NCBI GenBank assembly: GCA_029260755.1
Contig: JAJDCQ010000024.1
Span: 1 to 64,000 of the forward strand
Direction: 5' to 3'
From: Planctomycetota bacterium
GTDB lineage: Bacteria > Planctomycetota > J058 > JAJDCQ01
DNA length: 64,000 nt
Positions 1 through 64,000 of this stretch are shown here, in pieces (within the stretch, counting starts at the first letter, position 1; the number at the start of each line of letters is the position of its first letter). The notes beneath the pieces were generated by a model, which saw only the letters and a program-made list of their open reading frames with translations, did no database searches and was not told where the DNA came from. A program made the position numbers and the translations under genes.

Positions 1-66
1 GAAGTGCACCGTGCGACGTCTGAGAGCGCGAGTCGGTCGGTCCCGCTCCCAGGTGTTCGGGTTGGA

Positions 67-930
67 TCAGTTGACCTCGGTGAACGACCCGCCGGCGTCG
101 GCGGCCACGTTCATCATGAAGGTCCGGGTCAGGTCGTCGAGGCCGATCCCGAAGGCGTCGATCCGGGCGCCCTGGCTGTTCGCCCAGGAGATCAGGGCGC
201 GGTGATACTCGATGTCGCCGGCCGTCGTGAGGGCGCAGTCGAGGAAGTTCGGGGCGCCGTCGGAGAGCAGGACGACCACGTCGTTCTCCTTCTCGGCGAG
301 GGCGGCCAGCATGGCGACGCCGGTGTTCGTCCAACCGTCGGGCTGGATCTGGTCGACGAAGGCGATCGCGGCGGACTTGTTGTTGTTGTTGGCCTGGACC
401 CGCGCGGCCTGCCAGGCGTAGACGCACTCGTCGTAGAAGACGATGTTGAAGACGAAGTTGTCGGTGAGGGCGGCGATAGCTCGCTTGAGCTCGACCTTGG
501 CCCGGTCGAGGCGGTTGCCACCGCTGACGATCTGGCCGTCGAGGCCCACGAACGGGTCGACCTTCAGCCACATGCTGCCGCTCCGATCGATCACGAAGAT
601 GATCGACTGGCTCGGGGTCTCGATCTCGTTACCGAAGAAGGTCGGCGCCTCATCCTGCGGAACGTCGGCCGGCGGCTCGGAGATCGGCTCGTTGGCGGGC
701 TCGGGGTCCGGCTTCGGATCCGGCTTCGGATCGGCGGTCGGCTCGCTCGTCGGCTCCTCGACGGGATCCGGGGTCGGCTCCGGCGTCTGGAGGGCGCGAC
801 CGCGGATCGGCTTCTCGATCGGCAGGTCGAGGACGTCGAGGTCGCCGGCCGTGGCCGACGCACTATAGAAGGAAAGAGTCGCAGCGATCGTCGCGGCCGC
901 GGTGATCGTCGTCGCAGTGCTCTTGAACAT
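67..930 (-). CDS. Secreted von Willebrand factor type A (vWA) domain protein
   Basis: A 287-residue exported protein. Residues 1-28 form a signal peptide ending in an Ala-x-Ala cleavage site. Residues about 48-92 are a Pro/Glu/Asp/Thr-rich linker with repeated PDP and EPxxEP units. The rest is a vWA domain: the MIDAS motif DRSGSM lies at about 115-120, a DGWTNTG loop supplies the usual metal-binding Thr, and LLSDGAPN supplies the usual Asp. vWA domains bind protein ligands through a divalent metal, so an extracytoplasmic adhesive or scaffolding role is likely, but the partner is unknown. The start is preceded by a good purine-rich site (GAGGAGAAGG). It is divergent from the lipoprotein gene that starts at 1457. 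Domain identity is secure; the function is not. Confidence 0.85.
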   Translation of the reverse strand: MFKSTATTITAAATIAATLSFYSASATAGDLDVLDLPIEKPIRGRALQTPEPTPDPVEEPTSEPTADPKPDPKPDPEPANEPISEPPADVPQDEAPTFFGNEIETPSQSIIFVIDRSGSMWLKVDPFVGLDGQIVSGGNRLDRAKVELKRAIAALTDNFVFNIVFYDECVYAWQAARVQANNNNKSAAIAFVDQIQPDGWTNTGVAMLAALAEKENDVVVLLSDGAPNFLDCALTTAGDIEYHRALISWANSQGARIDAFGIGLDDLTRTFMMNVAADAGGSFTEVN

Positions 931-1456
931 GGCCTTCTCCTCTTCTTCTTGTATTTGTGTGACTTGTGACCGACGACCCCCATAAACGCAATCGCCTTGC
1001 CGAACGGACAGAAGGGAAGAGGAAAAGTCTCAAGCTCAGTTTATATAGCTGTTTGTGATTCCGACTCGCGAGCGGTTCGCCCGAAGGCATCGCCCTTCGG
1101 AACCCCGAATCGATATCAACGAGCGTTGACGACGGCCGGCCGGGCCCCAGGCCCTGGCTCGTAACCCTCGACGACGTGGGCGTCGAGCCCCTCCGGGGCG
1201 CCCCGCCGAGGGGGGGTCAACGATGATTGAGGGTGCTGGGCGGATGTGTCCGCTTCCGAGAGCGGGGAACGAGGTTCTCGATGTCCGGGAGGGTGGGGGT
1301 CCGCAAGACTGACGACGCATCGCGCACTTTGTGCATATCCTTTGTCTTCAATATGTAATACGCCTCTTTCCGCTTGATCTGACCCCCTCCAGCCGTAAAC
1401 TACGGGCCACACCCGGAAGAGTGGGTTGGGCCGGTAACGTCGCTAGGAGAACGGAA
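931..1456. promoter_or_regulatory. Divergent intergenic region, presumed promoters for both flanking genes
   Basis: This 526-base stretch separates two divergently transcribed genes and holds no credible gene. Two AT-rich patches stand out against the GC-rich background. One is at about 1037-1047, which reads TATATAAAC towards the vWA gene. The other is at about 1329-1370, containing TATGTAAT towards the lipoprotein gene next to a small GCAC-TTT-GTGC palindrome. They look like -10 regions, but I could not pair either with a convincing -35 hexamer, so exact promoters are not assigned. Confidence 0.35.
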
Positions 1457-3304
1457 ATGAAGACCAGAACGATCGGAGTCGCAGCGTTTAGTCTGACGCT
1501 GGGCGTGGCTCTGACCCTGAGCGGTTGCGGTGGCAGCGGAAGCGGAAAGGCAGCCGGTCAGCCTGGCCGTGCCGCGAACCCCGGTGGGGGTGGCGGCGGT
1601 GGCGGTGGCGGCGGAGGCGGAGGCGGCGGCGGAACTGCCCCGGGCTCCAGCATCCCGACGCCCGCCGGTGGGGCCCTCCTCTTCCAGGAGACCTTCGAGG
1701 TCAGCCCGTTCTCGGTCGCGACGAACGGCACCGTCTGGGAGATCGGCGCGCCGACCAACGGTCCCGGCGGAGCCGCCTCCGGCTCGAACGTGCTCGCGAC
1801 CATCCTGACCGATCTCTACCCGAACACTGCCGACGAGAGCGTCGACACCCCGAGCATCAGCCTGCAGGGAGCCGGTCAGCCCGAGCTCGCTCTTCAGGTC
1901 TTCTTCGACACCGAGGCGAACTTCGACGGCATGCACGTCGAGGTCAGCTCCGATGGGGGCGTGACCTTTGGCGTCATCGATCCCGCCGCCGGCTATCCCT
2001 CGGCGACCGTGCAGTCGCTCGGCGCGGCCGGCTACTCCGGCACCTCGGGCGGCGCGTATGTCGAGCAGCGCTTCGACCTGTCCCCGTTCATCGGCTCGGA
2101 CGTGATCGTCCGGTTCCGGTTCGCGTCCGACGCGAACGTGAACGCCGACGGCGTCTACATCGATGACATCTCCATCTTCGATCTGAACCCCGGCGGAAAC
2201 CCGCCGCCGCCCCCCCCGAGTGGCCCGATCTTCGAGGACAACTTCGACGGGACGAGCAGCTTCACGACCGCCGGCACCCTCTGGGAGATCGGTGCGCCGA
2301 CGGGCCTCGCCGCGAACAGCCCGCCCAACGTCCTCGCGACCGATCTGGACGCGGACTACCCGAACGACGCCGATGAGACGATCACAAGCCCCGTGATCAG
2401 CCTCGGCGCGGCGACGCAGCCGGAGCTCAACTACAAGCACCAGTTCGACATCGAGACTGGCTTCGACGGCTACCAGGTGCTCGTCAGCAACGACAACGGC
2501 GCGACCTTCAACGTGATCGACCCGATCGGGAGCTACACGGATCCGACGATCGGTGGCCTCCAGGGCACGGCCGGCTTCACGGGTAACTCGGGCGGCGCCT
2601 TCGTCGATGCGGCCTTCGACCTGACCGCCTTCGCCGGCCAGGACATCATGATTCAGTTCCGGTTCGGGAGCGACTTCTCGGTCGTGAACCCGGGCGTCCT
2701 GATCGACGACGTCATTGTCGAAGACGCGGCGCTGCGGCCGCCCCCGCCGCCCCCGCCGCCGCCCCCGCCGGGCCAGGTCACCCTCTTCACCGAGGACTTC
2801 GAGAACGGTGGCGGCGCCTGGTCGACCTTCGGTGGCACCACGTGGCAGTTCGGCTCGCCGAGCGTCGTCGGTCCGGCTGCCCCCTCGCAGGGCACCCAGC
2901 TGGCTGGCACCGTCCTCGACGCGAACTACGAGAACAGCGTCCTCGCCGAGATGATCAGTCCGCAGATCGACCTCGGGAACGTGACGAGCGCCACCCTGCG
3001 CTTCAAGCACTTCTTCGACATCGAGAACGGCTTCGACGGCGGACGGGTCCTGGTCGAGGATCTGAACGGGCAGCGCTCGCCGATCACCCCGACGACCGGA
3101 TACCCGGGCCCGATCAACGGATTCGGCGGCTCGCCGGTCTTCCCGGGCGGCTTCTCGGGCGTGCAGACCGCCTTCGTCGAGGTGGAGTTCGACCTCTCGG
3201 CGTTCGCCGGCCAGCAGGTGTTCCTCGTCTTCGAGTTCGGGACCGACACGAGCGTCGTTCGCCCCGGCTGGTACATCGACGAGATCAGCGTGCTCGGCAA
3301 CTAG
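1457..3304 (+). CDS. Lipoprotein with three tandem beta-sandwich (MAM/jelly-roll-like) domains
   Basis: A 615-residue predicted lipoprotein. The chosen ATG follows a TAGGAGA ribosome site and gives a signal peptide ending in the lipobox LSGC; an upstream in-frame ATG at 1331 would bury that signal. After the acylated Cys comes a run of about 18 Gly (coded around 1585-1635). Three homologous domains of about 150-160 residues follow, each starting with an F-x-E/D-(D/N)F pattern, then WEIGAPT or WQFGSP, D-x-x-YPN-x-A-D-E and a closing VxxDD/DE-I strand. The domains are separated by Pro-rich linkers, including one of 12 Pro. This layout resembles MAM or immune-inhibitor-A type extracellular beta-sandwiches. 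A cell-surface binding role is inferred; no catalytic motif is visible. Confidence 0.85.
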   Translation: MKTRTIGVAAFSLTLGVALTLSGCGGSGSGKAAGQPGRAANPGGGGGGGGGGGGGGGGGTAPGSSIPTPAGGALLFQETFEVSPFSVATNGTVWEIGAPTNGPGGAASGSNVLATILTDLYPNTADESVDTPSISLQGAGQPELALQVFFDTEANFDGMHVEVSSDGGVTFGVIDPAAGYPSATVQSLGAAGYSGTSGGAYVEQRFDLSPFIGSDVIVRFRFASDANVNADGVYIDDISIFDLNPGGNPPPPPPSGPIFEDNFDGTSSFTTAGTLWEIGAPTGLAANSPPNVLATDLDADYPNDADETITSPVISLGAATQPELNYKHQFDIETGFDGYQVLVSNDNGATFNVIDPIGSYTDPTIGGLQGTAGFTGNSGGAFVDAAFDLTAFAGQDIMIQFRFGSDFSVVNPGVLIDDVIVEDAALRPPPPPPPPPPPGQVTLFTEDFENGGGAWSTFGGTTWQFGSPSVVGPAAPSQGTQLAGTVLDANYENSVLAEMISPQIDLGNVTSATLRFKHFFDIENGFDGGRVLVEDLNGQRSPITPTTGYPGPINGFGGSPVFPGGFSGVQTAFVEVEFDLSAFAGQQVFLVFEFGTDTSVVRPGWYIDEISVLGN

Positions 3305-3323
3305 ACACCTAGCGACGTGACCC

Positions 3324-3356
3324 GGAGGGCTCGGAGCGCGTGGCTCCGGGCCTTCC
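3324..3356 (+). terminator. Hairpin terminator of the triplicated lipoprotein gene
   Basis: A 14-base stem (3324-3337 with 3343-3356, a few G-T or mismatched pairs) with a 5-base loop starts 20 bases after the lipoprotein stop codon and is followed by GTTTGT. The T-run is short, so termination strength is uncertain. Confidence 0.55.
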
Positions 3357-3433
3357 GTTTGTACGTACGGGTGGTCGGTCGGTCGGTCGGTTGAATGAAA
3401 CCTCGCGAAATGGCGCAGGTCCGGACCGAACCA

Positions 3434-3514
3434 GTCCGCGCAATCCGCGCCATCCGCGGTTTCGCTCTCTCGCGCGAAACGAGTGGAACCGCGGATTGCG
3501 CGGATTACGCGGAC
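3434..3514. repeat. Intergenic long inverted repeat with 9-base internal units (family A)
   Basis: The left arm (3434-3465) is three successive units ending in TCCGCG at a 9-base spacing, followed by GTTTCGC. The right arm (3474-3514) is its near-perfect reverse complement, interrupted by a 5-base bulge. The core unit is AATCCGCGC. It sits between the convergent lipoprotein and oxidoreductase genes. It is built like the elements at 6132-6284 and 31118-31329 although the sequences differ. It could also act as a bidirectional terminator, but it lacks a T-run. Confidence 0.75.
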
Positions 3515-3554
3515 CGGGCTCAGTCGGGACGAGAACGCCGCCGGGAGACGGGGG

Positions 3555-4709
3555 TCAGGGGCTGGGGGGGCCGCCGGCGCGGTCGATCTCGCCCTCGAGG
3601 TAGGTCAGGATCTGATCCCGGATCCGCTCGGCGAGCTCGATCGCCCGGACGCCGTCCTCGCCCGTCACCTCGGGGGTGCCGCCGGAGCGGACCGCGTCGC
3701 AGAACGAGCGGATCTCGACGCGGAGGGGCTCCTCCTCGTCGTCCATCGAGAACTCCTGGACCTGGAGGAGCTTCCCGAACAGGACGGCCATGCGCTGCTC
3801 GGCCGGCAGCTTGGCGAGGCCCTCGAGGTCGACCTGCTCGGCGGCCACCTCGGGCGAGCGGCGGATCACCTGGACGCGCTTCTCGCCGAAGTCGATCGAG
3901 ACGTAGCCGTCGCCCTGGAAGAGGCGGAGCTTGCGCATCCGCTTCACGCTGACGCGGCTCGCGCTCAGGTTCGCGACGCAGCCGTTCTCGAAGACGATGC
4001 GCGCGTTCGCGATGTCCTCGCTCATGCTCTGGCGGCTCGAGAGGACCGGAACGCCGACGGCGTCGAGGCGCGCGACGTCGCCGTCGACGAGCGCGAGGAT
4101 GATGTCGAGGTCGTGGATCATGAGGTCCATGACGACGCCTATGTCGGTCGACCGGAACGGGAACGGCGAGAGCCGGTCGCCGACGATGTACCGGGGGTCA
4201 CGAACGAGGTCGAACGCCGCCCGCAGCGCCGGGTTGAACCGTTCGACGTGGCCGACCTGGAGGGTGAGCCCGCGGGCCGCCGCCATCGCGCAGAGCTCCC
4301 GCCCCTCGGCGGTCGTCTGCGCGAGCGGCTTCTCGACGAGGAGGTGCATCCCGGCGTCGAAGAGCCGCGTCGCGACGGCGTGGTGGCCGATGGTCGGCAC
4401 GGCCACCGAGACGACGTCGATCGGACCCGCGCCCCAGCCCGAGCTCGGGTCGCGGCCCGACAGCTCGATCAGCTCGTCGATGCTCGACAGCCCGACGCAG
4501 CCGTGGCGCTGGGCGACCTCGCCCAGTCGCTCGGTGTTCGTGTCGACGACCGCGACGAGCTCGACGTCGGGGAGCTCGTCGTAGATCCGCGCGTGGATCG
4601 GGCCGAAGTGGCCGACGCCGATGACGGCCGCCCGAAGCGGGCGACCGGCGGGCGGCCGCCGGCGGGCCGGCGGGGCCGGCTCGGCGGGAGGAGGCGCGGC
4701 GTCGCTCAC
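3555..4709 (-). CDS. Gfo/Idh/MocA family NAD(P)-dependent oxidoreductase
   Basis: A 384-residue enzyme. A Pro/Arg-rich N-terminal tail of about 25 residues precedes a Rossmann fold with GVGHFG at 31-36. The family EKP motif is at 126-128, where the Lys is the usual catalytic residue. VGHVERFNP follows, and a conserved His lies in the MIHDLD segment near residue 200. The GTG start lies one base after the stop of lpxC-fabZ, so the two genes are almost certainly translationally coupled. In several phyla the homologue beside lipid A genes oxidises UDP-GlcNAc C3 (GnnA type). The context makes a nucleotide-sugar role in lipid A plausible here, but no GnnB-like aminotransferase is visible, so the substrate stays open. 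Confidence 0.85.
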   Translation of the reverse strand: MSDAAPPPAEPAPPARRRPPAGRPLRAAVIGVGHFGPIHARIYDELPDVELVAVVDTNTERLGEVAQRHGCVGLSSIDELIELSGRDPSSGWGAGPIDVVSVAVPTIGHHAVATRLFDAGMHLLVEKPLAQTTAEGRELCAMAAARGLTLQVGHVERFNPALRAAFDLVRDPRYIVGDRLSPFPFRSTDIGVVMDLMIHDLDIILALVDGDVARLDAVGVPVLSSRQSMSEDIANARIVFENGCVANLSASRVSVKRMRKLRLFQGDGYVSIDFGEKRVQVIRRSPEVAAEQVDLEGLAKLPAEQRMAVLFGKLLQVQEFSMDDEEEPLRVEIRSFCDAVRSGGTPEVTGEDGVRAIELAERIRDQILTYLEGEIDRAGGPPSP

Positions 4710-4710
4710 G

Positions 4711-6051
4711 TCAGAGGCCGCGGTTGTCGTCGACGAGGGCGAACTTCAGGGTCGCGGTCGCGATCGTCTTGCCATCGACGGTCGCGTGCGCCTCGCAGTG
4801 GCCCCGCGTCTTCCGGATCGCCTTCTTCGAGGTCACCTCGATCCGGAGCTGGTCTCCCGGAGTCACGGCGCGGCGGAACTTCACCCCGTCGACCGAGATC
4901 AGGTAGGCGATCTTGCCCTGGTTGTCGGATCCGGCGAGGAGCATGACACCGCTGAGCTGGGCCATCGCCTCCAGGATCAGGACCCCCGGCATGACCGGCC
5001 GCTTCGGGAAGTGCCCGCTGAAGTAGGGCTCGTTGATGCTGACGTTCTTCAGCCCGACGATCACCCGCTCGGCGAGGTCGAACTTCACGATCCGATCGAG
5101 CATCAGGAACGGGTACCGATGCGGCAGCACCCGCAGCAGCTCCTGGATGTCCCAGAGGCCGCCCTCGGCCGTCGGCGCCGGCGCGTTCGCGGGCGCCGCG
5201 GCGAGCCCCGCCGTCTCGGCGTCGGCGAGCAGCTCCTGGACGAGCTGGCCGTTGAGGTCGTGCCCCGACCGGATCGCGACGACGTGGGCGTCGAGCTGCG
5301 CGCCCATCACGGCGAGGTCGCCGATCAGGTCGAGCACCTTGTGGCGCACGAACTCGTCGGGGAAGCGGAGCTCGTTCTCGATCACGCTCCCGTCCTCGGA
5401 GACGACGAGCGTGTTCTGGAAGGTGGCGCCCTTGCCCAGGCCTGCCTGCTGGAGCATCTCCGCCTCGGCCTTGAGGCAGAAGGTGCGCGCCCCGGCGATG
5501 TCGTTCACGTACGCCTCGGGCTCGACCTTCATCGCGTAGTACTGGGCGGGGAGGCCGGTGTAGTCGAGGGTGTAGGTGAGGGAGAGGCCGCAGCCCGGCT
5601 CGCCGGGGATCGCGGTGATGCTCGACTTGGGCGACCGGACCGCGATCGGCTTGCTCGGGCGGATCGAGCGGCGCGGCGCGTCGAGCTCGACCATGCCGGC
5701 CGACCGGATCGCCTCGACGTACTCCCGGGCGCTCCCGTCGAGCCCGGGCGGCTCGGGGCCCTCGATCTCGATCTCGGCCGTGTCGATGCCGAGCCCGTAG
5801 AAGGCGGAGAGGAGGTGCTCGACCGTCTGGACGCTCGCGCCGCCCTCGCCGATGAGCGTCGTCCGGCGCGCGCGCGCCTCGCCCGGGCCGCCTCCCGCGG
5901 CGATCCGCTTGCCGTCGAGGTCGGTCCGGATGAAGACGAAGCCCTCGTCGGGCAGACCGGGCTTCAGGCGGAGCTTCGCGGGGGCGCCGGAGTGGAGCCC
6001 GACGCCCTCCACGGAGGCTTCGCCGGCGAGGGTCTTCTGCTTCTCGGTCAT
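4711..6051 (-). CDS. lpxC-fabZ: Fused LpxC deacetylase / FabZ dehydratase
   Basis: A 446-residue fusion. Residues 1 to about 295 are LpxC, the zinc-dependent UDP-3-O-acyl-GlcNAc deacetylase and committed step of lipid A synthesis. Zinc and catalytic motifs are all present: VEH with His79, HKVLDLIGD (about residue 238) and the SGHDLNG His (about 264). A short Ala/Pro linker leads to FabZ, the (3R)-hydroxyacyl-ACP dehydratase, with LPHRYPFLMLDR and the catalytic-His segment GHFPKRPVMPG. Fused LpxC-FabZ is known from Bacteroidota, Chlamydiae relatives and planctomycetes. Presence of both halves implies an outer membrane with lipid A-like lipids. lpxA and lpxD, often adjacent, are missing from this locus. 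Confidence 0.95.
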   Translation of the reverse strand: MTEKQKTLAGEASVEGVGLHSGAPAKLRLKPGLPDEGFVFIRTDLDGKRIAAGGGPGEARARRTTLIGEGGASVQTVEHLLSAFYGLGIDTAEIEIEGPEPPGLDGSAREYVEAIRSAGMVELDAPRRSIRPSKPIAVRSPKSSITAIPGEPGCGLSLTYTLDYTGLPAQYYAMKVEPEAYVNDIAGARTFCLKAEAEMLQQAGLGKGATFQNTLVVSEDGSVIENELRFPDEFVRHKVLDLIGDLAVMGAQLDAHVVAIRSGHDLNGQLVQELLADAETAGLAAAPANAPAPTAEGGLWDIQELLRVLPHRYPFLMLDRIVKFDLAERVIVGLKNVSINEPYFSGHFPKRPVMPGVLILEAMAQLSGVMLLAGSDNQGKIAYLISVDGVKFRRAVTPGDQLRIEVTSKKAIRKTRGHCEAHATVDGKTIATATLKFALVDDNRGL

Positions 6052-6131
6052 CTAGGTTCGATCCTGGCTCTGCAACGCAATCTGTGCAATCCGGGCCGAG
6101 ATGGTGTCGCGCACGCGCTTGCCGTCGCGGT

Positions 6132-6284
6132 GAACGATCCACAGATTTCACAGATTACACAGATCGCCGCGGGCGGGTTCCGCTTCCTGCCGGTGCCGAG
6201 TCGTTGGGCGTCCGCATTCCGGCCAGGGGTGACCGCCTTCGGCAACTCCCAATCTGTGCAATCTGTGTAATCTGTGGATCGTTC
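6132..6284. repeat. Intergenic inverted repeat with 9-base internal units (family B)
   Basis: The right arm (6250-6284) is three tandem 9-base units AATCTGTGN followed by GATCGTTC. The left arm (6132-6166) is its reverse complement with 3 mismatches in 35. The loop is 83 bases, and a further partial direct copy lies at about 6078-6092. The element fills most of the 333-base gap (6052-6384) between lpxC-fabZ and the Skp-like gene, which lie on the same strand. I see no gene and no other obvious signal in that gap. Confidence 0.8.
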
Positions 6285-6384
6285 CCCGGTGCAAGAAGAC
6301 CGCGTTCCCGGGACGGATCGTCCTTGGCCGGGTCGGCGGTCGCCGTCGCCCCGCTCGAGAACCAGCCTACCTTCCCGGCCTAAC

Positions 6385-7053
6385 CTAACCGCCGCCCTCG
6401 CCCTCACCGACCTTCTCGGCGGCCTCCTCGCGGTCGCGCTTGTCCATCTTCGCGAGCCAGTCCGAGCCGTTGAGGATCGTGAGGACAGTGTCCGTGATGT
6501 CGACCGTCTTGCTGTGGAAGAGGACGCTCCGGAGGGCCGCCTGGAGCCGGTCCTCGCCCCACTTTCGACTGTCGACCTTCAGGATGAGGGTGTAGTCGTG
6601 CTTCTTGCCGTATTCCTCGACGACCTCGGCGATCTCACCGAGGACCCGCGTCGTATACTCCTCGAACTTCTTCTTGAGCGTCACCTCGGCCCGCTGCTTC
6701 ATCAGCCGGAGCCGCGCGACCTCGATGCTGATCTCGTCCTCGGCGTCCTGGAGGGCGTCGCCGGTCAGGAACTCGGCGTCCTTGCGGAGCTTGATGATGC
6801 GATCGCGCTGCTTCTCGATCGCGTCCTCGAGCCCCTTCTTCTCCTGGTTGATCCGGTCCTCGAGGCGCTTCGCCCGGACGTACTCCTTGAAGATGTCGTC
6901 CATCTCGATGACGCCGAGCTTCATCTTCCGCCCGAAGGGCGAGGTCCGCCCGCCGTCCTCCTGGGCGAGGGCCGACGGCGCGGGGGACGCGAGGAGCATC
7001 GTCGCGACGATCGCGGCGCCGACGAGGAGGGGGGTGGTGAGCTTGGTCTTCAT
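6385..7053 (-). CDS. skp: Skp/OmpH family periplasmic chaperone
   Basis: A 222-residue exported protein. An ATG at 7053 begins a clean signal peptide ending in ALA; the longer open frame upstream adds only a Ser/Arg-rich stretch overlapping bamA. The mature part starts with KLGVIEMDDIFKEY, the usual Skp beta-strand. A long charged coiled coil (about residues 50-140) follows, and then a return strand (YTLILKVDS). Skp carries unfolded outer-membrane proteins across the periplasm to the Bam complex. It lies directly downstream of bamA, the usual pairing. The C-terminal tail of about 30 residues is longer than usual and ends in a Gly/Glu-rich stretch. Confidence 0.88.
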   Translation of the reverse strand: MKTKLTTPLLVGAAIVATMLLASPAPSALAQEDGGRTSPFGRKMKLGVIEMDDIFKEYVRAKRLEDRINQEKKGLEDAIEKQRDRIIKLRKDAEFLTGDALQDAEDEISIEVARLRLMKQRAEVTLKKKFEEYTTRVLGEIAEVVEEYGKKHDYTLILKVDSRKWGEDRLQAALRSVLFHSKTVDITDTVLTILNGSDWLAKMDKRDREEAAEKVGEGEGGG

Positions 7054-7063
7054 CGAAGGGGCC

Positions 7064-9460
7064 TCAGAAGCCGATGCCGATCGTGAATGAAAAGACCTCC
7101 TCGTCATCGTCGTCCATCTTGATGACGGGGAAGCCGAAGTCGAAGGCGACGGGAGCCGGGAAGTAGGGGACGAACAGACGGAGCCCCGCGCCCATCGTGA
7201 CGCGGACCCCGTCGAGCTCGAGCTCGTCGTCGAGCTCCCACTTCTTGATGTTCTTGACGACGCTCCCGGCGTCGATGAACACGAGCCCGCGCAGGATGTT
7301 CTGCGGCAGGATCGGGAAGTTGTACTCGATCGTCGCCGTCGTGATGAAGTTGCCGCCCTGCGGCTCGTCGTCGAACTGCGGCCCGACGCTCCGGAACTCG
7401 AACCCGCGGATGCTGCGGGCGCCGCCGGCGAAGAAGCGCTCGAAGATCGGGATCTCGTCGGTGTTGCCGTACTCCTCGATCCAGCCGATCTCTCCGCGGA
7501 TCGCGAAGACGTGCTTGTACCCGTTCGGGAACTCGAACAGCGTGTGCTGGAGGTTCGCCTCGGCCGAGATCTTGTTGAAGTCCAGGTCGCTCCCGAGATG
7601 CTCGCTCGCCCACTCGTACGACGCGGTGAAGCCCCAGCCGCCGTAGAAGAGGAAGGTCCGGTCGATCAGGTTGCGGTCGACCGAGAACGAGGCCCGAAGG
7701 CTCGAGATCAACGTCTTGCCCGCGGCGCGGTGGACGTCGGGGATCGCGTCGAACTCCACCTCGTGGATCTGGACCTCCTCCAGGCGGTAGGTCAGCTTGA
7801 CCGTGACGTCCTGGTTGATCCGGTAGCCGAGGCCGAGGAGGCCGCCGATCCGCGACTCGACGTAGTCGCCGAAGTCGCGGTCGAAGATGAAGCCGTCGAG
7901 GCTGAACACGACCGGGAGCCCGAGGAACCAGGGCTCGGTGAAGTTCGCGCGATAGCTGCTCCGGTCGCCGCCGGGCTGCGCCTGGAGGAGCAGGCTCTGA
8001 CCGCCGCCCGCGAACGCGTACCCGTCGAGGATGTCGTCGAGCGAGCGCGGCAGCCGGAACAGGTCGAAGTTTCGCTGGCTGTAGACGATGTTCGCGAAGA
8101 AGCCGACGTTACTGGAGATGCCGCCGCCGAGCAGGATGCTGCCCGTCTTCGACTCATCGACCCGCAGGATGACGTCCTTCGTCTCGGGCGAGCTGCCCTC
8201 CTCGAACCGGATCCGGACGTCGTCGAACCAGCGGCGGCGACCGAGCCGGGCGAGGCTCTCCTCGGCGAGGACCGAGTCGAACGGCTCGCCGGGATGGATC
8301 GAGAGCTCCCGCCGGACGACGTGATCGCGCGTCTTGTCGTTGCCCTCGATCAGGATCCGCTCGACGGTGACCGGGCCGCCCTCGTCCATGTCGAGCGAGA
8401 TGTCGACGACCTTCTCCTCGTGGTCGTAGGTGAGGTTGGTGCGACTCCGGGCGAGGACGTAGCTCTTCTGGCCGTACCGGCTCCGGAGGGTCCGGAGATC
8501 CGCCTCGAGCTTGGTCCCGTCGAAGTGATCGCCCGGCTTCGTCGTCATCTCGGCCTCGAGCTCGGCCGCGTCGAAGATCGTGACGTTGGTGATCTGAAGG
8601 GTCCGGACGAGGTAGCGCGGCCCCTCCTGGACGTGGAAGGTCACGTCGACCTCGGAGCGGTCCTCGTTGAAGATCGGGGCGTCGTTGTAGACGCGCACGT
8701 CCAGGTAGCCCTGCCGGCGATACCAGGCGGCGATCCGCTCGACGTCCTGCGCGATCAGCTCCCGGTCGAGGTTGCCCTTCTCGATCCAGCCGAAGAAGAA
8801 GGCCTCCTTCGTCAGCATGATCTCGCGGATGTCGTCGGGATCGAACGCGTTGACGCCATCGAAGAGGATCTCGTCGATGAGGACGCGCCGCCCCTCCTGG
8901 ATGTCGAAGATCAGGTCGACCTCGCCCGGCTTCCCGTCCCGCGCCGGGTCTCGGACCGTGTGGGTGACGGCCACCTCGACGTAGCCCTCATCGACGTACT
9001 GCTTCCGCAGCTTCTCCTTGTCGACCTCGACGAGCCAGTGGTCGAGGAGCTGGCCCTTCTTGCTCCGCATGTCGTCGGCGAGCTCGTCGAGGCCGAGGGC
9101 GTCGCGCCCGCGGATGACGATCCGGTTGATCCGCTGCCGCTCCGTCACCCGGAAGACGACGGTGACCCCGCGCTCGTCGACGCTCGTCCCGACGGTGATG
9201 CCGGCCTGCGCGTCGAAGTCGCCGAGCGCGTAGAGGCGCGCCACGTCCTGGCTGAGCACCTCGGCGTCGAACGCCTCGCCGACCCGGGTCCGGATCTTGC
9301 TCCGGAGGAAGTGGGGCGAGAGGCGATCGAGGCCGTCGAACTCGACGGCGCGCACCGGACGTCCGCCGGGGTTCGGGCTCTGCGCGTGGGCCGCGCGGGG
9401 CGCGCCGGCGAGCGCGATCGGAATCGCGAACGCCACCACGAGGCAAGCACGGAGTCGCAT
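7064..9460 (-). CDS. bamA: Outer membrane protein assembly factor BamA
   Basis: A 798-residue Omp85 protein. The ATG at 9460 gives a signal peptide ending in AHA; the open frame further upstream is dnaB antisense-frame sequence. About 350 residues of repeated POTRA domains follow, then a 16-strand barrel region with the conserved IRGFE (VRGF-type) lid-lock motif in GGARSIRGFEF, and a C-terminus ending in an aromatic (FTIGIGF), as barrel proteins do. BamA inserts beta-barrel proteins into the outer membrane. It lies 22 bases after dnaB and just ahead of skp. Together with lpxC this is direct sequence evidence for a diderm envelope. Confidence 0.93.
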   Translation of the reverse strand: MRLRACLVVAFAIPIALAGAPRAAHAQSPNPGGRPVRAVEFDGLDRLSPHFLRSKIRTRVGEAFDAEVLSQDVARLYALGDFDAQAGITVGTSVDERGVTVVFRVTERQRINRIVIRGRDALGLDELADDMRSKKGQLLDHWLVEVDKEKLRKQYVDEGYVEVAVTHTVRDPARDGKPGEVDLIFDIQEGRRVLIDEILFDGVNAFDPDDIREIMLTKEAFFFGWIEKGNLDRELIAQDVERIAAWYRRQGYLDVRVYNDAPIFNEDRSEVDVTFHVQEGPRYLVRTLQITNVTIFDAAELEAEMTTKPGDHFDGTKLEADLRTLRSRYGQKSYVLARSRTNLTYDHEEKVVDISLDMDEGGPVTVERILIEGNDKTRDHVVRRELSIHPGEPFDSVLAEESLARLGRRRWFDDVRIRFEEGSSPETKDVILRVDESKTGSILLGGGISSNVGFFANIVYSQRNFDLFRLPRSLDDILDGYAFAGGGQSLLLQAQPGGDRSSYRANFTEPWFLGLPVVFSLDGFIFDRDFGDYVESRIGGLLGLGYRINQDVTVKLTYRLEEVQIHEVEFDAIPDVHRAAGKTLISSLRASFSVDRNLIDRTFLFYGGWGFTASYEWASEHLGSDLDFNKISAEANLQHTLFEFPNGYKHVFAIRGEIGWIEEYGNTDEIPIFERFFAGGARSIRGFEFRSVGPQFDDEPQGGNFITTATIEYNFPILPQNILRGLVFIDAGSVVKNIKKWELDDELELDGVRVTMGAGLRLFVPYFPAPVAFDFGFPVIKMDDDDEEVFSFTIGIGF

Positions 9461-9482
9461 CGGGATGGCTCTCCGGAGGGGA

Positions 9483-10835
9483 TCAGTCACGCGCGAGGTT
9501 CTCGAACCGGAAGGCCTCGCGGAAGTAGGCCAGCTCGGCGACGCCGGTCGGGCCGTTTCGATTCTTCGCCACGATGATCTCGGCACGGTTCCGGATCTCG
9601 GGCGGGATCTCCTCGTCCTTCTTGCCCTGCTGGCGCTTGACGTAGTCCTCGCGGTGCAGGAGAAGCACGATGTCGGCGTCCTGCTCGATCGCTCCACTCT
9701 CGCGGAGGTCGGCGAGACGCGGTCGCTGGTCGGTCCGATCCTCGACCTTCCGGCTGAGCTGACTGAGCGCGACGATCGGGATGTCGAGCTCGAGGGCCAG
9801 CCCCTTGAGCTTCCGCGAGATCGCCGCGACCTCGGCCTGCCGGTTGTCGACGTTGCTCGCGCCATCGCTCAGGAGCTGGAGGTAGTCGATGACGATGAAG
9901 TCGAGCCCCTCGCTGTGCTTCATGCGCCGGGCGCGGCTCCGCACCGTCATCGTGGTGGTGCCGGACCCGTCGTCCAGGAAGAGGGCGGCGCTCGAGAGGA
10001 TCTCCCCCGCGTCGAACAGGAGGTTCTCCTCGTCGCCGTTCAAGACGCCGCTGCGCAGCCGGAAGCTGTCGACCTTGGCCATCGAGCACAACAGGTTGAG
10101 GGTGATGTCGAGCGCCTTCATCTCGAGGGAGAAGAAGATCCCCTTCTTCCCGCCGTGGACGCACATGTTGCGAACGAGATTCAGGCAAAAGGTGGTCTTT
10201 CCGACGGACGGCCGCGCCGCGAGAATGATGAGCTGTCCGCCCCGGAACCCCTGGAGGAGGAAGTCGAGGTCGTAGTAGCCGCTGCTCACTCCCTGATTGA
10301 TCCCGTCCCCCGAGCGGCTCTGGCGGATCAGGTCGAACGCCTGCTGGAGCACCTCGCCGACGCTCACCCCGGCCTTGCCCATCCGGTTGCCCGTCGCCTC
10401 GTAGAGGCGGCGCTCCGCCCGGTCGAGCACCTCATCGCACGCGTCGGCCGACTCGTAGACGTCGCCGATCGTCTCGTGGGCGAGCGAGAGGAGGTTCCGC
10501 AGCTCGAACTTCTCGCGGACGAGCCGGGCGTGGTTCTCGACGTGCGCCGAGGTCGCGACCGCCTCGAGGAGGTCGGTGATCGCGTCGCTCCCGCCGATCT
10601 GATCGAGCAGCCCCTTGCTCCGCAGGTGATCACGGAGCGCGACCGGCTCGACCCCCCGATTGCCATCGTGCAGCTCGAGGACGGCGCGAAAGATGTGCTG
10701 GTGCGCGGGCTCGAAGAAGTGCTCCGGACGCACCGTCTCGGCGACCAGATCGACCCGCACGGGATCGAGCAGGATCGCTCCGATCACGGCCCGCTCGGCC
10801 TCGGCGTTGAAGGGCGGCGCACGGTCGACCGACAC
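9483..10835 (-). CDS. dnaB: Replicative DNA helicase DnaB
   Basis: A 450-residue hexameric 5'-3' helicase of the replisome. The N-terminal DnaB domain (about 8-110) is followed by a linker and the RecA-like motor with Walker A in AARPSVGKTT (about 207-215), the H1a-type EMK segment, Walker B FIVIDYLQL, and the sensor QLSR. The DLRESGAIEQDAD signature is intact. No intein or insertion is seen. The GTG start is supported by TAGGAGG eight bases upstream. The order rpsF-rpsR-rplI-dnaB is common in bacteria. Length and motifs match the family. Confidence 0.96.
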   Translation of the reverse strand: MSVDRAPPFNAEAERAVIGAILLDPVRVDLVAETVRPEHFFEPAHQHIFRAVLELHDGNRGVEPVALRDHLRSKGLLDQIGGSDAITDLLEAVATSAHVENHARLVREKFELRNLLSLAHETIGDVYESADACDEVLDRAERRLYEATGNRMGKAGVSVGEVLQQAFDLIRQSRSGDGINQGVSSGYYDLDFLLQGFRGGQLIILAARPSVGKTTFCLNLVRNMCVHGGKKGIFFSLEMKALDITLNLLCSMAKVDSFRLRSGVLNGDEENLLFDAGEILSSAALFLDDGSGTTTMTVRSRARRMKHSEGLDFIVIDYLQLLSDGASNVDNRQAEVAAISRKLKGLALELDIPIVALSQLSRKVEDRTDQRPRLADLRESGAIEQDADIVLLLHREDYVKRQQGKKDEEIPPEIRNRAEIIVAKNRNGPTGVAELAYFREAFRFENLARD

Positions 10836-10960
10836 CGGTGGAGCCTCCTAGAGCGGGCGGACGGAAGACGAGGGACGCTGACGGCACGAACGAACGCCGA
10901 CGGGGCCCGCGCTCGGCGGGCCCCCTGGAAACGACGTGGCGAGCGACGAGTGGGGGACGC

Positions 10961-11488
10961 TCAGGACGCCTCGCCCGACTCCGCCGCCGCGGCGAGCTCC
11001 GCGGCGTGCGCCGCCTTGGCGTCTTCCACGGCGGTCAGCGCCTCGCCGCCTTCGGCGACGACCCAGACCTTGATGTCGACGGTGACCTCGGCGTGGAGCT
11101 GCGCGACGACGGTGAACTCGCCGACCTCCTTGATGGGCTCCATCTTGATGAGCTTGGCGTCGACGCCGTAGCCCAGCTTGGCGAGCCCATCGGAGACGAG
11201 CTGCGCGGTGACCGCCCCGTAGAGATGGCCCTCCTCGCCCGCCTTCATCGTGATGGTGACGCTCGCGCCGACGAGCGTCTCGGCCTCGGCGGCGAGCTCG
11301 GCCCGACGCTTCGCCTCCTCCTCCTCGTAATGGGCCCGCTCGATCGCGATCTCCCGGATGTTCTCCGGCGTGACCGACGTGGCGAGTCCCTTCGGGAGGA
11401 GGTAGTTCCGGCCGTACCCGTCGCGGACGTTGACCACGTCCCCGATCTTCCCGAGCTTGTCGACAGTCTTCTTCAAAAGCAAACGCAT
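10961..11488 (-). CDS. rplI: Large-subunit ribosomal protein bL9
   Basis: A 175-residue protein, slightly longer than the usual 150. The N-terminal domain (MRLLLKKTVDKLGKIGDVV, then GYGRNYLLPKGLA) is the 23S-binding part. A long charged helix (about 45-65) and a C-terminal domain follow, and an Ala/Glu-rich tail of about 20 residues has been added. The ATG at 11488 has GGAGG seven bases upstream and matches the universal bL9 start; a longer frame beginning at 11581 is spurious. Confidence 0.95.
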   Translation of the reverse strand: MRLLLKKTVDKLGKIGDVVNVRDGYGRNYLLPKGLATSVTPENIREIAIERAHYEEEEAKRRAELAAEAETLVGASVTITMKAGEEGHLYGAVTAQLVSDGLAKLGYGVDAKLIKMEPIKEVGEFTVVAQLHAEVTVDIKVWVVAEGGEALTAVEDAKAAHAAELAAAAESGEAS

Positions 11489-11597
11489 CACGTCCTCCGC
11501 TGGTCGCGCCTGCGACCGCGTTCTTTCTCGGTGACGACCCACCCGGGCTCGCCATGTCTTCGATGACGGGGCGATCACCACCCCGTCGCGGCGCTCG

Positions 11598-11975
11598 CTA
11601 GCCGATGAACGGCAGCAGGGCCATGAACCGCGCCCGCTTGATCGCCGTCTTCACCCGACGCTGGTGCTTGGCGCAGTTGCCCGACCGCTTCTTCGAGAAG
11701 ATCTTGCCCTGCGCGGTGCAGAGCCGCTGCAGCGACTGGATGTCCTTGAAGTCGACCAGGTCGAGCTTGTCCTTGCAGAACCGGCACCGGTTGCGAGGCT
11801 TGCCGAACGACCGCCGCACCCTCCGCGGCCCGCCGCCGCCACCACCGTCCCGGTCGTCGCGGTCGCCCCGGTCGCCGCGGTCGCCGCGGTCGCCGCGGTC
11901 GCCCCGGTCGCCCCGGTCGCCCCGGTCACCACGATCTCCGCGCTCGCCGCGCGGCCCACCTTCGTAATCGCTCAT
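11598..11975 (-). CDS. rpsR: Small-subunit ribosomal protein bS18 with a (Gly-Asp-Arg)n N-terminal extension
   Basis: A 125-residue protein whose last 75 residues are a normal bS18: CRFC and CAKH metal-type Cys motifs, the K-x-IFSKKRSG segment and the RAR-x-MALLPFIG end. The first 50 residues are unusual: MSDYEGGPRGE, then nine consecutive Gly-Asp-Arg triplets, then six Gly. bS18 is normally 75-95 residues, so the tail is a low-complexity, zwitterionic extension. It is in frame, starts with ATG, and a typical rpsF lies 25 bases upstream, so this is the real gene. RGD/RGG-type tails can bind RNA, but any function here is guesswork. Confidence 0.95.
   Translation of the reverse strand: MSDYEGGPRGERGDRGDRGDRGDRGDRGDRGDRGDRGDRDDRDGGGGGGPRRVRRSFGKPRNRCRFCKDKLDLVDFKDIQSLQRLCTAQGKIFSKKRSGNCAKHQRRVKTAIKRARFMALLPFIG
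11860..11940 (-). repeat. Tandem 9-base repeat inside rpsR
   Basis: Nine consecutive copies of a 9-base unit (GGCGACCGS on the coding strand, third positions varying) encode the Gly-Asp-Arg triplets of bS18. The copy-to-copy variation is mostly synonymous, which suggests the peptide is under selection rather than being a fresh slippage product. Confidence 0.9.
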
Positions 11976-12000
11976 CGAGCTACTCCTCTATTCAAGTGTG

Positions 12001-12444
12001 CTAAGAGCTGGCGGCCGCGACCGGCTCGTCCTTCGCGTCCTTCTCGTTCCCGTCTTTCCCATCGGTCGCGTCCGGCGCGTCCTTCACCTCGGCGGCGCCC
12101 TCGGGCGTCTCCTCGACGGGCCGGAGCTCGGCGGGCTCCTTCTCGTGGACGATGAACATGTGCCGGAGAACCGTCTCGCTGAGGCGGAGCTCGCGGTCCA
12201 TCGCGCTGATGTTCGCCGGGTCGACCTTGAAGAAGCCGAGGAGATACGTTCCTCGCTTCAGGCTGTTGATCTCGTAGGCGAGCTTGCGGTCGCCCCAGTG
12301 ATCGAGCTTCACCACCTCGGAGCCATGCTTCTCCAGCAGATCACGGACCAGCTTGACGAGATGCTCCATGCCCTTCCCGGCCTCGGTCGGGTCGAACAGG
12401 AAGAGGCCTTCGTAGAGGCGACTGCCTTCGGTACTGCGCTTCAA
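12001..12444 (-). CDS. rpsF: Small-subunit ribosomal protein bS6
   Basis: A 147-residue protein that binds the central domain of 16S rRNA as a pair with bS18. The ferredoxin-like core is clear: YEGLFLFDP, HWGDRKLAYEI, KRGTYLLGFF, and ELRLSETVLRHMFI. A 40-residue acidic/Ala-rich tail, ending in AAASS, extends past the core, as in many bacteria. The start codon is TTG; it is chosen because TAGGAGG lies five bases upstream and the protein begins where the family does. First of the rpsF-rpsR-rplI-dnaB series; no ssb gene lies between rpsF and rpsR. Confidence 0.93.
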   Translation of the reverse strand: MKRSTEGSRLYEGLFLFDPTEAGKGMEHLVKLVRDLLEKHGSEVVKLDHWGDRKLAYEINSLKRGTYLLGFFKVDPANISAMDRELRLSETVLRHMFIVHEKEPAELRPVEETPEGAAEVKDAPDATDGKDGNEKDAKDEPVAAASS

Positions 12445-12552
12445 GCGAACCTCCTAGGAGACATTGACGGGCGCGCCCGCCTGATGCCTCGATTCCAAAC
12501 AATCTATCTCTCGGCCCCGCGGAGGGGGCCATGACTCATCTCGCCTCGGCGG

Positions 12553-13155
12553 TCAGCCGTCGCTGGCCTCCGAAGGCGCTCGATTGAACACGTTCATGGC
12601 GGCGACCACCCCGTCGGTGATGCACGCGGTCACCGCGTCCCGGGCCGTCACCTCGGCGATGTCCGCCTCGACCTTCTCGTCGCGGCCGAACGGCTCGAGG
12701 ACCCAGTCGGCGGCGTCCTTCCGGCCGGGCGGGCGTCCGATTCCGACGCGCACCCGGACGTAGTCCTTGCTCCGGAGGAGCTGCGCGATCGACTCCAGCC
12801 CGCGGTGTCCGCCGGTCGAGCCCTTCTCTCGAATCCTGATCCGGCCGAGGTCGAGGTCGAGGTCGTCGACGACCACGATCACGTTCTCGGGCCGGGCGTC
12901 GTGCTCCTCGACGAACGACCGGACGGACCGACCGCTCAGGTTCATGTAGGTCTGCGGCTTGATCCAGACGACCGAGTCGCGACTTCCCCGCGGGGCATCG
13001 GACTCGGCGAACCGCGCCTCGTGCCTCGGACCCTTGAACCGAAACCGATACTCGGACGCGAGGAGATCGAGGACGCGGAACCCGACGTTGTGTCGCGTGT
13101 CCTCGTACTCGCTCCCCGGGTTTCCGAGGCCGACGACGATCCAGGTCTTGGGCAC
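12553..13155 (-). CDS. pth: Peptidyl-tRNA hydrolase
   Basis: A 200-residue enzyme that releases tRNA from drop-off peptidyl-tRNA. Family motifs are intact: VGLGNPGSEYEDTRHNVGF with the catalytic His, the KPQTYMNLSG segment, and VVDDLDLDLGRIRIR followed by GSTGGHRGLESI. The GTG at 13155 is chosen because it opens directly on the first beta strand; the open frame extends upstream into rplY. It lies 31 bases after rplY, the usual rplY-pth pair. Confidence 0.93.
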   Translation of the reverse strand: MPKTWIVVGLGNPGSEYEDTRHNVGFRVLDLLASEYRFRFKGPRHEARFAESDAPRGSRDSVVWIKPQTYMNLSGRSVRSFVEEHDARPENVIVVVDDLDLDLGRIRIREKGSTGGHRGLESIAQLLRSKDYVRVRVGIGRPPGRKDAADWVLEPFGRDEKVEADIAEVTARDAVTACITDGVVAAMNVFNRAPSEASDG

Positions 13156-13186
13156 GAGTGCGGTCCTGACGGCCAGCGCGTGAGCG

Positions 13187-13843
13187 CTAGCTCTCGCCGC
13201 CCGAGTCGTCGCCGCCCTCGGCGCCCTCGGCGCCCTCGGCACCCTCGCCCTCGGCGCCCTCCTCGCCCTCCTCGGTCGGCTCGACCTCGGCGGCCTTCTC
13301 GACCACGGCCGCGACCGGGTCCTCGATGTTCACGCCGATGACCTCGGCGCTCGCGGCGAACGGGAGATCCTTCACCCGGATCACGTCGCCGACGTTGAGG
13401 CTTCCGATCTTCACCTCCAGGGTGTCGGGGATGTCGGTCGGGAGGCACTTGATCCGCACCCGCCGGATCGACTGGACGAGGTCACCCGCGCCGATCACGA
13501 CGCCCTTGGGCAGGCCGACGAGGCTGATCGCGATCTCGATCTCGAGCTTCTCGTCGAGCGAGATGCGGTTGAAGTCGACGTGGTAGACGCGCTCGCCGAG
13601 GTGGTCCCACTGGACCTCCTGGAGCATCGCGGCCTCGGCCTCGCCGCCCTCGATGTCGATCGCGAAGACGCGGCTGCGGGTCCGGATCCGGTTGAGGAAG
13701 TCGTCCCGGTCGATCTGGATGTGCTGGACCTCCTGTCGACGTCCGTAGAGGACCGCAGGGATCTCACCGTCGGCGCGCATCCGTCGGCTGTGCGAGGTGC
13801 CCGTGAGGGTGCGCTTCTTCGCGTGGAGGGTGACGAGTTCCAT
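13187..13843 (-). CDS. rplY: Large-subunit ribosomal protein bL25 (Ctc form)
   Basis: A 218-residue protein that binds 5S rRNA. It has the bL25 N-terminal domain (KRTLTGTSHSRRMRADGEIPAVLYGRR) and the second beta-domain characteristic of the longer CTC/TL5 form (about 95-185, ending GVNIEDP). A tail of about 30 Glu/Gly/Ala residues follows. The ATG is preceded by AAGAAGG. It lies between prs and pth, a conserved arrangement. Confidence 0.93.
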   Translation of the reverse strand: MELVTLHAKKRTLTGTSHSRRMRADGEIPAVLYGRRQEVQHIQIDRDDFLNRIRTRSRVFAIDIEGGEAEAAMLQEVQWDHLGERVYHVDFNRISLDEKLEIEIAISLVGLPKGVVIGAGDLVQSIRRVRIKCLPTDIPDTLEVKIGSLNVGDVIRVKDLPFAASAEVIGVNIEDPVAAVVEKAAEVEPTEEGEEGAEGEGAEGAEGAEGGDDSGGES

Positions 13844-13954
13844 GACTACCTTCTTCTCTCTAGTGAGCCGGCCCGGCTTGCGATGGTTCGACGCCGGACG
13901 CGTCCGTTCGAAACGAGTTGCTACTCCGGCCGCGCGCAGCGGGCCGGTCGATCT

Positions 13955-14911
13955 CTACTCCAGGTTGAACAGGTAGCTGACCGACCTGTTCGAGTGAATC
14001 CGATGGATCGCCTCTCCGAGGAGATCCGCGACGCTCAGGACGGTGAGGCGCTCGCCGAGCGCCTCGGCCTTCTCCCCGAGCGGGATCGTGTCCGTCGTGA
14101 CGATCCGGGTGAGCTCGCTGCCGCCGAGGTTCTCGACCGCCTTGCCGCACATCACCGGGTGCGTCACGCAGAAGGAGACGCTGGCCGCCTGCTTCTGGAG
14201 GAGGACCGTCGCCGCCTCGGCGACCGAGCCGCCGGTCGCCACGATGTCGTCGACGAGGACGACGTTCCGACCCGCGACGTCTCCGATCACGAAGCCGGCC
14301 TCGACCTTGGTCGGGCTGACCCGGCGCTTCTCGACGACGGCGAGGCGCGCGCCGAGGCGCTTGGCGTAGCCCCAGGCCATCTTCATCCCGCCGACGTCGG
14401 GGCTGCAGATCACGAGGTCGTCGAGCCCGAGGCGCTTGAAGTGACGGACGAGGACCGGCGAGGCGTAGATGTGGTCGAGCGGGATGTCGAAGAAGCCCTG
14501 GATCTGCGCCGCGTGCAGGTCGATCGTCAGGACGCGGTTCGCGCCCGCCTGGGTGATCAGGTTGGCGACGAGCTTCGCGCTGATCGGGACGCGACCCTCG
14601 TCCTTGCGGTCCTGGCGGGCATACCCGAAGTAGGGGATCACCGCGGTGATCGTGTTCGCGCTCGCCCGCCGCAGGGCGTCGATGAGCGTGAGCAGCTCCA
14701 TCAGGTTGTCGTTGACCGGTGTGCAGGTCGACTGGATCACGTAGACGTCGGCGCCGCGGACGTCCGCCTGGATCTTGACGCTGATCTCCCCATCGGGGAA
14801 GCGCGCCACGCTCGCGTCGGCCTGCTTCGTGCCGAGATAGCGACAGATGGCGTCGGTGAGCGGCGGGTTCGACGTTCCGCTGAAGACGAGGAGGCGGTCT
14901 TCCAAGGACAT
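13955..14911 (-). CDS. prs: Ribose-phosphate pyrophosphokinase (PRPP synthetase)
   Basis: A 318-residue class I enzyme of normal length. It makes PRPP from ribose 5-phosphate and ATP for nucleotide, His and Trp synthesis. Visible motifs are YFGYARQDRK (ATP loop), LTIDLHAAQIQGFF (Mg/PRPP site) and the PRPP-binding VVLVDDIVATGGSV near 215-228. It sits between glmU and rplY on the same strand; this glmU-prs-rplY-pth order is widely conserved. Confidence 0.96.
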   Translation of the reverse strand: MSLEDRLLVFSGTSNPPLTDAICRYLGTKQADASVARFPDGEISVKIQADVRGADVYVIQSTCTPVNDNLMELLTLIDALRRASANTITAVIPYFGYARQDRKDEGRVPISAKLVANLITQAGANRVLTIDLHAAQIQGFFDIPLDHIYASPVLVRHFKRLGLDDLVICSPDVGGMKMAWGYAKRLGARLAVVEKRRVSPTKVEAGFVIGDVAGRNVVLVDDIVATGGSVAEAATVLLQKQAASVSFCVTHPVMCGKAVENLGGSELTRIVTTDTIPLGEKAEALGERLTVLSVADLLGEAIHRIHSNRSVSYLFNLE

Positions 14912-15016
14912 CCGGTCTCGCTCCCGTCCCGGTCCTCGTCGGACCGGCTTCGTCGTTGCCCAGGCGTTCGGTGCGGCGCGCGTCCCGACGACGCCACCGC
15001 GGTGATCGTGTTCGGT

Positions 15017-16321
15017 CTACTTCTTCCGGATCGGGCGGGCCGGCACGCCGACCCAGGTCTCGCCCGCCGGCACCGAGCTCCCTCGCTTGAGGAGCGCTCC
15101 GGCGCCCGTGCGCGCGCCCGCGGCGACCTCGCCGGGGGCCACGATGATCGTGCCGCTGCCGACGAAGGCGCGGTCGCCGATCCGTGTCTCGTGCTTGTCC
15201 TGGCCGTCCCAGTTGGCGAAGACGGTGCCGGCGCCGATGTTGGCGCCGCTGCCGATGTCGCCGTCGCCCAGATACGAGAGGTGCTTCGCCTTGCTGCCGG
15301 CGCCGAGGCGAGTCTTCTTCATCTCGACGAAGTTGCCGACCTGCGCCCCGTCCTCGAGGACCGTGCCGATCCGGACGTGACTGAACGGGCCGACCTGGCA
15401 GCCCACCCCGATCGTCGTCGGTCCGGAGATCACCGTGAACGGGTGAATCGTCGTGTCGCGACCGATGGTCACCCGGTGGTCGATCCAGGTGGTCGCGGGG
15501 TCGACGACGGTGACGCCCTCCGCCTGAAGGCGCGCGATGACCCGATCGCGCGCCGTCGCCGAGACGCGGGCGAGGTCCGCCCGGTCGTTGACGCCGTCGA
15601 CCTCGTCGGTGCGACCGGCGCGGACGCCCACGACGGGCCGGTCACGCGTCACCGCGTCGGCGATGAGGGACGTCAGGTAGTGCTCGCCGGTGACCGGGTC
15701 GGGGCCGACGGCCGCGGCTCGCTCGAACGCCTCGGGGAGGGTGAACCCGTAAATTCCGGCGTTCACCTCGCCGATCCGGCGCACCTCGGGGCGGTCGATG
15801 TTCTTGTCCTCGACGATCGCGACGACGCTCCCCTCGGGCCCGCGGACGATTCGCCCGTAGCCCGCCGCGCTCACCGGCTCGAACGTGAGGACGGTCGCGA
15901 ACGCGTCGGCGCCGGCGTGCCCGTCGAGGATCCTCGCGAGCGTCTCGGGTCGCATGAGCGGGACGTCGCCGTTGAGGACGAGGGCGGTGCCCTCGAAGCC
16001 CTCGAGCTCGGCGGCAGCGGACGCGAACGCGTCGGCGGTCCCGCACGCATTCGTCTGCACGGCGAAGCGCGGAGCCGGAACGCCGGCGGCCTCGGCGCGC
16101 CTCTGCAGCGTCGCGCGGATCCGCTCGCCGTGCTCGCCGGGCCCGACGACGACGACGACTGGATCGGCGCCGGCCGCGCGGGCGACGTCGACGACCAGAC
16201 CGACCATCGGCTCACCGAGGACGTCGTGGATCACCTTCGGCACGTCGCTCTTCATGCGCGTGCTGCGACCGGCGGCCAGGACGATGGCGGCGGGGGAGCT
16301 CTTTGTCGGCGGACTCGCCAT
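15017..16321 (-). CDS. glmU: Bifunctional GlmU: glucosamine-1-P acetyltransferase / GlcNAc-1-P uridyltransferase
   Basis: A 434-residue cytoplasmic enzyme making UDP-GlcNAc for peptidoglycan and lipid A. The N-terminal uridyltransferase domain has LAAGRSTRMKSDVPKV, QTNACGTADA and LNGDVPLM. From about residue 240 the left-handed beta-helix acetyltransferase half begins; it keeps the catalytic His segment (KHLSYLGD) and the NIGAGTVFANWDG acetyl-CoA region. The protein is about 20 residues shorter than the E. coli enzyme because the C-terminal tail is trimmed. It supplies the substrate for the downstream lpxC pathway. tRNA-Gln lies about 150 bases upstream on the same strand. Confidence 0.95.
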   Translation of the reverse strand: MASPPTKSSPAAIVLAAGRSTRMKSDVPKVIHDVLGEPMVGLVVDVARAAGADPVVVVVGPGEHGERIRATLQRRAEAAGVPAPRFAVQTNACGTADAFASAAAELEGFEGTALVLNGDVPLMRPETLARILDGHAGADAFATVLTFEPVSAAGYGRIVRGPEGSVVAIVEDKNIDRPEVRRIGEVNAGIYGFTLPEAFERAAAVGPDPVTGEHYLTSLIADAVTRDRPVVGVRAGRTDEVDGVNDRADLARVSATARDRVIARLQAEGVTVVDPATTWIDHRVTIGRDTTIHPFTVISGPTTIGVGCQVGPFSHVRIGTVLEDGAQVGNFVEMKKTRLGAGSKAKHLSYLGDGDIGSGANIGAGTVFANWDGQDKHETRIGDRAFVGSGTIIVAPGEVAAGARTGAGALLKRGSSVPAGETWVGVPARPIRKK

Positions 16322-16469
16322 ATGCAGCTGGTGCCTTCGCGAGGCAAGTGACCTTCCCGGTCCGCATCGATGGGGTGATGCTCACCATCGACGCGGGCTC
16401 GAGAACGAACGTCTCGGCCTCTCCGCGTTTCTCTCGGTCCCGGTGCGCGCGCCTCGGAACCCTGCGAAG

Positions 16470-16540
16470 CTACCCGGCCAGGATTCGAACCTGGACAGAG
16501 AGGACCAAAACCTCCCGTGCTGCCGTTACACCACCGGGTA
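16470..16540 (-). tRNA. tRNA-Gln (anticodon UUG)
   Basis: The 71-base sequence folds as a full cloverleaf: a 7-bp acceptor stem (16534-16540 with 16471-16477), a D arm, an anticodon stem GGAGG/CCTCT enclosing TTTTGGT so the anticodon is TTG, and a T arm CCAGG-TTCGAAT-CCTGG. The discriminator base is G, and CCA is not encoded, so it must be added after transcription. A near-consensus promoter lies just upstream. Confidence 0.95.
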
Positions 16541-16584
16541 CAGTATGAAACGACGACCGGACATGGGCCGGTCGCGAGCCGAGG

Positions 16585-16614
16585 AGTATATCAGCGCCCG
16601 GCTCGGGATGTCAA
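16585..16614 (-). promoter_or_regulatory. Sigma-70-type promoter of tRNA-Gln
   Basis: Reading the minus strand, a perfect -35 TTGACA (16609-16614) is followed by an 18-base spacer and TATACT (16585-16590). Transcription should start near 16578, about 38 bases before the mature tRNA 5' end. The rest of the 327-base gap to the lipoprotein gene at 16868 shows no gene. Confidence 0.8.
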
Positions 16615-16867
16615 CGGATGACGAGAGTTAGATCGGAGAGGCGTCGGCGGTTTTCCACCACGCGCGCCGCGTCATGCCGCCCCGAGGACCTAAGAGCCGA
16701 GCCCGGGGGAGGCAACGCCCCTCGGGTGATCCCCGATCCGGACGATCATCGATCGGGTCCGACCTCTCGCGACCCTAACCTCGACCTGAGATCAGGCGAT
16801 CGATCCCCGGTCGAATGCCGTCCCCGCGGCTGCGTCTGAGACGCCGGGCCCCGGGAGGATCCGACCG

Positions 16868-17641
16868 ATGATGACCGCTCGCCGAACGATCGCCGCGCTC
16901 ACCTCGACCGCCGCGACGCTGCTGTTGACCGCCGGATGCTACACCGCCGAGATCCAGCGGCTCGAGGACCAGCTCACCGCGACCCGGGCCGAGCTGGCCC
17001 GCGAGCGCGACGAGCGGTGTGACGAGGATCGCCGCCTGACCGACTCGGGCGAGAAGCTGGCGATCGCCTGGACCGGCTTCGAGGAGTCCTACGACCCCGA
17101 GGTCCGCCAGCAGCTCTCGGACAACCTCGAGGTGAGCTGGCGGGCGACCCAGGAGCTGGAGCGCCTGGAGACCGAGGGAGGCGAGGACCGCGAGGCGATC
17201 GCCGAGCTCGAGGACGAGTCGGCGGAGCTGCGCGACGCGACGGTCCGCCACGAGGCCGAAGCCCGGGCGAGCAACATCGTCAACGAGCTCCGGAGCGAGC
17301 GCGCGCTCTTCCAGGACGGCGTGAACCGCTCGGAGGGGGCCGCGGTGAACGCGGCGCACGCCGCGAGCGACGCCCGAAGCCGCATCGCCGCGTCGGCGAA
17401 GTCCGCCGACCGGGCCGCCTCGTCCGCCCGCCAGGCCCAGTGCGCCGCCGAGAACGCGGCGACCGCGAGCGACCGGGCGTGCCGCGAGGTGCGCGGGCTC
17501 CGTCACCGGGTGGCCTGCCTCGAGACCGCGAACCACGCGCTCGGCCGCGAGGTCGTCGGGCTGCGCGCGCGGGTGAACGGGCTGGCGAAGCAGGTGGCGA
17601 GCTCGGGGGCGAGCGGCGGTCGACGGCGCACCCGCCCGTAG
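16868..17641 (+). CDS. Coiled-coil lipoprotein of unknown function
   Basis: A 257-residue predicted lipoprotein. A signal peptide ends in the lipobox LTAGC. The mature protein is nearly all charged coiled coil (about 25-245) rich in Ala, Glu and Arg, with a short Gly/Arg tail. A GGGAGG site lies upstream of two consecutive ATG codons; the first is used here. Helical lipoproteins of this kind can tether the outer membrane to the wall or act as spacers, but no specific family is recognised. Confidence 0.8.
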   Translation: MMTARRTIAALTSTAATLLLTAGCYTAEIQRLEDQLTATRAELARERDERCDEDRRLTDSGEKLAIAWTGFEESYDPEVRQQLSDNLEVSWRATQELERLETEGGEDREAIAELEDESAELRDATVRHEAEARASNIVNELRSERALFQDGVNRSEGAAVNAAHAASDARSRIAASAKSADRAASSARQAQCAAENAATASDRACREVRGLRHRVACLETANHALGREVVGLRARVNGLAKQVASSGASGGRRRTRP

Positions 17642-17671
17642 CCCCTCCTCGGGCCCCACCGCGCGCGCGTC

Positions 17672-18239
17672 CTATCTGATGTCGCCGAGAGGTTCCGCCG
17701 GGAGCGACTCGCTGTCCACCTCAACGAGCGTTCGCCCGACGAGTGTCCATCGCTCACGGAGCCCCGGGTATCCAGCGACCCAGCGATCGATCACGATCAC
17801 GGGAATGCCTCCTGGCCCGTGCGACCTGGAGACCCGCGCCTGCTGGCACAGGAGATCTCGTTCCGCCGGCGTCGTGAGGATCCGACCGGATCCGTCGAGG
17901 ATCGCCGTGACCAGGGATGGAGTTTGATCGCTCGTCATCGGCCGTCGAATCGCGACGAGCAGCCATCGCGTCGAGTCCTCGGTCGACTCGAACCGACAGA
18001 GGACCCGAGGTTCGAGCCGTCGCGGAAGAAATCGGGCCACAGGCGGTCGGCGAGCGCGAGGTTCGTCGGGTCGCGGCGAATCAGGTTCCACGGATCGCGA
18101 AACTGCCGGAAAGCCACGAGCGCGACCCAGACCCCGAGCACGACGACCGCGTTGATCAGAAGGAGCTGGCGAGCGTGAGCGGCGGCCCGTGGCGGGGAAC
18201 AGGCATCCCTGGATCGGCCGGCGCGGCGTGCTGCTCCAT
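17672..18239 (-). pseudogene. Frameshifted gene for a small membrane-anchored protein (pseudogene or sequence error)
   Basis: A good start (ATG at 18239 with GGAG five bases upstream) reads MEQHAAPADPG and then stops. Shifting frame after about 20 codons gives a transmembrane segment (QLLLINAVVVLGVWVALVAF) followed by NLIRRDPTNLALADRLWPDFF. A second shift near 18035 leads into a 120-residue globular frame containing LLVAIRRPM, LVTAILDGSG and VIVIDRWVAGY, ending at 17672. Both shifts are in the same direction, as if one base were missing each time. Joined, they make a plausible 185-190 residue single-pass protein. I do not recognise a family. It is either a decaying gene or an assembly error. 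Confidence 0.5.
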
Positions 18240-18478
18240 GAGGCTCCAGGCTAGCGGACGCCCGGGCGACGGTCGAGACCGACCGAGCGAAGCCCTACCC
18301 CCGGTGACGCTACTGAGGACGCGACCAGGTCCCACCCTGCGCCTCGCGGTGGTCCTGCGCCGCCCCCTCCGACGTCACGCGGCTCGCTCTCTCCGGGCGG
18401 TCATCGGTTCGCTCAGGGAGGGGGGCGGCTGGGCTAGGGCGCGCTCGCGCTAAGTGCCATTGCTGCAAGCCCTGGAGC

Positions 18479-20491
18479 TTAACCTCCAGGCATTAAGCCT
18501 AGAGGCCCCTCCCAGACCTTCGTGAGCTTCATCACCACCCGCACGTGCGGTCCGCCGAGGGCCGCGACGGCGTCGGCCAGATCGCGGACCCGGCGGGCGT
18601 AGCCGCCGGCCGACCACGCCTCGATCGGGCCCGACGAGAGCAGCGTCGGACGACCGGACTTCCACGCGAGGTGGAGGCGATACGCGGTGCTCTCGAAGCG
18701 GAGCCGGGGAACGATCCCCTCGCCCTCGACCTCGAGCGGGCTCGCGCCGCGCGACACGGTGATCGCCTCGAGGTCGACCATGCTCCGCTCCCCCGAGGCG
18801 GTCACGACGGTGCCGGACGGGAGCACGCGGAGACGACCCTTCACGACGCGCCACGGATCGGTGACCGTCTCGTGCAGCCGGCGGAACGGGGCGGCGAAGC
18901 CGATGGCGAGGGCGGCCGCCAGGAGCAGCGTCGCGAAGGGGAACCCCGCCTTCCACGATCCGATCCCCGCGAGGGCGAAGGCGACCAGGCCGAGGAGGAC
19001 CGCGAGGATCCCGACCGCGATCAGCCCGGCGAGCGCGTCCTCGGCGACGCCCACCAGACCTCGACGGCCGCCGAGGTCGAGGGCGCCGATCTCGTCGAGC
19101 CGCGCCTGCATCCCCGGTACCTTAGCCGCGGCCTCGACGATCGCCTGCTTGCGCCGCGTCCGCTCGACGGCCCGCCACCACTGCGGCTCGGCGCGTCGCC
19201 GGCGCGCCGGACGGGGCGGCGGCGACGCGGGCGCCACCCCGACCGCCGGACCGGCGCCACCGAGCAGGCCGCGGGCGACCCGCTCGGTCACCTCGATCAG
19301 GTCGAGGCGCGTGTCCGAGGGGACGTAGACGCCGCACCGCCCGCAGTGCTCGACGTCGCCGATCGCGATCGTCGGCGCATCGACCCGACCGACCCGGAGC
19401 TCGCCGCGTCGGAGCTGCCCCGCGCACACCGGGCAGCCGAGCGCCCGGTCGACGCGGCCGTCGATGACCTCGACGCGGAGCCGCACCGCCGGCGCGCTCG
19501 CATCGACGACCGCCTCGAGCTCGCCCTCGTCGAACCACGTGCCGCCGCATCGTCGGCACCGGTCGAGGACGCAGCCGTGGACGACGACCGGGTGGAGCGG
19601 CGCCGCGTCGGCGGGGCACGACCGAAGCCCGTCCCCGCCCTCGCCGCCCGCGCCAGCGTCGCGCGAGACCGCCTCGAGCTCGGCGAGGACGGCGCCGGCA
19701 TCGACGGGGCGCCGGCCGGGAAACGGGTCGAGGAGGCGGCGGAGGAGCGCCTCGAGCCGCGGCGGCGCATCGACCTCCTGCTGCGCGAGCGGCCGCCACG
19801 CCCCGCGCGGCCGCCGACCGAGGAGGAGCTCGTAGACGAGCACGCCGAGCGAGTAGACGTCGGCCGCCGGCGTCACCCGTTCGCCGCGCCGGCACTCGGG
19901 CGCCATGTAGGCGAGGGTGCCGCGGATCGAGCCGACCGCCTCGACCGACAGGCTGGCGTCGAAGCTCGTCGCGAGGCTGGCGCCGCCGCCGCCCGCGACC
20001 GATTGGCCGAGGCCGAAGTCGGCGAGGATCGCGTCTCCCTCGTCGGCGATCAGGACGTTGGCCGGCTTGAGGTCGCCGTGAACGATCCCCGCGGCGTGCG
20101 CGGCGGCGAGCGCCTCGGTCACCTCGATGACGATCGGGAGGGCGGAGCGCCAGTCGAGGCGACGGTGATCGCGCGTCTCGAGGAGGGCGCCGAGGTCCGA
20201 CCCGGCGACGTAGTCCATCACGATGTGCGGCGGCTCGGCGTGCGGGTGGATCCCGTGGATCCTCACGACCGACGGGTGATCGAGGCGACGGAGGATCGCG
20301 CCCTCGCGGGCGAGCGCGGTCACGCGCGCCGGGTCGCGGGCGAGCTTGATCGCGACGACCTCGGGGAGCCCGTCGGGCAGCCCTTCGACATCGCGGCCGG
20401 CCGCGCGCCGCGCCCGCCAGACCTCGCCGAAGCCGCCCTCGCCGAGGCGCGCCTCGAGAACGAAACCGCCAACGACGGCGCCCGGGTTCAC
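18479..20491 (-). CDS. Ser/Thr protein kinase with double zinc ribbon (zf-TFIIB-like) and membrane segments
   Basis: About 670 residues. The kinase domain (about 8-275) has a GEGGFGEVW loop, a VAIK Lys, catalytic loop HGDLKPANVL (HGD instead of HRD), DFG and APE. Two zinc ribbons follow: CPADAAPLHP...DRCRRCGGTWFDEGEL (zf-TFIIB type) and CPVCAGQLRRGEL...CGRCG. Next come two hydrophobic helices and a cytoplasmic C-terminal domain of about 100 residues. The GTG start overlaps the stop of the upstream paralogue by 4 bases, so they are coupled. The stop codon lies within a small palindrome (18471-18490). It is the last gene of the encapsulin unit, and the two kinases are clearly a tandem duplication. 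Substrates are unknown. Confidence 0.88.
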   Translation of the reverse strand: MNPGAVVGGFVLEARLGEGGFGEVWRARRAAGRDVEGLPDGLPEVVAIKLARDPARVTALAREGAILRRLDHPSVVRIHGIHPHAEPPHIVMDYVAGSDLGALLETRDHRRLDWRSALPIVIEVTEALAAAHAAGIVHGDLKPANVLIADEGDAILADFGLGQSVAGGGGASLATSFDASLSVEAVGSIRGTLAYMAPECRRGERVTPAADVYSLGVLVYELLLGRRPRGAWRPLAQQEVDAPPRLEALLRRLLDPFPGRRPVDAGAVLAELEAVSRDAGAGGEGGDGLRSCPADAAPLHPVVVHGCVLDRCRRCGGTWFDEGELEAVVDASAPAVRLRVEVIDGRVDRALGCPVCAGQLRRGELRVGRVDAPTIAIGDVEHCGRCGVYVPSDTRLDLIEVTERVARGLLGGAGPAVGVAPASPPPRPARRRRAEPQWWRAVERTRRKQAIVEAAAKVPGMQARLDEIGALDLGGRRGLVGVAEDALAGLIAVGILAVLLGLVAFALAGIGSWKAGFPFATLLLAAALAIGFAAPFRRLHETVTDPWRVVKGRLRVLPSGTVVTASGERSMVDLEAITVSRGASPLEVEGEGIVPRLRFESTAYRLHLAWKSGRPTLLSSGPIEAWSAGGYARRVRDLADAVAALGGPHVRVVMKLTKVWEGPLGLMPGG

Positions 20492-22518
20492 GACGCGTCC
20501 TGGCCGTCGTCCGAGATCGTCTCTCCGACGTGGACGTGCGGGCCCCCGAGGGACGCGACGGCGTGGGCGACGTCGAGGGCCGCCCGGCGATGCGCGTGCG
20601 CGCTCCGGATCGTGAGGACGCGGTCGGTCTGGAAGCTCGCGCGGCCGCCGCTTCGCCACTCGAGGTCGAACCGGATCGCCACCGCCGGCCCGTACCCGAC
20701 GAGCCCGACCGTGACGCTCGCGAGATCCCGGAGCGGGCGCGTGGTGATGTCGGACCAGATCCGGTCGTCGCCGCCGATCACGATCCGGTCGCCCCACGCA
20801 TACCACGGCGTCAGGAGGTAGACGATGAACCGGAGGATCAGGACGAACACGATCGCCGGCGCGATCAGGCCGAGGACGGTCATCCCCGCGACCAGGACCG
20901 GTGAGCTCTCCCCGGCGTTCGCGAGCAGGGCGGGGAGCGTGACGACGTCGATCACGTAGAACGCGAGCAGCGCAATCACGAGCGGACCGCACCCGCTCGG
21001 GTCGCGGGTCGACCCGATCCGCAGGGCGCCGTCCGAGGTCACCTCGGCGAAGAGCCCGGGGAGGACGCGGCTCGCGATCGCCAGCTCGCGCCGGCGCGCC
21101 GCCCGCCCCTCGGGCGAGGACCACCAGCGCGCGTGGCGGGACTCGCGTCGGACGGCGGGCAGCTCGCCGGCGGCGAGGCGCGCGACGGCGCGGATCAGTC
21201 GCATCCGCGTCGCGCTCGGCACCCAGGTCCCGTCCTCGGGGCAGCCGTGGACCGTGCCGACCTCGACGAAGCTCGCCTCCGACCCGGCCAGGATCCGGAG
21301 CTCGCCGCGGCGGAGCGGCTGCCGGCAGGTCGGGCAGGCGAGGGCGGGCTCCCGCTCCTCGAGCTCGGGGCGCGGGATCAGATACTGCTCCTCGGCCATC
21401 GCCTCGACGACGATCGCGAGCTCGCCGGTGTCGAACCAGGTGCCGCCGCATCGGCGACACCGGTCGAGGACCGCGCCGTGGATCGTCACGGGATGGAGCG
21501 GCGCCCCATCGACGGGGCACCGACGCGCGAGCTCCCGGGCGAGCCGAGCGCCGTCGCGAGCCATCGCCGGGTCGTCGGCCGGGACGCGCGCCGCCACGGC
21601 GAGCGCGGCCCGGAGCTCTCCGGCGTCGGCGGGGCGGCAACCCGGGATCGGGTCGAGCATTCGCCGGAGCAGCCCCTCGAGCCGGGCCGGGACGACGACG
21701 CCCTGCTGGGCGAGCGGGCGCCACGCTCCGCGCGGGAGACCGCCCGTCAGCATCTGGTAGAGGACGAGCCCGAGCGAGTAGACGTCGGACGCGGGCCGAG
21801 CCCGCTCACCGCGGCGGCATTCGGGCGCCATGTAGGCGAGCGTCCCTCGGATCGCCGCGGTCGCCTCCGGCGAGAGGCTGGCCGCGAACGAGCGCGCGAG
21901 CGAGCGGTCGACCTCGGCGTCGGACGCGCCGTCTGCGTGCCAGCCCAGACCGAAGTCCGTCAGGAGCGCGCCGCCGTCGCGCGCGATGAGGATGTTGGCG
22001 GGCTTGATGTCGCCGTGGACGACCCCCGCCTCGTGCGCCGCGGAGAGCCCGGCGGCGACGTCGTCGATGATCGGCAGGGTCGCCTGCCAGCGAAAGCGCA
22101 GGCCGGCGCGGGCGTCGATCACCGACGCGAGGTCCCGGCCGGCGACGTGCTCGAGGACGAGATACGGCCGCTCGGCGTGCGCGGCGACCTCGTGGACGCG
22201 GACGAGCGCGGGATGCGCGACCCCGCGGAGGAGGCCGGCCTCGCGCGCGAGCGTCGACACGCGACGCGGGTCGTGGGCGAACTTGAGGGCGACGACGTCG
22301 GGCGTGCCGGGAGGGGCGTCGGCGTCGCGCTCGCGGCGGCGCGCCCGCCAGACCTCGCCGAACCCACCCTCGCCGAGGCGCTCCTCGAGCACCCAACGAT
22401 CCACCACCCGCCCGGGGTGGAGCCCGGGCTCGGATGCGGAGCGCGGCGGAGGAGTGAGGGTCTGGGTCAAGCGATCGGCTCCCGCGGCGGCAGGATACCC
22501 GGCCGGCTCGGGGCCCAT
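20488..22518 (-). CDS. Ser/Thr protein kinase with zf-TFIIB zinc ribbon, paralogue of the next gene
   Basis: A 676-residue protein with the same plan as its downstream neighbour: a short N-terminal tail, kinase domain (about 35-310; GEGGFGEVW, VALK, HGDIKPANIL, DFG, APE), a zf-TFIIB ribbon (CPVDGAPLHP...DRCRRCGGTWFDTGEL), a second CPTC ribbon whose distal CxxC is degraded to CPED, two membrane helices, and a C-terminal domain of about 110 residues. It starts 35 bases after the encapsulin cargo gene on the same strand, so it is probably cotranscribed with encapsulin. The loss of one Cys pair against an intact paralogue suggests divergence after duplication. Confidence 0.88.
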   Translation of the reverse strand: MGPEPAGYPAAAGADRLTQTLTPPPRSASEPGLHPGRVVDRWVLEERLGEGGFGEVWRARRRERDADAPPGTPDVVALKFAHDPRRVSTLAREAGLLRGVAHPALVRVHEVAAHAERPYLVLEHVAGRDLASVIDARAGLRFRWQATLPIIDDVAAGLSAAHEAGVVHGDIKPANILIARDGGALLTDFGLGWHADGASDAEVDRSLARSFAASLSPEATAAIRGTLAYMAPECRRGERARPASDVYSLGLVLYQMLTGGLPRGAWRPLAQQGVVVPARLEGLLRRMLDPIPGCRPADAGELRAALAVAARVPADDPAMARDGARLARELARRCPVDGAPLHPVTIHGAVLDRCRRCGGTWFDTGELAIVVEAMAEEQYLIPRPELEEREPALACPTCRQPLRRGELRILAGSEASFVEVGTVHGCPEDGTWVPSATRMRLIRAVARLAAGELPAVRRESRHARWWSSPEGRAARRRELAIASRVLPGLFAEVTSDGALRIGSTRDPSGCGPLVIALLAFYVIDVVTLPALLANAGESSPVLVAGMTVLGLIAPAIVFVLILRFIVYLLTPWYAWGDRIVIGGDDRIWSDITTRPLRDLASVTVGLVGYGPAVAIRFDLEWRSGGRASFQTDRVLTIRSAHAHRRAALDVAHAVASLGGPHVHVGETISDDGQDAS

Positions 22519-22553
22519 CCACCGGGGCAGCGCCGCGATGGAGTCGCTCGTCG

Positions 22554-23168
22554 CTACGTTCGGAGCGTGCCCACCGTCAGGCCGGGCTGGGAGAGGAGCG
22601 CCGGCGGCGAGGCCGGCGCGGTGGCGGCGCGCGGAGCGCGGATCCCGGCGTCGTCGGCATCGTCCTCGCCTTCCCCCGAGCTCATCAGACTCTCGCCCAT
22701 GCCTGACGCCGACGTCTGCCGAAGCGAGCCGATCGTGAGCGGGGCCGGCGGAGTCGACGCGGCGGCGGGCATCGTCAGACCGACCACCTCGGCGACGGCC
22801 GGCGCGGCGCGCGGAGAATCTTCGACGTCGTCGGTGGTGGCGGCGGCGGTCGCGGCGGCGTCACCCATGTCCGGGGCGCCGCCCTCGACGTGCTCGGGGC
22901 CCCCGTGGAGGAAGTGGGCCGGGTCCTTCGTCGCGGCGACCGCGGCGAGCACGGGATCGTAGCGCTTGAGCCACTCGTAGCACTCGATGATGTGCTCCTG
23001 CTCCTCGTCGCGAAGGTGCGCGATGAGGTGCTTCACCGCCGGGGTCGGCGCGCCCGTCTCGAGCTTGTCGTAGACGTTCACGGTCTCGACCTCGCGCATG
23101 AGCGCTTGCCGGATCGCGTCGAGGTCGGCGCCCTCGAGCGCGTCGGGGATCGGTCCGGGGTCGGTCAT
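22554..23168 (-). CDS. Encapsulated ferritin-like protein (EncFtn) with two cargo-loading peptides
   Basis: A 204-residue protein. Residues about 15-75 form a two-helix half-ferritin. Against the Rhodospirillum rubrum EncFtn, as I remember it, the ferroxidase ligands align at a constant offset as Glu26, Glu56 and His59; Tyr33 is kept, but the neighbouring Trp is Val32 and one entry-site Glu is Arg25. Residues about 90-195 are a low-complexity Ala/Pro/acidic tail. It carries LTIGSLR at 144-150 and LTVGTLR at 197-203, both matching the encapsulin targeting-peptide consensus. EncFtn oxidises Fe(II) inside the shell for iron storage. It starts two bases after the encapsulin stop codon. Confidence 0.88.
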   Translation of the reverse strand: MTDPGPIPDALEGADLDAIRQALMREVETVNVYDKLETGAPTPAVKHLIAHLRDEEQEHIIECYEWLKRYDPVLAAVAATKDPAHFLHGGPEHVEGGAPDMGDAAATAAATTDDVEDSPRAAPAVAEVVGLTMPAAASTPPAPLTIGSLRQTSASGMGESLMSSGEGEDDADDAGIRAPRAATAPASPPALLSQPGLTVGTLRT

Positions 23169-23170
23169 GG

Positions 23171-24025
23171 TTACTTCTTGCCCTTCGTCTCGATCGTGCA
23201 GATCGCGTCGGCGTGCTTGATCCGGAGGATCAACGACTCGAGCACCCGGAACGGATGGTTCATGTGCTGCGCGCCGAGGTAGGCGACGCTCATGTCGAGC
23301 GCGACGGCGAGGTCGAGGTTCTCGTGCCCGGTCGACAGGAGCACGGCGCAGTTGCCCGTGAGCGCGTTCGTCTGGAAGACACCCTCGCCGACGAGCTTGC
23401 GGATGTTGTCGACCTCGAGGATGCCGGTCTTGAGGAAGACGCGGTGGATGAGCGCATACAGGCGCGGGCTCGCCACGAGCGCGTAGGGCCCGTAGTGACC
23501 GCCCTCGAAGAGCGCCTCGGCCGCCTCGACGACGTTCTGGAACGCCTCGCCAGGCTCGCTCCAGTCGCGCAGCGGCACCTGCTTGCGACCCTTCGCGGTC
23601 ATGAGGCCTTCGTAGCCGTACTTCGGGAGGCCGTGGAAGATCATCTCGTCTTCCTTGTCGGCCAGGAACGAGGCCGCTCCCGCCGCCGCGCTCGTGTCGA
23701 GCGGATGGGTGAGGCGACGCGCGCTCTCGAGGTCCCGCCAGTGGAGGAGGAAGTCCTTGTAGATGATCGGGATCATCCGGAACTGGCGGTTGTCGGTGAA
23801 GACGACCGCGGTCGGCTCCTCGCCGACGACGTCGACGTTGGCGGGCTGGTCGCCGGTGAACTCGTCGTAGGCGACGGCCTGGAACCCGGCGCCGAGCGGA
23901 CCGTAGACGTCGATCACGCGGCGGCCGACGAGCTTCCGACGGGCGACCTGGATCACGGCGTCGTTGATCCGCACCCACTCGTCGCTGGTGAGCGGGTTCT
24001 CGGCATGTCCGAAGAAGTCGGTCAT
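23171..24025 (-). CDS. Encapsulin shell protein (HK97-fold nanocompartment)
   Basis: A 284-residue protein, slightly longer than the usual 265. It shows the family 1 encapsulin pattern: an N-terminal helix (PLTSDEWVRINDAVIQVARRKLVGRR) that binds cargo peptides, VIDVYGPLGAG, the E-loop region, a P-domain helix containing EDEMIFHGLPKYGYEGL, and the A-domain end (HENLDLAVALDMSVAYLG, then FRVLESLILRI). It self-assembles into an icosahedral shell that encloses cargo bearing a short C-terminal peptide. The cargo gene follows immediately, with shell upstream of cargo, the reverse of the order I recall for many EncFtn loci. A promoter-like sequence lies upstream. Confidence 0.93.
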   Translation of the reverse strand: MTDFFGHAENPLTSDEWVRINDAVIQVARRKLVGRRVIDVYGPLGAGFQAVAYDEFTGDQPANVDVVGEEPTAVVFTDNRQFRMIPIIYKDFLLHWRDLESARRLTHPLDTSAAAGAASFLADKEDEMIFHGLPKYGYEGLMTAKGRKQVPLRDWSEPGEAFQNVVEAAEALFEGGHYGPYALVASPRLYALIHRVFLKTGILEVDNIRKLVGEGVFQTNALTGNCAVLLSTGHENLDLAVALDMSVAYLGAQHMNHPFRVLESLILRIKHADAICTIETKGKK

Positions 24026-24100
24026 CGGGGAAGCTCCATCGGGAACGGGAGGCCTGGATCGACAGGCGGATCGCGGGAAATCGTCCAGAAGCGGTGGGGT

Positions 24101-24128
24101 ATCCTACTGGCGCCCCTAGCGGTGTCAA
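24101..24128 (-). promoter_or_regulatory. Predicted promoter of the encapsulin operon
   Basis: On the minus strand a perfect TTGACA (24123-24128) is separated by 16 bases from TAGGAT (24101-24106), giving a start near 24094 and a leader of about 70 bases before the encapsulin ATG. I saw no clear Fur-type palindrome overlapping it. Confidence 0.6.
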
Positions 24129-24148
24129 CGGAGCCCTCGTCCGATGGA

Positions 24149-24177
24149 TTGAGACTGCGTCCCGTTCTCATTCCAAT
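24149..24177 (+). promoter_or_regulatory. Possible promoter of the secreted-protein gene
   Basis: TTGAGA (24149-24154), a 17-base spacer and TCCAAT (24172-24177) sit 36 bases before the ATG at 24214, back to back with the encapsulin promoter. Both hexamers are imperfect, so this is tentative. Confidence 0.35.
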
Positions 24178-24213
24178 GACGGGGCCGATGACGGGGAAGG
24201 AGAACCGAGACTG

Positions 24214-25080
24214 ATGAAGTTGCCATCGCTGTTCGTCGCCATCGCCTTCGCCGCCGCCTTCGCGATCGCGATCGTCGTCGCGTTCGCCTCGCCGCCGACG
24301 ACGAGCGCGCGCGAGGGCGACGACCCGAGCGCGGGGGAGCTGACCGCAGCGTTGATCGCCGCGTTCGATCGCGGGGACGAGGAGGCCGCCCGGGCGACCT
24401 TCAGCGAGACCGCGTGGAAGCTCGACGGGGCGCCGCTCCTCGCCCGCGTCGAGGCGCGCGGCCTCACCCTCGGCCGGGCCGGGTTCGACCTGTCGGGGAA
24501 GCGCGCGGTCGCGACCCTCGAGGTGAGGCGTTCCGGACGACCGCTCGAGGAGCTCCGCGCCTACGCCGAGGAGGGCGCGGCGACGGGCTGGCGGTTCGTG
24601 GCGGTCGACGCCAGCCCGCTCCACGCCGCGCACTTCCTGAAGGGCGACCTGCCGGCCCGCTTCGCGGTCGAGGATCTGCCCGCCGACGCAACCCTCGTCA
24701 CCCTCGGCGAGAAGCTCCTCGCGGCCGCCGAGACGGTCCGGACGCGCCGCGCCGCCGACCCGGCCTGGGCGATGACGCCCACCAACCTCGAGACGCTGTG
24801 CTCGAGCTTCATCCTCGGCGAGAGCAAGCGCCTCGAGCAGATGCTGACCCACCTCTCGAGCCTCTCCGCGACCAGGGTCGGGGCGACCCACTGGGCGGCG
24901 GCGCTCGGGCGCGGGGCGCTCGTGATCGAGGGGACCGCGGAGGTGACCTCGGCGACGGGCGAGACGAGCGCCACGACCGACGACGCGACCTACTACGTCG
25001 CCAAGGTGGGGGATGACACCTGGCAGCTCGTCGGGATGGGCGCGACTCCGAGCGTGGAGGAGTTCCTGCGCGACGACTGA
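24214..25080 (+). CDS. Secreted protein of unknown function
   Basis: A 288-residue protein. The ATG follows AAGGAG and begins a strong signal peptide (hydrophobic core about 5-27, ending near TSA). The mature part mixes helices and strands: a segment starting GELTAALIAAFDRGDEEAARATF, a region around GWRFVAVDASP, a central helix-rich part, and a C-terminal beta region (YYVAKVGDDTWQLVGM). The strand-rich ends with an Ala-rich helix recall NTF2-like folds, but I cannot assign a family. It is divergent from encapsulin and convergent with nrdR, so its neighbours give little guidance. Confidence 0.78.
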   Translation: MKLPSLFVAIAFAAAFAIAIVVAFASPPTTSAREGDDPSAGELTAALIAAFDRGDEEAARATFSETAWKLDGAPLLARVEARGLTLGRAGFDLSGKRAVATLEVRRSGRPLEELRAYAEEGAATGWRFVAVDASPLHAAHFLKGDLPARFAVEDLPADATLVTLGEKLLAAAETVRTRRAADPAWAMTPTNLETLCSSFILGESKRLEQMLTHLSSLSATRVGATHWAAALGRGALVIEGTAEVTSATGETSATTDDATYYVAKVGDDTWQLVGMGATPSVEEFLRDD

Positions 25081-25099
25081 GGCGCGGGCACGCGAGGGA

Positions 25100-25582
25100 T
25101 CACTCCCGGTCGCGTCCCTCGGGCCCCATCAGCGGACGGAGCTCCTCGAGGAAGTCCGAGATCTCCTTGAAGTCGCGGTAGACCGACGCGAATCGGACGT
25201 AGGCGATGTCGTCGAGGCGGCGGAGCTTGTTCATCACGAGCTGGCCGATCATCTTCGCCGGCACCTCCCGCTCGCTCACCTCGCGGATCTCACGCTCGAT
25301 CTCGTCGGTGATCTCCTCGAGCTTTTCGCTCGGAACCGCGCGCTTCTCGCAGGCCTTCTCGAGCCCGCGGAGGATCTTGGCTCGATCGAAGGGGACGCGG
25401 CGACCGTCCTTCTTGATGACGCGGAGCGGGCGCTCCTCGACCTTCTCGTAAGTCGTGAAGCGACGGTGGCACTCGACGCACTCGCGGCGTCGGCGCACGA
25501 CGAAGCCTTCGCCGGAGAGACGGCTGTCGATGACCTTCGTGTTGTCCTTGCCGCCGATGTTCTTGCAGAACGGACACCGCAT
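25100..25582 (-). CDS. nrdR: Transcriptional repressor NrdR
   Basis: A 160-residue protein. An N-terminal zinc ribbon (MRCPFC, then CVECHRRF) is followed by an ATP-cone domain (RVIKKDGRRVPFDRAKILRGLEKAC). NrdR senses ATP/dATP and represses ribonucleotide reductase genes. Length and motifs match the family exactly. GAGGA lies nine bases before the ATG. No nrd genes are nearby, which is common. Confidence 0.96.
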   Translation of the reverse strand: MRCPFCKNIGGKDNTKVIDSRLSGEGFVVRRRRECVECHRRFTTYEKVEERPLRVIKKDGRRVPFDRAKILRGLEKACEKRAVPSEKLEEITDEIEREIREVSEREVPAKMIGQLVMNKLRRLDDIAYVRFASVYRDFKEISDFLEELRPLMGPEGRDRE

Positions 25583-25611
25583 GGGGGCGTTCCTCGTCTC
25601 TGCATCAGCCT

Positions 25612-25632
25612 AGCATACAACATCTTGTGAGT
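25612..25632 (-). promoter_or_regulatory. Possible NrdR-box-like operator upstream of nrdR
   Basis: The imperfect palindrome ACAA-CATC-TTGT (25617-25628) with flanking TAC/GTG resembles half of the NrdR box consensus and lies about 35-45 bases before the nrdR start. NrdR boxes normally come in pairs; I found only this one, so autoregulation is only a suggestion. Confidence 0.3.
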
Positions 25633-25746
25633 CCACACCGGCGGATCGTAACCGACGGGTGCGCGGACGCCGGCCGGGTGGCCCAGGTCCTTATGGAATC
25701 GTTAGATAGGGTAGGCGGAGGAGGGAGGGTGGGGAGAGGTTCGTAC

Positions 25747-25776
25747 AAAGAAAAACGCCAGCGGAACCCGCTGGCG
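25747..25776 (-). terminator. Rho-independent terminator of the radical SAM gene
   Basis: On the minus strand a perfect 9-bp stem CGCCAGCGG/CCGCTGGCG (25756-25764 with 25768-25776) and 3-base loop is followed by TTTTTCTTT. It starts 61 bases past the stop of the radical SAM gene and is the clearest intrinsic terminator in the window. Confidence 0.9.
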
Positions 25777-25837
25777 AGGTAACTATTGTAAGGGATGACG
25801 TGCAGATCGGTCAAGCACGATTTCGAGGCTCTCCCGA

Positions 25838-26824
25838 TCAGACGTCGAAGAGCCGTTGCCTCAGCCGTAAGATCTCTGGCCCCAACGGTTGACGCTCATC
25901 GAGCCGACGGACCCCCTGACGCCGGGCGGTCCGTTTCGCCTCGCGGAGCTCCTCGTCCGTCGTGCAGCGATCGAGCTCCGCATGGCGGCTCGCCTGATGC
26001 TCGGGTCGGTACTGCCCCATCACATTGACGTAAGTCTCGGGCGATACGTCGTGCGCGAGGAAGCGCATGATCTCGGCCGTGCCGGCGAGCCCCTCGGGCA
26101 TCACGAGGTGCCGCACGAGCACGCCGCGCCGGGCGAGCCCGTCGGGGCCGATCTCGAGCGGCCCGACCTGTCGGTGCATCTCCCGGACGGCCGTGCGGGC
26201 GATCTCGGGGTAGTCGGCCGCCTTGAGGTAGGTCTTGCTCGGCGCCTGGTCCCAGAACTTGAAGTCGGGCATGTAGATGTCGACGATTCCGTCCATCAGC
26301 TCGAGCGAGTGGATCGCGTCGTAGGAGCTCGTGTTGTAGACGATCGGGAGCGCCAGTCCCCCCTCGATCGCGACGACGAGCGCCTCGAGAAGCTGCGGAA
26401 CGACGTGCTCGGGCGTGACGAAGTTGATGTTGTGCGCGCCGGTCCGCTGAAGCTCGAGCATCACCGCCGCGAGCCGCTCGGGAGAGAGCTCGTCGCCGTG
26501 GCCGGCCTGACTGACGTCCCAGTTCTGACAGAAGACGCACCGCAGGTTACAGAAGGAGAAAAAGATCGTGCCGCTGCCTCGCCAGCCCCGGAGGCAGTCC
26601 TCCTCGCCGAAGTGGTGGAACGCGCTACCGACCCGGGCGAGCCGGCCGGTGTGGCAGGCCGCGGTCGCGTCGGCCAGGCGATCGACCTCGCAATCGCGGG
26701 GACAGGCGCGGCACGAGGCGAGTCCGGCCACGGCCTCGTCTCGGCGACGGCGGATCTCGTCGAGGGCCAGCGCGCGGTAGGCGGGCTCGAAGCCCTCCGG
26801 CGCACCGGGCGCGGGAGTGATCAC
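25838..26824 (-). CDS. Radical SAM protein, PflX-like (COG1313-type)
   Basis: A 328-residue protein. The radical SAM [4Fe-4S] motif CNLRCVFC (Cys92, 96, 99) follows an N-terminal cluster of four Cys (38, 41, 45, 57) typical of the PflX group, related to pyruvate formate-lyase activases. The remainder forms the partial TIM barrel (NINFVTPEH, YNTSSYD, DIYMPDFKFW). The GTG at 26824 is chosen because GGGAGGAGG lies seven bases upstream. The group lacks a well-established substrate; no glycyl-radical enzyme gene is adjacent, so its target is unknown. Confidence 0.88.
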   Translation of the reverse strand: MITPAPGAPEGFEPAYRALALDEIRRRRDEAVAGLASCRACPRDCEVDRLADATAACHTGRLARVGSAFHHFGEEDCLRGWRGSGTIFFSFCNLRCVFCQNWDVSQAGHGDELSPERLAAVMLELQRTGAHNINFVTPEHVVPQLLEALVVAIEGGLALPIVYNTSSYDAIHSLELMDGIVDIYMPDFKFWDQAPSKTYLKAADYPEIARTAVREMHRQVGPLEIGPDGLARRGVLVRHLVMPEGLAGTAEIMRFLAHDVSPETYVNVMGQYRPEHQASRHAELDRCTTDEELREAKRTARRQGVRRLDERQPLGPEILRLRQRLFDV

Positions 26825-27145
26825 GGAGCGGCCTCCTCCCATCCAACCTAGCGGACTCACCCCCGCCGTTCACGTGTCTCTTCCGGCCGTTCATGCGTCC
26901 GCTGGTGCGCGACCGTGGCGCCGCCGAATGGATGCGGCCGACCGGATCTGGGCGGCGGGGGCGCCGCCCGGAGGCCACGTGAACACCCGGATCTCGGCGA
27001 TCGGCGCACGTAAACGCCAACCAACGGGCCTTTTCCGCCCGGTCATTTCGCTCGACGGAGCGGCCTCGGTCTTGCATCATGATCCCCCTCACCTGCGCGC
27101 CACCCACCCTCGCGCGCGCACCGGACGGACAACTGGAGGCACTCC
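26825..27145. promoter_or_regulatory. Divergent intergenic region
   Basis: A 321-base gap between the radical SAM and phosphatase genes. No gene is evident. The octamer TTCACGTG at about 26870 recurs inverted as CACGTGAA at about 26976, which could be paired operator half-sites, but this may be chance. No convincing -35/-10 pair was found. Confidence 0.25.
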
Positions 27146-28264
27146 ATGCGCTCGCGCACGCACGCGACCATCGCGGCGCTCGTCGTCGGCATCGCCCTCG
27201 CATTCGGAACGGGCGCCCCCGGCTGCGAGACCCCGGTCCGCATCCCCTACGTCCAGAACGTCCAGACCGACTCGGCCGTGATCGTCTGGAAGACCCGGGA
27301 CGACTCGACCGGAGAGGTGTCCTGGGGCCCGACCACGACCTACGGGAGCTCGGCGGCCAGTCCGCGCGGTAAGCGCCACGAGGTGCCGCTGACGGGGCTC
27401 CTGCCCGACACCCAGTACTTCTACGAGGTGAAGGTCGATGGCCGCGTCGTCTCGGGCGGCGTCCCCTTCCGGACGGCGAAGACGAGCGCGCAGAACCAGT
27501 TCGACTTCATCGTCTTCGGCGACAGTGGCCAGTGGACCCCCTGGATGCTCCAGATCGCCGACCAGCTCGAGGGCCAGCAGGGCGTCGACCTGATCGTCCA
27601 CACCGGTGACGTGATCTACCCCGACGGCGACGAGGACAAGTACGACCTCCACTGCTTCTCGCAGTACAAGGACTTCCTGAAGTCGGTCCCGATGTACCCC
27701 TGCATCGGCAACCACGACGACAAGAAGCGGGACGCGGAGGCCTACCTCGAGAACTGGAGCCTGCCGCTCAACAACCTCGGCACCGAGCGTTACTACTCGT
27801 TCGACTGGGGCAACGTGCGGTTCATCTCGATCAACACCGAGGACAACTACGAGGCGGGCAGCCCCCAGTACACGTTCATCGACAACGCGATCACGACGGC
27901 GCGGGCCGCCGGCCTCGACTGGGTGATCCCGTTCTTCCACAAGCCGCCGTTCAGCAACGGGCGTCACGGCGACAACGACACGGTGAAGCGCCACCTCGTC
28001 CCGCTCTTCGAGCAGCACCAGATCAAGCTCGTCTTCGCCGGGCACGAGCACAACTATCAGCGGACCAACGAGATCAATGGCGTGACCTACATCGTCACCG
28101 GCGGCGGCGGGCAGCTCCTCTACCCGGTGAGCGGCGGCGGCAACATCGCCGAGTCCAAGTTCGCGTGGCACTTCGTCCGCGCGAGCGTGAACGGCACCCA
28201 GATCACCTTCGAGGCGATCAACAACACCGGCGCGGTGATCGACACGCACACGATCACCAAGTAG
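27146..28264 (+). CDS. Secreted purple acid phosphatase-like metallophosphoesterase
   Basis: A 372-residue exported protein. A signal peptide or lipobox-like segment (GAPGC) is followed by a fibronectin-III-like domain (about 30-110: VQTDSAVIVWKTRDDS, LLPDTQYFYEV), as in plant-type purple acid phosphatases. The metallophosphatase domain carries all five signature blocks: GDSG, GDVIYPDG, GNHD, the His in FFHKPPF, and GHEHNYQR. These coordinate a binuclear metal centre for phosphomonoester hydrolysis. GGAGG precedes the ATG by six bases. A probable role is release of phosphate outside the cytoplasm. A hairpin terminator follows. Confidence 0.9.
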   Translation: MRSRTHATIAALVVGIALAFGTGAPGCETPVRIPYVQNVQTDSAVIVWKTRDDSTGEVSWGPTTTYGSSAASPRGKRHEVPLTGLLPDTQYFYEVKVDGRVVSGGVPFRTAKTSAQNQFDFIVFGDSGQWTPWMLQIADQLEGQQGVDLIVHTGDVIYPDGDEDKYDLHCFSQYKDFLKSVPMYPCIGNHDDKKRDAEAYLENWSLPLNNLGTERYYSFDWGNVRFISINTEDNYEAGSPQYTFIDNAITTARAAGLDWVIPFFHKPPFSNGRHGDNDTVKRHLVPLFEQHQIKLVFAGHEHNYQRTNEINGVTYIVTGGGGQLLYPVSGGGNIAESKFAWHFVRASVNGTQITFEAINNTGAVIDTHTITK

Positions 28265-28336
28265 GATCGTCGGCCTCAGACAACTCCGGATCAGGTGGAG
28301 CCCCCGCGTCGGGGGTCTGATCGAAGAAGACGAGCG

Positions 28337-28366
28337 AAGGCGCGCGCCGCGAGGTGCGCGCCTTTT
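28337..28366 (+). terminator. Intrinsic terminator of the phosphatase gene
   Basis: A perfect 9-bp stem AAGGCGCGC/GCGCGCCTT (28337-28345 with 28356-28364) with a 10-base loop runs into TTTTCTC. A second hairpin lies just upstream (about 28290-28325). It separates two convergent genes. Confidence 0.8.
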
Positions 28367-28367
28367 C

Positions 28368-28973
28368 TCATTGTGGTCGCTCCAGAGCGTCGAGAGCCTC
28401 GCGCAGCTCGGGACTGCCGGCGACGACGTCCTCACCGACGACCTCGACGGGGCGCTCGAGGAGCTCCGCGAGCCGCGCCACGACGGCGATCACGTCGAGC
28501 GCCTGCTGGTCGCTCGTCGCGGCTGGCCCGAGACGGAGGAGGTCCTCGTCGCCGGCGCTCACGATCGCCACGAGGCGCTGTCGGCCCTGCGGCTCGAGGG
28601 GGTGGACGATGATCCGGAGCGGGTCGATCTCGTCCGCCTCCCAGGTGCGGAGGAGCAGGCCGAGCCCGCCCGCCTGCCGCAGGCGTCGCTCGCCGCGGGC
28701 GACCGTGAAGTCGTGGGCGAAGACGACCATGCCGCCGACGAGCAGGCCGAGGAGGGCGACGGCCGCCGCGGCGCCTGCCCGCGCGCCCGTGAGCTCGCCC
28801 GAGATGAGGATCACGCCGGCCATCAGGAACAGCGCCCCGCCGGCGATGAGGAAGCCGGCCCAGGCGGAGCGCGACCCGACGAACGCGATCCCATCGAGAC
28901 CCGCGAGCACCCGGTAGCCGCCGAGGACCACGCCGGGCCGGATCTCCGGGATCCTCCTCATCGCGTCGGTCAT
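28368..28973 (-). CDS. Integral membrane protein of unknown function
   Basis: A 201-residue protein. Two or three hydrophobic helices lie between about 25 and 90 (including AWAGFLIAGGALFLMAGVIL). A cytoplasmic-looking domain follows, with beta strands (LLLRTWEADEIDPLRIIVHPLE, RLVAIVSAGDEDLL) and a final helix. The C-terminal part resembles the regulatory domain after the membrane helices of the zinc-ribbon kinases in this window, but the similarity is weak. It lies between the convergent phosphatase terminator and the M28 peptidase; no family is recognised. Confidence 0.65.
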   Translation of the reverse strand: MTDAMRRIPEIRPGVVLGGYRVLAGLDGIAFVGSRSAWAGFLIAGGALFLMAGVILISGELTGARAGAAAAVALLGLLVGGMVVFAHDFTVARGERRLRQAGGLGLLLRTWEADEIDPLRIIVHPLEPQGRQRLVAIVSAGDEDLLRLGPAATSDQQALDVIAVVARLAELLERPVEVVGEDVVAGSPELREALDALERPQ

Positions 28974-29082
28974 CGCGGGGCCTTCGCTCCGTACGTGCCG
29001 CGGGGGCCGTCGGCGACGGCCCCCGCGATCACGAGCCTGAGACTCGGTGTCTGCGTCTAGCCCGGGTCGTGAGTAATCCGGG

Positions 29083-30819
29083 CTAGTAGTAGCGCTTGCC
29101 CGTCTTCGGCTTGACCGGCTTCTTCTTCTCCGGCTCGGGGAACTGGGCGTAGAGGGTGATCTGCTTCCCGCCGCGCTCGACGAGGAACGGCGTCTTGCCC
29201 TCGGCCGCCTGGATCACGGAGCGGAGCGTGTCGATGTCCTCGATCTTGGTCTTGCCGCTCGAGATGAACTTGTCACCGACCTTGAAGCCGCCCTTGTCGG
29301 CGCGGCTGTCGGGCGTGATGCTCGAGATCGACATGCCCTCGAGCTGGATGCCGAGCACCTTGCGGTTCTGGGCTCCACGCGGCTGCTGCATGTTCGTCCG
29401 GTCGAGGAGCTCCTCGAGGTTCGCGACGCCGAGGGCGCCGCTCGCGACCACGAACGCGCTCCGCTGCTGGTACTCGGGGATCGCCCGGTCGAAGTTGTCG
29501 TGCTGGGTGTGGTGGCCGTAGCTGTAGTTGCTCTTGCCACGCTGGATCCAGAAGAAGCCCGGGACGCCGGCCGCGAGGTAGCTGTTGTGATCGCTGCCGC
29601 CCCCGGTGAGCCCGCCGACCTGGCGGATCTGGAAGTCGAAGCCGCTGCCGTCGTCGACCAGATGCCCCATCGCCTCCTGCATCTGCGGCATCATCGCCTG
29701 GGTCGCGGTGATCCCCGAGAGGGTGTTCGTGCCGCCGTCGTGGACGAGGACGGCCGAGATCTTGCTCATCTCGTCGCGGTGCTTCCGCACGTAACCGGCG
29801 CTCCCGAGCAGGCCCTGCTCCTCGCCGCTCCAGAGGATGAACCGGATCGTCCGCTTGGGGCGCGCGCCCGCCTTCATCAGCAGGCGAGCCGCCTCGAGGG
29901 TCGTCGCGCAGCCGGTGCCGTTGTCGTTGCTGCCCTCGGCGCCGTCCCAGCTGTCGATGTGCCCGCCGACGATCACGAACTCGTCGGGCTTCTCGGTCCC
30001 CTTGATGTCGGCGACCACGTTGTAGTGCTTGTAGGGCCCGGGCTTGAACTCGTTCTTGATGTCGAACTCGAGCTCGAGCTTCTCGCCGCCCTGGAGAAGC
30101 TCGGTGAGCTCCTTCCACTGACTGTTGATGAGGTTCACCTGGACCCGCGTCGGGAGCTTGTCGTAGGTGATTCCGCGGACGCTGCCGCTCGTGAGGAGGA
30201 GCTCACCGCGGACGCCCCGGACCCAGCCGGCGATCCCGGCGTTCCAGATCGCGTCGTTGAGCGCGCGTGCATCGCCGGAGAGGCGACCGCGCCGCGTCGA
30301 GCGCCCGACGATCCACGCGCCCTTCAGCGCGCCGCCGAGCTTCTCGAGCTCATCCACGCTCGTCGGCTCGAGGATCGCCGCGCCGCGGGTCGGGCCGTCG
30401 GTGCCGGCCGTCCACGAGTGGGTGTTGAACTCGAGCGGCTTCTCGCCCTTGCCGGGCACGATGACCTTGCCGCTCCACGGGCCGCGGTTGAATCCGACCG
30501 GCCACTCACCCCACTCCTCGACCCAGGCCTCGAGGCCGTAGCTCTCGAACTGCTTGCGGGTCCACTCGTAGGACTCGTTGATCCCATCGGAGCCGGTCAG
30601 CCGGGGGCCGATCTCCTTGGTCATGTAGCGCAGATGCTCCATGACCTGGTTGTCGTTCTGATTCGCTTGACGGAGCCGCTCGATCGTCTTGCGGGTCGCG
30701 TCCTGGTCCGTCTCGTCGCCAGCCGCGGCCGGCTTGGTGGCCGCGATCGCGAAGATCGACGCGCCGATCGCGACGGTCAGCGCCGCGTGGCGGACCGCAC
30801 TCTGCGGGACTCGAATCAT
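29083..30819 (-). CDS. Exported M28-family zinc peptidase with PA and PDZ domains
   Basis: A 578-residue exported protein. The ATG at 30819, after GAGGTG, gives a signal peptide ending in AAA. A PA-type insert (about 110-240) precedes the M28 catalytic core: GGHIDSWDGAEGSNDNGTG (His and bridging Asp), SGEEQGLLGS (catalytic Glu and ligand Glu), VHDGGT, and a final His in GHHTQHDNFD. A PDZ domain (about 495-560; LGIQLEGMSISSITPDSRADKGGFKVGD) follows, then a Lys/Pro-rich tail. M28 enzymes are aminopeptidases or carboxypeptidases; the PDZ domain probably recognises C-termini or docks partners. The 524 bases upstream hold only a large inverted repeat. Confidence 0.9.
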   Translation of the reverse strand: MIRVPQSAVRHAALTVAIGASIFAIAATKPAAAGDETDQDATRKTIERLRQANQNDNQVMEHLRYMTKEIGPRLTGSDGINESYEWTRKQFESYGLEAWVEEWGEWPVGFNRGPWSGKVIVPGKGEKPLEFNTHSWTAGTDGPTRGAAILEPTSVDELEKLGGALKGAWIVGRSTRRGRLSGDARALNDAIWNAGIAGWVRGVRGELLLTSGSVRGITYDKLPTRVQVNLINSQWKELTELLQGGEKLELEFDIKNEFKPGPYKHYNVVADIKGTEKPDEFVIVGGHIDSWDGAEGSNDNGTGCATTLEAARLLMKAGARPKRTIRFILWSGEEQGLLGSAGYVRKHRDEMSKISAVLVHDGGTNTLSGITATQAMMPQMQEAMGHLVDDGSGFDFQIRQVGGLTGGGSDHNSYLAAGVPGFFWIQRGKSNYSYGHHTQHDNFDRAIPEYQQRSAFVVASGALGVANLEELLDRTNMQQPRGAQNRKVLGIQLEGMSISSITPDSRADKGGFKVGDKFISSGKTKIEDIDTLRSVIQAAEGKTPFLVERGGKQITLYAQFPEPEKKKPVKPKTGKRYY

Positions 30820-31117
30820 GTTCACCTCGCCTCTACTCGGTGCTTCTCTGCAAGCACATGGCCCACTCCGCGCAGCCGCTCCCGGAGAGGAAGCGGTCGG
30901 AGGGGCCCCTCCGATGGACCGGCTCATCGGCTCTCGCGGGAACGCCCCGCACCCCCCCGATGGATCACCGGCTGAACGCCAAGATATACGGCGGTTTGGC
31001 GGCATTGTGTGGGTCACCGGAGTGTAAATGATGGCCCACGGGGCGGGGAGGCGAGCGGGACGCCCGAACAGCCCCCGAGGATGGGGGGGATGTCGGCCGA
31101 TCGGTGAAGTGATGGTC

Positions 31118-31329
31118 GCGATGTCGGCTTCGCCGACGATTTCCTCACGCCAAGCGCGCCAAGGGGCCAAGGCCGCCAAGTGCCATTGCCGGTTCGAGGG
31201 CCGCGGCGCGGACCGACCGACGGAGACTCACGCAGAGTCAGCGACGAACGCCACCGCCCGAGACTCTTGGCGCTCTTGGCGCACCTCCGCGCGCTTGGCG
31301 TGAGGAATCGTCGGCGAAGCCGACATCGC
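31118..31329. repeat. Long inverted repeat with CTTGGCG units (family C)
   Basis: Arms of 42 and 41 bases (31118-31159 and 31289-31329) are perfect reverse complements except for one extra T. Each includes the sub-hairpin GTCGGC-TTC-GCCGAC. The inner flanks continue with repeats of CGCCAAG (left) and CTTGGCG (right) at about 9-base spacing. The loop is 129 bases. It fills the 524-base gap between the M28 gene and the secreted-protein gene; nothing else is recognisable there. No transposase gene is present. Confidence 0.85.
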
Positions 31330-31343
31330 TGCCAACATCAACA

Positions 31344-32183
31344 TCAGTCGAGCGGCTCGGCGTCGAACGTGATCCGAACCGTGCCGATGGTGGTCGTGTT
31401 GGTCTTGAGGTCGTCGGCGCTGCGCGGGCCCTTCACGTCGAAGGCCAGGATCCGACCGAGGGCGGGACTGAAGAGCACCTCGCCCTCGATCTTGTAGGCG
31501 AGGCCGGCGACGACCTGCGTCTTCGCGCGCTCGAGGCCGAAGGCGAGCTTGAGCCGGACGCACTCCTCGCCGTGGTGGCGCTTGAGGCCCTTCACGGTGA
31601 TCTCGCCCTTGGCGTCGTAGAGGGTGTCGTTGAACGTCGGGCCGTAGATCGCCTTGCCGACCTTCTCGACGTCGATCTCCCACGAGTCACGGACCGCCAC
31701 CGGATCGGCCGGCAGCGCGAGATAGACGATCCGCGCGACCGGGATCTTGGAGGGGTCCGCCTGCATCTTGCCGACGCCGGCGAGCTCGTAGGCGATGGCG
31801 CCGTCCCTCTCGACGATCGAGAGGGTCTGGCCGTGCAGCGCCGTGTTCGTCGTCTCGGGCTTCCCGCCCTTGTGGACGGTGCGGACCGCCTGCTCGTACA
31901 TGCGCTTCGACACGACGGTGCCGTCCTCGCGCACCTCGAGCGTCTCCTCGACGAACTTCGAGCGCTCCTCGACGACCTGCTTTCCGCCGCCGACCCGCTT
32001 CCCGCCCTGGGTGAGCTGGGCATCGAGGACGCGGACGCTCTGCCCCCGGTAGCGCTCCCCGACGCTGTCGGTCCGCTTCAGGAGAAACCGCTCCTTCTTG
32101 TCGTCGTCGGCCGCGGCGACGCCGACGATGCCGGCCACTCCGAGGAGCAGCGCGGGGAGCAGGGTGCGCAGTCGGTCGATCAC
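31344..32183 (-). CDS. Secreted protein of unknown function
   Basis: A 279-residue exported protein with a signal peptide (about 1-25, ending AAA). The mature part is strand-rich with many charged residues (KQVVEERSKFVEETLEVRED, ITVKGLKRHHGEECVRLKL, YKIEGEVLFSPALGRILAFD), a pattern seen in exported proteins annotated only as hypothetical. GGAGG sits six bases before the GTG start. It is 12 bases downstream of the thioredoxin-fold gene and likely cotranscribed with it. Function unknown. Confidence 0.75.
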   Translation of the reverse strand: MIDRLRTLLPALLLGVAGIVGVAAADDDKKERFLLKRTDSVGERYRGQSVRVLDAQLTQGGKRVGGGKQVVEERSKFVEETLEVREDGTVVSKRMYEQAVRTVHKGGKPETTNTALHGQTLSIVERDGAIAYELAGVGKMQADPSKIPVARIVYLALPADPVAVRDSWEIDVEKVGKAIYGPTFNDTLYDAKGEITVKGLKRHHGEECVRLKLAFGLERAKTQVVAGLAYKIEGEVLFSPALGRILAFDVKGPRSADDLKTNTTTIGTVRITFDAEPLD

Positions 32184-32195
32184 GATCGCCTCCGG

Positions 32196-32705
32196 TCAGT
32201 CGCCGAGCTTCGCGAACGCCTTCTCGAGCGCCGCCTTGTCGGCGAAGCCATCCAGCCTCGCCGCCACCTTCCCGTCGGCGCCCACGAGGAACGTCGTCGG
32301 CACGAGCTCGACGCCGAACCCCTGGACGCACTCGAGGGTGAACATCGCGACCGAGCTCCGCTCGAGCTTGAGCGATCCGGCGAAGGTCTCGACGAGGCCC
32401 TTTCCGCCCTGGTCGCACGAGATCGCGAGGAGGGCGACGCTGCGATCCTTGGCGAGGGCGGCGAGGAGCGGCAGCTCCTCCTTGCACTCGTCGGAGAACG
32501 TGGTGAAGAAGACGACCACCGTCTTCTTCCCCTCGAGCGCCGCGCTCCCGGTCTTGCCGCCGGCGAGCGTCTCGAGCTCGAACTTCGGCAGCTTCCCGCC
32601 GGCGGCGAGCTTGTCGGCGGCCCGGGTCGGGGCGATCGCACCGGCGACGACGAGGACGAGCGCGAGGGTCACGGCGAGCGCCGCGACGAGGCGATGGGCG
32701 AACAC
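32196..32705 (-). CDS. Exported TlpA-like thioredoxin-fold protein lacking the CxxC
   Basis: A 169-residue exported protein with a signal peptide of about 30 residues. The fold is that of TlpA/ResA: FELETLAGGK, VVVFFTTFSDECKEELP, and the cis-Pro loop LVPTTFLV. The usual WCxxC active site is FSDEC (70-74), so the N-terminal nucleophilic Cys is Ser and only Cys74 remains. Classical disulfide reduction is therefore unlikely. It may act as a binding protein, or use Cys74 with one of the other two Cys (in LLAISCDQ and LECVQG). It sits between glpK and the secreted protein at 31344. Confidence 0.85.
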   Translation of the reverse strand: MFAHRLVAALAVTLALVLVVAGAIAPTRAADKLAAGGKLPKFELETLAGGKTGSAALEGKKTVVVFFTTFSDECKEELPLLAALAKDRSVALLAISCDQGGKGLVETFAGSLKLERSSVAMFTLECVQGFGVELVPTTFLVGADGKVAARLDGFADKAALEKAFAKLGD

Positions 32706-32719
32706 GATCGGAAGCTCCT

Positions 32720-34216
32720 TCAGCGGGCGTCGGTCCGGACGCGGGCCACGGCATCTCGCCAGCCATCATAGAGGCGGTCGCGCGTCGCCGCATCCGCCGC
32801 CGGCTCGAAGCGCCGGTCGGCGGGGCGATCGCCGGTGATCTCCTCGATCCCACCCCAGAAGCCCGAGCCGAGGCCGGCGAGCCAGGCGGCCCCCTGGGCG
32901 GTCGTCTCGATGTTCTTCGGCCGGATGATCGGCATCCCGAGGATGTCGGCCTGGAACTGCATCAGGAGGTCGTTCTTCACCGCTCCGCCGTCGACGGCGA
33001 GCTCGTCGATGGCCATTCCGTCGGGGAGGTCGGTCCGGAAGACCTCGACGAGGTCGCGCACCTGGTAGGCGATCGACTCGAGCGCCGCCCGGACGATGTG
33101 GCCGCGCCCGGCCCCGCGGGTGAGACCGACGATCGCCCCGCGCGCATTCATGTCCCAGTAGGGGGCGCCGAGGCCGACGAACGCCGGGACGAAGTAGACG
33201 CCGGCCGTGTCCTCGACGCTGCCGGCGAGCGCCTCGGTCTCGGCGGCGTCGTCGATGATGCCGAGCTCGTCGCGGAGCCACTGAACGACGGCGCCGGCGA
33301 TGAAGACCGGCCCCTCGAGGGCGAAGACGGCCTCGCCCTTCGGCCCGCACGCGATCGTCGTCAGCAGCCCGTTCTCGGAGAGGGCGTGCTTCGAGCCGGT
33401 GTTGACCAGCGCGAAGCAGCCGGTCCCGTAGGTGTTCTTGACGCTGCCGGGCTCCACGCAGCCCTGCCCGAAGAGGGCCGCCTGCTGGTCGCCGGCCACG
33501 CCGGCGATCGGCACCTCGGCGCCGAGCGGCCCGTCGGCGACGGTCGTCCCGAAGAAGCCGGCGGACGGCCTCACCTCCGGCAGCATGGAGCGTGGCACGC
33601 CGAGGATCCCACCCAGCTCCTCGCTCCAGGCGCCCTCGCGGATGTCGTAGAGGAGCGTCCGCGAGGCGTTCGTCGGGTCGGTCGCGTGGACCGACCCGCC
33701 CGTCAGGCGGTGGATCAACCACGAGTCGATCGTCCCGAAGGCCGCGCGGCCGGCCTCGGCGGCCGCGTTCGCGGCGGGGACGTTCTCGAGGATCCAGGCG
33801 ACCTTGGTGCCCGAGAAGTAGGCGTCGAGGACGAGGCCGGTCCGTTCGCGGAAGAGCTTCTCGTGGCCGGCGGCCTTGAGCTTCTCGCACGCGGACGCCG
33901 TCCGACGGCACTGCCAGACGATCGCGTTGGCGAGCGGGTCGCCGGTCTCGCGGTCCCAGACGACCGTCGTCTCACGCTGGTTGGTGATGCCGATAGCGGC
34001 GATCGCGTCGGCCGGCTCGCCCTCGCGGATCTCGCGGCAGAGCTTCGCGGTGACCTGCCAGATCTCCTCGGCGTCGTGCTCGACCCACCCCGGCTGCGGG
34101 TAGATCTGGCGGAACTCCGAGTAGACCTTGCGGACGAGGTCGCCGTCCTTGCCGAAGAGGCCGACGGTCACGCCCGTCGTGCCGGCGTCGATCGAGAGGA
34201 CGTAACGAGCGGCCAT
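32720..34216 (-). CDS. glpK: Glycerol kinase
   Basis: A 498-residue FGGY-family kinase of normal length that phosphorylates glycerol to sn-glycerol 3-phosphate. Motifs are intact: LSIDAGTTGVTVGLF, NQRETTVVWDRETG, the YFSGTK segment, GDQQAALFGQ, NTYGTGCF, and LAVDGGAVKNDLLMQFQAD. No glpF or glpD is adjacent, so it is isolated from the usual glycerol regulon and may serve lipid precursor supply. Confidence 0.95.
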   Translation of the reverse strand: MAARYVLSIDAGTTGVTVGLFGKDGDLVRKVYSEFRQIYPQPGWVEHDAEEIWQVTAKLCREIREGEPADAIAAIGITNQRETTVVWDRETGDPLANAIVWQCRRTASACEKLKAAGHEKLFRERTGLVLDAYFSGTKVAWILENVPAANAAAEAGRAAFGTIDSWLIHRLTGGSVHATDPTNASRTLLYDIREGAWSEELGGILGVPRSMLPEVRPSAGFFGTTVADGPLGAEVPIAGVAGDQQAALFGQGCVEPGSVKNTYGTGCFALVNTGSKHALSENGLLTTIACGPKGEAVFALEGPVFIAGAVVQWLRDELGIIDDAAETEALAGSVEDTAGVYFVPAFVGLGAPYWDMNARGAIVGLTRGAGRGHIVRAALESIAYQVRDLVEVFRTDLPDGMAIDELAVDGGAVKNDLLMQFQADILGMPIIRPKNIETTAQGAAWLAGLGSGFWGGIEEITGDRPADRRFEPAADAATRDRLYDGWRDAVARVRTDAR

Positions 34217-34281
34217 GGGGCGTCTCCCGCGTCTCGCTGGGGGTGAGGGCGGGCGAAGCTACCACGGGGCCGGGCGGAGGG

Positions 34282-34785
34282 TCAATTTCTGGGCCACGTA
34301 CCGTAGAGCTCTTTGAACACCTCGCCCCACCTCTCCGACACCTCGCGGTGGTCCATGTCGTCGGCGCGATCGGCCGCATCCGGACCGGCACTGACGGCCT
34401 CGATGGTGTGGTTCCATTCAAGGCGATAGAGGCGACCCCAGGGGTCCGTCACCTCGTCCAGAACGACGCCCTGGAAGCCGACGAGCTCCTCGGCATCCAC
34501 CGGCCGGCTCCCCGTCGCGGCCTCGAACGAGAAGGCCGCGGACTTGACGATGGACATCTCGGCGGACATCTCGTCGAGCCGGTCGAACTCGCGCTGGAGC
34601 TCCCGCCGATCGGTCCGAGGGCCCCTCACGGCGAGCAGGCCGACGACGACCGGCGAGGCGATCAGCGCGAAGAGCGCGAGCAGGACGATGAACTTCTGGG
34701 CGGTCCATCCAGGCGAGCGGCGTGGAGCGCCTCGAGGTTGGACGGGATTGGTCCGAGATCGGGAAGATTCTAGGCTTGCGTTCAT
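34282..34785 (-). CDS. GspG-like (type II secretion pseudopilin-like) protein
   Basis: A 167-residue protein. A basic N-terminal tail precedes one transmembrane helix (about 32-52), then a helix and a C-terminal segment with the GspG-like pattern LDEVTDPWGRLYRLEW...VSAGPDAADRADD. In GspG the corresponding acidic loop binds calcium and stabilises the pseudopilus. The N-terminus lacks the classic prepilin G|FTLIE site, so processing by a prepilin peptidase is doubtful. No other type II secretion gene is in the window. It is on the same strand as the RDD-kinases upstream and glpK downstream. Confidence 0.7.
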   Translation of the reverse strand: MNASLESSRSRTNPVQPRGAPRRSPGWTAQKFIVLLALFALIASPVVVGLLAVRGPRTDRRELQREFDRLDEMSAEMSIVKSAAFSFEAATGSRPVDAEELVGFQGVVLDEVTDPWGRLYRLEWNHTIEAVSAGPDAADRADDMDHREVSERWGEVFKELYGTWPRN

Positions 34786-34831
34786 GGCACGCCCGAAGGA
34801 GCAACCGCCGTACCGCGCGCGTTGCGCGTCG

Positions 34832-36256
34832 TCAGCGATCGCGCCAGACGACGACGCTGCCGCTCATCATGTCGTGGAACGCGCGGCGCTGCGGGTGGAG
34901 CGCGATCGAGAGGAAGCCGATCCCGAGCGGCGCCGCGCTCACGACGTAGCAGACGCTCCGCCACAGCCCCGCGAGGAGGCCGATCCGGCGCCCGTCGAGG
35001 CGCCGGACCCGCAGCCCGACGAGGAGCTTCCCGGGCGTGAAGCCGAGGAGGCCGTTGCCGATGCTCGTCCAGAGGAAGCCGAGGCCGAGGGCGTCGACGA
35101 GGAGCAGCGCGCGGTCGAGCGGCAGCTCCCGTCCGAGGAGCCAGGCGAGGGCGCGGCCGGCGGCGAACCCTGGGGCGTGGTCCGAGAGGGGACCGGTGAG
35201 CGATCGGAGGACCATCAGGCCGAAGACGAAGAGACACACATCGAGGAAGGTGGCGAAGCCACGCTCGAAGACACCCGCGACCGCGGGGCCTGCCTTCGGC
35301 CGCGCGATCTCGAGAGACGGAGCGCTCTCCCCCGCGGGACGGGTCGGGCTCGCCCTGGCCGCCGCGAGCTTCGCCGCCTCCCCGGCGACGGTCTTGGGGC
35401 GCGGGCGCTTCCTGGTGATCGCCTTCGTCACCCGCTTCACCGGCGCGAGGGCGACGTCGCGGACGGTCAGGAGGTCGGCCAGCGCCTCGTCCGCGCTGCC
35501 GTAGCGCCGCTGGAGGCGCGTGTAGCACTTGCGGAAGAGGTCGTCGATCCGGGTGTCGACGCCCGCGACGTGGTCGCCCGGCACCTCGCCGCCGACGGGC
35601 TGGGTGCCGGTGATCATCTCGAAGAGGACGATCCCGAAGGCGTAGAGGTCCGCCCGACCGTCGATCTTGCGGCCGACCTCGCGCTGCTCGGGCGCCATGT
35701 AGGCGAGCGTCCCGGCGATGCTCCCCTCGCGCGAGAGGTGGCTGAGCGACGCCTCGAGCGCCTCCTTCGTCGGCTCGGAGAGCTGCCCGAGGCCGAAGTC
35801 GGCGACCTTGACCGATCCGGTCGCCTTCTCGATGAGGACGTTCTCGGGCTTCACGTCGCGGTGGGTCACGCCGACGGCGTGGGCGGCGGCCAGCGCGCCG
35901 AGCACCTCGCAGCCGATCCGGACCGCCTCGTCGGGCGACAGCCGCTCCTCGCGACGGAGGCGGTCGCGGAGGGTCTCGCCGTCGATCAGCTCGACGGCCA
36001 GATACGGCGGGTCGTGGTCGGGGTCGAGGCCGATCGTCTGCACGATCCGGGCGTCGCCCTTGAGCTTGTCCTGGATGAGGCCCTCGCGCCGGAGCCGATC
36101 GCGCGAGCTCCCCTCGTGCGGGATCTTCACGGCGACGAGCCGGTCGGGGAGGACGTGATGGCGCGCCCGCCACACCTCACCGAAGCCGCCGCGGCCGATC
36201 CTCTCCTCGAGGATCCACTCGCCGACCCGGTCGTTGGTGTCGAGCTCGAAGCTCAC
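34832..36256 (-). CDS. Ser/Thr protein kinase fused to an RDD membrane domain
   Basis: A 474-residue protein. The kinase domain (about 12-265) has GRGGFGEVW, VAVK, HRDVKPENVL, DFG and APEQ. A basic linker leads to an RDD domain (about 325-470) with hydrophobic helices and the diagnostic ends GFTPGKLLVGLRV and RRAFHDMMSGSVVV. RDD domains are small membrane modules, some linked to ion or small-molecule exchange. It is the second of two adjacent kinase-RDD genes; the pair follows the ESCRT-like genes on the same strand with gaps of about 70 bases, so they may form its regulatory end. Confidence 0.9.
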   Translation of the reverse strand: MSFELDTNDRVGEWILEERIGRGGFGEVWRARHHVLPDRLVAVKIPHEGSSRDRLRREGLIQDKLKGDARIVQTIGLDPDHDPPYLAVELIDGETLRDRLRREERLSPDEAVRIGCEVLGALAAAHAVGVTHRDVKPENVLIEKATGSVKVADFGLGQLSEPTKEALEASLSHLSREGSIAGTLAYMAPEQREVGRKIDGRADLYAFGIVLFEMITGTQPVGGEVPGDHVAGVDTRIDDLFRKCYTRLQRRYGSADEALADLLTVRDVALAPVKRVTKAITRKRPRPKTVAGEAAKLAAARASPTRPAGESAPSLEIARPKAGPAVAGVFERGFATFLDVCLFVFGLMVLRSLTGPLSDHAPGFAAGRALAWLLGRELPLDRALLLVDALGLGFLWTSIGNGLLGFTPGKLLVGLRVRRLDGRRIGLLAGLWRSVCYVVSAAPLGIGFLSIALHPQRRAFHDMMSGSVVVWRDR

Positions 36257-36324
36257 GCGGCCATCACCTCACCACCCCGTCACCCGGTCCGTAGGACTCC
36301 CGCGGTCCGGCCCGAGTTCCGTCA

Positions 36325-37743
36325 TCATCCATCGAGGTCGTCCTCGGCGAGCTCCTCGTCGGCGAGCTCGAGCGGCACGGAGGGCCCGTAGACCACGGCC
36401 GACCCGCAGACATGGTCGTGGAACGAGCGCTTCTCGCTGTCGATCGCCACGAGGGCGAAACCGGCGAACGCCGGGAGCGCCGAGAAGATCTTGAGGATCG
36501 TCCGGCCGACCGCCTGCATCGCGCCGATGCCCCGGCCGGTCCGATAGTCGACCACGCGCGCCCCGACGATCCAGCGCCCGATCGTCCGGCCGGAGACCGC
36601 CAGGAAGCTGACCTCGTAGAGGAAGAACAGGACCGGCCACCAGAGCGGGAAGACCCTGACCAGGTAGAACATCGCGTAGCCGAACACGATCAGGTCGAGC
36701 GACGTCGCGAGCAGCCGCGCGAAGAAGCCGGTCGGCGTCAGGCCCATCCGCTCGAGCGGGCGCCTGCGGACCGGCCGCGCCAGCGGTCGAACGCGCTCGC
36801 GGACCGCCGGCGGCGGCTCCTCGACGACCGGCTCGGTCGCCTCGAGCGCGTCGAGGTCGCGCAGGACGTGCTTCACGTCGCCGTAGCGGGTCTCGAGGCG
36901 CGAGTAGCATCCGCGGAAGATCTTGTCGATCCGGGGATCGAGCCCGCCGCGCACCTCGCTCGGCACCTCGCCGCCCGCCGGCGTCTCGCCGGTCAGCATC
37001 TCGAAGAGGACGATCCCGAGGGCGTAGAGGTCGGTCCGGTGGTCGACGTCACGCGCCCGCTTGGGGTCCTGCTGCTCGGGCGACATGTAACGCAGCGTCC
37101 CGACGATGTCGGCGCCCTCGCGCGTCCGCAGACTCCCGCTCCGCATGAGCGAGGCGCTCTCGGCGTCGTAGATCTTGCCCAGGCCGAAGTCGGTCAGCCG
37201 GACCCGGCCCTCCTCGTCGAGGAGGACGTTCTCGGGCTTGAGGTCGCGATGAACGATGCCCTTACCGTGCGCCTCGAAGAGCGCCTCGGCGATCTCGCGG
37301 CCGATCCGGAGCGCCTCGGCCTCGGCGAGGCGTCCCTCGCGCCGGATCCGTTCGCGGAGGCTCTCGCCCTCGACCCACTCCATGATCAGGTACGGCGGAT
37401 CGTGCTCGGGGTCGAGGCCGACGGTCTGGACGATGTGGGGGCTGTCGACCGAGTGCTGGAGGATTCCTTCGCTCCGGAGCTTCGAGACGTACTCGCGGTC
37501 GAGCGGCACCTTCACCGCGACGAGTCGGTCCCGCCAGACGTGGTGGTGGCCGCGCCACACCTCGCCGAAGCCGCCGCGGCCGACGAGCTCGTCGAGGATG
37601 TACTCGCTCACCCGCTGGCCCGGCTCGAGGCCGGTGCCGCCCGCACTCCCGCTGGCGGTCCGCTCGCCCGAAGCGACGGGCGCCTCCGTGCCGGCGGGCT
37701 GCCAGCCGGTGTCGCGGGTCACCTCTCGATTGGCGTCGTTCAC
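36325..37743 (-). CDS. Ser/Thr protein kinase fused to an RDD membrane domain (paralogue)
   Basis: About 472 residues. A disordered N-terminal tail of 40 residues precedes the kinase (about 45-305; GRGGFGEVW, VAVK, HRDLKPENVL, DFG, SPEQ) and an RDD domain (about 340-460; GRTIGRWIVGARVVDYRTG, then RSFHDHVCGSAVVY). An acidic tail follows. Two adjacent GTG codons could start it; the second fits the GAGGAG spacing better. It keeps HRD, unlike the zinc-ribbon kinases. Its membrane anchoring and position after the membrane protein at 37811 suggest it acts at the same membrane as the ESCRT-like set. Confidence 0.9.
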   Translation of the reverse strand: MNDANREVTRDTGWQPAGTEAPVASGERTASGSAGGTGLEPGQRVSEYILDELVGRGGFGEVWRGHHHVWRDRLVAVKVPLDREYVSKLRSEGILQHSVDSPHIVQTVGLDPEHDPPYLIMEWVEGESLRERIRREGRLAEAEALRIGREIAEALFEAHGKGIVHRDLKPENVLLDEEGRVRLTDFGLGKIYDAESASLMRSGSLRTREGADIVGTLRYMSPEQQDPKRARDVDHRTDLYALGIVLFEMLTGETPAGGEVPSEVRGGLDPRIDKIFRGCYSRLETRYGDVKHVLRDLDALEATEPVVEEPPPAVRERVRPLARPVRRRPLERMGLTPTGFFARLLATSLDLIVFGYAMFYLVRVFPLWWPVLFFLYEVSFLAVSGRTIGRWIVGARVVDYRTGRGIGAMQAVGRTILKIFSALPAFAGFALVAIDSEKRSFHDHVCGSAVVYGPSVPLELADEELAEDDLDG

Positions 37744-37810
37744 CACGCGCTCCTCGCGTTTCCGGGCCGCCTCGATTCGGAGCGGGGCGCCCGGAAGTCA
37801 GACGCTCGCA

Positions 37811-38680
37811 CTAGACGAGCGTCGAGAAGAAGTTGAGCGCGTCGAAGTTCCAGAAGGCCGCCACCCCCGTGAGGATGAAGACCATGATCCAGAGGAACGC
37901 GCCCAGGTGGGCGAACCCAAGCAAGAGCCAGGCCGCGAAGAACGCGACGAGCGTCATGCTCGCGAGGAGGCTCAGATTGTAGGCGTTCTGACGCTTGCTC
38001 AGGACGGCCTTCGCGACGCCCGAGGCATAAGCGATGAACGGGAGCGACCCCGCGATGATCAGCCACAGGATCAGCCGGAGGATGAAGTGGATCTTGCGGA
38101 CGTTGTTCCCGGTCTTGAGGTAGAACCCGGGCTCGCCCTTGTAGACGTAGGGCGTGCCCACGAGCTGGCCGTTCGCGACCTGGAAGAGGTTCGCGCGAAG
38201 CTCGATCGCGGGCGGAGTGCCGGAGCCGCCGTCGGTGAACTTGATCATCTCGAGGAACAGGATCCCGTGGATGTCCATGTTCTTCTCGCGGTTGAGCCAC
38301 ATCGCGGCCTGGCGCGCCGTCCCGACGCTGCCGGGCGTGTCGCCGAACTGCTTGGTGAAGTCCTCACCCGCCCGGTCGCCGGCGTCGTCCCAGGTGTAGA
38401 CGGCGAACTTGCTCGCCCCGCTGACGTGGTCGGCCACCATGTTGTTGAGCCGGTAACCCTCGTCGGTCGCGCCGACGTCGGACGCGATCAGCACCTTGTT
38501 GATGTCGCGGTGCCGGGGGAGGTTCTTGGCGAGGTCCTCCGAGGCGTCGAGCGCCATGTAGTGCATGATGAAGTTCAGGTCGCGCTTGAACTCGAGCGAC
38601 CCGATCACGAAGTAGAGACCGGTCAGCAGGATGATGCTCAGGAAGATGATCAAGAGCACCTTGAGGATGACGTTCAGCAT
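37811..38680 (-). CDS. Multi-pass membrane protein in the ESCRT-like gene run
   Basis: A 289-residue protein. One N-terminal helix (about 5-27), a soluble domain of about 170 residues (RDINKVLIASDVGATDEGY, FAVYTWDDAGDRAGEDF, a Trp-rich middle) and then three to four closely spaced hydrophobic helices (about 200-280). I do not recognise a family. It is 46 bases downstream of the propeller protein and upstream of the kinase-RDD genes. A role as membrane receptor or anchor for the soluble coiled-coil and AAA proteins encoded upstream is inferred from position only. Confidence 0.75.
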   Translation of the reverse strand: MLNVILKVLLIIFLSIILLTGLYFVIGSLEFKRDLNFIMHYMALDASEDLAKNLPRHRDINKVLIASDVGATDEGYRLNNMVADHVSGASKFAVYTWDDAGDRAGEDFTKQFGDTPGSVGTARQAAMWLNREKNMDIHGILFLEMIKFTDGGSGTPPAIELRANLFQVANGQLVGTPYVYKGEPGFYLKTGNNVRKIHFILRLILWLIIAGSLPFIAYASGVAKAVLSKRQNAYNLSLLASMTLVAFFAAWLLLGFAHLGAFLWIMVFILTGVAAFWNFDALNFFSTLV

Positions 38681-38726
38681 CGCTTAGCTCCGCGGCCTCC
38701 GAAGGCTCGCTTCCTTCGGGACTCGC

Positions 38727-40649
38727 TCACGCCTCGGCCCGCCGCTCGCGGCAGACCCAGACGTCCTGGATCTTGTCGGCGACCCGGATCGTGAGGGTCG
38801 GCTCGGCCGGCCGCTTCGGGTGCCAGACGAAGATCTTGTAGCCGGCGCGGCTCACGCCGAAGATGTAGTCGCTCGCCGCGTCCACCCAGCGGACCTCCTC
38901 GCGAGCCCGATACTCCTTGAACTTGTCCTTGCCGACCGTCGCGACGGTCACGCTGAAGTCCTTGCTCCCCACGACGAGGTGGTTCTCGCCGCCGGCCTCG
39001 AACAGCCGGAGCATGTAGATCGGGTTCGCCTTCCGCACCGGGAGCTCGTTCGGGCTTCGGGGGTCGTCGAGGTTCCACCGCAGGATCGTGCCGTACTTGT
39101 TGCCGGCGTAGAGCCCGCTTCGTCCGACGCAGAACGCGGTGATCGATTCGGTCGAGCCGCTGTAGCAGGTGAGCTCCGTTTTCCCGCGGACGAGATCGGC
39201 CGCGTAGATGTTCGGCCCGCTGCTGAAGTAGAGCTTTCCGTCGCTGCCGAGGCAGGCGCCGCGCGTCGCCGAGTGCTTCCCGGTGACGTCGTCCCAGCGG
39301 GTCTGGCTCCGGACGACGCCCTTCACGTCCCAGGCGACGATCCCGAGCTCGGAGTGGCTGGCGTAGACCCGGTCGTCGAACGTGCAGATCGAGTTCGCCC
39401 CGCCGTGGCCGTCGGGCGCCTTCGGGAACGCGAACTCCTTCGGGTCGTGCCCCTCCTCGATCCAGTAGACGCCCCGCTGGGCGCCGGCGAGGATCACCTC
39501 CTGCCCGCGGAGGCGCTGGAACCGCACGCTCCGGAGGTAGCCGAGGGTGCCGCCCTCGGTGTCGTGGACCTCCTTGGCGACCTCGGGGTTGAGGTTCGTC
39601 TTCGGGTCGAAGGCGAGGATCTTCTTGCCGACGACGGCGAGGAGGCGCCGCGTCTGCGGCCCGCGCTCCTGCGCGTCGGCGAGCTCCACCCCGCTCAGCT
39701 CGGCGAGCTTGCTCTGCATCTCGCGGAGCTGCTGGGTGAGCTTCTCCTCGACCTCGCGCGCCTTGAGGGCCGCCTTCTCGTCGTCGGGCAGGTCGCGCTC
39801 GATGAGCTTCTTGACGAGGTCGGCGCGGAGGTCGTCGTCGTCGAGGAGAAAGACGAGCGCCTTCGTCTCGTCCGCCCCCATCTTCCCCTGGAGCTCCTCC
39901 CAGCGCTTGAGCTGCTGGTCGTGGCGCTTGTCGTCGATCTCGCCGCGGAGCTCGAGCTCCTTGATCAGGCCCTCGGCCTCGAGGCGCTTGTTCAGCTCCT
40001 CGAGCCGCTGCTCCTGCTCGCGCTCCTCGGCCTTGATCCGCGCCTCGACCTCGTTGCGCTTGAGCTCGTCGTAGGCTTCGGACTCGAACCGCGGATGGAG
40101 CGTCTCGCGGAGCGCGATCCCGCCGTCGAACAGCGGCCGTTTCATCTCCTCGGCGAAGAGGTCGGCGAGCGCGTCGCGGACGTCGGTCTCGCAGAGGTCG
40201 TGGGCCGTCCGGGCGAGGACGAACGCCTTCAGGGCATCGCGGACGTAGGGGAGGAGGTAGCCCTCGAAGTCGCTCCGGGAGTAGTCCTCCCGGTCGCCGA
40301 GGAGGTTCTTCTCGAACGACTCGAGGTCGAACACCTCGGCCCGGAACGCGAACGAGAGCCTGACCGAGGCCTCCACCTCGAGCTTGTCGGAGCTGCCGAG
40401 CCCCTCGATCCGGAAGTCGATCGCGAACGGGTCCGCCTTCGCCAGGACACCCTTGAGGTCGCTCGCGCTCTGCTGAGCGGCGCCCTTGATGACGACGGCG
40501 TCGGCGCCGCCCTTCCGGACCAGCGCGACCGCACCTTCGGGGATGGTCAGGGTGCGCGAGAGCAGCCCGGGCAGCCGGTCATCGGCGACCCGGGCGGCGA
40601 GCACACCCTCGTGCGTCATGAACTCACTGACGTCGAGCTTCGTCGCCAT
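38727..40649 (-). CDS. SPFH/band-7-like, coiled-coil, beta-propeller protein
   Basis: A 640-residue soluble protein with three parts. Residues about 20-175 look like an SPFH (band 7) domain (IPEGAVALVRKGG, LEVEASVRLSFAFRAEVFD, YVRDALKAFV). Residues about 180-320 are a highly charged coiled coil typical of stomatin/flotillin relatives. Residues about 335-630 are a beta-propeller of about six WD/PQQ-like blades (VGKKILAFDPK, AGAQRGVYWIEEG, SHSELGIVAWDV, SSGPNIYAADL, AGNKYGTILRWNL, FGVSRAGYKIFVWHP). SPFH proteins oligomerise on membranes and mark microdomains; the propeller would recruit partners. No membrane segment is present. It follows the MIT-AAA gene by 136 bases. Confidence 0.8.
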   Translation of the reverse strand: MATKLDVSEFMTHEGVLAARVADDRLPGLLSRTLTIPEGAVALVRKGGADAVVIKGAAQQSASDLKGVLAKADPFAIDFRIEGLGSSDKLEVEASVRLSFAFRAEVFDLESFEKNLLGDREDYSRSDFEGYLLPYVRDALKAFVLARTAHDLCETDVRDALADLFAEEMKRPLFDGGIALRETLHPRFESEAYDELKRNEVEARIKAEEREQEQRLEELNKRLEAEGLIKELELRGEIDDKRHDQQLKRWEELQGKMGADETKALVFLLDDDDLRADLVKKLIERDLPDDEKAALKAREVEEKLTQQLREMQSKLAELSGVELADAQERGPQTRRLLAVVGKKILAFDPKTNLNPEVAKEVHDTEGGTLGYLRSVRFQRLRGQEVILAGAQRGVYWIEEGHDPKEFAFPKAPDGHGGANSICTFDDRVYASHSELGIVAWDVKGVVRSQTRWDDVTGKHSATRGACLGSDGKLYFSSGPNIYAADLVRGKTELTCYSGSTESITAFCVGRSGLYAGNKYGTILRWNLDDPRSPNELPVRKANPIYMLRLFEAGGENHLVVGSKDFSVTVATVGKDKFKEYRAREEVRWVDAASDYIFGVSRAGYKIFVWHPKRPAEPTLTIRVADKIQDVWVCRERRAEA

Positions 40650-40785
40650 CCGCTTCTTCCCTCTGGGCTTGGGGCTCTGCCCGGCCCGGTTTCCGGCACC
40701 CTCGCTCTCGGAGTCCGAGGGTCCCGCCGTTGTCTTGGACGCTCACCGCGCGGCGGATGCGTCGATCTTCCCGGTCAGGCGACGC

Positions 40786-41949
40786 TCACTCCCCGCGGGC
40801 GAACCGCTCGAAGGGCTCGAGCTGATTCGGCCGCACCGTCGGGACGCTCTCGGCGACGATCGCGTCGAAGTCGGCCGCGGTGATCGGTCCCGAGCCGCCG
40901 CCGGCCACGATCCGGCGGAAGGCCTTCTGCGCTGCGTTCTCGCAGATCTCCTTGAGGTCGGCGCCGGAGTAGCCATCGAGCCGGTCGGCGAGCTCGCCGA
41001 CATCGACGTCGGCGGCGAGCGGACGGTCGACGAGGTTGAGCTCGAGGATCTTCTTCCGGGCGGGTCGGTCGGGGAGCGAGACGTAGACCCGCTCGTCGAA
41101 GCGTCCGGGCCGCATGATCGCCGGATCGAGCTGCCACGGCTTGTTCGTCGCGCCGAGGAAGAGGACCGGGTTCTTCTCGTGGCTGTCGAAGCCGTCGAGC
41201 TCGGCGAGGATCTGCGGGACGACCCGCTGCATCACCGCGCTCCCCTGATCGGTCCGGGCCGGCGCGAGCGCCTCGACCTCGTCGAAGAAGATGATCGACC
41301 GCTCGTTCGTCCGGGCGACGGCGAAGAGGCGCGCTATGTTCTTCTCCGCCTCGCCGACGAGCGTCTCCATGATGTCGGCGGGCTTGACGTTGAAGAACGC
41401 CGCCTCGATCTCGCCGGCGACCGCCTTCGCGAGCATCGTCTTGCCGGTGCCGGGCGGGCCGAACAGGAGCACGCCGCCGCCCTGCTTGATCTTGAACTTC
41501 TCCGCCGCCTCGGGGTGGGTGAACGGGTAGATCATCTTGATGCGGATCTCGTCCTTCACCTTCTCGAGACCCGCGATGTCGTCGAACTTGATGTTCGGCG
41601 TGCCGACCGCCTGGAAGCGCTCGGCGCCCTCGGCCGCCCGCCCCTCGAGGTCGACGGCGTTGCCGTCCTTGTCGACGGCGCCGGGCGTGCCGAGCTTCGG
41701 CTTCTTCGGGCTGCGAGGTCCCGCGTCGGGGTCGATCCCCTTCGCCTTCTCGAGCAGCTTCCGAGCCTGCTCGGAGCGCTTCTTGGCGAGCTGGCCGTCG
41801 CTGCCCTGGGCGAGCTTGAAGAGGAACTCCGCCGCCTTGAGGAGGCTGAAGCGTGCCTCCTTCATCTCCCCATCGCGGTACGCAGCGAGGCCTTTCTCCT
41901 GGTACTCCTTGAAGGACCTCATGTAGAAGTCCATGCCGCTCAGCGCCAT
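40786..41949 (-). CDS. Vps4/spastin-like AAA ATPase with MIT-like N-terminus
   Basis: A 387-residue classical AAA protein. Residues about 5-72 form a three-helix, MIT-like domain (YQEKGLAAYRDGEMKEARFS...ARKLLEKAKG). A linker leads to an AAA cassette: DDIAGLEKVKDEI, Walker A GPPGTGKT (164-171), Walker B IIFFDEVE, sensor-1 GATNKP, and arginine-finger segment PGRFDERV. The aromatic pore-loop residue of Vps4 is replaced by Leu (TLVGEAE). MIT domains bind tails of ESCRT-III proteins, and the AAA ring pulls the filament apart. The ATG at 41949 has GAGGTG five bases upstream. The coiled-coil gene at 41996 lies immediately upstream. Confidence 0.88.
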   Translation of the reverse strand: MALSGMDFYMRSFKEYQEKGLAAYRDGEMKEARFSLLKAAEFLFKLAQGSDGQLAKKRSEQARKLLEKAKGIDPDAGPRSPKKPKLGTPGAVDKDGNAVDLEGRAAEGAERFQAVGTPNIKFDDIAGLEKVKDEIRIKMIYPFTHPEAAEKFKIKQGGGVLLFGPPGTGKTMLAKAVAGEIEAAFFNVKPADIMETLVGEAEKNIARLFAVARTNERSIIFFDEVEALAPARTDQGSAVMQRVVPQILAELDGFDSHEKNPVLFLGATNKPWQLDPAIMRPGRFDERVYVSLPDRPARKKILELNLVDRPLAADVDVGELADRLDGYSGADLKEICENAAQKAFRRIVAGGGSGPITAADFDAIVAESVPTVRPNQLEPFERFARGE

Positions 41950-41995
41950 GGGCACACCTCGCTCGCAACGAAGACGGCGTGGGGGCGGGGGACGA

Positions 41996-42601
41996 TCAAG
42001 CCTTGCCGAGCTCCCGCTCGATCTCGTCGAGGCCGGCGTCGATCTGCGCGTCGGCCTCCTCGAACGCCTTGGCCTCCTCCTGGACGACCTCCTCCTCGAT
42101 GAGCTTGTCGATCTCGGCGTCGCTGACGAGCTCGTCGGCGTTCATCGCGTCCATGTTCATCATCGAGTCGGTCGACTGCTCGAGCATCATCTCCATCGCC
42201 TGACTCATGTTCTCCGCCTTCCCGATGGCAGACTCGCAGTTCTTCTGGATCTCGGCGAGATTGACCGAGCCGTACGCGTCGCTGATCGCCATCGCGACCG
42301 TCGAGACCGCGCCCGCGAAGTTCGCGTGAGCCTCGGCCTGGTCCTTGAGCTGGTTGAAGGTCTCGATGTTGAGGATCTGGCGCTCCATCATCCGGCGCTG
42401 GAAGGCGGTCCGCTTCAGGTTCGCCTTGATGAAGTTGAGCTGATACTTGTCGCCGAGCCCCTTGGCGCGCTTGGCCTTCTTGATCAGCTCCTTCTCATCC
42501 TTCTCGAGCTGGCGGATGTGGCGCTTGGCATTGCTGATGCCGCGCCGGATCTCCATCTCGCGCTCGAGCTTCCGCTCTTCCTTGCTCTTGAACAGCCCCA
42601 T
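41996..42601 (-). CDS. ESCRT-III/Snf7-like (CHMP2/Vps2-type) coiled-coil protein
   Basis: A 201-residue protein with the full ESCRT-III plan. The first residues MGLF resemble the amphipathic N-termini of eukaryotic CHMP proteins. A very basic alpha-helical hairpin (about 5-95) is followed by a region with NLAEIQK, spaced Met/Glu residues and EMMLEQSTDSMM (114-148), strikingly like the NLPQIQK...EEMM part of human CHMP2A as I remember it. An acidic tail ends in LDEIERELGK (191-200), which resembles an MIT-interacting motif. It lies between the two MIT-AAA genes. Such proteins polymerise on membranes to bend or cut them. Confidence 0.75.
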   Translation of the reverse strand: MGLFKSKEERKLEREMEIRRGISNAKRHIRQLEKDEKELIKKAKRAKGLGDKYQLNFIKANLKRTAFQRRMMERQILNIETFNQLKDQAEAHANFAGAVSTVAMAISDAYGSVNLAEIQKNCESAIGKAENMSQAMEMMLEQSTDSMMNMDAMNADELVSDAEIDKLIEEEVVQEEAKAFEEADAQIDAGLDEIERELGKA

Positions 42602-42616
42602 CGTCTCGCCCTCGCG

Positions 42617-43924
42617 TCAGTCCTCGGTGCTCTCGGCCCAGTCCACGTACCGCTTCATGTCCTCGGGGCTGGTCACCGGGTGAATGCCGACCCGCGCCTC
42701 CTCGAAGTCCACGAGGCGGAGCGGCCGGACCTTGATCTCGTAGCTCTGCACCTTCTCGAGGCCCGAGTCGACGAGCCCCGGCAGGTCCAGGTTGCACTCG
42801 GCCACCATCCGGTTGGTGACCTCCTTGCAGAAGCGGTCGATCTCGCGACCGCTGTAACCGTCGGTCATGTCGACGAGCTCGTCGAGCTCGCACTCGATGT
42901 CGAACCCCTTCTTCCCGAGCAGGATGTCGAGGATCGCCCGGCGGGTGACCGGGTCGGGGAGCGGGATCAGGATCTTCTTGTCGAACCGGCTCAACACGGC
43001 CGCATCGAGATCCCACGGACGGTTGGTCGCGGCGATCGTCAGGACGTAGACGTCCTTGCGCCCCTTCTCGGCCAGGCCGTCGAGCTCGCTCAGGATCGTC
43101 GAGAGGATCCGGCGCTCGGTGCCGCTGTCACCGTCGTCCCGACTGCCGCAGATGCTCTCGAACTCGTCGAGGAAGATGACCGCCGGGCTCGCGTCGCGCG
43201 CGGTGCCGTAGAGCTCGCTGATGATCTTGGTCGACTCGCCGAAGTACTTCGACATCACCGAGCTGACCTTGCAGTTGAAGAAGACGGCCCGCTGGCCGCC
43301 GTCGTGGAGCTTGAGGGCGTTGCTCGTCGCCGCGGCGAGGAGCGTCTTGCCGGTGCCGGGCGGCCCGTAGAACAGCATGTTCCGCCAGGTCTGGAGGTCG
43401 ACGCCTTCGGGCTTCTTGGCGATCGAGACGGCGAGGGCGTACTTGATCTCCTCCTTCGTCGCCTCGAGGCCGCCGATGTCCTGCCAGGTCAGAGAGCTCG
43501 CGTGGATCAGCTCGTTGACGACCTTGTTGATCTCGCCCTTCTCCTCCTCGCCCTCGCGCGCCTTGCCGCTGCTGCCCCGGCCGCCGCCGCGGCGCGGCGG
43601 GGAGCCCGACGACGAGGACGACGAGGAGGAAGCGGACGAGGAGGTCGAGCTCGTCGAGGACGACGAGCTCTTCTTCTCCTCGGGGGCCGGCACCTCGCCG
43701 TCGCGGAGACGGCGGGCGAACTCGCGGTACTTGAGCGCCTTCTTCTTGAACTCGGCCTCGTCCTGGCGGCGCTGGCTCCGCTGGCTCAGCCGAAGGGCGA
43801 CGTCGTAGGCCTTCTCGTAATAGGTGGCCGCGGTCTCGTCCTCACCCGCCTGGTAGGCTTCGTCCGCGCGAGACACCGTCTTCGCGAGCGTTCTCCGCAT
43901 CTCGATGGTGAGGTCGATCGCCAT
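42617..43924 (-). CDS. Vps4-like AAA ATPase with MIT-like domain and poly-Ser linker
   Basis: A 435-residue AAA protein. The N-terminal MIT-like three-helix domain (about 8-75: RADEAYQAGEDETAATYYEKA) is joined by a nearly pure Ser linker (86-107) and a Gly/Arg stretch to an AAA cassette. It has Walker A GPPGTGKT (187-194), aromatic pore loop SKYFGES (225-231, as in Vps4 SKWMGES), Walker B VIFLDEFE (249-256), sensor-1 AATNRP, and SRFDKKILIPLP, close to the RRFEKRIYIPLP of Vps4. This is the more Vps4-like of the two AAA proteins and the best candidate disassembly motor. GAGGTG precedes the ATG. Confidence 0.9.
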   Translation of the reverse strand: MAIDLTIEMRRTLAKTVSRADEAYQAGEDETAATYYEKAYDVALRLSQRSQRRQDEAEFKKKALKYREFARRLRDGEVPAPEEKKSSSSSTSSTSSSASSSSSSSSGSPPRRGGGRGSSGKAREGEEEKGEINKVVNELIHASSLTWQDIGGLEATKEEIKYALAVSIAKKPEGVDLQTWRNMLFYGPPGTGKTLLAAATSNALKLHDGGQRAVFFNCKVSSVMSKYFGESTKIISELYGTARDASPAVIFLDEFESICGSRDDGDSGTERRILSTILSELDGLAEKGRKDVYVLTIAATNRPWDLDAAVLSRFDKKILIPLPDPVTRRAILDILLGKKGFDIECELDELVDMTDGYSGREIDRFCKEVTNRMVAECNLDLPGLVDSGLEKVQSYEIKVRPLRLVDFEEARVGIHPVTSPEDMKRYVDWAESTED

Positions 43925-43956
43925 ACGCTTTCACCTCGTGGGCGTGGCCGGGACGA

Positions 43957-44589
43957 CTAGACGTCCTCGGTCTCGCCCGGCTCCTCGATCTTCTTCTTGA
44001 GCTCCTCTTCCCGCTCGATCGCGACGTCGAGGTCCCCCTGCTCCTCGGCCGAGATGATCGCGTCGAGGTCCTTCAGGAAGGCCTCCTTGTTGGGATCCTC
44101 GTCGGTGAAGGCTTCCATCTCCTCGACCTCGATCCCGATCTCCTCCATGTGGGAGTTCAGCATGTCGAGGTACGCCGTCTCGTCGATCTCGCCGGCGCGG
44201 AGCTTCTCGTCGAGCCCCGAGGTCCGGACCCGCTCCATCAGCCCGCGGATCTTGCCCTTGTCGCTCGTCTTCTCGAGCCGCTCGAGACCGCGGATGTAGC
44301 GGTTGAGCCCGATCGCCTCGAGGTTGAGCACCTTGGCATCGCGCCGGACCATCGCCTGCTCGTACTGGATGCCCTTGATCTCGTCGTAGTAGAGGTCGGT
44401 GTCGGCGTGGTTGCCTTCCTTCCGCGCCTTCTTGAGCTTCTTGAGCGACTCGTCGCTCCGGATGCCGAGCTTCCGGAGCTCGAGCGTCGACCGCTTGCGG
44501 TCGCGCTTCACGCCCAGCAGCGCGACCTTGAGGTCGCGCGAGGTGATTTCCTTGTCCTTCTGTCCGAACAGTTTCTCGAAAAGTGCCAC
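43957..44589 (-). CDS. ESCRT-III/Snf7-like coiled-coil protein (CHMP4-type N-terminus)
   Basis: A 210-residue, almost wholly helical protein. It starts MALFEKLFGQK, nearly the pattern of the CHMP4/Snf7 membrane-inserting N-terminus (MSVFGKLFG). A basic helical hairpin (about 15-105), then acidic helices (about 115-185) and a charged C-terminal helix (DVAIEREEELKKKIEE) follow, the last a candidate MIT-interacting motif. The GTG start is three bases after the upstream stop codon, with GGAG six bases before it, so the two coiled-coil genes are coupled. Membership of the ESCRT-III/PspA superfamily is inferred from this layout and the AAA-MIT neighbours. Confidence 0.68.
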   Translation of the reverse strand: MALFEKLFGQKDKEITSRDLKVALLGVKRDRKRSTLELRKLGIRSDESLKKLKKARKEGNHADTDLYYDEIKGIQYEQAMVRRDAKVLNLEAIGLNRYIRGLERLEKTSDKGKIRGLMERVRTSGLDEKLRAGEIDETAYLDMLNSHMEEIGIEVEEMEAFTDEDPNKEAFLKDLDAIISAEEQGDLDVAIEREEELKKKIEEPGETEDV

Positions 44590-44592
44590 GGG

Positions 44593-45456
44593 TCACTCCG
44601 TCTCCAGGCGCTTCTCTTCGCGCTCGGTCTCGGGCTCCTTCTCCTCCGCCGGCTTCATCGTTGCGGTATCGGTCGCCAGGACCTCCTCCATCGACGGGCG
44701 GCGGATCTTGATCGGAGCCTTCTCGGCCTTCTCCTCGTCCTTCTTCTCCTCCTCGAGGGCTGCGGCTTCCTCCTCGAGGACCTTGTCTTCGGTCTTCTTC
44801 GCGGCCTCGGCGGCCTTCTCGAAGTCGGCCTCGGCGGACTCCGTCTCGGCCTTCTCGGCCTCCTGAGCCGCGGCCTCGGAGCCCTCGCGCTCGGCGAAGT
44901 CCTTCTTGAGCTCGGCCTCGAGGGCGGCGAGCTCGCGGTCGAGGCGCACGTTCTCGGTGATCCCCTCGACCTCGCCCGACAGGGCTTGCTCGGCCTCGAC
45001 GTAGCGCTCGTGGCGCTCCTTCACGTCGCCGTACTTCACGGCGAGGTCGTCGATCTCCTCGACCTGGAGCACATTGCCGTGCTCCATGAGGGCCATCTCC
45101 TGGATCCGGTTCAGGATCCCGAGGTTGCTCTCGATCTTCTGCTGGAGGATCGTGCTCTGGCGCTCGTAGCTCGCGATCCGCTTCCGGAGCTGGAGCACCT
45201 TCTTGAGCGAGAGCTCCTTCTCGCGCCCGCTGACCAGCCCCTTGGCGACCTTCTCCTGATGCTGGAGCTCGTCACGGCCGAGCGTCTCGATCTCGCGATC
45301 GACCCGCTCCTCCTTGATCACCTGGAGCTCGACCACGGCGAGGTCGAGCTTGTCGCGCAGCTCCTCGAGGGACTCGGCCTCCTCGATGGCCTTGCGCGCC
45401 TCCTCGGTGATGCTGCGGCGCATGAACAGGGTTTTTACGCGTTCGAAAAGCGACAT
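44593..45456 (-). CDS. PspA/ESCRT-III-like coiled-coil protein with long acidic tail
   Basis: A 287-residue protein. The start MSLFERVKTLFMRR matches the M-x-LF beginnings of the two paralogues downstream; an alternative GTG at 45489 would add 11 residues. Residues about 15-180 are continuous coiled coil with the alternation seen in PspA/Vipp1 and ESCRT-III hairpins. From about 185 to 287 the sequence is a low-complexity Glu/Ala/Lys tail with an embedded IKIRRPSMEEVL segment. Its core is the least similar to known Snf7 proteins of the three, so plain coiled-coil function cannot be excluded. Confidence 0.6.
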   Translation of the reverse strand: MSLFERVKTLFMRRSITEEARKAIEEAESLEELRDKLDLAVVELQVIKEERVDREIETLGRDELQHQEKVAKGLVSGREKELSLKKVLQLRKRIASYERQSTILQQKIESNLGILNRIQEMALMEHGNVLQVEEIDDLAVKYGDVKERHERYVEAEQALSGEVEGITENVRLDRELAALEAELKKDFAEREGSEAAAQEAEKAETESAEADFEKAAEAAKKTEDKVLEEEAAALEEEKKDEEKAEKAPIKIRRPSMEEVLATDTATMKPAEEKEPETEREEKRLETE

Positions 45457-45555
45457 GCTGCTCTTCTTCGTTCCGGTCTCTGCGATCACGTGTCCGTCCT
45501 CGCGCTCACTGCCGCGCCCCGGCCGGCGCCGGCGCGCAGCATGCGCACGGACGGG

Positions 45556-46401
45556 TCAGAAGCGCTTCCGCCTGATGATTTCCTCTCCGCCCGCCTGGAT
45601 GAGCTCGAGATCCGAGTCGACGCTCGTGATCTCGTCGATCGCCCGCTGGAGCATGCCCTCGTCCACGCCGAGGTCCTCCCGCAGACGACGCATGACCAGG
45701 AACCCGCCTCGCGGCCGAAGCTTCGGGTTGTCCTTGATGAACTGGCAGACGCGGGACAGCTTCTCCTCCTTCGATTCCGGATCGAAGAAGTCGTCCGCGT
45801 CTTCCCACGAAGGCCCGATCGCGCCGAGCTTCCGCCACGCCGTTCCGCCGACGTTCTCGACGAGGCAGACGGCCAGGTTGCTCTGGCTGGGCACGTGGGA
45901 GACGGCGTCGGCGGTCCACCCCGGCGTGGCCAGGACGCCGACGAAGTACATCACGTCGTCCTTCAAGACGAGCTCGTCGAGGGCGCGCTCGAGGTCGCCG
46001 GGCCCGAGGGCCCGCTTCGACTCGCGGCTCTTGATCAGATCCTCGAGAGGAGAGACCGACATCGCCCGGAAGACGACCCTCGGCTCGCGCCGCAGGAAGA
46101 ACGATCGGGTGAAGACCTCGATCTCGACGGACCGGTCGAGGGGGAGGACGTCGAGCAGGCTGCGCTCGAAGATCCTGGCCTTCTTCATGAGATTGATCAC
46201 GGAGCTCGCGCGGTCCCGCCGGACGACGGTCCGCTCGCGCGGGCTCGCCGCGAACGAGCGCCCGTGGTAGGGGCTCCAGACGCTGCGAACGTCGTCGAAC
46301 CGGGCCGTGAACCGCTCGAGGAAGGTCTCCTCGAGCGCCCGGGCGCGCTCGGCGCTCGTGACGCCGTCTCGCTCCTTGACCGCCGCCTCGCGTGTACTCA
46401 C
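45556..46401 (-). CDS. First gene of the ESCRT-like run; probable C-terminal winged-helix domain
   Basis: A 281-residue soluble protein with no recognised family. The N-terminal 200 residues mix helices and strands (SVEIEVFTRSFFLRREPRVVFRAM, DDVMYFVGVLATPGW, LAVCLVENVGG). The last 70 residues (EKLSRVCQFIKDNPKLRPRGGFLVMRRLREDLGVDEGMLQRAIDEI, given here only in outline) look like a winged helix: three helices and a short hairpin ending GGEEIIRRKRF. Winged helices occur both in regulators and as protein-protein modules of ESCRT-II, so it might regulate the operon or nucleate the filament. It follows a strong promoter by about 180 bases. Confidence 0.65.
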   Translation of the reverse strand: MSTREAAVKERDGVTSAERARALEETFLERFTARFDDVRSVWSPYHGRSFAASPRERTVVRRDRASSVINLMKKARIFERSLLDVLPLDRSVEIEVFTRSFFLRREPRVVFRAMSVSPLEDLIKSRESKRALGPGDLERALDELVLKDDVMYFVGVLATPGWTADAVSHVPSQSNLAVCLVENVGGTAWRKLGAIGPSWEDADDFFDPESKEEKLSRVCQFIKDNPKLRPRGGFLVMRRLREDLGVDEGMLQRAIDEITSVDSDLELIQAGGEEIIRRKRF

Positions 46402-46882
46402 CGCGACATCCTGCTCCTCGCAGAGGTCCGTCGTCTTCTACCAACCTGCCGTCAGGAAGGTTACGGAGATCGACGCTCGCGACGATCCCTCCCGGGCGCC
46501 CCGCCTCGCCCGCGCTCGACGCGATCGGCGTGATCCACCGACCCGGGGGTCGGCCCGCCACGCTCGGCGTGGGCTCCAGAGCGCCTCTCTTATAGCAGTC
46601 TCCTCTCATTGGGTCAAAGGCACCGAGTCCGCGGAAACCCGCCGAAGTCCCGGCCTCCAGGGCGGAACCGTCCGATCCGCTCGGTCGGTTCGGACCCGCT
46701 CGCGGACCCGCTTCGACCCGCCCCGGCGACCCGCTCGACGCAACCGCCGCACCGGGACTCTGGCCGAGGACCGGTCGAGGGGGAGTCCGGTACGCGAAGC
46801 GACCGCCGGCCGCCCGGTCGGGCGCCTGCGGCGGTCGCGGTGCGCGCCCCGCTGGGCGCGCCTGGTTCGGCGATGCGAACTG
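46402..46882. other. Intergenic region upstream of the ESCRT-like run
   Basis: A 481-base stretch between the winged-helix gene and the BsuPI-domain gene, both on the minus strand. It holds the promoter at 46589-46617 and, at about 46688-46735, several imperfect copies of GACCCGCT-type units with roughly 10-11 base spacing. No gene is credible. Confidence 0.5.
46589..46617 (-). promoter_or_regulatory. Strong sigma-70-type promoter of the ESCRT-like operon
   Basis: On the minus strand TTGACC (46612-46617), a 17-base spacer and TATAAG (46589-46594) match consensus at 5 of 6 positions each. Predicted start is near 46582, giving a leader of about 180 bases before the first gene. It is among the best promoters in the window, which suggests housekeeping-sigma, fairly constitutive expression. 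Confidence 0.72.
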
Positions 46883-47893
46883 CTAGAACGTCGTGAACTT
46901 ACGGAAGGTCGCCGACCCGCCGAGCTGCGGGCTCCCCGAGAGGAAGAACTCGACCTTGTGATCGCCGTCGACCATGCCTCCGAGGTCGATGACCTCGGTG
47001 AACCGGAACGTGTCGCCCGGCGCGAGGGTGATCTGGCGGATCGCCTGGGTGAAGAAGCGTCCGTCGCTCCAGCGGAAGAGCTCGCGGCCGGCGCGCTCGG
47101 TGATGACGATGTCGAAGCTCTGGCCGCTCGTGAAGACGAAGTCGATCGCCTCGGTCGTCTCGTTCTTCACCTCGAGGGTGGCCGTCATCTTCGGAGTCGG
47201 CCGCGGGTTCGGGCCGATCACCGGCATGCGGTTCTCGTGGTAGGAGAAGCTGTCGATCGAGAGGCAGGCCGAGAGGCCGCTGCTGCTCGCCGGCGCGGGG
47301 AAGGTCCGGCCGCCGACGGTCGCCGCGGTGAGGACCTGCTCGACCGGACCGGCGAAGTTGTTCTCGACCCGCCGGATGAGCCCGACGCCCGGCGCGAACG
47401 TCTCGGCGATCACGCCCGCGTCGGCGCAGACCGTGTTGCGGTAGGTGATGACGAGGCAGTTCTGGAACGTGCCCGCAGGCACCGTCACCGTCTCGGTCGT
47501 GCTGACGACCGACGCCTGGCTCCCGTCGAGGCAGCTCTGGGGCGGCGCGACGCGGAGGTTGTAGGAGTCGCCGACGGCCCCGTCGAGGACGTACGAGCGG
47601 AAGAACCGACCCGTGGCCGAGTCGTAGTCGTAGATGTCGTTCTGGAACAGGGCCATGATCCGCTCCCGGCCATCGCCCCAGTAGTTGTCGAGCACGCCGA
47701 CGGTGCCCCACGACACGGGGATGTTCCGGGTGACCTCGACGGTGCGGTCGCCGCCGAACCGCGTGTTGCGGTAGGTCCACTGGTCGCCCGAGCTCATCGG
47801 GAAGTAGTCGGCCTGCGCGTGGGCGCTCTGCGCGCCGGCGACGAGGACGACGGCCGCCACGAGGACGGCGGACAGGATGCGTACGCTTCTCAT
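46883..47893 (-). CDS. Secreted protein with C-terminal BsuPI-like domain
   Basis: A 336-residue exported protein with a signal peptide ending AHA. The middle part (about 28-215) starts YFPMSSGDQWTYRNT, a pattern common in exported proteins of unknown role, and contains four Cys. The C-terminal 110 residues fit the BsuPI (intracellular proteinase inhibitor) beta-sandwich: TATLEVKNETTEAIDFVFTSGQ, FDIVITERAGRELFRWSDG, ITLAPGDTFRFTEVIDL. In exported proteins this domain more likely mediates binding than protease inhibition. A GGGAGA site precedes the ATG. Confidence 0.82.
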   Translation of the reverse strand: MRSVRILSAVLVAAVVLVAGAQSAHAQADYFPMSSGDQWTYRNTRFGGDRTVEVTRNIPVSWGTVGVLDNYWGDGRERIMALFQNDIYDYDSATGRFFRSYVLDGAVGDSYNLRVAPPQSCLDGSQASVVSTTETVTVPAGTFQNCLVITYRNTVCADAGVIAETFAPGVGLIRRVENNFAGPVEQVLTAATVGGRTFPAPASSSGLSACLSIDSFSYHENRMPVIGPNPRPTPKMTATLEVKNETTEAIDFVFTSGQSFDIVITERAGRELFRWSDGRFFTQAIRQITLAPGDTFRFTEVIDLGGMVDGDHKVEFFLSGSPQLGGSATFRKFTTF

Positions 47894-48159
47894 CTTTACT
47901 CTCCCTTGGTCGGCGCGCGCCCGATGATTCGGTCAATGCTAGGGACGCCACCTCCTGCGAGGGCAGGGACCGGGCGCGGCGTATGACGCGTCGTGACGCA
48001 AAGTGCTTGCCAATGGGCGCCGAACAGCGCCAAGGTCCGGTTCAACTGATAGTTCCGGACCTCGATCGCGACCGGGAAGACACCCCGCGATGTGTTCCCG
48101 AGGCGACGGCGGCGGCCGAATCTGGCGAGACCGGCGCGCCTCGGCGGACACACGATCGA

Positions 48160-48417
48160 TCAGTAGAGCCGACCGCGCCGGCGAGGCAGGACGAGCGGCT
48201 GCAACCCGAGCGACTCGACGCAGGAGGTGTCGAGCCCCGCGGCGCTCGCCCGGTCGAGGAACCGGCGCATGATCTCGACGACGCAGGGGGAGCCGCGTCG
48301 GCCGTGCGCTCCGGGGACGATCAGGTGCTTCGCGTTCGGAAGATGTCTGGCCGCCTCGGCCCCCCACCTCGGCCGCGTGATGGGGTCGATCGTCCCGGAG
48401 ATCACCAGCGTCGGCGG
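48160..48417 (-). pseudogene. Remnant of an alpha/beta-hydrolase (TAP-like C-terminal domain)
   Basis: About 85 codons with no upstream coding partner. The reading frame gives PPTLVISGTIDPITRPRWG, then ARHLPNAKHLIVPGAHG and a Cys followed by VVEIMRRFLDRAS and AGLDTSC. This is the C-terminal end of TAP-like (tripeptidyl aminopeptidase-type) hydrolases, including the Asp and His of the catalytic triad. The nucleophile Ser half is missing. It starts at the codon right after the stop of the anti-sigma gene and in the same frame, which suggests a deletion joined the two. Translation is unlikely to give an active enzyme. Confidence 0.75.
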
Positions 48418-50769
48418 TCAGTCGGTCTCGAGGAGCGGCCGCAGGTAGGGATCGTCGCGGAGTCCCGGCCAGATCGTGAGCAGGTCGGCGCCGCCCTCGA
48501 TCGCCTCGAGCGTCCGCCGCGCTTCGGCTCGGTGGTCGATCGGCGCCTCGGCGAGCACCTCCTCGACCGTGCTCGGCGCGCAGAGCTCGCGAGCGCGCTC
48601 CCCGAGCATCCGGAGCTCGCTGTCGACCCGCGCCTCCTCGAGCTTCGTGTCGCGGAGCGCCGTCATCAGCTCCTCGTAGCGCTCCCCGTCGGGCTGCCCG
48701 CCGCTCGCCTCGATGATCGCCTCGATCTCGACGTTGAGTCGACGCTGTCGCTCGGCGATCGGCGGCAGCCGCATCCCGACCTCGCGGATCCGCTCGGCGA
48801 CCTGCACGACGACCGCTCGGGTGTCTTCGACCTCGACGCGCCCCTCGGCGATCTCGCGGGCGGACGTGAGCCGTGAGCGGAGCATCGCGAGCGCCTGGCC
48901 GAGGAAGTTGGCGTCGTAGCGCCGTTCGTTCCAGCGTCTCTCGTCGTGGAGGTAGGCGTTGCTCTCGCCGTCGAGCTGCGCCTCGAGGATCGCGTCGACC
49001 TCGGCGACGGCGGCGCGGAGCTTCACGAGCACGCGGTCGCGTCGCCGGCGGATGGCGTCGTTGATCGGCGTCGGCTCGCTCGCCCGCGCCTCGTGGCGCG
49101 CCTGCTCGTCGCTGCCTCCGCCGGTCAGGCCGCCGGCGAGGACGATCACGTCGCGCCGCTCGGCGTCGGTCTCGATGGCGATGTCGACGCCCGTCTGGAC
49201 GCGGAGCGCCGCCGCGACGACGTCGAGGGGCAGGCCTTCGGCCGCCATCACCGTGACCGGCGCCCGGGTTCGCCATGCGCCTTCGTCGAGGAGCACGCGC
49301 AGGCCCCTCGTTCTCTCGAGGGTCCGGGCGAGGACGCGGACGCCGCCGCGGCGGAGCTCGGTCTCGACGACGGTGCCGGCGAGGACCGAGGCGAGGCGCG
49401 CGAGCTCGGCTTGCTTCTTCTCCCGGGCGCGCCGCTCCGTCTCGGCCTCCTCGTGGGAGATGAGCCGCCACGCGCCGTCGCGCCAGCGGGCGACCAGGCC
49501 GAGGTCGGCGAGGACGTCCAGGACGTCGGGGACGAGCGCCTGGGTCGCGGTCAGCGAGACGTGGGCCGTGTCCGCGATCTGGCGCGCCGCCGTGGTGAGG
49601 ACGAAGCTCAGGCCGGTCTGATCGCGGAGCTGGTCGATCGCGGCCGTCACGGTCTCCTCGCTCCAGTGGACGTCGACGCGGCGCTGGAACACATGGTCGG
49701 GGATCGCCTCGATCGGGATGACGAGCTGCCGATCGATGGCACGCTCGATGACCGAGCGCGCCTCGAGGATGGCCGTGTCCTTCGCGGTCGCTCCGGGGAT
49801 CGACTCGCCGCGCTCGAGGAAGACGACCCGGTCGGTGAGCACCTCGCTCCGGATGCCGAGCTGCGCCGCGATCAGCCCGATCAGGTCGTGGAGGACCATG
49901 TCGCGCGTCCGGAGGCTCACCCGAAGGCCGGCGCCCGCGATCGCCTCGGACAGCACGAACTGGTCGCCGGTGATGTCGTTCAGGAAGCCGACCACATCGG
50001 CCAGCGGCGTGTCGGGGAAGTTGACCGACGCCTGACGGCTCGCGAGTCGCCGTATCAGCTCGTCGCGTCCGGCGATGACCGCCGGCTCGGCCCAGGGATA
50101 GGGGCCGTTCGGGTCGAACCGTCCGGCCTCGACCGCTCCCGGGCCGGTCGGGAGCCACGGCCCGCCGGGCGTCGCGGCTCCGCTTCCGGCGTCGCCGGCA
50201 TCGACCGGGGCGGCCGGATCGACCGGGGCCGGCGGATCGAGGGCGGCGGGCGCGCCGGAGGTCGGCCGCGGGGCCTCGGATGCCCCGGCCGCGCCGGGGT
50301 CCGCCGGCGCGCCTTCGCGAACCGCCGGCCGCAGGCCGCTCGGCCGCGGCGCGCGCTCGTCCCCTCCGCCGAGGAGGAAGCCGCCGAGGACGAGACCGGC
50401 GCCAACGGCGACGATCGTGGCGACCCACGGCGCCGCGTTCGGCGAGCGCGTCGCGGGCGGCGCCGCCGCCTCCTCGTCGGGGTCGGGGCTGGCGCGCCGC
50501 TCGTCGGGAGCGACCGCCGCGCCGACGGCAGCGGCGTCGATCGCGTCGAGGATGGATGCGGCGAGCCCGGCCGGCGCCGCCACGGCGACGGCCGTCGCGG
50601 CGCCGAGCGCGCTCGCCTCGCGGCCGGCGCGGGCGAGGCGCGCGTCGCAGTCGGGGCAGCCGGAGCGGTGGGCCTCGGCGCGGGCGCGGAGGTCGTCGGC
50701 GAGCTCGCCGTCGGCGAACGGCTCGGCGAGCGGTCGGAGCTCTTCGCAGCTCAGGGCGGCGTTCGTCAT
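48418..50769 (-). CDS. Transmembrane anti-sigma factor with secretin-like periplasmic domains
   Basis: A 783-residue protein. The N-terminal 60 residues are a zinc anti-sigma domain (ZAS; HRSGCPDC). An Ala-rich linker leads to one transmembrane helix (about 113-135) and an Ala/Pro linker. The extracytoplasmic part has three modules resembling secretin N/STN domains (VNFPDTPLADVVGFLNDITG; then VHWSEETVTAAIDQLRDQTG; then GLPLDVVAAALRVQTG), and ends with about 200 residues of charged helix. It overlaps the ECF sigma gene by 4 bases (ATGA). STN modules in TonB systems signal to sigma regulators, so an envelope signal is probably sensed here. Confidence 0.87.
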   Translation of the reverse strand: MTNAALSCEELRPLAEPFADGELADDLRARAEAHRSGCPDCDARLARAGREASALGAATAVAVAAPAGLAASILDAIDAAAVGAAVAPDERRASPDPDEEAAAPPATRSPNAAPWVATIVAVGAGLVLGGFLLGGGDERAPRPSGLRPAVREGAPADPGAAGASEAPRPTSGAPAALDPPAPVDPAAPVDAGDAGSGAATPGGPWLPTGPGAVEAGRFDPNGPYPWAEPAVIAGRDELIRRLASRQASVNFPDTPLADVVGFLNDITGDQFVLSEAIAGAGLRVSLRTRDMVLHDLIGLIAAQLGIRSEVLTDRVVFLERGESIPGATAKDTAILEARSVIERAIDRQLVIPIEAIPDHVFQRRVDVHWSEETVTAAIDQLRDQTGLSFVLTTAARQIADTAHVSLTATQALVPDVLDVLADLGLVARWRDGAWRLISHEEAETERRAREKKQAELARLASVLAGTVVETELRRGGVRVLARTLERTRGLRVLLDEGAWRTRAPVTVMAAEGLPLDVVAAALRVQTGVDIAIETDAERRDVIVLAGGLTGGGSDEQARHEARASEPTPINDAIRRRRDRVLVKLRAAVAEVDAILEAQLDGESNAYLHDERRWNERRYDANFLGQALAMLRSRLTSAREIAEGRVEVEDTRAVVVQVAERIREVGMRLPPIAERQRRLNVEIEAIIEASGGQPDGERYEELMTALRDTKLEEARVDSELRMLGERARELCAPSTVEEVLAEAPIDHRAEARRTLEAIEGGADLLTIWPGLRDDPYLRPLLETD

Positions 50770-51374
50770 CGGAGGTCTCCTCCGTCTCGGGCGTCTTCGT
50801 CGAGGTCGGTCGGGTCGAGGTCGCGGAGCTCGCTCCGCAGGATCGCCTTCGCCCGGCGGAGGCGTCCCTGGACCGTCGATCGCGGGATGCCGAGGACGTC
50901 GGCGATCGCGTCGTAGGAGAGGGCGTCGTCGTACTTCAGGGCGAGGACGGCGCCGAGCTCCGGCGGGAGCGCGCCCACCGCGGCGGCGAGGCGCTCCGCC
51001 GCGACGGCCGAGAGGTCGACGGCGTCGTCGCGGTCGGTGACGTCGTCGACCTGGAGCTCCGTGAACGTGGCGGCGCGCCGAGCCCGGCTCCGCGCGTGGC
51101 GGCGCGAGACGTTCCGGGCGATCCCGAGGAGCCAGGCGCGCGGGTCGCCGTCGGGGTCGAGCCGGTCGATCGACCGGACCGCCTCGAGGAAGGTCTCCTG
51201 CGCGATCTCCGCGGCGGCCTCGGCGTCGCCGGTGCGGGCGAGGGCCACGCGGTGGACGACCGCCGCGTGAGCCTCGAGCAGCGCCGCGATCTCGGGGCGT
51301 GCCACCGGCGCTGTCCTCCGTCGGCGCCGCGGCGGCGTCGAGCGGGGCCGGGTCGGCCGGGTCTGGGTGGGCAT
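50766..51374 (-). CDS. ECF-family RNA polymerase sigma factor
   Basis: A 202-residue protein. After a basic N-terminal tail, region 2 (ETFLEAVRSIDRLD, PRAWLLGIARNVSRRHARSRAR) and region 4 (LPPELGAVLALKYDDALSYDAIADVLGIPRSTVQGRLRRAKAIL, cited by parts) are clear, with no region 3, as in ECF factors. The ATG at 51374 is supported by GGGGAGGA eight bases upstream. It forms a pair with the downstream anti-sigma gene, which should hold it inactive at the membrane until a signal arrives. Its target promoters are unknown. Confidence 0.93.
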   Translation of the reverse strand: MPTQTRPTRPRSTPPRRRRRTAPVARPEIAALLEAHAAVVHRVALARTGDAEAAAEIAQETFLEAVRSIDRLDPDGDPRAWLLGIARNVSRRHARSRARRAATFTELQVDDVTDRDDAVDLSAVAAERLAAAVGALPPELGAVLALKYDDALSYDAIADVLGIPRSTVQGRLRRAKAILRSELRDLDPTDLDEDARDGGDLR

Positions 51375-51442
51375 GGGCGATTCCTCCCCTTGCCCTTCCT
51401 TCACCCGGACGCCGGAATCGGTACTACGAAACTACTAGGAAA

Positions 51443-52576
51443 TCAGCGAACCTTGCGCCGGACGGTGATCTTCACCTTGAACCCGCCGGTGTTCTGCTGG
51501 TTCGGGGCGGCCATGGCGAGCTTCAGGGTGCCGCGCCGGTCGACCTTCTCGCTCCAGGTCGAGCCGACCTGGGTGGGCTGCCCGCCGTCGCCGATCATCA
51601 TCAGGAGGGCGCCGAGGGGGAAGTTGCCCATGAAGCGATTGTTCGGGATCCCGTCGGGCGTGACGGTCATGCCCCAGCCGCCGATCGTGACGGTGCCGCT
51701 CGCGGCGATCGTGACCTCGTCGCCCTTCTGGATCTCGATCCCGGTGTCGTGATAGCTCACCTGCGCGCTCGCCGTCGCGGGGAGCTTGATCGTCTTGTGG
51801 ACGGTGGGCGGCTCGCGGAACTGGATCGTCTTGACGTGCTTCTTCGGCACCGTGAGCACGCCGAAGCGCGTCTCGATGTCGAAGCTGGCGGCCGCGAGGG
51901 TGCCGCGCACCGTGAAGCGCTTCGTCACGATCTCGTCGTCCTCGATCACGTCGGTCGCCTCGTCCTCCTCCTTCTTGATCGACTCGAGGATCTTCTTCGC
52001 GCGCGCCTTGACCTCGGCGTCGTCGCTCTCGAGCGCGGCGGTGAGCTCGCTCTCGGCCAGGGCGCCGAGCGCGCTGAGCTCGGCGGTCGCCTTGTCTCGA
52101 ACCGAGAAGTCGCCGTCGCCGAGCTGCTTCACCAGGCCGCCGATCTTCGCGATCAGGTCGGGGTCGGCGCGCTTGCCGAATCGGATCGAGAAGATGTCGC
52201 GGACCGGGACGGTGAGGATCCCGTAGCCGGTGTCGATCCGGAACTGGTCGGTCTCGATGCGGCCGACGATCCGGGCGCTGTCCTTGAGGATGAAGATGGC
52301 GGTGCTCTCGGGCTCGGCCTCGGCGCCCTCGTCCTCGCCCTCGCCTTCGCCTTCGCCTTCCCCTTCATCATCCGCGCCTTCGCCTTCGCCCTCGTCGCCC
52401 TCGTCCGGGGCGGCGGTGGGATCGGCCGGAGCGCCTGTCGCGTCGGCCTTCTTCGGCGCGGCCGGCGCGGGCTCGGGCGGTGGGGCCGCGCCGCCGTCCT
52501 GCGCCGCGGCCGGCGCGGCGAGGAGGAGCGTCAGGACGACGGCGGCGATGACGGCGGCGAGTCTCGTGGCGGACAT
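51443..52576 (-). CDS. Secreted protein with HEAT-like middle and PA-IL-like C-terminal domain
   Basis: A 377-residue exported protein; the ATG at 52576 begins the signal peptide (ending AAA), while the longer open frame is spurious. A Pro/Ala and Gly/Glu repeat linker (about 30-95) leads to a beta motif that occurs twice (TGYGILTVPVRDIFSIRF and TRFGVLTVPKKHVKTIQF). A short HEAT-like helical unit (SVRDKATAELSALG...AEVKARAKKILE) separates the two. The last 110 residues (IKLPATASAQVSYHDTGIEI, GDEVTIAASGTVTIGGWG) resemble the LecA/PA-IL carbohydrate-binding sandwich. Surface glycan binding is a reasonable guess. Confidence 0.8.
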   Translation of the reverse strand: MSATRLAAVIAAVVLTLLLAAPAAAQDGGAAPPPEPAPAAPKKADATGAPADPTAAPDEGDEGEGEGADDEGEGEGEGEGEDEGAEAEPESTAIFILKDSARIVGRIETDQFRIDTGYGILTVPVRDIFSIRFGKRADPDLIAKIGGLVKQLGDGDFSVRDKATAELSALGALAESELTAALESDDAEVKARAKKILESIKKEEDEATDVIEDDEIVTKRFTVRGTLAAASFDIETRFGVLTVPKKHVKTIQFREPPTVHKTIKLPATASAQVSYHDTGIEIQKGDEVTIAASGTVTIGGWGMTVTPDGIPNNRFMGNFPLGALLMMIGDGGQPTQVGSTWSEKVDRRGTLKLAMAAPNQQNTGGFKVKITVRRKVR

Positions 52577-52788
52577 GAATCCTTCTCCCGCAGGGTGATC
52601 CGGCTCGGACGGCCGGGCCAACCAGTCTAGATGAGGCTCCCGGGGGACGGAAGAGGCCTCTCTCGGGCGATCGTCCGGAGCGGCCGTCTCGGCCCTCGCT
52701 CGCTCGGTAGCGCGAAGTCGGCCCGAGTCGTATGGTGATGCGGGAGAAGCACTTCGAACCGACGCACCTCATGCGCAGGGGAGCGGGC

Positions 52789-53805
52789 GTGGCGGGACTC
52801 GAGATCAATCTCAAACCGGTCGAGGGGAATCCCGAGGCGTGTCTCGCGGAGATGGCGGGCGCCATCGATGGGACCACGGTCGGCAGCTTTCAGAACGCCC
52901 TCGAGAAGACGAAGGCCCAGGGGGTGCGAAAGCTCGTCCTGGACATGGCCGGGATCAAGTACGTCAACAGCACCGGCCTCGGCTCCCTCGTCAAGTACGC
53001 CGACTCGTTCAAGAGCAGCGGCGGCGGAATGGCGCTGATCAGCGTCCCGACGAAGGTGAAGATCGTCATCGAGATGCTGAGTCTCGACTCGTACTTCGGG
53101 ATCTCGGCGGATCTGCCGAGCGCCCTCGCCGCGCTCTCGAGCAACGACTCCGGCACGCTCACCGCGCCGCCGCCCGCGCCGATGCCGATGCCTCCGCCGC
53201 CTCCGCCGCCGATGCCGCCGCCTCCGATGCCGGCGCCGCCGCCCCCCATGCCGGCGCCGCCGCCCGCGCCTCCCCCCGCACCGGCGCCGCCGCCGACGCA
53301 GCCGCAGCCGCAGCCCGCGGGCGCCTCGTCATCTGATGGGGGAGGCCTCACCGAGGACCAGCTTCGCCTCGGCGATGTCCTCGTCGCCGCCGGCACCCTC
53401 ACGCGGGAGACGCTCGAGGGGGTCCTCGGCCGCACCGGTCGCGGCAACACCGCCGTCGGCCGCGCGCTTCAGCAGTCGGGCTTCGCGACCCGCGACGATG
53501 TCGCCCGCGCGCTCGTCCGCCAGCAGCGCGTTCCGCGGATCAACCTGAGCGCCACCCAGATCCCGCTCCAGGCGGTCGCCCTCCTCCCCGAGGAGGTCGC
53601 GCGTCACGCCCAGGCGCTCGCGATCGATCGGCTCGAGGACATCCTCGTGATCGTCACGCCGATCCTGAATCCCGAGGCGATCTCGTATCTCCGGCGGCAG
53701 ACCGGGTGTCGGGTCGCGATCCTGACGTGCCCCGCCGAGGGCTTCGAGCAGATCCACGCGAGCTACTACCAGCAGCTCCGGGCGGCGCAGCAGCCGCAGG
53801 CCTGA
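52789..53805 (+). CDS. STAS - poly-Pro - MshEN fusion protein
   Basis: About 339 residues. A STAS domain (about 4-125) has the antagonist signature LDMAGIKYVNSTGLGSLV with a phospho-acceptor-type Ser/Thr (61-62). A linker of about 60 residues almost entirely Pro/Met/Ala (130-190) follows. The C-terminal 140 residues match MshEN, the c-di-GMP-binding N-domain of GspE/MshE ATPases: RLGDVLVAAGTLTRETLEGVL, then a second copy in AVGRALQQSGFATRDDVARALVRQQ, and INLS...LPEEVARH. The GTG at 52789 is chosen because AGGGGAG lies five bases upstream; an ATG at 52732 in frame has no ribosome site. It may join sigma-factor/phospho-signalling to c-di-GMP. Confidence 0.85.
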   Translation: MAGLEINLKPVEGNPEACLAEMAGAIDGTTVGSFQNALEKTKAQGVRKLVLDMAGIKYVNSTGLGSLVKYADSFKSSGGGMALISVPTKVKIVIEMLSLDSYFGISADLPSALAALSSNDSGTLTAPPPAPMPMPPPPPPPMPPPPMPAPPPPMPAPPPAPPPAPAPPPTQPQPQPAGASSSDGGGLTEDQLRLGDVLVAAGTLTRETLEGVLGRTGRGNTAVGRALQQSGFATRDDVARALVRQQRVPRINLSATQIPLQAVALLPEEVARHAQALAIDRLEDILVIVTPILNPEAISYLRRQTGCRVAILTCPAEGFEQIHASYYQQLRAAQQPQA

Positions 53806-53830
53806 TCGCCCGTCACCGTTGCAAAGACAA

Positions 53831-53871
53831 GAGACCGGGTCTCTTCACGAGCGTGAAGAGACCCGGCTCTC
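53831..53871. terminator. Bidirectional terminator between convergent genes
   Basis: A 17-bp stem with one bulge (53831-53847 with 53854-53871) and a 6-base loop lies between the STAS-MshEN and TerB-like genes. It is followed by GTTTGG on the plus strand and by TTGTCTTTG on the minus strand, so it could serve both. Confidence 0.85.
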
Positions 53872-53911
53872 GTTTGGGGTCGTCCGTCTGATCCGGCGCG
53901 CCGCGATCGGG

Positions 53912-54373
53912 CTAGCCCGCTTCGCGTACCTCTTGACCGCAGTGGTGGCACTTCTCGGTGATGTTCGCGCCGGCGAGAACGCCGCGCGAGAGCGAGAGGC
54001 CCCGCCAGCGGAGCACCCGCTGGAGCTGCTCGACGGTCATGTCGCTCGCCTGCGCGATCCCGATCAGGAGCGACTCCTCCTCGGGGGCGATCTCGTGGTC
54101 GGCCGCGGCGACCTCGAGCATGCCCTTGCGGGCCATGTCGCGTTCGTCCGCGTCATCCTCGAGGCCGACCCGTCCGCCTTCGCGGACCTTCTCCTCGATC
54201 CGGTCCACCTCGGTCTCGCTCAGGCCGAAGCGTGCTCGCCAGCAGTCGAGGACCTCGCGCTCCGTCGTCGCGATGTCGCCGTCGGCGATCGCCACGGCGA
54301 ACAGGGCGCCGTAGATCCGCCGAAGGCCCGCGTACGAGATTCCCAGATAGCGCTCTCCTGGTTTGATTCCCAT
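53912..54373 (-). CDS. TerB-like protein with C-terminal CxxC
   Basis: A 153-residue protein. Its core is a TerB/DjlA-type helical domain: YGALFAVAIADGDIATTEREVLD, FGLSETEVDRIEEKVREG, and the second half EVAAADHEIAPEEESLLIGIAQAS with the paired acidic DGD-type residues that bind metal in TerB. The tail ends in CHHCGQEV, a possible zinc site not part of classical TerB. GGAGGAG lies eight bases before the ATG. TerB-domain proteins are linked to metal-dependent stress responses; no other ter genes are here, so the exact role is open. Confidence 0.82.
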   Translation of the reverse strand: MGIKPGERYLGISYAGLRRIYGALFAVAIADGDIATTEREVLDCWRARFGLSETEVDRIEEKVREGGRVGLEDDADERDMARKGMLEVAAADHEIAPEEESLLIGIAQASDMTVEQLQRVLRWRGLSLSRGVLAGANITEKCHHCGQEVREAG

Positions 54374-54614
54374 GCAACCATCTCCTCCAAGGTCATAGCT
54401 TCGTTGCGGGCGCCCTGGGCGGCGGGCGCCGATGCCCTGGAAAACGCAAAGCCCGCGCCGAAACCCAACCGCTCCAAGTCCTTGGACGACAGGGGGCGAA
54501 TCAGAGCGGTTGCATGAGCGTGGGGCGCAGCGCTGCGACGGAAGAGGAAGATGATGCCATGGCGCCGTGGCGGTCGCCGGACCAACACGAGCCTAACCGG
54601 GGGAGCCGACGAGG

Positions 54615-57600
54615 TCAGTCGGGGGGGACGAGCCGACCGATCACGCGGACGGGGTCGAGGCCCTGAACGCGCCAGCCGGTGCGATCCCAGACGATCTCGG
54701 TCAGCGTCTCGGGCTTCTCATCGAGGAGGCGTTCGATGTCCCAGATGACGACGGTGCGGTCCTCGCGCGTCGCCGACGCGAGCCGTTTCCCGTCCGGGCT
54801 CCAGGCGAGGGCGGTCCGTCGTTGGCCGTCCTGCGTCCCGTGGACGAGCGTGATCAGCTCGCGCCGGCGGTCGATGTCCCAGATCCTGACCGTCCCGTCT
54901 CTACCCGTCGAAGCGACTCGGGTCTCGTCGGGGGAGAGGGCGAGCGCCTCGACGACGCCCGTGTGCCCGACGAGCAGCCCGACCCGCTGCTCGACGGGAT
55001 GGCCATCGTCGGTCTGGCGGAGCGTCGTCAAGGTGATGGCGTCGCGGGCGTGGAGGAGCAGGCCATCCTCGCGCCAGGCGATCGCCTTCGCTCCGTCTCC
55101 CCCCGTCGTCATCGTCGCCTCGTTCGTCGCGAGGTCGATCACATGACGCTGGAAGGCGGATCCGGTGACGAGGCGTCGGCCGTCGGGGCTCCAGGCGAGG
55201 GCGAAGACCTCGCCGATCTTCGGGAACCGGGCCTCGGTCTCGAGGGTGACCGCGGACAGCACCTCGATCCGGTCGTCCTCGACGCGCTCGCCCTGAACGC
55301 TCACCGCGAGGCGGTCTCCTTCGGGGCTCCAGGCGAGGACGAGGCGAGGCGCCAGGTTCTTCTTGGCCGTCTCGAAGGTCCGTTCGACGAACCTCGTGGT
55401 CTCGGTGTCGAGAACGCGCACATCGGCTCGACCGTCGACCGGGTACTGCGCGATCGCAAGGCGGCGCCCGGTCGGATCCCAGGCGACCTGCCGCGTCCTC
55501 GCCGCCGCGATGTGGATCGCGCTCGGGATCTTCGAGCCCGCGACGTTCGGATCGAAGCCGACGACGCTCGAGAACGAGCCCGGGCGAAGACGTCCGCCGG
55601 CGATGATCTGCGGCGTCCGATCCTTGCTGGGCTGCCAGGCGAGGGTCTCGATCCGCTCGAACCGGACGGGCAGCCGACGAAGGGTGCGGGTGTCGTGGGT
55701 CGGTCCGGTCGGCGCGACGGCGACGTCGCCGCCGCTGGTGGTGAGGGCGACGCGGTCTCCTCCCGGGGAGAGCTGGGCGGACTTCAGCCTCGCCCAGCGA
55801 AGCGGGAGCTCATCGACCGGATTCAGCTCGAGGTCGAAGAGGAGCAGCCTCCCCTCGATGCCCGCTCCCGAGACGCCGATGCGCGACGAGCGAGCGCTCG
55901 TGGAGATGAGCCGTCGGTTCGACCAGAGGTGGTCGCGGACCTCCACCGCCCGGAGCGTCTCTCCGAGCTCGATCCGCCGGAGCGTCTTGTCCGAGCAGGC
56001 GGCGAGCAGCCCGGCGTCCTTCCCCGGCAGCCATGCGAGGCCCCACACCCCCGCGTCCGGATAGATCGTGTGCTGGACCTCGAGCGTGCTCGCATCCGCG
56101 ATCCGGACGCCGTGTTGACCACCCCAGGCGAGGCGCTTCCCGTCCCGGTGGAAGCCGAGACCGTAGATGGTGCTCTGCGGCTTCGAGGTGGCGATGAGCT
56201 CGCCGCCCTCGATGTCCCAGAGCCTCACGAACCCGTCGCTGCCGGCGCTGGCGAGGCGCGTCCCGTCCGCGCTCCACGCGATGGTGTAGATCAGCATCGT
56301 CCCGGCCTGGAGGGTCTGGAGCATCTCCCCGTTCTCGGCGTCCAGGATCCTGACCATCCCGTCGTCGGCGCCGGTCGCGAGGCGCTCTCCGTCGGGGGAG
56401 AAGACGACGGTCTCGAGGGCGACGCCGTCGGTGGGCCACGCGCCGAGGGGGCGCCCGTCGTCGCTGCTCCAGATCCGGACGAGTGCGTCCTCGCCGACGG
56501 TCGCGAGCTGGCGGCCGTTCGGGCTCCAGGAGGCATCGGCGGCCCCGTACGACTCGGACCACTGGGCCCGGGCGCGCTCGGTGAGGCGATGCCCCGTCGA
56601 GAGCGTCGCCACCGTCGCGCCGTCGGCGTCGGCGATCTCGAGGGCGCCGTCGTCGCCCGTCACCCCGACGAGGCGGCCGTCGGAGCTCCAGGCGATCGAG
56701 CGAGGTGAGGGGAAGCGCTCGGCGAGGGGCTCCGGCGGGGAGGTCGCCGGCCGGCTCTCCGTCGCGCGCGGCGCCGCGTCAGCGGCCTTCCATTCGAGCG
56801 CTTCGACCGGCGCGTCGAGGCTCGCGGCGGGCGAGGTCGCACCGTCGGTCGGCGACCAGCGGAGGATGGCGCCGTCTCGGTCGCCCGAGGCGAGCTCCGA
56901 ACCGTCGGGCGACCAGGCCAGCGCGTCCACGGGAGCGCGGTGCCTCTGGTGACGGGCGCGCTCGGTCCCCTCCGCCGCGCCCCAGAGGCGAACCGATCCG
57001 TCCGCGCCGCCCGAGGCGAGGAGATCCCCGGTGGCGTGCCACGCGAGAGCGGTGACGACGCCGACGTGTCCCCGGAGGCGGATCACCTCCCGCATCGTCG
57101 GGAGGTCCCAGATGGAGACCACCCCCGAGCGCTCCGCGAGGGCGAGACGATCGCCGGCGGGACTCCAGGCGATGTGGTCGGCGCGCTGCCCGGCCGCGCT
57201 CCAGACGGGCGGGCGCATCTCGTAGAACGCCTCGGCGAGGACGGTCCGGCCGACGCGGGACTCGTGGAGGGCGAGCCCGCGCGCCGCCGCTGCGGCGGCC
57301 TCCTCCCAGCGTCCGTCGCGGGCGAGGATCTCGGCTCGCTCGGCCAGGGCGCGCCCGAGGAGGCGGCCCTTCGCGGCGTCGGCGGCCTCCGCTCGGGCTC
57401 GCTCCGCGTCGGCGCGAGCTCTCGCCCTCTCGGCATCCGCCTCCTCCCTCTTCGCCCGCGAGGCCTCGCGTTCGGCGTCCGCGCTCGCCGCCTTCGCCTG
57501 GTCGCGTGCGAGCTCGGCCCGGTCGAGCGCCTCGCGGATCTTCTGGAACGAGACCACGAAGCCGACGGTCCCGCCCACGATCAGGGTCACGGTCGCGACG

Positions 57601-58598
57601 ACGGCGATCGCCGAGCTCGCCGCGAGCGCCTTGTGTCGTCGCGCCCATCGGCCCATCCGCTCGCGCCGTCCGATCGGGCGCGCTTCGATGGGCGCGCCCT
57701 CGAGGAACCGATCGAGCTCGGCGGCGACCGCGGCGGCCGTCTGGTAGCGGCGCTCGGGCTCCTTCGCGAGGCAGCGCAGGACGATCGTCTCGAGGTCGAT
57801 GTGGATGAGCGGCTCGACCTCGCGCGGCGGCTTGGGGTCGTCGAAGATCACCTGCTTCAGGAGGCCCGCCTCTCCGCTCCCCGCATCGAACGGTGGCCGT
57901 CCGACGAGACCTCGGTAGAGGACCGCGCCGATGCCGTAGACGTCGGTCGGCGGGCCCTGATCGGCGATCTCCCCGGCGGCCTGCTCGGGGGCCATGTACT
58001 GGAGGGTGCCAATGACCTGGCCGGTGCGGGTCAGCTCCCCGGCTCGCGACGCCTCGCGGACGAGGCCGAAGTCCATCAGGCGAACCCGGTCGTCCGCCTC
58101 CAGCATCACGTTCTGCGGCTTGACGTCGCGATGGACGAGACCGGCCCCGTGGGCGTGCTCGAGGGCGAGGGCGAGGTCGCGGACGATCTTGGCGAGTCTC
58201 CGCGGAGCGAAGCGCGCCCGCGAGAAGGCGGCCGCGAGGTCCTCGCCGGGGACGAGCTCCATCGCGAGGAAGGGCCGGCCGCCGTGCTGGCCGACCTCGT
58301 AGATCCCGGCGATTCCCGGATGCTGGAGTCCGGCGACGACCCTCGCTTCGCGCTCGAACCGGGCGCGGGCCTGACCGTCCGCGAGGACGCCCTCGCCGAG
58401 CATCTTGATCGCGACCTCGCGGCCCAGGCTCAGATCCCAGGCGCGATGAACGACGCCCATCCCGCCGCGGCCGAGCTCGGCGATGAGGACGTAGCGCCCG
58501 AGGCGGCGCGCGGGGTCGGCGAAGGCCGCCTGGAGCTCGGCGGGAGGCTCCGGCGATGGGAGGGACGACGAAGCGAGCGTCGGCGGCCCGTCGCTCAT
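54615..58598 (-). CDS. Ser/Thr protein kinase with transmembrane helix, coiled coil and WD40 repeats
   Basis: A 1327-residue protein. The kinase domain (about 35-295; GRGGMGVVH, VAIK, HRDVKPQNVM, DFG, APEQ) is followed by one transmembrane helix (about 330-355) and a charged Ala/Glu/Arg coiled coil (about 360-425). About 850 residues of WD40-type blades follow (recurring WSPDGxxLAxG and VRIWD), enough for two propellers of seven. This pknB-TM-WD40 layout is frequent in planctomycetes. The propellers are on the far side of the membrane from the kinase and may bind ligands or proteins. The GH5 gene lies 19 bases upstream on the same strand. Confidence 0.92.
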   Translation of the reverse strand: MSDGPPTLASSSLPSPEPPAELQAAFADPARRLGRYVLIAELGRGGMGVVHRAWDLSLGREVAIKMLGEGVLADGQARARFEREARVVAGLQHPGIAGIYEVGQHGGRPFLAMELVPGEDLAAAFSRARFAPRRLAKIVRDLALALEHAHGAGLVHRDVKPQNVMLEADDRVRLMDFGLVREASRAGELTRTGQVIGTLQYMAPEQAAGEIADQGPPTDVYGIGAVLYRGLVGRPPFDAGSGEAGLLKQVIFDDPKPPREVEPLIHIDLETIVLRCLAKEPERRYQTAAAVAAELDRFLEGAPIEARPIGRRERMGRWARRHKALAASSAIAVVATVTLIVGGTVGFVVSFQKIREALDRAELARDQAKAASADAEREASRAKREEADAERARARADAERARAEAADAAKGRLLGRALAERAEILARDGRWEEAAAAAARGLALHESRVGRTVLAEAFYEMRPPVWSAAGQRADHIAWSPAGDRLALAERSGVVSIWDLPTMREVIRLRGHVGVVTALAWHATGDLLASGGADGSVRLWGAAEGTERARHQRHRAPVDALAWSPDGSELASGDRDGAILRWSPTDGATSPAASLDAPVEALEWKAADAAPRATESRPATSPPEPLAERFPSPRSIAWSSDGRLVGVTGDDGALEIADADGATVATLSTGHRLTERARAQWSESYGAADASWSPNGRQLATVGEDALVRIWSSDDGRPLGAWPTDGVALETVVFSPDGERLATGADDGMVRILDAENGEMLQTLQAGTMLIYTIAWSADGTRLASAGSDGFVRLWDIEGGELIATSKPQSTIYGLGFHRDGKRLAWGGQHGVRIADASTLEVQHTIYPDAGVWGLAWLPGKDAGLLAACSDKTLRRIELGETLRAVEVRDHLWSNRRLISTSARSSRIGVSGAGIEGRLLLFDLELNPVDELPLRWARLKSAQLSPGGDRVALTTSGGDVAVAPTGPTHDTRTLRRLPVRFERIETLAWQPSKDRTPQIIAGGRLRPGSFSSVVGFDPNVAGSKIPSAIHIAAARTRQVAWDPTGRRLAIAQYPVDGRADVRVLDTETTRFVERTFETAKKNLAPRLVLAWSPEGDRLAVSVQGERVEDDRIEVLSAVTLETEARFPKIGEVFALAWSPDGRRLVTGSAFQRHVIDLATNEATMTTGGDGAKAIAWREDGLLLHARDAITLTTLRQTDDGHPVEQRVGLLVGHTGVVEALALSPDETRVASTGRDGTVRIWDIDRRRELITLVHGTQDGQRRTALAWSPDGKRLASATREDRTVVIWDIERLLDEKPETLTEIVWDRTGWRVQGLDPVRVIGRLVPPD

Positions 58599-58617
58599 CG
58601 GCGGCGAGTGACCATCG

Positions 58618-60183
58618 TCAGCGCGGACGCACGCGGATGACGTGCGAGCTCGAGCCCGGGTCGGCGGTGACGACGAGGCGCCCGGTGGCGGCGTCCATCT
58701 GCCAAGCCCAGGTGCCCGTGGGGTCGCTGCTCTCGACGGTGAAGCCGGCGGGATACCACCACTCGCCGGCGAGCGCGATCTCGGTGCCGGCGCCGGGCGT
58801 GACGCCGGGGTCGTCGTCGAAGGCGACCTCGAGGGTGGCCGTCGCCGCGTCGAAGGTCACTCCGGTGAGCCGTCCCGCCGTCGCGATCGGGTAGGGCCGG
58901 GCGAACGCCTCGAAGCCCGGCTTCGGGATGTTGCCGCCCTCGACCGGGCTGAAGCCGTGCGGGCCGCTCGCGTTCCAGTTCCAGATGGCGCCGCCGATCA
59001 GGTGGGCGTTCATCGCGTCCTGGTGATCGGCGATGAGCTGCACGCCGCGCGGGTCGCCGAACCCGGTGCCGTACTCGCCGAGCCACATCGGCGCGCCGAT
59101 GCGGGCGGCGTGGCGCCGGTGCGCTCCGATCCCGGCGAACGCGCGGGCGCGCGACCACGCGTCGTAGGGATCGAGCCGGAGCATCGCCTTGATGTCGTGA
59201 ACCGGGTCGTACCAGTGCGGCGCGTAGACGACGTTCGGCTCGCCGAGGTCGGGCAGGCCCGACGGGATCCCGAAGCTCGTGAAGATGTTGCCCTCGACGA
59301 AGACGAGCCCGTCGGGATCCTCGGCCCGGAGCGCGGGGATGAGGTCGCGGTAGAAGGTCGCCAGGCGCCCGCGGTCGAAGCCGCGCGGGAGGGCGATCCC
59401 CGGGAAGGGCTCGTTGAACGGGTCCTGGCCGATCACGGCCGGGCTCGGCGCGAGCTCGCGGAGGGCGACCACCCACGCGTCGCGGAAGGCGCGTTTCAGG
59501 CGGTCGCTCTTCCAGAAGCGGTCGAAGTTCCAGATCACCTCGGGGTGGGCGTAGTTCTGCGGGAACGGCAGCGGCGTGTTCGGCAGGAAGCTCCAGTCCT
59601 GCGTCGCCCAGTCGGGCGCCCCGTCGCCGCCGTAGGTGCCCGACCAGAGGTCCTGGTGCATGTCGAGGACGACCCGGATCCCGGCCGCCTCGAACGCGCG
59701 GATCTGGTCGCGGACGTCGGCGAGGTAGCCGAGGTCGTAGGATCCCTCCGCCGGCTCGATCGCCTCCCAGATCAGGATGTGGCGAACGACCGAGACACCG
59801 GCCCGCGCCATGAGCGGGGCGCTCGCCGGGTCGTGCCAGCCCGCGAACGGCGCATACTTGCCCCGCTCGCTGTAGTTCGCGCCGCGGAGCAGGACGGTGC
59901 GGCCCTGGTCGTCGAGGATCCGGTCGCCGTCGGCGCGGAGCGGCCCGAACGGACGGGCGGCCGGCACGGAGGGCGTCGCCGCGGCCGTCGCGTTGGCGGT
60001 GACGACGACGGTTCCGCCGCGGCCCGCGGTCGAGCCGGCGTTGCCCGAGAAGTTGGTCCGGGCGCTGACGGAGGTTCCGCCGCTCGAGCAGGACGACGTC
60101 GTGGCGAGGAGGGCCGCGGCGACCGCGGTCAGGATCGCGAGGGCGATCCGCGGGCGCGGAGACGGAGCGAGTCGAGAGTCCAT
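58618..60183 (-). CDS. Glycoside hydrolase family 5 lipoprotein (endoglycoceramidase-like)
   Basis: About 521 residues. A signal peptide ends in a lipobox-like ATTSSC, followed by a Ser/Gly/Thr-rich spacer. The GH5 barrel (about 85-430) starts LRADGDRILDDQGRTVLLRGANY. It carries DPFNEPF (acid/base Glu), an APHWYDP strand, and WLGEYG (nucleophile Glu). The last 90 residues form a beta-sandwich (TATLEVAFDDD...WWYPAGF) as in endoglycoceramidase-type GH5 enzymes. The likely substrate is a glycolipid or beta-glucan; the subfamily cannot be fixed by eye. GTG nine bases further upstream is an alternative start. Confidence 0.88.
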   Translation of the reverse strand: MDSRLAPSPRPRIALAILTAVAAALLATTSSCSSGGTSVSARTNFSGNAGSTAGRGGTVVVTANATAAATPSVPAARPFGPLRADGDRILDDQGRTVLLRGANYSERGKYAPFAGWHDPASAPLMARAGVSVVRHILIWEAIEPAEGSYDLGYLADVRDQIRAFEAAGIRVVLDMHQDLWSGTYGGDGAPDWATQDWSFLPNTPLPFPQNYAHPEVIWNFDRFWKSDRLKRAFRDAWVVALRELAPSPAVIGQDPFNEPFPGIALPRGFDRGRLATFYRDLIPALRAEDPDGLVFVEGNIFTSFGIPSGLPDLGEPNVVYAPHWYDPVHDIKAMLRLDPYDAWSRARAFAGIGAHRRHAARIGAPMWLGEYGTGFGDPRGVQLIADHQDAMNAHLIGGAIWNWNASGPHGFSPVEGGNIPKPGFEAFARPYPIATAGRLTGVTFDAATATLEVAFDDDPGVTPGAGTEIALAGEWWYPAGFTVESSDPTGTWAWQMDAATGRLVVTADPGSSSHVIRVRPR

Positions 60184-60343
60184 GGAGTCCACCCTTGCTC
60201 TCTCTCGCTACACCGCAGGCCACGCACCCTAAGGGGCGCGCCGGGTGGGGGCAAGGGTAAAAGGGGGCGCCGGCGGGCGGTGGCGGGCGGTGGTCCGGGG
60301 AGGGCCCGGCGCGGAGAATGAGGGTCGCTTCGGGAGCCCTACG

Positions 60344-61261
60344 ATGCAGCCGTTCGCTGACCTCCATCGCCACCTCGATGGCTCGCTCCGGGAGACGACC
60401 CTCCGCGCCCTCGCCGAGGCCGACGGCGGCGTCGCCCTCCCGGGGATCGACGAGCTTCGCTTTCGGGCCGGGATGACGCTCGACGAGGCGCTCGCCCGGT
60501 TCGAGGTGACCCTCTCGGTCCTCCAGGACCTCGACGCCGTCCGCCGGGTCGCCGACGAGATCTGCGCGGACGCGGCCGCCGACGGCGTCTCGACGCTCGA
60601 GATCCGCTTCGCGCCGCAGCTCCACGGGCGGCGCGGAGCGTCGATCGAGGACGTCGTCGCCGCGGCCGTCGACGGCGCCGCCGGGCGGGCGGGCATCATC
60701 CTCTGCGGCCTCTACGGCGAGCCCCCGGCGGTGCTCGACGCGCTCGTGGATGCGGGCGCCCGCAACGCCGGCGTCGTCGGGATCGACCTCGCCGGCGGCC
60801 CATCGGGGACCGACGACGTCACCCTGACCGACTACGCGCCGAGCTTCCGGCGCGCCGCCGAGCTCGGGCTCGGGCGGACCGTCCACGCGGGCGAAGGGAG
60901 GCCGCCGGCCGAGATCCGGACGGCCATCGAGGAGCTCGGCGCGCAGCGGATCGGTCATGGGACGAGCCTGCTCGACGACTCGTCGGTCCTCGACCTCGTC
61001 CTCGAGCGCGGCGTCACGCTCGAGGCGTGCCCGACCTCGAACGTCCACACCGGCATCATCGCGACGGTCGGCGACCACCCGATCCGCGAGTGGCTCCGGC
61101 GTGGGGTGCAGGTGACGATCTGCACCGACAACACGCTCCTCTCGGCGGTGACCGCGAGCGAGGAGCATCGCCGGGTCATCGATGAGGTCGCCGGGATGAC
61201 CGATGCGCTCCTCGCCGAGACGGTCCGGGTCGGCCACGCCGCGGCGTTCCCGCGTCGCTGA
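60344..61261 (+). CDS. Adenosine deaminase family enzyme
   Basis: A 305-residue TIM-barrel amidohydrolase. Zinc and catalytic motifs are in place: DLHRHLDGS (His8, His10), TVHAGEG (His and catalytic Glu), RIGHGTSL, CPTSN, and TICTDN (metal-binding Asp). The CTDN form of the last motif is like the NTDN of actinobacterial adenosine deaminases rather than the TDDP of animal ones. Adenosine is the probable substrate; aminodeoxyfutalosine or adenine deaminases of the same fold cannot be excluded. GGAG lies eight bases before the ATG, which is preferred over an upstream frame. Its stop codon overlaps the next gene's ATG by one base. Confidence 0.85.
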   Translation: MQPFADLHRHLDGSLRETTLRALAEADGGVALPGIDELRFRAGMTLDEALARFEVTLSVLQDLDAVRRVADEICADAAADGVSTLEIRFAPQLHGRRGASIEDVVAAAVDGAAGRAGIILCGLYGEPPAVLDALVDAGARNAGVVGIDLAGGPSGTDDVTLTDYAPSFRRAAELGLGRTVHAGEGRPPAEIRTAIEELGAQRIGHGTSLLDDSSVLDLVLERGVTLEACPTSNVHTGIIATVGDHPIREWLRRGVQVTICTDNTLLSAVTASEEHRRVIDEVAGMTDALLAETVRVGHAAAFPRR

Positions 61262-64000
61262 TGCTCTCCCCGCCGACCGGAACGCCGCCTGCGCCACGGC
61301 AGATCGGCCCGTATCAGCTCCTCGCCGAGCTCGGCCGCGGCGGGATGGGTGCGGTCTACCGCGCCCGCCATGTCGAGACCGGCACGGAGTACGCCCTCAA
61401 GGTCATCCTCGCACGCCAGACCGAGGAGCAGGCCGCCCGCGCCGTCGCGCGTTTTCAGCGCGAGATCGAGGCGCTCGCCCGGGTCGACCTCCACCCCGGC
61501 ATCGTCCGGATCCACGGCTGCGGCGTCGAGCGCGGGCATCCCTACGGCGTGATGGAGCTCGTCCGCGGTCGTCCGCTGTCGGCGCGCCTCGCCGAGGGGC
61601 CGCTCCCCCCCGATGAGGCGGCGGGGATCATCGCCGCCGTCGCGGACGCGATCGAGCACGCCCATGCCCAGGGCGTCGTCCACCGCGACCTCAAGCCCCA
61701 GAACGTCCTCATCGATGCCGATGGCGCGCCGCGCGTGGTCGACTTCGGCCTCGCCTACGATGTCTTCGCCGAGCGCCTGACGCTGAGCGGCGAGGTGCTC
61801 GGGACGCCGTCCTACATGGCGCCCGAGCAGGTCCGCGGCAGCAGCAGCTCCGGCTCGGGCGAGGAGTCGCGCGCGATCGGGCCGGCGACCGACGTCTACG
61901 GCCTCGGCGCGATCCTCTACGAGGCGCTCACGGGAGTGACCCCGTTCGCCGAGCACTCGGGGATCGCGCTCATGGCGGCCGTCCTGCGCGCGGCGCCGCA
62001 GCCGGCGCGACGGCGGCGCGCCGATGTGCCCGTCGCGCTCGAGGCGATCTGCGCCAAGGCGCTCGCGAAGGATCCGGGCGACCGATACGAGAGCGCCGCG
62101 GCGATCGCCGCGGATCTGCGCCGGTTCGTCGCCGGCGAGTCGACCGCCGCTCAGGCCGAGCGCGGCCTCGCCTCCCGGATCCGCCGATGGCGGCGGCCGC
62201 TCGCGGTCCTCGCCGCCGTCCTCGTCGTGCTCGTCGCCGGTCTCGTGACGGCGGTCGTCGCCGGCCGTCGCCGCGCCGCGCGTCGCCAGGAGGCCGCGGC
62301 GGAGCTCGAGGCCGACTGGGGCCGGCTCCTCGAGGGCGACCTCGACGCGCTCGCCCGGCTCGAGGCCGCTCTCGGAGACGGGAGTGACGCCCTCGTCCGC
62401 GTCGAGGCCCCGCCCTGGGCCGCGCGTCGGGAGCTCGTCGAGGCGCTCGCCGACCTCGCCCGCGGCGACGCGTTCGCTCTGCAGACCCTCGACCTCCGTC
62501 GCCCGGGCGCTCGCGGCGACGCGTTCGTTCTGCGGACCCTCCGGCGCCCGGCCGCCGAGCACGCCGCGACGATCGTCGCCGTCCTCGCGGCCAGCGGCCG
62601 GGGGGCGGAGCTCGCGCGCATCGTCGAGCGGGATCCGGCGCTCCTGGACGACGTCCCGGCCGTCCTCTCGACGCTCGAGGCGGTCATCGCCGCCGACCCG
62701 TCCATCGCGGTCGGGCCGTTCGGCGACTCGCTTCTCGGCGCGCTCGCGGAGCGTCCCGACGTACGCGGAGACGCGCTGGCCGTTCGCGTCCTCGGGGCGC
62801 GTCTCGCGGCCGCCCTCGAGTCCGGCCCGGCCGATCCGGCCGCACTGGCCGACCTGGCCCGGCCGCTCGCCCGCGCGATCCGCGCGGCCGACCCCGCCGC
62901 GGGCGACCTCCGGACGCTCATCGGTGACGCCGCCGCCCGAGAGCGAGCGGTCGGGGCGGCCGTCGCCGTGGCGGGCGATGACCGGGTCCCGCTCGATCAG
63001 CAGGCGCCGATCCTCGAGGTCGCGCTCGCGGGCGCGGCGCCCGACGATCCCCGCCTCGGCCGCGTCGTCGCCGGCCTGTTCGCGATCCCCTACCTCACCC
63101 GCCGCGGTCTGGACGATCGCGCGAGCCGCGACGCGAGCTTCGCCGCGTGCCGAGCCCTGATCCACTTCGGCTACTGGCCCTTCTGGGTCGGCGATCCGCA
63201 GCGCGACGCCGCGCCGAGCGAGCTCCTCGTCCTCCGGCTCGACGAGGAGCTGCGGGCCGGGCCCGAGGCGCTCTCCCCGACCGACGTGGTCACCCTGGCG
63301 GCCGCGCTCGTGTGGCGCCGAAGCTGGCCTCGCGGCAAGGTCGCCGGGGAGCTTCCGTGGCCGGACGACGTCGCGCTCGCCCTCGGGGAGACCTGGGCGG
63401 CGGTGGCCGCGCTCCTCGCCCGGGAGGAGGCGAGGGGCGATCTGCCGGGCTGGATCCTGGCGTGGATCGGCCGGCAGCTTCACCTCGCGGGCGCGCGCGG
63501 CGCCGCCCAGCCGACGCCGGCGCAGGTCCGCCTCTTCGGCCTCGCCCGCGCGAGCCTCCTCGGCGAGGAGCGTCCGAGACCGGAGCCGGTGCCGGAGGCG
63601 CGCGTCGACGAGCTGCTCGAGCTCGCCCTGGCCCGGGACCGGGCGTCGGACCGACGTCACTTCCAGGTCCCGCTCATCGCCGCGTCGTGGCGCTACCGCG
63701 ACGGCGACGACGCGGACGACCTCCTCGGCGTCGTCGCCCTCGCCGAGGACGCGCTCGCCGTCGCCGCGCGCGGTCGCGCCGAGCCGCGGCGACACAGCAC
63801 GAGCGGATACAAGGACGTGCCGCTCTCGGCCCTGATCGATCTCGGCGTCCTCGCCGGCGGGGGGCTCGCCTGGCGCGACGAGGGCGCCCCCGTCGAGGTC
63901 GCCTGCCATCTCGATCCGCTCCTCGCGCGACTCGAGGCCGCGATCGCGGCGATCGACGCGCACCCGATCACGCGGGTGCGCGCGCGGACGATCCACGACT
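61261..64000 (+). CDS. Ser/Thr protein kinase with transmembrane helix and long helical C-terminus (runs off the right edge)
   Basis: Open from the ATG at 61261 to the window end (913 codons, no stop). The kinase domain (about 15-280) has GRGGMGAVY, ALKVI, HRDLKPQNVL, DFG and APEQ, with a Ser/Gly insert after APEQ. One transmembrane helix lies at about 312-336. The remaining 570 residues are Ala/Leu/Arg-rich helical repeats, perhaps HEAT/TPR-like, without WD40 motifs. The ATG overlaps the stop of the deaminase gene (TGATG), implying translational coupling. The C-terminal end lies outside the window, so further domains are unknown. Confidence 0.88.
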   Translation, partial: MLSPPTGTPPAPRQIGPYQLLAELGRGGMGAVYRARHVETGTEYALKVILARQTEEQAARAVARFQREIEALARVDLHPGIVRIHGCGVERGHPYGVMELVRGRPLSARLAEGPLPPDEAAGIIAAVADAIEHAHAQGVVHRDLKPQNVLIDADGAPRVVDFGLAYDVFAERLTLSGEVLGTPSYMAPEQVRGSSSSGSGEESRAIGPATDVYGLGAILYEALTGVTPFAEHSGIALMAAVLRAAPQPARRRRADVPVALEAICAKALAKDPGDRYESAAAIAADLRRFVAGESTAAQAERGLASRIRRWRRPLAVLAAVLVVLVAGLVTAVVAGRRRAARRQEAAAELEADWGRLLEGDLDALARLEAALGDGSDALVRVEAPPWAARRELVEALADLARGDAFALQTLDLRRPGARGDAFVLRTLRRPAAEHAATIVAVLAASGRGAELARIVERDPALLDDVPAVLSTLEAVIAADPSIAVGPFGDSLLGALAERPDVRGDALAVRVLGARLAAALESGPADPAALADLARPLARAIRAADPAAGDLRTLIGDAAARERAVGAAVAVAGDDRVPLDQQAPILEVALAGAAPDDPRLGRVVAGLFAIPYLTRRGLDDRASRDASFAACRALIHFGYWPFWVGDPQRDAAPSELLVLRLDEELRAGPEALSPTDVVTLAAALVWRRSWPRGKVAGELPWPDDVALALGETWAAVAALLAREEARGDLPGWILAWIGRQLHLAGARGAAQPTPAQVRLFGLARASLLGEERPRPEPVPEARVDELLELALARDRASDRRHFQVPLIAASWRYRDGDDADDLLGVVALAEDALAVAARGRAEPRRHSTSGYKDVPLSALIDLGVLAGGGLAWRDEGAPVEVACHLDPLLARLEAAIAAIDAHPITRVRARTIHD

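Follow-up and report, generated by a model that had tools for sequence, protein, structure and literature searches.

In eukaryotes, the ESCRT-III/VPS4 system (CHMP2A, CHMP3, Snf7) combines several Snf7-family paralogues with an MIT-AAA motor, features shared with the bacterial locus described here. CHMP7 carries a winged helix and an ESCRT-III domain on one chain, like the A-B fusions of this study. In the archaeal ESCRT/Cdv systems (CdvB, CdvC, and the euryarchaeal 'main' and adaptin clades), the available text of Makarova et al. 2024 (PMC10936438) likewise describes ESCRT-III genes adjoining an MIT-AAA gene, many loci having a winged-helix gene upstream of ESCRT-III and some also including kinases or SPFH or beta-propeller proteins, as found here. 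Bacterial PspA/Vipp1 share the ESCRT-III superfamily as well as PspC and SPFH neighbours with the present locus (Liu et al. 2021, PMC8281802, available text). Vps4-like ATPases are known from several bacterial lineages, and Snf7 or PspA occurs near AAA genes in some bacteria, as here; the Vps4-like genes of that study, unlike those reported here, lie beside a TPR-6TM gene instead of Snf7, and the word stem planctomyc is absent from its main text (Ravi et al. 2024, PMC11237479, available text).

The full ESCRT-III/Vps4 set has so far been described as confined to archaea and eukaryotes. We analysed a 64,000-nucleotide stretch of planctomycete DNA (the window) containing a conserved gene cluster of a planctomycete-type bacterium, whose proteins are related to this set and likely work alike. 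It differs from the archaeal systems in its bacterial host, its two motors and a PspC gene, in the Phycisphaerae fusion that places the winged helix N-terminal to ESCRT-III, and in combining SPFH and propeller domains within one protein. In contrast to the eukaryotic system, protein A has an N-terminal alpha/beta domain and canonical MIM1 was not found; in contrast to PspA/Vipp1, three different subunits are encoded with dedicated MIT-like AAA genes. A literature search of PMC papers found no description of the operon, nor is one given in the available text of PMC7618577, PMC12818579 and PMC4164004.

Organization of the gene cluster

Five adjacent same-strand genes had been predicted originally, and B, C, D, E and F are all present on the minus strand (Table 1). 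The interval 40786..46401 also contains a sixth gene, A, which had not been counted. From A to F, the intergenic gaps are 66, 3, 32, 15 and 40 bases in order, and GC3 of these genes is 0.92-0.96, a value typical of real genes. The first kinase gene lies 64 bases past H. A recurrence of the same gene order in planctomycete genomes, proposed as a check on the original prediction, was found: the gene order recurs in genomes whose E is only about 35-60% identical to that of the window, indicating that the cluster is not due to chance. A Snf7 gene and an MIT-AAA gene are adjacent in 42 of 46 loci, with the partner elsewhere in the genome in three of the other four.

Table 1 Genes of the cluster and its flank, with window positions
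Gene	Position	Strand	Description
A	45556..46401	-	281 aa; N-terminal alpha/beta domain and C-terminal winged helix (via fused homolog)
B	44593..45489	-	Predicted ESCRT-III-type; 298 aa from GTG, 287 aa from internal MSLF at 45456
C	43957..44589	-	Likely ESCRT-III-type; 210 aa
D	42617..43924	-	Vps4-like AAA ATPase, MIT-like N-terminus; 435 aa
E	41996..42601	-	Snf7-family ESCRT-III protein; 201 aa
F	40786..41955	-	Second MIT-like AAA ATPase; 389 aa
G	38727..40649	-	SPFH/Band-7-like domain, coiled coil, beta-propeller; 640 aa
H	37811..38680	-	Likely membrane protein, hydrophobic segments; 289 aa
Ser/Thr protein kinase + RDD membrane domain	36325..37746	-	Pkinase 4.5e-42, RDD 2.5e-13
Second Ser/Thr protein kinase + RDD domain	34832..36256	-	Pkinase 2.4e-36, RDD 1.1e-14

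The ESCRT-III-type proteins

Sequence comparison identifies E as a Snf7-like protein homologous to Snf7. The window copy matches Pfam Snf7 (PF03357) at 4e-4 and 20.6 bits, under the cut-off of 27.3. In the E family (set A1, 42 kept of 120 listed relatives), 40 of 42 members match Snf7 at E <= 0.1, the next commonest Pfam match reaching 7, and the top five PDB matches of the E profile are all CHMP proteins, including CHMP3, CHMP2A and CHMP1B.

Models of relatives support B as an ESCRT-III-type protein. By iterated profile search, the family of window B merges with the C-terminal half of the A-B fusions, whose predicted model is an ESCRT-III-like hairpin with the alpha-helical core and long helix 1-2 hairpin looked for in ESCRT-III; 12 of the 17 listed fold-match rows for the hairpin are ESCRT-III members. 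Direct BLASTP between window B and an A-B fusion was not significant (E 0.31). C is likely of the same type, judged from profile links and from its conserved position between B and an AAA or E gene across loci: hhalign joins C to C' (94.5%) and C' to B (95.9%), the direct C-B value being 5.5%, and joins neither B nor C' to E. A jackhmmer walk from window C reached E, C', B and the fusions; the hhalign result was preferred because the frames of this walk were few and rich in coiled coils. Pfam gave no Snf7 match for window B or C, C and C' had no ESCRT match in PDB or Pfam, and precomputed Pfam domains are absent from all 240 listed C-type proteins. Set A4 kept 18 of 26 rows and set A5 34 of 42 fusion frames, and members of sets A8 (47) and A9 (34) were picked for spread.

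All three small proteins had been predicted to have basic hairpins, acidic C-tails and M-x-LF starts. Acidic tails are general, extending over the last 60 residues of B, C and E. A net basic charge over the first 90 residues holds for E (+11) and C (+8) but not for B (-3 from MSLF), which therefore lacks a net basic hairpin. M-x-LF starts are present in E (MGLF) and C ((GTG)ALF); B has MSLF only at an internal Met. The strict MIM1 pattern occurs at a fraction of 0.00 in the tails of E loci (81), the E set P (118 proteins after length filtering), C (18), C' (47) and A-B (34). A relaxed pattern is found in 58% of 81 E tails versus 2% in shuffles, an enrichment that carries no weight since the E sequences are mutually related.

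The AAA ATPases

D carries the motifs GPPGTGKT, YFGES (residue 227) and SRFD (312), in line with the Vps4-type SKYFGES pore loop originally claimed for one of the two ATPases. F (Pfam AAA, 4e-39) has GPPGTGKT, LVGE and PGRFD, without the YFGES and SRFD forms. An MIT-like N-terminus on D is supported by a predicted three-helix bundle and by PDB searches, in which the best natural matches were VPS4 MIT domains (E from 6e-5); Pfam MIT stayed under cut-off, being matched in 2 of 19 D members. A three-helix MIT-like N-terminus had been expected on both ATPases. That of F appears MIT-like only through its homology to the D N-terminus in profile comparison. The D set (A2) held 20 of 22 members, with L071 (N gap) and L084 left out, and A6 comprised 19 of those 20; an apparent D-E fusion in L071 (601 aa) is an artefact of a frame crossing masked N bases. 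The F set (A3) held 35 of 50, of which 28 formed A7; this omits seven F proteins with diverged N-termini, six of them near relatives of the window (L062, L063, L064, L066, L067 and L070).

The oligomerization element Vps4_C was matched at E <= 0.01 by 11 of 20 D members (best 3.1e-7), window D scoring 19.9 bits against a cut-off of 21.3. Window D scores 170 bits with CdvC and 159.6 with CDC48, both far under cut-off; CDC48 leads family-wide and also for F. Among further AAA comparisons, p97 was ahead in two and the Vps4/katanin group in another, a tie. The AAA domains of D and F are not separable from Cdc48, and the scores give no clear lead on Vps4 versus Cdc48 ancestry.

Accompanying genes

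A aligns with the N-terminal half of the L122 A-B fusion (BLASTP, 25% identity, E 2e-18), and is fused to B in Phycisphaerae. In the fusion model the winged helix spans residues 191-257; a fold search with it placed human ESCRT-II at rank 15 (prob 0.84), with many generic winged helices around. Fold matches hardly extend into the A N-terminal domain (model residues 1-190). Band_7 is over cut-off in the G homologs of L122 and L070, not in those of the window or L099; the G beta-propeller has weak matches, and G is kept by synteny. H, which had no Pfam match over cut-off, is also kept by synteny across loci. Kinase-family genes recur among operon-bearing loci, and a PspC-like gene is present in Phycisphaerae versions.

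Proposed function and alternatives

Unrelated folds in place of an ESCRT-III core and an MIT fold, the outcome that would have spoken against the original prediction, were not what the analysis gave: E is Snf7-like by sequence, relatives of B model with an ESCRT-III-like hairpin, C is linked to B through C', D has a predicted MIT-like bundle, and the F N-terminus is homologous to that of D. The ESCRT-III/Vps4-like reading of the gene set is supported; polymerization, motor-tail binding and membrane action are predictions from sequences and models. The operon probably specifies an ESCRT machine of bacterial type: B, C and E would polymerize on the cytoplasmic membrane, and D and F would use ATP to extract subunits from the polymer, with bending, sealing or cutting of the membrane as the outcome. 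By analogy with the archaeal winged-helix ESCRT proposal, A, beside or fused with B, may seed or place the filament; the SPFH-propeller protein G and the membrane protein H could anchor it to a membrane patch, and the kinases might signal membrane state. Given the PspC genes within the Phycisphaerae versions, the system most likely serves to repair the cytoplasmic membrane in response to stress or to bud it outward.

That the resemblance reflects generic helical hairpins, with coiled-coil proteins served by Cdc48-type TPR-AAA chaperones, is highly improbable given the dominance of Snf7 among the Pfam matches of the E family, the CHMP proteins heading its PDB matches and the ESCRT-III members among the hairpin matches. 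It is also improbable that the small proteins form static, membrane-stabilizing helical assemblies like PspA, with the AAA proteins as regulators or chaperones rather than Vps4-type disassembly motors. Such a coat agrees with the PspC-like gene seen at 27 of the 80 loci, the SPFH neighbour that certain PspA loci also have (PMC10936438, available text), AAA domains inseparable from Cdc48 and tails without MIM1. However, E matches Snf7, not PspA; the matches listed at E <= 10 for B, C and E, from which filters drop most above 0.1, include no PspA_IM30 (PF04012); PspA is encoded separately, elsewhere in the window genome; and the presence of MIT-like domains in both motors suits tail binding.

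A division machine of FtsZ-less bacteria, in which ESCRT-III rings and Vps4-like motors would narrow the division neck by constriction and then cut it, as Cdv does in Sulfolobus, is unlikely. FtsZ was over cut-off in 0 of 118 relatives, including the window's own genome (five matches under cut-off, best 1.1e-43), in a search positive in 13 of 14 control genomes, and no match was found in either of the two operon-bearing chromosome-level genomes. E is near-universal in certain groups, being present in 13 of 14 genomes (85% complete or more) of one class, and three paralogues are present, as in Sulfolobales (PMC11796394, available text). Against this, E is missing from 140 of 198 genomes in the class of G405 and from 337 of 392 in the sample of the window's phylum, so that division there would work without both if FtsZ is missing too, as in the sampled relatives and the literature; the PspC, SPFH and kinase neighbours suggest a role tied to envelope state. 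Division replacement as a general main role was therefore rejected.

We tentatively consider a wider possibility, that bacteria have a complete, native ESCRT machine and that such a machine is not an archaeal-eukaryotic speciality. In several deep planctomycete lineages the core operon would then comprise an ESCRT-II-like winged-helix adaptor, which in Phycisphaerae is fused to ESCRT-III, together with three ESCRT-III proteins, two Vps4-type motors, an SPFH-propeller scaffold and kinases, and it would perform the reverse-topology membrane cutting of these FtsZ-less bacteria. A conserved bacterial operon with both ESCRT-III and Vps4-like components together with archaeal-like winged-helix, SPFH and kinase genes would shift the question of ESCRT origin, and would provide a small system amenable to purification. 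The operon also makes testable the question, raised in the available text of PMC6952346, of what powers fission without FtsZ in Phycisphaerae and Brocadiales.

Organization of the ESCRT-like gene set

The window belongs to contig C147 of a draft genome of 12.26 Mb (276 contigs, 87.7% complete). The original prediction placed five genes on one strand between 40786 and 46401; the shared strand was confirmed, but this span holds six genes, A to F. From gene A, encoding a winged-helix protein, through the second of two RDD-fused kinase genes, the intergenic gaps measure, in order, 66, 3, 32, 15, 40, 136, 46, 64 and 68 bases. All ten genes have a GC3 of 0.92-0.97. Because of these gaps and this uniform GC3, the sequence reads as a single operon of up to ten genes.

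Genes of the putative operon, in order of transcription
Gene	Product	Coordinates	Strand	Order
A	winged-helix protein	45556-46401	minus	first
B	ESCRT-III-type	44593-45489	minus	after A
C	ESCRT-III-type (likely)	43957-44589	minus	after B
D	MIT-like AAA ATPase	42617-43924	minus	after C
E	ESCRT-III-type	41996-42601	minus	after D
F	MIT-like AAA ATPase	40786-41955	minus	after E
G	SPFH/Band-7-like and beta-propeller protein	38727-40649	minus	after F
H	likely membrane protein	37811-38680	minus	after G
Kinase 1	Ser/Thr kinase, RDD-fused	36325-37746	minus	after H
Kinase 2	Ser/Thr kinase, RDD-fused	34832-36256	minus	after kinase 1

Identification of the ESCRT-III-type proteins

Judged from its sequence, E is an ESCRT-III protein. 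The window protein matched Pfam Snf7 with an E-value of 4e-4 and 20.6 bits, below the cut-off of 27.3. Snf7 was matched by 40 of the 42 scanned E members, window E included, at E-values <= 0.1 (best, 6.5e-8), and the runner-up Pfam family by only 7 of the same 42. Among the 120 listed E relatives (of 276 in all), 19 carry a precomputed PF03357, no other precomputed domain was found, and those that are named are hypothetical proteins. When the 42-member profile was searched against the PDB, nine sequences were recovered at E-values <= 10. Seven are CHMP proteins (four CHMP3, two CHMP1B and one CHMP2A), and the others are a spectrin and a dynein light chain; the top five are all ESCRT-III proteins (2.6e-4 to 4.6e-3). 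A wider E profile recovered only Snf7 and CHMP2A, weakly, with E-values of 0.03-0.29.

For C, no ESCRT match was found in Pfam or the PDB. With hhalign, C was linked to C', its Phycisphaerae counterpart, at 94.5%, and C' to B at 95.9%, whereas the direct comparison of C with B gave 5.5%; C against E gave 36% (59% with narrower alignments), and B and C' against E both gave < 1%. Since C is connected to C' and C' to B, and since its position in the operon is constant, C is likely an ESCRT-III-type protein. Two C'-type genes stand in tandem beside B and E in six loci (L071, L075, L077, L081, L083 and L089), so that an operon may contain up to four ESCRT-III-type genes.

Distribution and linkage in planctomycetes

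Going by the names of E relatives, the host is presumably a planctomycete. E was found in 27 of 118 relatives, the host genome among them, with a single match per genome, and in 55 of 392 genomes of a phylum sample, one of them marginal (54 with another query). By class, it is present in 13 of 14 genomes in the class of genome G236 and in 58 of 198, one marginal, in the class of G405, a genome containing a locus titled Phycisphaerales (L129). A GTDB scan for E relatives returned 127 coding stretches, the best 80 of which formed the locus set; by name, these 80 comprise 73 planctomycete stretches, five with no name beyond 'bacterium', and a single stretch each for Sumerlaeota and Proteobacteria. 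The contigs with these last two titles (L086, L088) encode E together with F, and perhaps reflect either misbinning or a spread beyond planctomycetes.

Among the 64 loci with 3.5 kb upstream of E, 62 carry A, 61 carry B, 61 carry C and 18 carry D; among the 59 with 3.5 kb downstream, 44 carry F and 41 carry G. An AAA gene is present in 42 of the 46 loci with 3.5 kb on both sides. For three of the remaining four, F lies elsewhere in the genome, and for the fourth it was not found in the draft genome at an E-value <= 1e-60. On chromosome CP070718.1 (L129), the A-B fusion gene of Phycisphaerae maps to 492 kb, away from E and F, which sit at about 1.22 Mb; the parts are therefore retained even without linkage.

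Neighboring genes

Band_7 scored above the cut-off in the G homologs of L122 and L070, and not in G of the window or of L099. A PspC-like gene occurs in 27 of the best 80 of the 127 stretches. In Phycisphaerae versions, a PspC-domain gene (L122:9420-9770, 1.5e-22 there) lies between C' and E, linking the operon to envelope stress; in the other 26 loci the call was made by iterated profile alone. The host genome also carries a separate PspA_IM30 gene (L146; G000:C190:12724-13137, 40.3 bits). Kinase genes recur across operon-bearing loci, and at L122 a kinase with zinc ribbons is encoded upstream of the A-B fusion. GGDEF-motif genes were seen upstream of the operon at L099:3926-5302 and L122:3118-4875.

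Comparison with published systems

According to passages of Makarova et al. 2024 (PMC10936438), archaeal ESCRT loci can include a winged-helix gene upstream of ESCRT-III, kinases, and SPFH and propeller proteins, a parts list similar to that of the window operon. For bacteria, passages of Ravi et al. 2024 (PMC11237479) describe transfer of Vps4 with displacement of Snf7, as well as PspA/Snf7-AAA operons in some bacteria, and a passage of PMC7615534 states that a clear Vps4 homologue is missing.

The FtsZ-less division of planctomycetes is treated as an open question in passages of PMC6952346, PMC5147048 and PMC12283558. FtsZ was above the cut-off in none of the 118 relatives, with five matches below it (best, 1.1e-43), and had no match in two chromosome-level genomes bearing the operon. 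The sub-cut-off FtsZ-family matches, four of which are L142-L145, are perhaps divergent FtsZ/tubulin homologues.

Proposed mechanism

The gene set, its homologies and its linkage are observed, and modelling predicts an ESCRT-III-like fold in relatives of B and an MIT-like bundle. In the mechanism proposed here, B, C and E would build filaments on the cytoplasmic membrane, A and G/H would place the filament, D/F would extract subunits, and the kinases would exert control. Such a machine may be used in membrane repair or budding.
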